Source: Burkholderiales bacterium (lineage in GTDB: Bacteria; Pseudomonadota; Gammaproteobacteria; Burkholderiales; Burkholderiaceae_C). From it: a stretch of DNA of 18,389 nt. Below, piece after piece: positions 1-18,389 of the stretch. The first letter of the stretch is position 1; each line of letters starts with the position of its first letter. The DNA lies in the NCBI GenBank assembly GCA_947474415.1, contig CANJKD010000002.1, positions 1-18,389 of the forward strand, read 5' to 3'. The position numbers and the translations under genes are program-made. Below the pieces are notes generated by a model, which was not told where the DNA came from, searched no databases, and saw only the letters and a program-made list of their open reading frames with translations.

Positions 1-81
1 ATTCATCAATACCTGATCAGCGAAGCGGCTATCGCCTATGCGGCCGAGCAGCGTACGTTGCAGACTGGATCGCGGCGCTAA
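1..81 (+). CDS. C-terminal fragment of an unidentified protein
   Basis: Frame 1 is open from the first base to a TAA at 79-81 and gives 26 residues ending in LQTGSRR. The peptide is Ala-rich (EAAIAYAAEQ) and looks helical. No domain can be assigned from so short a tail; it could be the end of a real gene or of a decayed one. It is the only plus-strand coding candidate on the left side and converges on the minus-strand operon. Confidence 0.35.
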   Translation: MHQYLISEAAIAYAAEQRTLQTGSRR

Positions 82-290
82 CCTAACCGGCTGCGAGCCG
101 CTCGAACGACAAGGGTTCAACCATTCCTGCAGTGGCAAGGAATGGTGGTGCAGGATAGCACTCGTGCGGACTGCCCTCAAGCGGTCCTGCGCCTCAGGGC
201 GGAGCTAGGCGCGGTTCCGCGTGACAAGGGGCAAGGAATCGGGCATCCCCTCTGTTACTACCATCCCCGGAGCATGCGAACCTGAGGCGT
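82..290. other. Intergenic region between convergent genes
   Basis: I see no convincing gene here. It lies between the end of the left plus-strand fragment and the stop of the SEL1 gene, so it should contain the operon end. The only clear structure is an inverted repeat (listed separately). A smaller GC-rich repeat, CGCGG/CCGCG with a two-base spacer, lies near 210-222. Neither has a proper U-tract. Confidence 0.5.
121..145. repeat. Inverted repeat, possible weak terminator
   Basis: CCATTCCT (121-128) and AGGAATGG (138-145) are perfect 8-bp arms around a 9-base loop. They lie between convergent genes, where a bidirectional terminator would be expected. No run of T follows on either strand, so an intrinsic terminator is doubtful. 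Confidence 0.3.
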
Positions 291-1919
291 TCAAAGGGTC
301 CGGAGATCATCCCGTGACTGGAGGAATGCCTTCGCTCTCGATCGTCCATCGTCCAGATCTTCTTCCTGAAGATTCTCCTCGCAATACGCGCGGATCTTGT
401 CGCCGCGCTCATCATCGCTAGTTGCGCTCAACAGGGCCCACTTGTACGCCTCCGCGTGATCAGTGTGTACGCCCGAGCCCTTGAGATAGTTGATCGCCAA
501 ATCCACCTGCGCCGGCCCAAAGTTCCTCTCGGCGGCCTGAGTCAGCCAGTACGCGGACCTCTCCTCATCGACCGGACCACCGTCCACGCCCCCTAGAAGT
601 AGTGCGAGGTTGTATTGCGAATACACCTCCCCCATGGCAGCGCTCAGCTCAAGATGGTGAATCGCCTTCTCGATATTCCTCTCAACGCCTTGGCCAGCTA
701 GATACATTTGCCCGATCGCCCCATGCGCCTTGCGATTTCCTGATTCGGCTGCCATCTGAAGCCAATAGATCGCTTTGCGGTAGTCGGGAACCCCGTCAAT
801 ACCTGATTGATAAAGTAAGCCAAGGTTTAGTTGAGCAGAGTCATGTCCTTTGGCTGCAGCTCGCTCCAAGTAGCTCGCTGCCAGCCCTCTATCGACTCGA
901 ACGCCCTCTCCGTGCTCATAAAAGACGCCCAAGTTGTACTCGGCGACGACATCTCCCAGTTGCGCTGCTTGCTCATAAAGCTCAGCAGCTCTTGCTAAGT
1001 CGCGTTGAACTCCCCCGGCGCCAAGCTCAAAAAGTTCACCGATTCCACGAATTGCGCCCGGGTTACCCTGCTCCGCTGCAACTGAGTACCACTTCAGCGC
1101 CGCTTCGTAATTCTTCTGAATACCCGATCCGTGATGGTAGGACCACGCCAAGTTGAACTGCGCCTGGGCAGAACCGCGCTCAGCCGCGAGCTTGAAGCAT
1201 TCATGCGCTTTGGCTAGATCCTGCTGGCAACCATAGCCTCTTGAGTAGTTCATGCCCAAGCCGATGATGCCGTCCAGATCGCCCGCGTCTGCAGCAGCTT
1301 GAAATAGCTGAAACGAGCGCTCGTAATCCTTCTCAACGATGTCACCGTCCACAAAATGAAGAGCGAGAGTGGTCTGAGCCTTTGCCAGCCCGTTTTCAGC
1401 AGCTTGCTCAAGCAACAAAATTCCCTGTGATACCTGCTTTGGGTCATCTGATCGGAGGAGATGGTTGCCGAAATTTAGCTTGCCCGCATCACCTCCTAGT
1501 TGTGCCGCCATTTCATAGAGAGCAACCGCCTTTTCTTCATCTTTTTCAAAGTACAGGCCCCACCTGTACATGTTCCCAAGGTCATTCAGGGCCGTTGGAT
1601 CGCCTTGTCTCGCCGCTTTGTCAAACCAATAAGCGGCCTTCTCATAATCAACGTCAACACCATTCCCCAGGGCGTAAAAACCTCCTACGCACGCTTGAGC
1701 AGCTGGATAACCAAGTTCGGCCGAAGAAAAATATAGATCCCTCGCTCGCTCAATATCTTGAATGGTTCCAATCCCTGAATCCAGCATCAATGCAGACAGA
1801 TATTGAGCCTTCGGATCACCACGACTAGCTGCGGCATCGAGTAACAAAAAGGCATCCTCGTGCTCCCCAGCCTGGGTCAGCTGTTCGGCGCGATTCAGAA
1901 GATTTTGGATATCGCTCAT
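291..1919 (-). CDS. SEL1-like repeat protein
   Basis: This encodes 542 residues from the ATG at 1919 (MSDIQNLLNRAEQL). The frame is open further upstream, but that would run into the end of the preceding gene. Nearly the whole protein is SEL1-like repeats, about a dozen of roughly 36 residues, with the usual signature of a Gly-containing helix A, an xxYxxG turn, 'D..KA..W(Y/F)..AA..G' and 'AQ..L'. An acidic tail (ENLQEEDLDD) follows the last repeat. There is no signal peptide, so it should be cytosolic. SEL1 solenoids are protein-interaction scaffolds and occur in many bacterial signalling and defence loci. The gene starts 28 bases after the TPR gene, with AGGTC about 7 bases before the ATG, so it is probably the last gene of the same operon. 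The repeat annotation is secure; the function is unknown. Confidence 0.85.
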   Translation of the reverse strand: MSDIQNLLNRAEQLTQAGEHEDAFLLLDAAASRGDPKAQYLSALMLDSGIGTIQDIERARDLYFSSAELGYPAAQACVGGFYALGNGVDVDYEKAAYWFDKAARQGDPTALNDLGNMYRWGLYFEKDEEKAVALYEMAAQLGGDAGKLNFGNHLLRSDDPKQVSQGILLLEQAAENGLAKAQTTLALHFVDGDIVEKDYERSFQLFQAAADAGDLDGIIGLGMNYSRGYGCQQDLAKAHECFKLAAERGSAQAQFNLAWSYHHGSGIQKNYEAALKWYSVAAEQGNPGAIRGIGELFELGAGGVQRDLARAAELYEQAAQLGDVVAEYNLGVFYEHGEGVRVDRGLAASYLERAAAKGHDSAQLNLGLLYQSGIDGVPDYRKAIYWLQMAAESGNRKAHGAIGQMYLAGQGVERNIEKAIHHLELSAAMGEVYSQYNLALLLGGVDGGPVDEERSAYWLTQAAERNFGPAQVDLAINYLKGSGVHTDHAEAYKWALLSATSDDERGDKIRAYCEENLQEEDLDDGRSRAKAFLQSRDDLRTL

Positions 1920-1947
1920 TTTTGACCTGCGATTACCGACTGCTCTC

Positions 1948-4900
1948 TCAAACCACACGTAGGACGCTTAGGAGAAGGCCAGGGCGTCCGTCAGCGACAA
2001 CACAACTTGTTGCAGCCTGCAGCACAGCCATATCGTGATCGCCCAAATGTGCAGTGCTGTTTCTTGCGCGTCCAAGGTCAATCAACTGGCCAACGAGCTC
2101 ATTGCCCCTGAGAGTTCGAGAGTCGCCAAAGCGACCCTGCGAGATCGCATCGCGAAATCTCACAGTCAATTCGTCATCGGACGAGCGATACGAACGGCTC
2201 GCTGCCTCCATGAGCCGGGCAATGCCCCCGATCGAAGGAGGAGGTCCGCCACTCATGAACCGTGCTGCATCTCGGTGACGCTCGGAAGTCAGTGTGTGCG
2301 CATCCGGCATCGAATCACGGAAAGGCACCATGATCTTAGAGACCAACAGGTATTCGGCGACCTTGCTGATGTACAGAGCGTAGGCCGCAGCAAGCTCCTG
2401 CCCTCGCATAAGAGACAGATTGGCACCTCGCATCCAATCGCGCAGTGGCGGCTTAAGCTGCTCAAGCCAAGGCCAGGACTGCACCTCGGTAGAACTCGAG
2501 GCCATCACGGGTGCGATTCGAGAAAGTCGTTCAACAGCGATGGCTTCCCCGAGCCGATACGCTACATCGCTGGCCGCCCTCTCAACCAGCAGTGCCCGAG
2601 CCTTTTCAAGCTCCTCGTCTGCCGATTCGGCATGGCCCGAACTGATCAGGGACGTGATCAACGCGGTTAGCAGGCTGGGATGCCCCGGCGACCGCCTCAG
2701 ACCATCTCTAATCTGGCTTACACGCTCTTCCTCCGTCCCGCGACCCTCAAGCGCGGTCGCCAGCGCAAGCCGCGCTCTAACGCAAGTTGGATCTCGTCGA
2801 ATTGCGTCCCGCGCAAGGTCCTCGGCCAATTCCGGGTTCCCGGACGCATGCGCGCGTTCAGCCGCGAGCGCACGGAAAACCGCGTCAGGTTTTCCTTCCG
2901 GATGATTGAAATTGCCGGCGGTCTCGTCTCTCAGGCCCGACTCAATGAGCCGATCCGCCTTCTCGACATCACCGCTTTGGATCGCGATCTTCGCCTCCAC
3001 CAAACGCGGCGGTGGTTGATCGGTCATCTTGCTGATGATCACTTCAGCGTAGTCTGACTCGTCAGCCGCAAGACAAGCTTCGGCGTGAAGAATCATCCAG
3101 TCGCCATTCATCCATTTCGGCCACTCGTTAACCTTGCTGACCAGCGGCATCAGAAGATCAAGTCTTCCAAGTTCCAGGAAGCATTTCGCTGCGAGGTAGT
3201 GATCTTCTAAGCTGGCTTCACCAAGGAGCGACAGGTCTTCCGCATCGCGCTCGTCAGACCAGAGATCTTCTGGCGTACGAATTTCAGCGTCATTCCAAAT
3301 CGCCTTCTGGAAGCAGTCGACAGCACTGGTGAGCTTGCCCTGAAGAACAAGTGCCTGCCCCAATAGGGAAGCACCCTTGAGCGAGGACTGCCAATCCGAA
3401 CGGAGACGCTCTATGAACGGGTCGAGATCTTCGCCCAAGAGGCCAGTTCTCGCGGCGTCGATGGCATTGGAAATCGGTAGCAGGAAGCGCTCGTCCTTTT
3501 CCAGAGCGATTCGATATGCCTCCAATGCCAGCTTGTACTGCCCGGCATTGAGTCGGGTGTTGCCAAGGATGGTCCAGCTGCGAGGGGTGTCCATGGACAT
3601 CTTCTCGGCAGCATCGATTGCCTCAGAGTGTCGACCCAGGCTAGACAGTTCGACGACCACGTTGGGAGAGAACGACTCTCCTCCAGGGATCGTGCATCCA
3701 TAGCGCCAGATCTCCAGTGCCAGTTCACGGTCCCCGGTCTTCGACGCCATCAGTCCGAGCGCACTGAGGAAGTCAACCCGTTCAGGCGCCTCGACCGCAT
3801 TTCGACGATCCCATGCGTACCTCACCAATGGCCTTAGTGCTGGCCAGCCCATGCCGGAGGAGAGTTGGTCAACGAACTGCATGTACTGATAAGGATGCAG
3901 CGTCCGGTCTTGGTAAAGGCGGACAAGATGCTCTACAAGCGATTGATTTGGCAGCGCCAGTCGAGCGTCTTTTGTTGCCTGTAGAGCTCGGTGCGCGTCC
4001 TTGGCGCGACCAGCAGACAAGAGAGCAACGATAAGGTTGGCGTGAAAAAGAGGACGCTTAGGATCGAGGGCGATTGCCTGGCGATGAAGCTCTGCTTCCT
4101 TCACGAAGTCATATTCGATTGAACCGTAACTGTTCCCGAGGAGATCAAGGGCAATCGGCAGGTGGGGGTCGTCTGGCGGGGCAGATTCGATCGCACGCAG
4201 AAGCATGGACCGGGCGCCGTGGAAGTCGCCCTTGTCTTGGTACATCGAAGCGAGGTTGGTGTTCGCCAGGACGTGATTTGGGTCTGCACGAACAGCCCGC
4301 TCGTAGAACTCACGCTGTTGCTCTGGGCGATCCCGCTTCATCGAGATGAGACCCAGTAGCGTCAATGCATCGGCGTGCTCGGGCTTTTCGCCAATGACAC
4401 GGAGCAGCAGCGGTTCCGCATGATCCAACTGGCCGGCGATGTAGTGACAGTAGGCTAGTCCGTAGGCCAGGTCGAGATCACCCGGTTTCCTCTCCAGCAG
4501 CTGCTTGAACTGAATCACTCCGCTTCTTGCAGCTTCCTTCGGGTCTCCGTGCCGTCCCCTTAGTACTTCGTCGTCGAACTTCCTGAGAACGAGATCTTTG
4601 CGCAACCGCTCAAGATCCGTCCCATCCCGCAGAGCGGAAAGTGTGTTGCGATCCACATCGGTTGCGCCAGGGAGGTTGGCGGCCTTTTCGAAGGAGACGA
4701 TCGCTTGCTCGCGATTGGCTGCACCAACGCAAGCCCATCCACGAAGGGACCACGCGTCGCGGGAATTCGGCACCGCCTGTACAGCCTGATCGAGGTAGAA
4801 GACTGCCATCTGGTCGAGGCCTTTGTAGCAAAGCAACCAGCCCAAATCGAGCAGGCAGCCAGCGTGGGGCGGCGACAGGTGAGCGCCTTTCATCAAAGCT

Positions 4901-5187
4901 TGAGACCCAGCGTTTATGCCGCCCTCATCTCCGGATGCCAAGCCTTCGATGACCTGGTACTCGCCCAACTGCCACCAGTCGTCACCTGATCTTTCCGACT
5001 CAGGCTTTGTCTTCAGCCGATCAATCACAGACTGCCGGACAGCGCTTCTTGGGTAAGAGCGCCAAGAAGCACCCATCGGGTCTACTTGATGCAACCTCTC
5101 GACGCGTCCGCTACCGATGCGAAACACGTTTGACGTGTGGCTCGCGCTGCCAGTACTGGCCCCCTTCTTGTGCTTCTTCTTGCCCAT
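1948..5187 (-). CDS. Large TPR-repeat protein with HEPN-like C-terminus
   Basis: The chosen start is the ATG at 5187 (MGKKKHKKGAS, a Lys-rich N-terminus), preceded by GGAG about 10 bases upstream; this gives 1079 residues. The frame is open to 5358, but that would overlap the 136-residue gene. Residues about 75-870 contain many TPR-type repeats, for example A..LL..V...PEHADALTLLGL and YERAVRADPNHVLA. The last 150 residues are different: predicted helices end in LGRARNSTAHLGDHD, where R1042 and H1047 form an R-x4-H motif within an RNxxAH context, as in HEPN RNases and their inactive relatives. No catalytic partner domain or membrane segment is seen. TPR solenoids joined to HEPN domains are plausible abortive-infection effectors, but here that is inference. 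The gene starts 16 bases after the 136-residue gene. Confidence 0.8.
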   Translation of the reverse strand: MGKKKHKKGASTGSASHTSNVFRIGSGRVERLHQVDPMGASWRSYPRSAVRQSVIDRLKTKPESERSGDDWWQLGEYQVIEGLASGDEGGINAGSQALMKGAHLSPPHAGCLLDLGWLLCYKGLDQMAVFYLDQAVQAVPNSRDAWSLRGWACVGAANREQAIVSFEKAANLPGATDVDRNTLSALRDGTDLERLRKDLVLRKFDDEVLRGRHGDPKEAARSGVIQFKQLLERKPGDLDLAYGLAYCHYIAGQLDHAEPLLLRVIGEKPEHADALTLLGLISMKRDRPEQQREFYERAVRADPNHVLANTNLASMYQDKGDFHGARSMLLRAIESAPPDDPHLPIALDLLGNSYGSIEYDFVKEAELHRQAIALDPKRPLFHANLIVALLSAGRAKDAHRALQATKDARLALPNQSLVEHLVRLYQDRTLHPYQYMQFVDQLSSGMGWPALRPLVRYAWDRRNAVEAPERVDFLSALGLMASKTGDRELALEIWRYGCTIPGGESFSPNVVVELSSLGRHSEAIDAAEKMSMDTPRSWTILGNTRLNAGQYKLALEAYRIALEKDERFLLPISNAIDAARTGLLGEDLDPFIERLRSDWQSSLKGASLLGQALVLQGKLTSAVDCFQKAIWNDAEIRTPEDLWSDERDAEDLSLLGEASLEDHYLAAKCFLELGRLDLLMPLVSKVNEWPKWMNGDWMILHAEACLAADESDYAEVIISKMTDQPPPRLVEAKIAIQSGDVEKADRLIESGLRDETAGNFNHPEGKPDAVFRALAAERAHASGNPELAEDLARDAIRRDPTCVRARLALATALEGRGTEEERVSQIRDGLRRSPGHPSLLTALITSLISSGHAESADEELEKARALLVERAASDVAYRLGEAIAVERLSRIAPVMASSSTEVQSWPWLEQLKPPLRDWMRGANLSLMRGQELAAAYALYISKVAEYLLVSKIMVPFRDSMPDAHTLTSERHRDAARFMSGGPPPSIGGIARLMEAASRSYRSSDDELTVRFRDAISQGRFGDSRTLRGNELVGQLIDLGRARNSTAHLGDHDMAVLQAATSCVVADGRPGLLLSVLRVV

Positions 5188-5203
5188 CCGCGTAACTCCG
5201 TGA

Positions 5204-5614
5204 TCAAAGGCCGAGCATGTGCCCGGCCTTGACTGTCGCCCAATGCTTCCACTCGTCAGCCGCGTCTCGGTATGGCTTGGCCTCATTGAAGGCATCGATC
5301 GGGTGCCCGATGGAGTCCATGACCTTCTGCCCCTGCGCCTGGAGGACCTCGGAGACAACTAGACCGACCTCCAGCCGTTGCATTTCGAGATCCGGATCCG
5401 AGCACAAGCCGCTCCACTCAGCGTGCTTTAGCGCGGACTTCACGCCCCCTTCAAAGACGACCCACTCGACATGAAAGTCAGATCCTGCCGCCGTCACCTT
5501 CACGCCTCCGATGCCCGGTTCGCTGCACCACATGCCGTCGAAGACTCGGGGCAACTTGCGCTTTCTCAGCCCCTTCCGAAGCGCCTGAAGCTCATCTTGA
5601 GTTGGTAGCTTCAT
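5204..5614 (-). CDS. Hypothetical protein, 136 residues
   Basis: The ATG at 5614 (MKLPTQDELQALRKGLRKRKLP) is preceded by GAGGGA about 7 bases upstream on the minus strand. The protein has a basic N-terminal helix, then a region that looks beta-rich (VKVTAAGSDFHVEWVVFEGG), then a helical C-terminus (EVGLVVSEVLQAQGQKVM) with an aromatic cluster (EWKHWATV). I do not recognise the family. It lies 61 bases after the ankyrin-tailed gene and 16 bases before the TPR gene, all in the same direction, so it is probably co-transcribed. There is no signal peptide or transmembrane segment. Coding use is supported by gene-like G/C third positions and snug packing between neighbours. Confidence 0.65.
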   Translation of the reverse strand: MKLPTQDELQALRKGLRKRKLPRVFDGMWCSEPGIGGVKVTAAGSDFHVEWVVFEGGVKSALKHAEWSGLCSDPDLEMQRLEVGLVVSEVLQAQGQKVMDSIGHPIDAFNEAKPYRDAADEWKHWATVKAGHMLGL

Positions 5615-5645
5615 TTATCGTCCCTCATTAATTGCATCAGCGCGT

Positions 5646-5659
5646 CCGGATCGATCCGG
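5646..5659. repeat. 14-bp palindrome upstream of the 136-residue gene
   Basis: CCGGATCGATCCGG is a perfect palindrome in the 60-base gap between the ankyrin-tailed gene and the 136-residue gene. It contains two GATC sites. It could be a protein-binding site, a small hairpin in the mRNA, or chance in GC-rich DNA. Confidence 0.3.
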
Positions 5660-5674
5660 CAGCAACTTCGCGCC

Positions 5675-6349
5675 TTACTGGTTACCTGTCGCATCGACGG
5701 CTAACCAAGCCTCGATACCGAGATCCCGGGCAACTGCCCGAGCGCTTTGCCCAGAGGGGCCTACGGCATCCGCATCCGCGCCTTTCGCAATTAGCGCAGC
5801 CACAGCCTTGGCGTCCCTTCGGCGAAGCGCGTTTGGAAGCCGCTCGGTCGCCTGCATGCTCTTTTGGCTTCGAGCATCTTCAAATCTCGCCTGTTCACGC
5901 GCAGCAGTAGCCTGCTTCCGAGCGAAGCGTGCGTCTTCCTTCCTATCAAGCTCCTCCAAACTTCGGGCACCGTGGTTGCTGGTGCCGTATGGGGTGTAGT
6001 CATTGACCGTATTTCTGAGTACCCAATCTGCGAATCGATCTCGTTCATTCGAATCGACCATCGATGCGTAGATGCGAAATAGATTCGCAACCGGCGGAAC
6101 GCTCCCGAACTGTCGGTCGAACATCCGTTCGAAGTAGGTCAAGCCTTTGATCAGGTCAGCGACTTGAGCAGCTTCCCATCCATCTACTACGCGGTCCCAC
6201 TGCTTCCAGAGGACCCCAAAGTCCCAAGAGTTGGGCAATTGAGCATCGCCAATCACAGAACGATCCGTGGTGCGGCCAAGTTCCACTAACAACGGCACGA
6301 GGTCGATGATCCTCTGCTCCATCGGATCAGGCTTTAGGGGATGATTCAT
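5675..6349 (-). CDS. Hypothetical protein with ankyrin-like C-terminal repeat
   Basis: This encodes 224 residues starting MNHPLKPDPMEQRIIDL. The ATG overlaps the dam stop codon as ATGA (6346-6349), a sign of translational coupling. Residues 1-120 look helical and carry Trp-rich segments (SWDFGVLWKQWDRVVDGWEAAQ); I do not recognise this part. Residues about 130-165 are a charged helical linker (RKEDARFARKQATAAREQAR). Residues about 171-212 resemble one ankyrin-type repeat (LPNALRRRDAKAVAALIAKG followed by ADADAVGPSGQSA). A single repeat is unusual, because ankyrin domains normally have several, so it may pack against another helical protein. The coupling to dam suggests it partners or regulates the methyltransferase; this is inference. 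Confidence 0.75.
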   Translation of the reverse strand: MNHPLKPDPMEQRIIDLVPLLVELGRTTDRSVIGDAQLPNSWDFGVLWKQWDRVVDGWEAAQVADLIKGLTYFERMFDRQFGSVPPVANLFRIYASMVDSNERDRFADWVLRNTVNDYTPYGTSNHGARSLEELDRKEDARFARKQATAAREQARFEDARSQKSMQATERLPNALRRRDAKAVAALIAKGADADAVGPSGQSARAVARDLGIEAWLAVDATGNQ

Positions 6350-7218
6350 TCAGCCGTTCCTTCGACAGCTTGTTGCGCAGCTGGCCGATAGTGCCTGCCA
6401 CCGGCTGCGTTTATTCGCGGCGTGAGGCTTTCAGAGAGCCAGACGAAGTCCCGCCCAATCTCTATCCAGCCCCCGCCATCTGGCACCAACGCGTCGGCAC
6501 GCTCTCCCCAACAGAAGATCACATGTGCGCCGAGATCGACCAGGCGCCGCATCTCCGCAGAAAGAACGCGGACCTCACTCACGCCGAAGCGGTCGACGTT
6601 ATAGGACTGCTGATCGACCTGGTCGTCGCCGTAAAGGTACGGCGGGTCAAGAAAGACAAGGTCACCTGCCCCCACGCGATCGAGCGCATGTCTGAAGTCA
6701 CATCGCTGGACGATTGCCCCCTCCAGGAGCGCAGCCGAACGGACCACATCCTGATGCCGCGCACGAAAGGCCTCCACGCCTCGTCTCCGAGACATGGAGA
6801 CTTGACCATCACGCGTCTCGTACCAGGTTGAGTGGAAAGACTGAGACAGCAGGTAGATCGTGTCGGCTGCGACTTGAAAGTCGACCGTGTCGTCAGCGAG
6901 CCGAGAGTTCAGGCGCCCGAGTACCGCTGAAAAATGAACATCCGAGTCCAGGAGCGCGTGCATCCGCAGCCCCGCTACAACCTCATGTGGCTCGGTCTGC
7001 GTGGCGCGAAAGACGTTTACCAATCGCGGGTTGACGTCCGACAGAAGGCTCTTTGAAATCAGGCCCGCAGATGCAAGGCCAAGAAATGCTGCGCCGCTGC
7101 CAAGGAACGGCTCGTGATAGGTCCCGAAGGTCGGAAGCTCAAGCCCGGAAAGAGCCTTGGCGACGCGCGCCTTGCTGCCAGCCCAATTGAAGAGCGCAGG
7201 GGCACGTCTGCTCGTCAT
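6346..7218 (-). CDS. dam: Dam-like (D12 class) adenine-N6 DNA methyltransferase
   Basis: The ATG at 7218 (MTSRRAPALFNWAGSK) overlaps the RT stop as ATGA (7215-7218), so translation is probably coupled; the product is 290 residues, normal for the family. The enzyme transfers a methyl group from SAM to adenine N6. The D12 (alpha-type) motif order is visible: NWAGSK (11-16, usually WAGGK), the SAM-binding EPFLGSGA (36-43), and the catalytic DPPY (191-194) followed by the expected YNVDRFG. All key residues are present, so it should be active. Family members often methylate GATC, but the specificity here is unknown. It lies inside a retron operon between RT and an ankyrin-tailed gene, without its own restriction enzyme. 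From memory, dam-like genes also lie near retron Ec67 and Ec73, so the link has precedent, though I do not know of it for the ARM/WH-SWIM type. Confidence 0.93.
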   Translation of the reverse strand: MTSRRAPALFNWAGSKARVAKALSGLELPTFGTYHEPFLGSGAAFLGLASAGLISKSLLSDVNPRLVNVFRATQTEPHEVVAGLRMHALLDSDVHFSAVLGRLNSRLADDTVDFQVAADTIYLLSQSFHSTWYETRDGQVSMSRRRGVEAFRARHQDVVRSAALLEGAIVQRCDFRHALDRVGAGDLVFLDPPYLYGDDQVDQQSYNVDRFGVSEVRVLSAEMRRLVDLGAHVIFCWGERADALVPDGGGWIEIGRDFVWLSESLTPRINAAGGRHYRPAAQQAVEGTAE

Positions 7219-8624
7219 AGCCAGGCGTATCGCTCTTTCAGGCCTGCGGCGTGCTCCGGCATGACCATGGTGACGTAGGCGAGGTGCCCTCGAGCGACTG
7301 CCAGGGCGTCTTTCCCGATCGCAAGGGAAACCGCCTCGACCCCCTCCTTGTCGCAACGATGCAAGAAGGCCCGAAGGCGGCGAAGGTCCCGACGCGACAG
7401 ACGAATCTCGTCACCAACCAGCAGGCCGGTCACAACCTGACGCCCCGGGGCCCGCATTACCGCCGTCTTCTCAGCGTTGATCCGAAATCCTTCGTCGCTA
7501 ACGATCTTCTCGATTGCCTTCAGCAACCGGCCCACATCAGCGTTTTCATCGCGGCAGGAGAAAGTCAGATCGTCGGCGTAGCGGGTATAGGTCCAGTCGG
7601 ACTCAAGTGCCTTGCACAGGCCCGCGAGACGGGCGTCCAGCGGGGTCGCTATCAGGTTTGCGAGCGCCGGAGATGTGCAAGCGCCCTGCGGGAGTCCCCG
7701 ATCGCCCATCGCGACGTACTTGACCGCACCATCCAGCGCAAGCCGAACGCGAGGCGCGTCTGTGCAAATCAAGGCCAGCACCGTGGCGATGCCAGGGTTA
7801 AACCCGAGGTACTCGAAGTAGCCTCTGACGCGTGGAAAGCTGATAGACGGGAAGAAGTCCTTTAGGTCCAGCTTCACCACAATGGGAGCATTGAGGTGCG
7901 GTGTTGCGTTGTCGATGATGGACGTACCAGGACGGAACGCCATGGCGTGGAGCGATGGCGACAGCAGATCCAGTATGTTCTTGGCGATCCAGGACTGGGC
8001 GACGCGCAACTTCGGCTTCGGCGATGAGATCAACCGGCGTCCGCCGGACTTCTTCGGGATCTCGAACCGGGTGTAGTGGTCGACCGTCGTGGCGGCACGC
8101 TCGTAGCTCAGCCAGAGTACTTCGCTCGGGTCGAGTTTCATCAACTCAGCAAGCTGCTCAAGGTTCTCGGGCATCGGCAGGCCCTTGGAGGCCAGTTCGG
8201 TCGCCTGCCCCCCCTCGAAGCTCAGATGTGCAGATACGCCATGCCCAAGAAAGCGCGGTGTCTTGCGCTTCTCTTCAGCGAGTTCCTGACGACGCCTTGC
8301 TTGCTCTTCAGCCTTGCGAACCTTCCGCTCTTCGCGCTCGCGCTTGACCCGCTCGATGCGTTCTCGCCGAACCTCTTTGAGCAGGGACTCGATGTCGTTG
8401 ACACCGTCGATCTGTGCGCGGATCTCGGCCAGATCCTTCTTGAGTTCCGCAAGCCTCGGGTAGGCCCGGTCCAAGAACGTCTGAATGCGAACTCGCTCCG
8501 AGTCGCTGAGCTTGGAGCTGAAGAACCCGAGCCGCAGCATTTCCTCGCGAACGAAGTTGCGCTTCCCGATCTGGGCAATCCTTTCTTGCCAGTCGGGATT
8601 CAGTGCGAGGTCTTGCTCTGCCAC
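7215..8624 (-). CDS. Retron-type reverse transcriptase
   Basis: This encodes 469 residues from a GTG at 8624, 11 bases after the WH-SWIM stop. It copies part of the msr-msd RNA into branched msDNA. Residues 1-125 form an unusual N-terminal extension: a helical part, then a very charged coiled-coil-like segment (about 80-120, rich in E, R and K). The RT core begins near residue 150: RFEIPKKSGGRRLI (186-199, RT1), LDLKDFF (252-258, first catalytic Asp), GLPQGACTSPALAN (310-323), and YADD (349-352, catalytic pair). Two retron-specific marks are present: NATPH (239-243, the NAxxH motif) and VTG (398-400). Group II intron maturase and DGR-specific features are absent. Long N-terminal extensions also occur in myxobacterial retron RTs. 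The matching ncRNA lies at 13153-13387, separated by two accessory genes. Confidence 0.95.
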   Translation of the reverse strand: MAEQDLALNPDWQERIAQIGKRNFVREEMLRLGFFSSKLSDSERVRIQTFLDRAYPRLAELKKDLAEIRAQIDGVNDIESLLKEVRRERIERVKREREERKVRKAEEQARRRQELAEEKRKTPRFLGHGVSAHLSFEGGQATELASKGLPMPENLEQLAELMKLDPSEVLWLSYERAATTVDHYTRFEIPKKSGGRRLISSPKPKLRVAQSWIAKNILDLLSPSLHAMAFRPGTSIIDNATPHLNAPIVVKLDLKDFFPSISFPRVRGYFEYLGFNPGIATVLALICTDAPRVRLALDGAVKYVAMGDRGLPQGACTSPALANLIATPLDARLAGLCKALESDWTYTRYADDLTFSCRDENADVGRLLKAIEKIVSDEGFRINAEKTAVMRAPGRQVVTGLLVGDEIRLSRRDLRRLRAFLHRCDKEGVEAVSLAIGKDALAVARGHLAYVTMVMPEHAAGLKERYAWL

Positions 8625-8635
8625 GGCCTAACTAC

Positions 8636-10267
8636 CTAGCTCAGGGACAGGGCAACGATGTGACGGCATGGGCCTTCACGCAGCTTGTTCGCGCGGAAGT
8701 GACCGCAAGTGCATTCGGCATACGTCACCCGTCCATCCGGATCCGATTCCAGGGTGGTTGTGCGATCGGTCGAATCCGATACAGAAGCCACCCTCGTTCG
8801 GCGCCCGTCCTCGACGGATTCCGATTCGATGGACACTGCCCCAGATGCATGAAGCTCGATGCCTTTGCGCTCTTCTAGCGCGGGAGCCGACAGTTTGGTC
8901 AGGTCGAACTCAGGGTAAAGCTCTCTCCATCGGAATGACGCAGTGTCGGGATCGAACATCGCCTTTCCCAACATGCACAGCTTTTGAAGCGCACCTCGAG
9001 CATCGGCCTCGCCTACATCAGCAGCCGCCGCCAACTGGGTGGGGTTCATCCTCCCCGAAGACTTCAGCAGTGCTGCAGCTCGCGTCATCAGCTGTGTCGA
9101 CACGTTGGCCGAGGGCATCAAGGCGCTGAATCGCGCTCGCCCAGCCCAGTCCAAGGCGGTCCAGCCCGACAGACCGACGGTCAGTTCGACGTCGTCGACA
9201 TGCACAGTCCAGAACGACGGCATTCCGGACCCAAGCAGGCGCACGTCCAGCGAGGTGGCATCCGGGAGGATGTCCTTCAGAATAAGCAGTCGGCGTCGAC
9301 CCCAGACCCGAATCTCCTCGGGGCGAGCGCCCATGTACTTGCTCGTGTGGTCCACCACCACCGTTCCCCATGGCTCGATTTCGACCGACACAGGCTCATC
9401 TGGGTAGAGGCGGAACTTCAGCGACCGGGGTCCGTGCTTTTCCTTCTCCGCTTCCAGTCGGGCCACGATGTCCGCAACAAACGCCGGGTTCAGCCGAAGC
9501 GTTACGGGGGACAGCATCAAGGCCGACTGCACCTCAACCAAACCCCGGACCCAGCTCTCCGGCAGATCGATCTTCTTCTCCACCGCCGCGCCGACTTCGG
9601 TTTCGATCTGTACAGCCTGCGCACCGACTGTCAGATCCAAAGGACGGTAGGTACGGATTCGCGAGAACTCTCTCTCCAGGGGAATACCGAAGTCGATGTT
9701 CGTCGTTCCCGGCTTGATGGCGTCAGGCGAGTCCAGTGACTCATGTGCCAGACGCACCCGCCCGTACACCGACTCGTCCACAGAAAATCCTTCGAAGAAG
9801 GTCGCGTCGTCTTGGACGCTGACGATCGGGTCAAGCTGAATCCAGGCCTGCCGGTTGTGCTCGTACAGCCAGTCGTAGAACTTGTACAACTCCTTGTCCG
9901 TGTCCAGCTGCTCGGAGGCCTCGCTGATTTCCTTTTGAAGCGCCCTGATCGCTTCAGCCAACGCAGCTTCACGTTCACGCAGCTTCGGCAGCCCCTTGAG
10001 GCGCTTTGCCTGGGTGGCGTCAACTTCTTTCAGGTATTGGCCGTAGACCCACTCTTGGTAAGCGCTGTGGTCCTTCTCCGTGGCACGGGCCGACATCTTC
10101 ACGATTCGGCCAAGCACCAGCATGACTTTCGAGAACGCCGGCCCGCAGCGCACGCGCCCCTTCAGGAAGACCGCATCCCGAGTCTGGTCGGTCAGCAGCG
10201 TCAGGTGGCCGGTCGCGGCGGCTGCGACCGTATCGACCTTCGCGTAGCGGGCTATGTGCGTTGCCAT
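8636..10267 (-). CDS. Winged-helix / SWIM zinc-finger retron accessory protein
   Basis: This encodes 543 residues. The ATG at 10267 (MATHIARYAKVD) is chosen because AGGAGG lies 6 bases upstream, the best Shine-Dalgarno site in the window; the frame is open further upstream, but that would overlap the ARM gene. A predicted coiled coil covers about 84-124 (REREAALAEAIRALQKEI). The middle is beta-rich and unrecognised. A winged-helix-like segment lies at about 394-450 (LLKSSGRMNPTQLAAAADVG). The C-terminus carries a SWIM zinc finger: C519-x-C521 ... C534-x-H536, followed by IVAL. SWIM fingers bind DNA or proteins. An ARM plus WH-SWIM pair beside an RT is, as I recall, the signature of type XIII retrons. 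The gene ends 11 bases before RT. Confidence 0.85.
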   Translation of the reverse strand: MATHIARYAKVDTVAAAATGHLTLLTDQTRDAVFLKGRVRCGPAFSKVMLVLGRIVKMSARATEKDHSAYQEWVYGQYLKEVDATQAKRLKGLPKLREREAALAEAIRALQKEISEASEQLDTDKELYKFYDWLYEHNRQAWIQLDPIVSVQDDATFFEGFSVDESVYGRVRLAHESLDSPDAIKPGTTNIDFGIPLEREFSRIRTYRPLDLTVGAQAVQIETEVGAAVEKKIDLPESWVRGLVEVQSALMLSPVTLRLNPAFVADIVARLEAEKEKHGPRSLKFRLYPDEPVSVEIEPWGTVVVDHTSKYMGARPEEIRVWGRRRLLILKDILPDATSLDVRLLGSGMPSFWTVHVDDVELTVGLSGWTALDWAGRARFSALMPSANVSTQLMTRAAALLKSSGRMNPTQLAAAADVGEADARGALQKLCMLGKAMFDPDTASFRWRELYPEFDLTKLSAPALEERKGIELHASGAVSIESESVEDGRRTRVASVSDSTDRTTTLESDPDGRVTYAECTCGHFRANKLREGPCRHIVALSLS

Positions 10268-10277
10268 GACCGACCTC

Positions 10278-13121
10278 CTATGACGTGGTGCTGACCTGCA
10301 CCTGTGGGATGGGGTGTCCATCCAGCGCAAGACGAGCCAGTTGTTGAAGCGCCCAATCGCGGTCCCGTAGTGACGAGCCCCGGGCCATATCAACGAGAGC
10401 CTGTATTCGGCGGTCGTCGACCGTCTGATTGGAGCCAATGGAGACCGCAGCGTCTGGCACTGGCGTCTCCAACCGACGTTTGACCAGCTCCTTGGCCTTA
10501 CGCCCAGTTCGCCGAGTCCGGAGCACCCGGTTGTCGAACTGATCTAGCGCATCCCGTTTGACTGCGATCCCTGAGGCGGCAAAGTGGGCTACCACGGCCG
10601 TGACGTCTGGTGACGTGTGTTCAGCCAACGCAACGAGCAGCGCATTCAGATCGAGACGGTCCCGATGGCGCTCGATGAAGCGAAGACCGATAGCCCTGGT
10701 CGAACTGGCTCCACTGTCGCAAACCGTGATGACCGCCTTGGTGAGCGCGGAACGGTCCTTGATCGACGCAACGTAATGTTCAGCGGCCGTAACGGCTGCG
10801 GGCATGCCACTCTCGGCAAGAGGCACGTAGATCGATTCGACGAGGCGACGCGACTCCAGTCGGGCGATCACTAGCTGCTGCAGTTCAGGATGAGGACTGG
10901 TCGCACAGGCAACTGCAAAGCCCCGTTCCTGATACAGGCGCGAAGGAGACGCTCGCAAGGCCTGCGTCACGTAGCTGGCCTGCACGGCCCCAATCGTCTT
11001 GATCTCGTCAGAGTTGATGGCATCTACAAGCGCTCCAGCGAGTGCTCTGGACTCCACGTGGATCTGCGCCACTGGGGACGACAACCCACCCCCGACACCC
11101 ACCCACACCAATCGGGTGACAGCTGGATCTCTGGCAACGACTTTCTGAAGCACGGCTGGCCGAGTTGCCCACCCGCCGTCTGGCATCCGCTCGACAATGC
11201 GGCTCAGCGTGCCCAGCGTCTGTTGGGAATCACCTTTGGTCGCCAGTCGCAGCAACAGATTCTCAGCAAGCTTGGGATCGGCTGACGCGGCTGCGATGGC
11301 CAGGCTGGAGAGCAACTGCGCGGCAGACTGATGGCGCTCGATCCGCTCGATACGGTCCTTGGACTGAAGCGCTTCGAGGAGGGATTCCAGACCTTTCGCC
11401 GAACCGGCCTGAGCAACCAGGTTGTTCCAAACTGTGGCGACCGTTGCGTCGCCTGCATCGGCCAGAAGGGTCCAGCCCAGTGCGCGAAGTGCGTGCGAGG
11501 GACTGAGCGTCAGGGCTGCGGCAAGGTTCTCATCACCGGCACCCTTTGCCACAGCATCCTTGCAGGCTGCGTCAATGGATCGGACCACAGACTGGGGAAG
11601 TTCAGGCAGGTGCAACCGCAATTCGACCAGCGACTTCAGAGGCAACGCTCCGAAGGTGTCCCGCCACTGCGCCACTGGCTTGAACTGCGTGGTTTGGCCA
11701 ACGTAACGCGCCAGCTGGTAGGTCTCAGCGGCATTGAACCGCGTTCGCAAGTGGCGCAGGGAATAGCTCAGCAACCTAGCCGCGCGCTTCTCGTCACTTG
11801 AGGGCATGCCACCGCGTCGAATCTCCGAAAAGCCGTGCTCGTCGATGTAGGCCAACACGGCGTCCTGGAGCAACTTGGAGTCGGCATGCGCCTCAAGCGT
11901 CGGGTAGACCGCCGTGAATTGCCTCGCCGAACTGAACTCCAGGAACACCTGCGCAGTTGCGGCGTCCAGTTCGAGCAAGTGCTTAGGCTTGGCTGCTACC
12001 TGGTCGAAGGCATGAGCTTGGAGCCGCTCCGATGGGCTCAGAAGTGCCAAGCGCAGGCCGGCCGCGGGCAGCGATGGCAGCTCCTGTCGCTGCGACTTCA
12101 GAACGTTGAAGGCCCAAACCTGAATGTCCGTGTTGTGGGCAGTCGCGCGCCAGATCCCCCGTACCAGATCGATGTGCTCGTTCCATACCTTGGGGAAACG
12201 GTCCCAGCGGCGGTCATAGCGGTATTGCCCATCGGGCAACGACAAGGATCCGTGGCCATGGTTGCTGTCCGAGGCGCCTCGACCGTAGAGGATGTCGGAA
12301 AGAATCCAACGGCTGGCGATCTTGGTGTGGGCACCCTGCGCATCTGCAGCGCTGAGGAGGGCTGCGGCACACCGAGCGTAGGCGGCCTGATCGTTGCGAC
12401 CTAGTCGACGAAGCCATCGTCGCCCACGACGCATCAGGTAGGCCACGGTGTCGGGACTGGCTACCACTGACGGTGCAGAGGATACAAACGAACGCAGTTG
12501 CTCGTCGGCCTGTACGTTGGCGACTTTCTGCAACTGGCCGTCCACACGAGCCAGCGCAACGGCTAGCAGCGCTTCGGCTTCGGGTTTGGCCTCAAGCAAC
12601 TTGATCAGGCGCTTGTATGGCGCCCAGTACCCAAACCTGAACGGCGCCTTTGCGAAATAGCGCTCAATGCCGGCTGCCAGATCTGGCGTGATATTCGAGC
12701 CTCGCTCCACCTGGCCGGCAAGGTACCTGCCCATGCCAACCGTAATGGAGTCGCCCGCCAAGTCGGCAGCGCCCTGAGTGGTGTCGACCAGGAACTTGAG
12801 TTTCAGGCCTGGGAAGAGAGCCTTGATGGCCTCCCGTCCAGCGGCATCGCCGGTGGTTCGGCCCTTTTCGAAGAAATCTGCCGGACTGGCTGCGATCGCT
12901 TTCAATCGATCGACCGCCTCACGCTCGGTCTTCGGCTTGAACGAGTACGTCCAACCTTGACCCCGACTCTGGTAGCTGTTGTCTGAGAGTTTTGCGGAGA
13001 AATCGATCGCGCCTGAATGCGCAATCGCCGCGATATTCATTCGGCAGTTCGACCAGCGCGACTGTCCCGGCCCCTCAAGGTGAGCGGCACAGAGAACTTC
13101 TACGCGGTCGGTTCCTCCCAT
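10278..13121 (-). CDS. ARM/HEAT-repeat retron accessory protein
   Basis: This encodes 947 residues from the ATG at 13121 (MGGTDRVEVLCAAH), 31 bases after the msr-msd a2 repeat, with AAGGGA about 10 bases upstream. A later ATG at 13040 (MNIAAIAHSGAID) is possible, and the frame also stays open upstream to a GTG at 13235 inside the ncRNA. Most of the protein consists of paired amphipathic helices typical of an ARM/HEAT solenoid, for example LESLLEALQSKDRIERIE and LAENLLLRLATKGDSQQTLG. The N-terminal 150 residues are less regular and include GQGWTYSFKPKTEREAVD. No enzymatic motif, signal peptide or membrane segment is visible, so it is probably a cytosolic scaffold. It is the first protein gene after the retron ncRNA and ends 10 bases before the WH-SWIM start, as expected for a type XIII-like retron. 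Confidence 0.8.
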   Translation of the reverse strand: MGGTDRVEVLCAAHLEGPGQSRWSNCRMNIAAIAHSGAIDFSAKLSDNSYQSRGQGWTYSFKPKTEREAVDRLKAIAASPADFFEKGRTTGDAAGREAIKALFPGLKLKFLVDTTQGAADLAGDSITVGMGRYLAGQVERGSNITPDLAAGIERYFAKAPFRFGYWAPYKRLIKLLEAKPEAEALLAVALARVDGQLQKVANVQADEQLRSFVSSAPSVVASPDTVAYLMRRGRRWLRRLGRNDQAAYARCAAALLSAADAQGAHTKIASRWILSDILYGRGASDSNHGHGSLSLPDGQYRYDRRWDRFPKVWNEHIDLVRGIWRATAHNTDIQVWAFNVLKSQRQELPSLPAAGLRLALLSPSERLQAHAFDQVAAKPKHLLELDAATAQVFLEFSSARQFTAVYPTLEAHADSKLLQDAVLAYIDEHGFSEIRRGGMPSSDEKRAARLLSYSLRHLRTRFNAAETYQLARYVGQTTQFKPVAQWRDTFGALPLKSLVELRLHLPELPQSVVRSIDAACKDAVAKGAGDENLAAALTLSPSHALRALGWTLLADAGDATVATVWNNLVAQAGSAKGLESLLEALQSKDRIERIERHQSAAQLLSSLAIAAASADPKLAENLLLRLATKGDSQQTLGTLSRIVERMPDGGWATRPAVLQKVVARDPAVTRLVWVGVGGGLSSPVAQIHVESRALAGALVDAINSDEIKTIGAVQASYVTQALRASPSRLYQERGFAVACATSPHPELQQLVIARLESRRLVESIYVPLAESGMPAAVTAAEHYVASIKDRSALTKAVITVCDSGASSTRAIGLRFIERHRDRLDLNALLVALAEHTSPDVTAVVAHFAASGIAVKRDALDQFDNRVLRTRRTGRKAKELVKRRLETPVPDAAVSIGSNQTVDDRRIQALVDMARGSSLRDRDWALQQLARLALDGHPIPQVQVSTTS

Positions 13122-13152
13122 GTCAGCGGTCCCTTTTGTTCTTAGAAAAAGC

Positions 13153-13387
13153 AAGCGCGGGCTGCTCCTACCATCCACCTCAGATCGGTGGCAATCACTG
13201 TAGGCGCACGGTGGGGAGAAGGGGGCGTCCTTCACCGTGGACTCTACGAGTCGACTCAGCGCGGTGAAGGAAGCCCCCGTCTCCCCACCGTGTGCTGAGA
13301 GGCATTGCCATCCGGTGACGTATCACCGGCTTTACTGCTGCCGCGGCGAAACACCGCAGCGTCTTTGCTAGGAGCAAGCCCGCGCTT
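13153..13387 (-). ncRNA. Retron msr-msd non-coding RNA
   Basis: Read on the minus strand. The ends are inverted repeats: a1 (13369-13387) pairs with a2 (13153-13170), 18 bp with one bulged base. Directly after a1 comes G (13368) in the context TAGC, where a retron branching guanosine is expected. Then come two msr hairpins: a GCTGC/GCAGC-closed stem (13337-13360) and a perfect 7-bp stem with a 4-base loop (13312-13329). The msd is a long hairpin: 13204-13219 pairs with 13280-13295 (16 bp, one wobble), then 6 bp (13221-13226 with 13273-13278) and 10 bp (13228-13237 with 13262-13271), separated by single mismatches. A small CCACC/GGTGG hairpin (13175-13191), with GATC in its loop, lies next to a2. 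The order a1-G-msr-msd-a2 is that of known retrons. The predicted msDNA is the plus strand from 13171 to roughly 13300, about 130 nt. Confidence 0.9.
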
Positions 13388-13393
13388 AACACA

Positions 13394-13423
13394 ATTCTAT
13401 TTCCGTTCAGATTGAATACCTAA
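13394..13423 (-). promoter_or_regulatory. Promoter of the retron ncRNA/operon
   Basis: On the minus strand TAGAAT (13394-13399) is one base from the sigma-70 -10 consensus and would start transcription at about 13387, the first base of a1. The -35 candidate TTAGGT (13418-13423, 18-base spacer) is weak. The local sequence is markedly AT-rich compared with its surroundings. The exact fit to the ncRNA 5' end supports it. Confidence 0.6.
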
Positions 13424-13459
13424 TTCTTCACATGGTTTCTTCATTGGCATCGATATCCA

Positions 13460-13858
13460 TTAGGAATCTGGTCGTCCGGGATATTCCCCCGACCGGCGTG
13501 CCGAGTGCGGGGACGGCGCGCCGCACAGATCCAGGCGCTTGATCTTTCCGTCCTCGACCTTGGCCAGAACGACCGCGAGGAGGTTGTCCTTGTCGCCCTG
13601 TGCCATGACCACGCACGGACCCGGAAACTCTCGATCGAGCCACCCCATCTCCGCCCACGCCGCCGCGCCAGACTTCCGGATCGCCTCCAACTTCGGGACG
13701 ATGTACTCCAGGTAGGCGCTTTTCGACTCAATTTCGGCGAAGACCCACTGCGATGCGTAGTGAAAGTCGTCTGCCAGCAGCGGCTCCAGACACGACGCAT
13801 CCAGCGTGTTCATCATGGTCGCGTAGGCCCGCAGGGCCCTCTCTGCCGTGAGACTCAT
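13460..13858 (-). CDS. NTF2/SnoaL-like small protein
   Basis: This encodes 132 residues starting MSLTAERALRAYATMMNTLD. Its ATG overlaps the stop of the upstream 377-residue gene as ATGA (13855-13858), so the two are translationally coupled. The sequence follows the NTF2-like fold: an N-terminal helix, 'LEPLLADDFHYASQWVF' (the typical 'l..ll.dd..y' segment), a helix (YLEYIVPKLEAIRKSG), then strands VVMAQGDKDNLLAVVLAKVEDGKIKRLDLCG. Family members are small ligand-binding or enzymatic cone-shaped domains; many serve as immunity proteins or isomerases. No catalytic residues can be assigned. It is the last gene before the retron promoter, about 60 bases upstream of it. The fold call is moderately secure; the function is unknown. 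Confidence 0.7.
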   Translation of the reverse strand: MSLTAERALRAYATMMNTLDASCLEPLLADDFHYASQWVFAEIESKSAYLEYIVPKLEAIRKSGAAAWAEMGWLDREFPGPCVVMAQGDKDNLLAVVLAKVEDGKIKRLDLCGAPSPHSARRSGEYPGRPDS

Positions 13859-14988
13859 GCCCCACCTCCGTTGGTCACACGCTGGAAGATCTGCTCAATC
13901 GCCGTCACGACATCGCTACTGATCGCCTCAGCTTTCGCCAAGGTCGAAGGCGCAAGCCTCTCGGCTGCAACCACATCCTCAACCTTGGGGACATCCTTGG
14001 TCCCCTCAGCCGGCGCGAACTTCAGGAACGATCGGGTGGTCCGCGCCTTGTCCCAAAGTGCCAAGCTGTCGGTCTGCACCTCGAACGCGGCAGGGATGAC
14101 GATCGGCCGAAGCTCGAACCGAAAGTCAGGGTCAGCGGCGGTGCGGATTGGGCCGTTTACGCTCGCCATCCGGCTCAGGAAGTCGGTCAGACCAGCGAAC
14201 GGCAGTCCGATGAACAGGAAGTAGATCTCCCGACGCAGCGTCCATGCGGCGGACCCGTCATTAGCCTCCTCCCGCACCGGGAAGCCGTGCGGCACCAGCC
14301 CAGTCTCCACCACCGACTGGTTGAAGGCCACCGTCTCCTGCGACGTCCACTCAGGCGCCTTCCCTTCGAGGTAATTGAGGGCCTGGAAGACGAGTTTTGC
14401 CTCGACCGTGATCGGGTACGCCAGCGGCGACTCGTCGACGACGTCCTGTATCCATTGCCGCACGGGGCGCAGATTGCCGACGGCGAGAGGGAAAACAATC
14501 GTCCGGAAGGCGCCGTCGGGGATACCGCAGAAGCTGTAAGCGTTCTCGGGTTGTTCGACGACCGTGATTTGATAGGCCGACTCCAGCTGCGCTTTGGCCT
14601 CCCTGTCCCAGTTGCTCGGAAACTGCGTGTACAAAGCTTGGCCAATGACCTTGTCCAGCGGCATGCGCGCCGGATAGACGCTGAAGCCACCGTCCAAGCC
14701 GCACCAGGTTTGGCGGATTTCCCATCGCTGGGTCTCTGCCTTGTAGGCGACGTCGAAGTGAGTGTCGTCCTCCGTTCCCTGCCAGCACGCCGACCAGCCA
14801 GCAGCGGATCGCTCGAAGGTCGACGGGTCCAGGTCCCCGAGGATCAAGTACTGGGGAACGTCATCAGCGGACCGAACGAGAGCTGGATCCCAGTCCCGCC
14901 ATGAGAAGCGGACGCGATCAGGCGCGTATCGAAACAGGGGAATCGAGCGCGGAAGCTCGGATTGGCGATCGATGAGGGAACGGGTCAT
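13855..14988 (-). CDS. Hypothetical protein, 377 residues
   Basis: I do not recognise this protein. It starts MTRSLIDRQSELPRSIPLFR at the ATG at 14988, with GAGGGAG about 7 bases upstream, and the ATG overlaps the stop of a 16-codon ORF as ATGA. The sequence is rich in Trp and aromatics in the first half (FSWRDWDP, WSACWQG, WEIRQTWCGLDGGF) and helical at the C-terminus (PSTLAKAEAISSDVVTAIEQ). No signal peptide, membrane segment or metal-binding cluster is seen. It is coupled to the NTF2-like gene downstream. Upstream lies the second SAM-II-type riboswitch, so expression probably falls when SAM is plentiful. That suggests a role tied to methionine or SAM status, but nothing in the protein itself confirms it. 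Confidence 0.7.
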   Translation of the reverse strand: MTRSLIDRQSELPRSIPLFRYAPDRVRFSWRDWDPALVRSADDVPQYLILGDLDPSTFERSAAGWSACWQGTEDDTHFDVAYKAETQRWEIRQTWCGLDGGFSVYPARMPLDKVIGQALYTQFPSNWDREAKAQLESAYQITVVEQPENAYSFCGIPDGAFRTIVFPLAVGNLRPVRQWIQDVVDESPLAYPITVEAKLVFQALNYLEGKAPEWTSQETVAFNQSVVETGLVPHGFPVREEANDGSAAWTLRREIYFLFIGLPFAGLTDFLSRMASVNGPIRTAADPDFRFELRPIVIPAAFEVQTDSLALWDKARTTRSFLKFAPAEGTKDVPKVEDVVAAERLAPSTLAKAEAISSDVVTAIEQIFQRVTNGGGA

Positions 14989-15035
14989 GGCTTCGCTCCC
15001 TCTGGCTCATGCCGCGAACGGCGTTGCTTAATCAT
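14985..15035 (-). CDS. 16-codon ORF coupled to the 377-residue gene
   Basis: The ATG at 15035 starts MIKQRRSRHEPEGAKP and stops with a TGA that overlaps the next ATG (ATGA, 14985-14988). GAGGAG lies 6 bases before its ATG and belongs to the second SAM-II-type element, so this ORF is the direct target of that riboswitch. It may be a leader whose translation opens or feeds the next start. The peptide is very basic and may have no role of its own. Confidence 0.5.
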   Translation of the reverse strand: MIKQRRSRHEPEGAKP

Positions 15036-15039
15036 GTGG

Positions 15040-15099
15040 CACTCCTCTTTAGCAGATTGGCCGGTTGGCAGGGGCCTGCAATTCGGATGAACTCGCCCC
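15040..15099 (-). promoter_or_regulatory. SAM-II-type riboswitch, second copy
   Basis: On the minus strand P1 is GGGGC (15095-15099) with GCCCC (15071-15075), enclosing a 19-base loop (15076-15094). The 3' end of the loop, GCAG (15076-15079), pairs as a pseudoknot with CUGC (15052-15055). AUCC in the loop can pair with GGA of the Shine-Dalgarno site. The 3' core is GCTAAAGAGGAGTG, close to the SAM-II GCUAAAnAGG. Binding of SAM should hide the ribosome site of the 16-codon ORF. It lies 25 bases after the metK stop. Confidence 0.7.
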
Positions 15100-15124
15100 G
15101 GAAACGTCATGGCATGTGTGAAGG

Positions 15125-16315
15125 TTAGGCAGCCACAGGCTCACCAGATGAGCCTGCGCCAGCGCCTTGCCGAACGCTCTCCCACGGCAGATCCAGGTCG
15201 TCCCTGCCAAAGTGGCCGTAGGCGGCGGTCGGGTAGTAAATCGGACGCTGGAGATCGAGGCTCCGGATGATCCCCGCTGGCGTGAGATCAAACTCCCTGC
15301 GCAAGGCATCGACGATCTCGGCGCTGCGCACACGCGACACGCCCTCTGCCTCGACCAGAAAGCTCACCGGCTCGGCCACACCGATGGCATAGGCCAGCTG
15401 GACCAGCGCCCGATTCGACCAGCCCCGAGCAACCACCTGCTTGGCCAGGAAGCGCGCCATATAGGCCGCCGACCGATCGACCTTGGAGGGGTCCTTGCCC
15501 GAAAATGCCCCGCCGCCGTGGGGCGCCGCGCCCCCGTAGGTGTCGACGATGATCTTGCGACCGGTGAGCCCGGTGTCGCCCTTCGGTCCACCGGTCACGA
15601 ATCGGCCCGTCGGGTTGATCAGCTCGCGGTAGTTCTCCGCTCTCTGGTCAGCTGGGATCACGGCATCGATGATTTCGCGGCTCACCGCCGCGCGAAGCGC
15701 TTCGGTATCGATCCCGGCATCGTGCTGGGTAGAGAGCACCACAGCCTCGACGGCCACCGGGCGCCCGTCCTCGTAGCGGAACGTCACCTGAGACTTGGCG
15801 TCTGGTCCCAGCCAGGGGAGCACTCCGTTTCGACGCAATTTGGCCTGGCGGCGCACGAGCCGGTGGGCGAAGACGATGGGTGCCGGCATCAGTTCGGGCG
15901 TGTCGTCGCAGGCGTATCCAAACATCAGCCCTTGGTCCCCGGCGCCGATCACGCCGTCCTCACGGTCCACGCCCTGGTTGATGTCGGCCGACTGGCCGTT
16001 GAACCGGACTTGGATCTCGCAGCGCTCAGGGTCGATGCCCGTCGCGCTGTCTCGATAGCCTGCGTCGCGCAGGACCTCGGACACGATAGTCACCGCCCGC
16101 TCGCGGACTGCTCGGAAGGTTTCGGGGCTACGGGTCTTGAACTCACCCGCAACCACGACGCACTGGTCGGCCAGCAGGGTTTCGCAGGCAACACGCGCAG
16201 ACGGGTCGTGGCGCAGGAACTCGTCAAGCACCGCATCGGAAATGCGGTCGGCCAACTTGTCGGGGTGGCCCTCGGAGACAGACTCCGAGGAGAACAGTCC
16301 ATTACGAACAGACAT
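15125..16315 (-). CDS. metK: Methionine adenosyltransferase (SAM synthetase)
   Basis: This encodes 396 residues, full length for the family, starting [20 protein letters not shown] with GAGGAG 7 bases before the ATG. It makes S-adenosylmethionine from methionine and ATP in the cytosol as a tetramer. Signature motifs are intact: [11 protein letters not shown] (10-20), [12 protein letters not shown] (124-135), the P-loop-like [19 protein letters not shown] (267-285), and HFGR (368-371), so it should be active. The tail ([16 protein letters not shown]) is low in complexity. The gene sits between a DUF3293 gene and a gene of unknown function, next to a retron, so it may be an extra, mobile copy rather than the housekeeping one; the window cannot settle that. 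A SAM-II-type riboswitch precedes it, giving product feedback. It may supply SAM for nearby DNA methyltransferases. Confidence 0.96.
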
Positions 16316-16319
16316 CGGT

Positions 16320-16380
16320 CACTCCTCTTTAGCCGCTTTGACGATGTGTCGGGGGCGGCAAGCTGGATCAAATCCCCCCG
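16320..16380 (-). promoter_or_regulatory. SAM-II-type riboswitch before metK
   Basis: On the minus strand P1 is CGGGGG (16375-16380) with CCCCCG (16350-16355), enclosing a 19-base loop (16356-16374) that contains GAUUUG, AUCC and GCUUGCCG. Loop GCCG (16356-16359) pairs with CGGC (16332-16335) just before UAAAGAGGAG, forming a classical H-type pseudoknot. Loop UCC can pair with GGA of the Shine-Dalgarno site. Loop length, the GAUUU and CC elements, and the 3' GCUAAAnAGG fit the SAM-II family as I recall it. The expected output is lower metK translation when SAM is high. Confidence 0.75.
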
Positions 16381-16419
16381 GTCTTGGTGCTCTACAGCGG
16401 GCAGACCACTCCCTTGGCT

Positions 16420-16881
16420 TCATCTCAACAAGATCAGCTGTGGAACCGCGTCGGCTCCGGTCCATACGAAGCCGTTTTGTTCGAACTTCGCGCCGAGGAC
16501 CTTCGCGGCTTCGAGCGTCAGTCCGAACACCAGGAAGCTGTCCTCGCCAGGCCACTCGTTCGACGGGTGCTGCCCGATACCAGGAACAATGGTGAGGCTA
16601 CGGCGCGTCAGTTCTTGGGCCAAGGCGGCCTGCCGCGCCGTATTGGCGGCAGCGTCGAATGGCTCGCTGAACGGGTTGCATGCGGTCAGAAAGGCACTGC
16701 AGTCGGCCTTCTGTCGCTTATGGGCGGAGAGCAGGTCTGCACTGGCCTGACCCACCCGAAGGGTGTAGCCCGGCTCCCCATGCACGCGGTACTCCGTCTC
16801 CAGGTAGGCCTGGACGGTACGCGGATCAATGACAGACGCTGAAAACAAAAAACCCTCCGTTTCACGGGAGGGCCGACGCAT
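16420..16881 (-). CDS. DUF3293 domain protein
   Basis: The conserved domain starts at VIDPRTVQAYLETEYRV and runs to the end: FLTACNPFSEPF, an NTARQAALAQEL helix, IVPGIGQHPSNEWPGEDSFLVFG, and the closing KFEQNGFVWTGADAVPQLILLR. This is the full DUF3293 pattern; the family's function is not known to me. Two starts are possible. The ATG at 16881 gives 153 residues, but its first 11 codons are the arms of an intrinsic terminator hairpin. A TTG at 16848 gives 142 residues and has GGAGGG 5 bases upstream. I favour the TTG but keep the longer form as the outer limit. No other ATG exists downstream in frame. It is the first gene of the operon leading to metK, 104 bases upstream of it. Confidence 0.8.
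   Translation of the reverse strand: MRRPSRETEGFLFSASVIDPRTVQAYLETEYRVHGEPGYTLRVGQASADLLSAHKRQKADCSAFLTACNPFSEPFDAAANTARQAALAQELTRRSLTIVPGIGQHPSNEWPGEDSFLVFGLTLEAAKVLGAKFEQNGFVWTGADAVPQLILLR
16841..16872 (-). terminator. Intrinsic terminator or attenuator in the DUF3293 leader
   Basis: On the minus strand CCCTCC (16867-16872) pairs with GGAGGG (16853-16858), with a possible extra CGT/ACG extension in the loop. It is followed directly by TTTTTTGTTTT. This has the full form of a Rho-independent terminator, yet it lies after the promoter and at the 5' end of the DUF3293 frame, so attenuation is likely. The GGAGGG arm may also serve as ribosome site for a TTG start. Confidence 0.65.
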
Positions 16882-16978
16882 TCCCGCTTGGTTGCCCTGT
16901 CGGGCCACATCCGCATAAGCGCTTCCACCTTGCCCGGGAGGGCAGGTTGGCTTGGGCGTCGGCCCAACTCTGGATGCT
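16870..16978 (-). promoter_or_regulatory. Structured 5' leader, unassigned riboswitch-like element
   Basis: GGGCCGACGC (16956-16965, minus strand) and GCGTCGGCCC (16870-16879) are perfect 10-bp arms 76 bases apart. Between them lie a hairpin with GCCC/GGGC and ACCT/AGGT arms, and a second arm closed by CGCTT/AAGCG with an inner GCCC/GGGC hairpin: a three-way junction. The last three bases of the closing stem are also the first three of the terminator arm. I could not match it to a family I know. Confidence 0.5.
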
Positions 16979-16985
16979 GGACCGG

Positions 16986-17013
16986 ATTGTAACCGAATCA
17001 TCAGCGCTCTCAA
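16986..17013 (-). promoter_or_regulatory. Promoter of the DUF3293-metK operon
   Basis: On the minus strand TTGAGA (17008-17013) and TACAAT (16986-16991) are separated by 16 bases, a good sigma-70 match. The start would be near 16978-16979, just before the structured leader. Confidence 0.7.
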
Positions 17014-17028
17014 GCTCACCTGGTGAGC
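17014..17028. promoter_or_regulatory. Palindromic operator candidate
   Basis: GCTCACCTGGTGAGC is a perfect 7-1-7 inverted repeat directly next to the -35 box of the leftward promoter and about 95 bases before the divergent HTH gene. Its position suits a repressor or activator site for one or both directions. Confidence 0.45.
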
Positions 17029-17068
17029 CTCCCGCTGGTTAGCCTGCGGCGGGTTCTATTGGAGCGCA

Positions 17069-17100
17069 TTGGACTGGTTTGCCCTGGATTCCACTATACT
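17069..17100 (+). promoter_or_regulatory. Possible promoter of the HTH gene
   Basis: TATACT (17095-17100) is a good -10 box, 22 bases before the ATG. The best -35, TTGGAC (17069-17074), has a spacer of 20 bases, longer than optimal, so an activator or another -35 may be used. Confidence 0.35.
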
Positions 17101-17121
17101 GATGCAATCCGGAGGAAGCCG

Positions 17122-17352
17122 ATGACGCCCGCCCTAGAACCCGCAATGACCGTCAGGGAAGTTGCGACATTCCTGAACGTCGACGAGAAGACGATTTACC
17201 GCCTTGCCCAGAAGGGGGAACTGCCAGGATTCAAGGTCGCGGGTGCTTGGCGATTCCAGCGAACGGACATCCAGAGATGGATCGATTCGCGCAAGGGGCC
17301 AAGCGCTGCCGGAGACGTGGCCAAGGGACGGCCGTCTGAAGGTGAGACATGA
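17122..17352 (+). CDS. Excisionase-family helix-turn-helix protein
   Basis: This encodes 76 residues. The ATG at 17122 has GGAGGA about 6 bases upstream; an open frame to 17023 is not needed. MTVREVATFLNVDEKTIYRL and GELPGFKVAGAWRFQRTDIQ form the MerR/excisionase-type winged HTH (HTH_17): 'TVREVA..L.V...TIYRL...GELPG.KV...WRF...DI..WI'. The tail is hydrophilic. Such small proteins either direct recombination or act as local regulators. Here it is followed by a DUF499 ATPase, and the same pair opens several DUF499/DUF1156 defence clusters as I recall, so a regulatory role for that cluster is more likely than excision; no integrase is in the window. The palindrome at 17014-17028 is a candidate target. 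Confidence 0.85.
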   Translation: MTPALEPAMTVREVATFLNVDEKTIYRLAQKGELPGFKVAGAWRFQRTDIQRWIDSRKGPSAAGDVAKGRPSEGET

Positions 17353-17444
17353 ATCGCCCGAACCGATCAAGCCCCGCTTCGAGCGACCACTGCCTGCCAC
17401 TACGGAACACAAGAACCTGCGACGGAGTAACGCGATGCTCTTAA
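17349..17444 (+). CDS. 31-codon ORF linking HTH and ATPase genes
   Basis: The ATG at 17349 overlaps the HTH stop (ATGA), and the TAA at 17442-17444 lies just inside the ATPase gene. The peptide starts MNRPNRSSPASSDHCLPLRN and shows no domain. It could couple translation between the two genes, or be chance, since the ATPase has its own GGAG site. Confidence 0.25.
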   Translation: MNRPNRSSPASSDHCLPLRNTRTCDGVTRCS

Positions 17445-18389
17445 CTGTCAAACAAGCCTGCACCCTCAACGAAGGCGCACTCAACATTCGCATCAGCGAC
17501 GGCATTGAGCGTGTCGATGAGGAAACCCAGAGCATCGACGACGGTCGCCTGTTCCTCAAGCATTCCTACCTGACGAAGGGCATGGTCGAGCTAGTGCAGG
17601 AGGGCTTCAAGCGCCTGTCGGGTGGACTCGGTGGCAAGCCCGTCTTCCGCCTGAAGCAAGCGATGGGTGGCGGTAAGACGCACCTGATCAAGACCATGGC
17701 GTTCCTGGCACGGCACGAGCCGCTGCGGTCAGAGTTCTTCAGTGAAGCTGCGAGCCGCTACAAGTTCGGCGCCGCGAAGGTCACGTTCTTCAACGGACGG
17801 GAGCAGCCGGACGACTACTTCTGGGGGCGCATCGCCGCCCAGCTTGGCCATGAGGGCTTCTTTGAGCCGGGCGTCAAGGCTCCGGGCGAGAACCATTGGA
17901 CGGACCTTTTCAACAAGATCGATGCGCCTGCGTTGATCCTGTTGGACGAGATGCCGACCTACTTTGCGTACTACAAGACTCAGCCCATTGGCGGTGGCAC
18001 GGTCGCCGACGTCGCAGGACGCGCGTTCGCCAACATGCTCACTGCGGCGATGGCACGCAAGAACATCTGCGTGGTGGTTTCGGATCTTGAGGCGTCCCAT
18101 GCCGAGGGAACGCAGATCATCAACGCGGCCCTGGAAAACGCCCGCAAGGAACTCAGTCGCGTCGAGTTCAACATCACACCAGTCGACTTGGCTGGTGACG
18201 AGACCTACGCCATTCTCAAGAAGCGGCTCTTCGCCAGCCTTCCAGATGCCAACAAGATCGGCCACCTGGCCCAGATGTACGCCAAGTGCATCGAGCAGGC
18301 GCAGAAGTCGCGCACGATCGATCAACAGAAAACCCCTGAGCAGTTGGCCATGGAGGTCGAGCAGACCTACCCGTTTCACCCGCAGATGA
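17435..18389 (+). CDS. DUF499-type ATPase, truncated by the window end
   Basis: The ATG at 17435 (MLLTVKQACTLNEGALNIRI) follows GGAG by about 8 bases. The 318 residues seen are the N-terminal part of a much larger protein; the frame runs off the window. Walker A is QAMGGGKTHL (75-84) and Walker B is ALILLDEMPTYF (166-177), with the D-E pair intact, so it is an AAA-like P-loop ATPase. The pattern 'GGKTH' and 'LDE.P.YF' is typical of DUF499 proteins, which usually exceed 900 residues. These occur with a DUF1156 methyltransferase and a helicase in a proposed anti-phage system (called Hma in some catalogues, from memory). The gene is preceded by a small HTH gene. The partners would lie beyond 18389. 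Confidence 0.85.
   Translation, partial: MLLTVKQACTLNEGALNIRISDGIERVDEETQSIDDGRLFLKHSYLTKGMVELVQEGFKRLSGGLGGKPVFRLKQAMGGGKTHLIKTMAFLARHEPLRSEFFSEAASRYKFGAAKVTFFNGREQPDDYFWGRIAAQLGHEGFFEPGVKAPGENHWTDLFNKIDAPALILLDEMPTYFAYYKTQPIGGGTVADVAGRAFANMLTAAMARKNICVVVSDLEASHAEGTQIINAALENARKELSRVEFNITPVDLAGDETYAILKKRLFASLPDANKIGHLAQMYAKCIEQAQKSRTIDQQKTPEQLAMEVEQTYPFHPQM

Follow-up and report, generated by a model that had tools for sequence, protein, structure and literature searches.

Type XIII retrons are an already known, barely studied kind of retron. They are represented in PADLOC-DB by three protein families, RT_XIII, SWIM_XIII and WGR_XIII/HEAT-ARM_XIII, all of which are shared by the locus described here. 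A Variovorax carries a type XIII retron, as stated in the accessible part of PMC11953036, and retron ncRNA models exist in PADLOC according to the accessible part of PMC9252829, so the RNA of other type XIII loci may already be known. In other retrons, activation by phage methylases, exonucleases, SSB or RecBCD inhibitors is described in the available text of PMC12409349, and a methyltransferase as the trigger is also described in that of PMC12548924. As far as the accessible portions of these two papers go, adenine methylation of msDNA is a signal in retron Ec86 and in retrons Asa1/Squ1; there the methyltransferase belongs to the phage and acts as the trigger, whereas here one is encoded together with the retron. 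A literature search covering papers other than the type-defining one found nothing on the mechanism of type XIII retrons, on the activity of their effectors or on a clamp fold in this type.

The window, that is, the whole stretch of DNA that was analysed (18,389 nt), is an entire contig, one of 509 in a draft genome that is 68% complete. Reading of the sequence and its open reading frames gives, on the minus strand, the order ncRNA, ARM/HEAT protein, SWIM protein, reverse transcriptase (RT) and D12-class methyltransferase (Table 1), with gaps of 31 bp between a2 and the ARM start codon, 10 bp between the ARM and SWIM genes and 11 bp between the SWIM and RT genes, which agrees with the spacings of 10-31 bases given by a sequence-only reading of the same DNA. 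That reading had called the locus a complete type XIII-like retron, and this classification is now supported at the sequence level by PADLOC profiles, by an HHalign comparison of the ARM protein and by a covariance model of the ncRNA. The set of ncRNA, ARM, SWIM and RT genes was found as claimed, but the operon does not stop at position 7215, because it runs on into the D12 methyltransferase gene (7218-6346), whose start overlaps the stop of the RT gene as ATGA; this gene and the sliding-clamp fold described below had both been omitted. A second overlap leads from the methyltransferase stop into an ORF of 224 codons, which matches no family in PADLOC, Pfam or NCBIfam and is probably a passenger, because the related locus L002 has a convergent metK after the methyltransferase instead. 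For the locus as a whole we put at an even chance the reading that it is a complete type XIII retron of a diverged subgroup, whose msDNA complex would restrain the ARM and clamp-winged helix-SWIM proteins until disturbance by a phage, with the methyltransferase setting the methylation state.

Table 1. Positions of the features of the retron locus and of its neighbours in the window.
Feature	Position	Strand	Description	Basis
Sel1-repeat and large TPR-repeat proteins	291-5358	-	adjoin defence genes	
ORF	5675..6349	-	224 aa; overlaps methyltransferase stop	
D12-class (Dam family) adenine methyltransferase	6346..7218	-	290 aa; FLGSG and DPPY motifs	Pfam MethyltransfD12
Retron RT	7215..8624	-	469 aa; GTG start	RT_XIII, RVT_1
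Sliding-clamp-like, winged helix and SWIM zinc finger protein	8636..10267	-	543 aa; clamp fold about 33-370, coiled-coil insert 68-143, winged helix about 391-447 (from model), SWIM finger 517-542	SWIM_XIII, AlphaFold2, Foldseek/VIA
ARM/HEAT alpha-solenoid protein	10278..13121	-	947 aa; N-terminal beta domain	PADLOC, HHalign, AlphaFold2, fold search
msr-msd ncRNA	13153..13387	-		fold, helices, covariance model R1
a1 arm; a2 arm	13387-13370; 13169-13153	-	about 18 pairs	
Candidate AGC priming site	13367..13369	-	branching G 13368; immediately after a1	sequence
msr stem-loops	13360-13340 and 13329-13312	-		
Long msd hairpin	about 13309-13190	-	36-bp main helix 13295-13253/13244-13204	
Predicted msDNA (reverse-transcribed strand)	13172..13310	+	both ends approximate	placed from retron anatomy
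SAM-I/IV riboswitch, then ORF and metK	16982-16878, 16315-15125	-	riboswitch 60.1 bits	
MAD1-like HTH protein, then DUF499 start	17023-18388	+	methylation-associated defence system; 73.7 bits, cut-off 80	

In PADLOC the RT matches RT_XIII with 480 bits against 299 bits for the runner-up family. It also matches Pfam RVT_1, its closest PDB chains are retron RTs, with Ec86 first (E 1.7e-38), and the NAxxH (here NATPH), YADD and VTG motifs that had been read from the letters are present. In a tree of 30 rows the RTs of the window, of L002 and of 20 other type XIII loci share one side of a branch and may or may not form a single clade, the support being 67/35 and the outgroup branches long. The core of the RT is about 42-46% identical to those of other type XIII loci, and its 469 aa compare with 610-769 aa for the open frames of those 16 loci in which an RT frame was picked.

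The second protein matches SWIM_XIII with 506 bits over positions 6-501 of the 509-position profile, and the expected SWIM finger, C519-x-C521 ... C534-x-H536, lies near its C-terminus. Pfam searches at E up to 10 gave SWIM in 41/41 family members and HTH_24 in 4/41. Its AlphaFold2 model, built from 41 sequences and of moderate confidence (mean pLDDT 77, pTM 0.69), was matched by Foldseek/VIA to a two-domain, PCNA-like sliding-clamp fold, so that a clamp fold is predicted for the protein. Three of the four inner helices of the modelled clamp are basic and the third is not; R203, R205 and R324-R326 are conserved basic residues. The protein differs from PCNA and other sliding clamps in its coiled-coil insert, in its fused winged helix and SWIM finger, in being encoded in a bacterial retron and in having no detected sequence similarity to them: HHalign of the SWIM alignment against an alignment of seven PCNA sequences gave no match (prob 0.2), so the clamp reading comes from predicted structure. 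This negative comparison, together with the small alignment and four model segments with pLDDT under 50, is what would be expected if the clamp match were an artefact of structure prediction, which we consider very unlikely; clamps of different lineages have little sequence in common. Domain searches found no convincing catalytic Pfam family and no nuclease in either the SWIM or the ARM protein. In addition, L040-L047, L062 and L063 and plasmid hits H2-H6 contain SWIM zinc finger proteins whose identity is about 24-29% across residues about 135-543, so part of the clamp-like fold may be present in them as well; no type XIII RT was found beside those of L062 and L063, the two that were examined.

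Sliding clamps are the processivity factors of polymerases, and here a protein with a predicted clamp fold is co-encoded with one. The clamp-like domain could accordingly be a tool for making msDNA, either by riding on the msDNA duplex as it grows, which would give the RT processivity, or by holding the hairpin once it is finished, with the HEAT protein alone being toxic. Such a role seems rather unlikely in view of a template of just about 140 nt, and the protein's own winged helix and SWIM finger suggest other tasks; moreover, most retron RTs, to our knowledge, produce msDNA without a clamp.

The ARM protein is only a remote relative of those of other type XIII loci. In PADLOC it gives partial matches to WGR_XIII (69 bits) and HEAT-ARM_XIII (58 bits), compared with 778-873 bits with WGR_XIII for the ARM proteins of four other type XIII loci. 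A profile comparison by HHalign of 28 ARM proteins of the window kind with eight of the other type XIII loci is clear (prob 98.3, E 1.2e-14, 634 columns; made with no control from unrelated solenoids), so that by sequence profiles the protein appears to be a type XIII ARM/HEAT protein in spite of its weak direct match. The AlphaFold2 model has a pLDDT of 85, and the N-terminal beta domain is possibly a diverged WGR domain. The ATG at 13121 is most likely the start codon, because 22 of the 51 relatives among the matches listed are exactly 947 aa long. The GTG at 13235 was rejected as a start, since it lies inside the ncRNA and disagrees with this length.

The ncRNA has the anatomy of a retron RNA: a1/a2 repeats flank two msr stem-loops and a long msd hairpin; the repeats and the long msd stem had been described from the letters. 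It folds as RNA at -146.6 kcal/mol (z -11.3) and the predicted msDNA strand folds as DNA with z -9.1, with 0/200 shuffles as low in either case. The AGC after a1 is presumably the priming site, by analogy with known retrons. Covariance model R1, built from 20 ncRNAs of other type XIII loci and excluding that of the window, finds the window ncRNA with 31.9 bits (E 6.4e-7 in 424 kb, E-values from such short calibrations being rough), compared with 15.8 bits for the opposite strand and 5.2 bits for the next-best site in 7-14 kb. The best match in eight non-XIII RT loci, whose flanks of 0.6-1.5 kb need not include their own ncRNA, is 13.7 bits. Opposite strands of true ncRNAs score 17-24 bits, so the hairpin shape accounts for part of the R1 score, not for all of it. 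The strongest R1 match in every one of the 22 other loci with an RT after the SWIM gene lies in the gap between these two genes (180-278 bits); away from this match and its opposite strand, weak matches at E up to 0.5 are listed in L022 (13.4 bits) and L024 (11.8 bits) alone. The alignment of 20 of these 22 ncRNAs, two near-copies being omitted, folds with 64 pairs, and compensatory change is seen in 46 of these.

The position of the RNA is one point in which the window differs from other type XIII loci. Here the RNA precedes the ARM gene, so that about 4.5 kb separate it from the RT gene, and the sequence-only reading was right to call this unusual: other type XIII loci have a related ncRNA and the same order of large ORF, SWIM and RT, but their ncRNA lies between SWIM and RT in 22/22 cases, a position typical of type XIII and not known to be a defining one. 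The arrangement before ARM was seen in one genome; L002 has a closed SWIM-RT gap and ends before the ARM gene. The tip of the msd hairpin also differs, being GACTC-TAC-GAGTC in the predicted msDNA of the window and, by a count made by eye, GGCTTGnnnCAAGC in 13 of the 20 aligned ncRNAs of other type XIII loci (L017-L061), with related hairpins in the other seven. The latter tip is possibly a protein-binding site and can be regarded as a candidate for one.

SWIM_XIII is rare: it was found in 7/399 genomes of the order, 4/398 of the phylum and 19/399 of the family, the window's own being counted each time, and in three of the 19 family genomes the best match reaches just E 1e-49 to 2e-29, so that by sequence these look like non-retron paralogs. 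The comparison covered 23 other loci in which the SWIM_XIII gene is full-length, one of which (L050) showed neither an RT after SWIM nor the conserved RNA in the gap. Other full-length proteins score 664-733 bits against the 506 bits of the window protein, which places the window locus in a diverged subgroup, and the SWIM protein is about 31-37% identical to those of other type XIII loci. Among the matches listed (lgn, jgi, ena and ncbi sources), the closest relatives reach 94% identity for both SWIM and ARM, and the only named organism with a SWIM relative is Cyanobium (49%). L002, a 3.6-kb contig with an RT 77% identical, is the sole near relative for which DNA was at hand. Its order has 16 genomes in the comparison set and that of the window at least 399, so the two seem to belong to different orders and transfer between these orders is likely, as far as such counts indicate.

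The surroundings of the retron contain genes of other functions. The region of the MAD1-like protein is a defence island, in which a DUF499 protein of an anti-phage-associated kind (426 bits) ends at the contig edge. A metK gene recurs near these retrons: besides that of the window, one follows the methyltransferase of L002 directly and convergently (75% identical over residues 250-379), and one lies at the far end of the L052 stretch. A second metK fragment (45%) lies at the edge of contig C89 of genome G000. These occurrences may reflect chance, a hotspot or a link to SAM use.

The coupled methyltransferase is a further difference from other type XIII loci. It shares the D12 domain with Dam and DpnM, and DpnM is its nearest PDB relative (E 1.2e-16), but its Dam family score of 77 bits is below the cut-off of 114.85; it carries the FLGSG and DPPY motifs of such enzymes. 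The predicted msDNA has no GATC in the msd duplex, one GATC in the 5' unpaired part (13186) and three GANTC sites in the hairpin tip. Among the best 120 of 186 homologs, 91 form a clade (P0172-P0262), with a fall in score from 3e-52 to 8e-29 between it and the 29 others. In this clade 22 of the 35 contigs of at least 5 kb are exactly as long as one on which a close SWIM or ARM protein is encoded, an indirect sign that both genes share one contig; the 29 others (23 contigs of at least 5 kb) gave no such match, and lengths jittered by up to 5% gave a mean of 0.14 and a maximum of 2 matches in 2000 draws. One homolog, P0221, is 84% identical to 68% of the methyltransferase, has deaminase Pfam domains and 343 aa, and is a fusion, a frame or an annotation oddity.

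Whether the enzyme belongs to the system can be judged from these distributions. Among the matches listed, an equal-length methyltransferase contig exists for 17 of the 45 SWIM/ARM contigs that reach 7 kb or more and for the other 28 there is none, so the enzyme is common and not universal in retrons of the window kind; none was matched to the 28 contigs that reach 5 kb or more and carry SWIM proteins of 46-51% identity, including Cyanobium, or found within the stretches fetched of the 22 other SWIM and RT loci. The many loci of both kinds that appear to do without it would suit an orphan passenger beside an ordinary type XIII retron, which we regard as somewhat unlikely, as the stop-start overlap with the RT is retained in L002 also, that is, in two genomes of apparently different orders, and as the exact-length matches in the clade point the same way. 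Conversely, the enzyme could be central: it would mark host DNA, and the clamp/HEAT complex would scan for phage DNA that is replicating and lacks the mark, while msDNA would serve as a scaffold for assembly and not as a tripwire. The coupling, the predicted DNA-clamp fold and the nearby defence genes fit such discrimination of self from non-self, but the 0/22 result indicates that the core system works without the enzyme and no nuclease was found, which makes this scheme improbable.

The favoured reading, restraint by an msDNA complex, would operate as follows. The RT would prime on its own ncRNA and produce msDNA with a long-hairpin DNA part. At rest, as in other retrons, RT, ncRNA/msDNA, ARM/HEAT and clamp-winged helix-SWIM proteins would form one particle in which both effectors are inactive on nucleic acid; the predicted PCNA-like fold makes duplex DNA the natural partner of the latter protein, and the msd hairpin would supply this duplex. 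A phage that alters or degrades the msDNA would release or reshape the clamp protein and its solenoid partner, and the freed complex would act at phage, perhaps also host, DNA, where replication machinery would be blocked or captured; given a clamp fold and no enzyme, the mode of action suggested is occupation of DNA or of polymerase contacts. The coupled methyltransferase may hold msDNA or host DNA in a quiet state, its methylation allowing the complex to tell normal from infected cells. As a bolder proposal, which we think has little chance of being right in full, type XIII retrons might be "clamp retrons": in the resting state the msDNA hairpin would carry a PCNA-like ring, and disturbance of the msDNA would pass this ring to phage DNA in replication, where it would jam the replisome. 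In the subgroup of the window the retron would bring along its own adenine methyltransferase, methylated msDNA being safe, and its template RNA would have been relocated to the start of the operon.

The predicted clamp fold offers a concrete and testable idea, a clamp mimic that interferes with DNA synthesis. Furthermore, an adenine methyltransferase encoded by the retron itself ties in with the published switch of msDNA methylation. If it is true, clamp action would be a new mode for retrons and would bring a PCNA-like fold into a bacterial defence protein.
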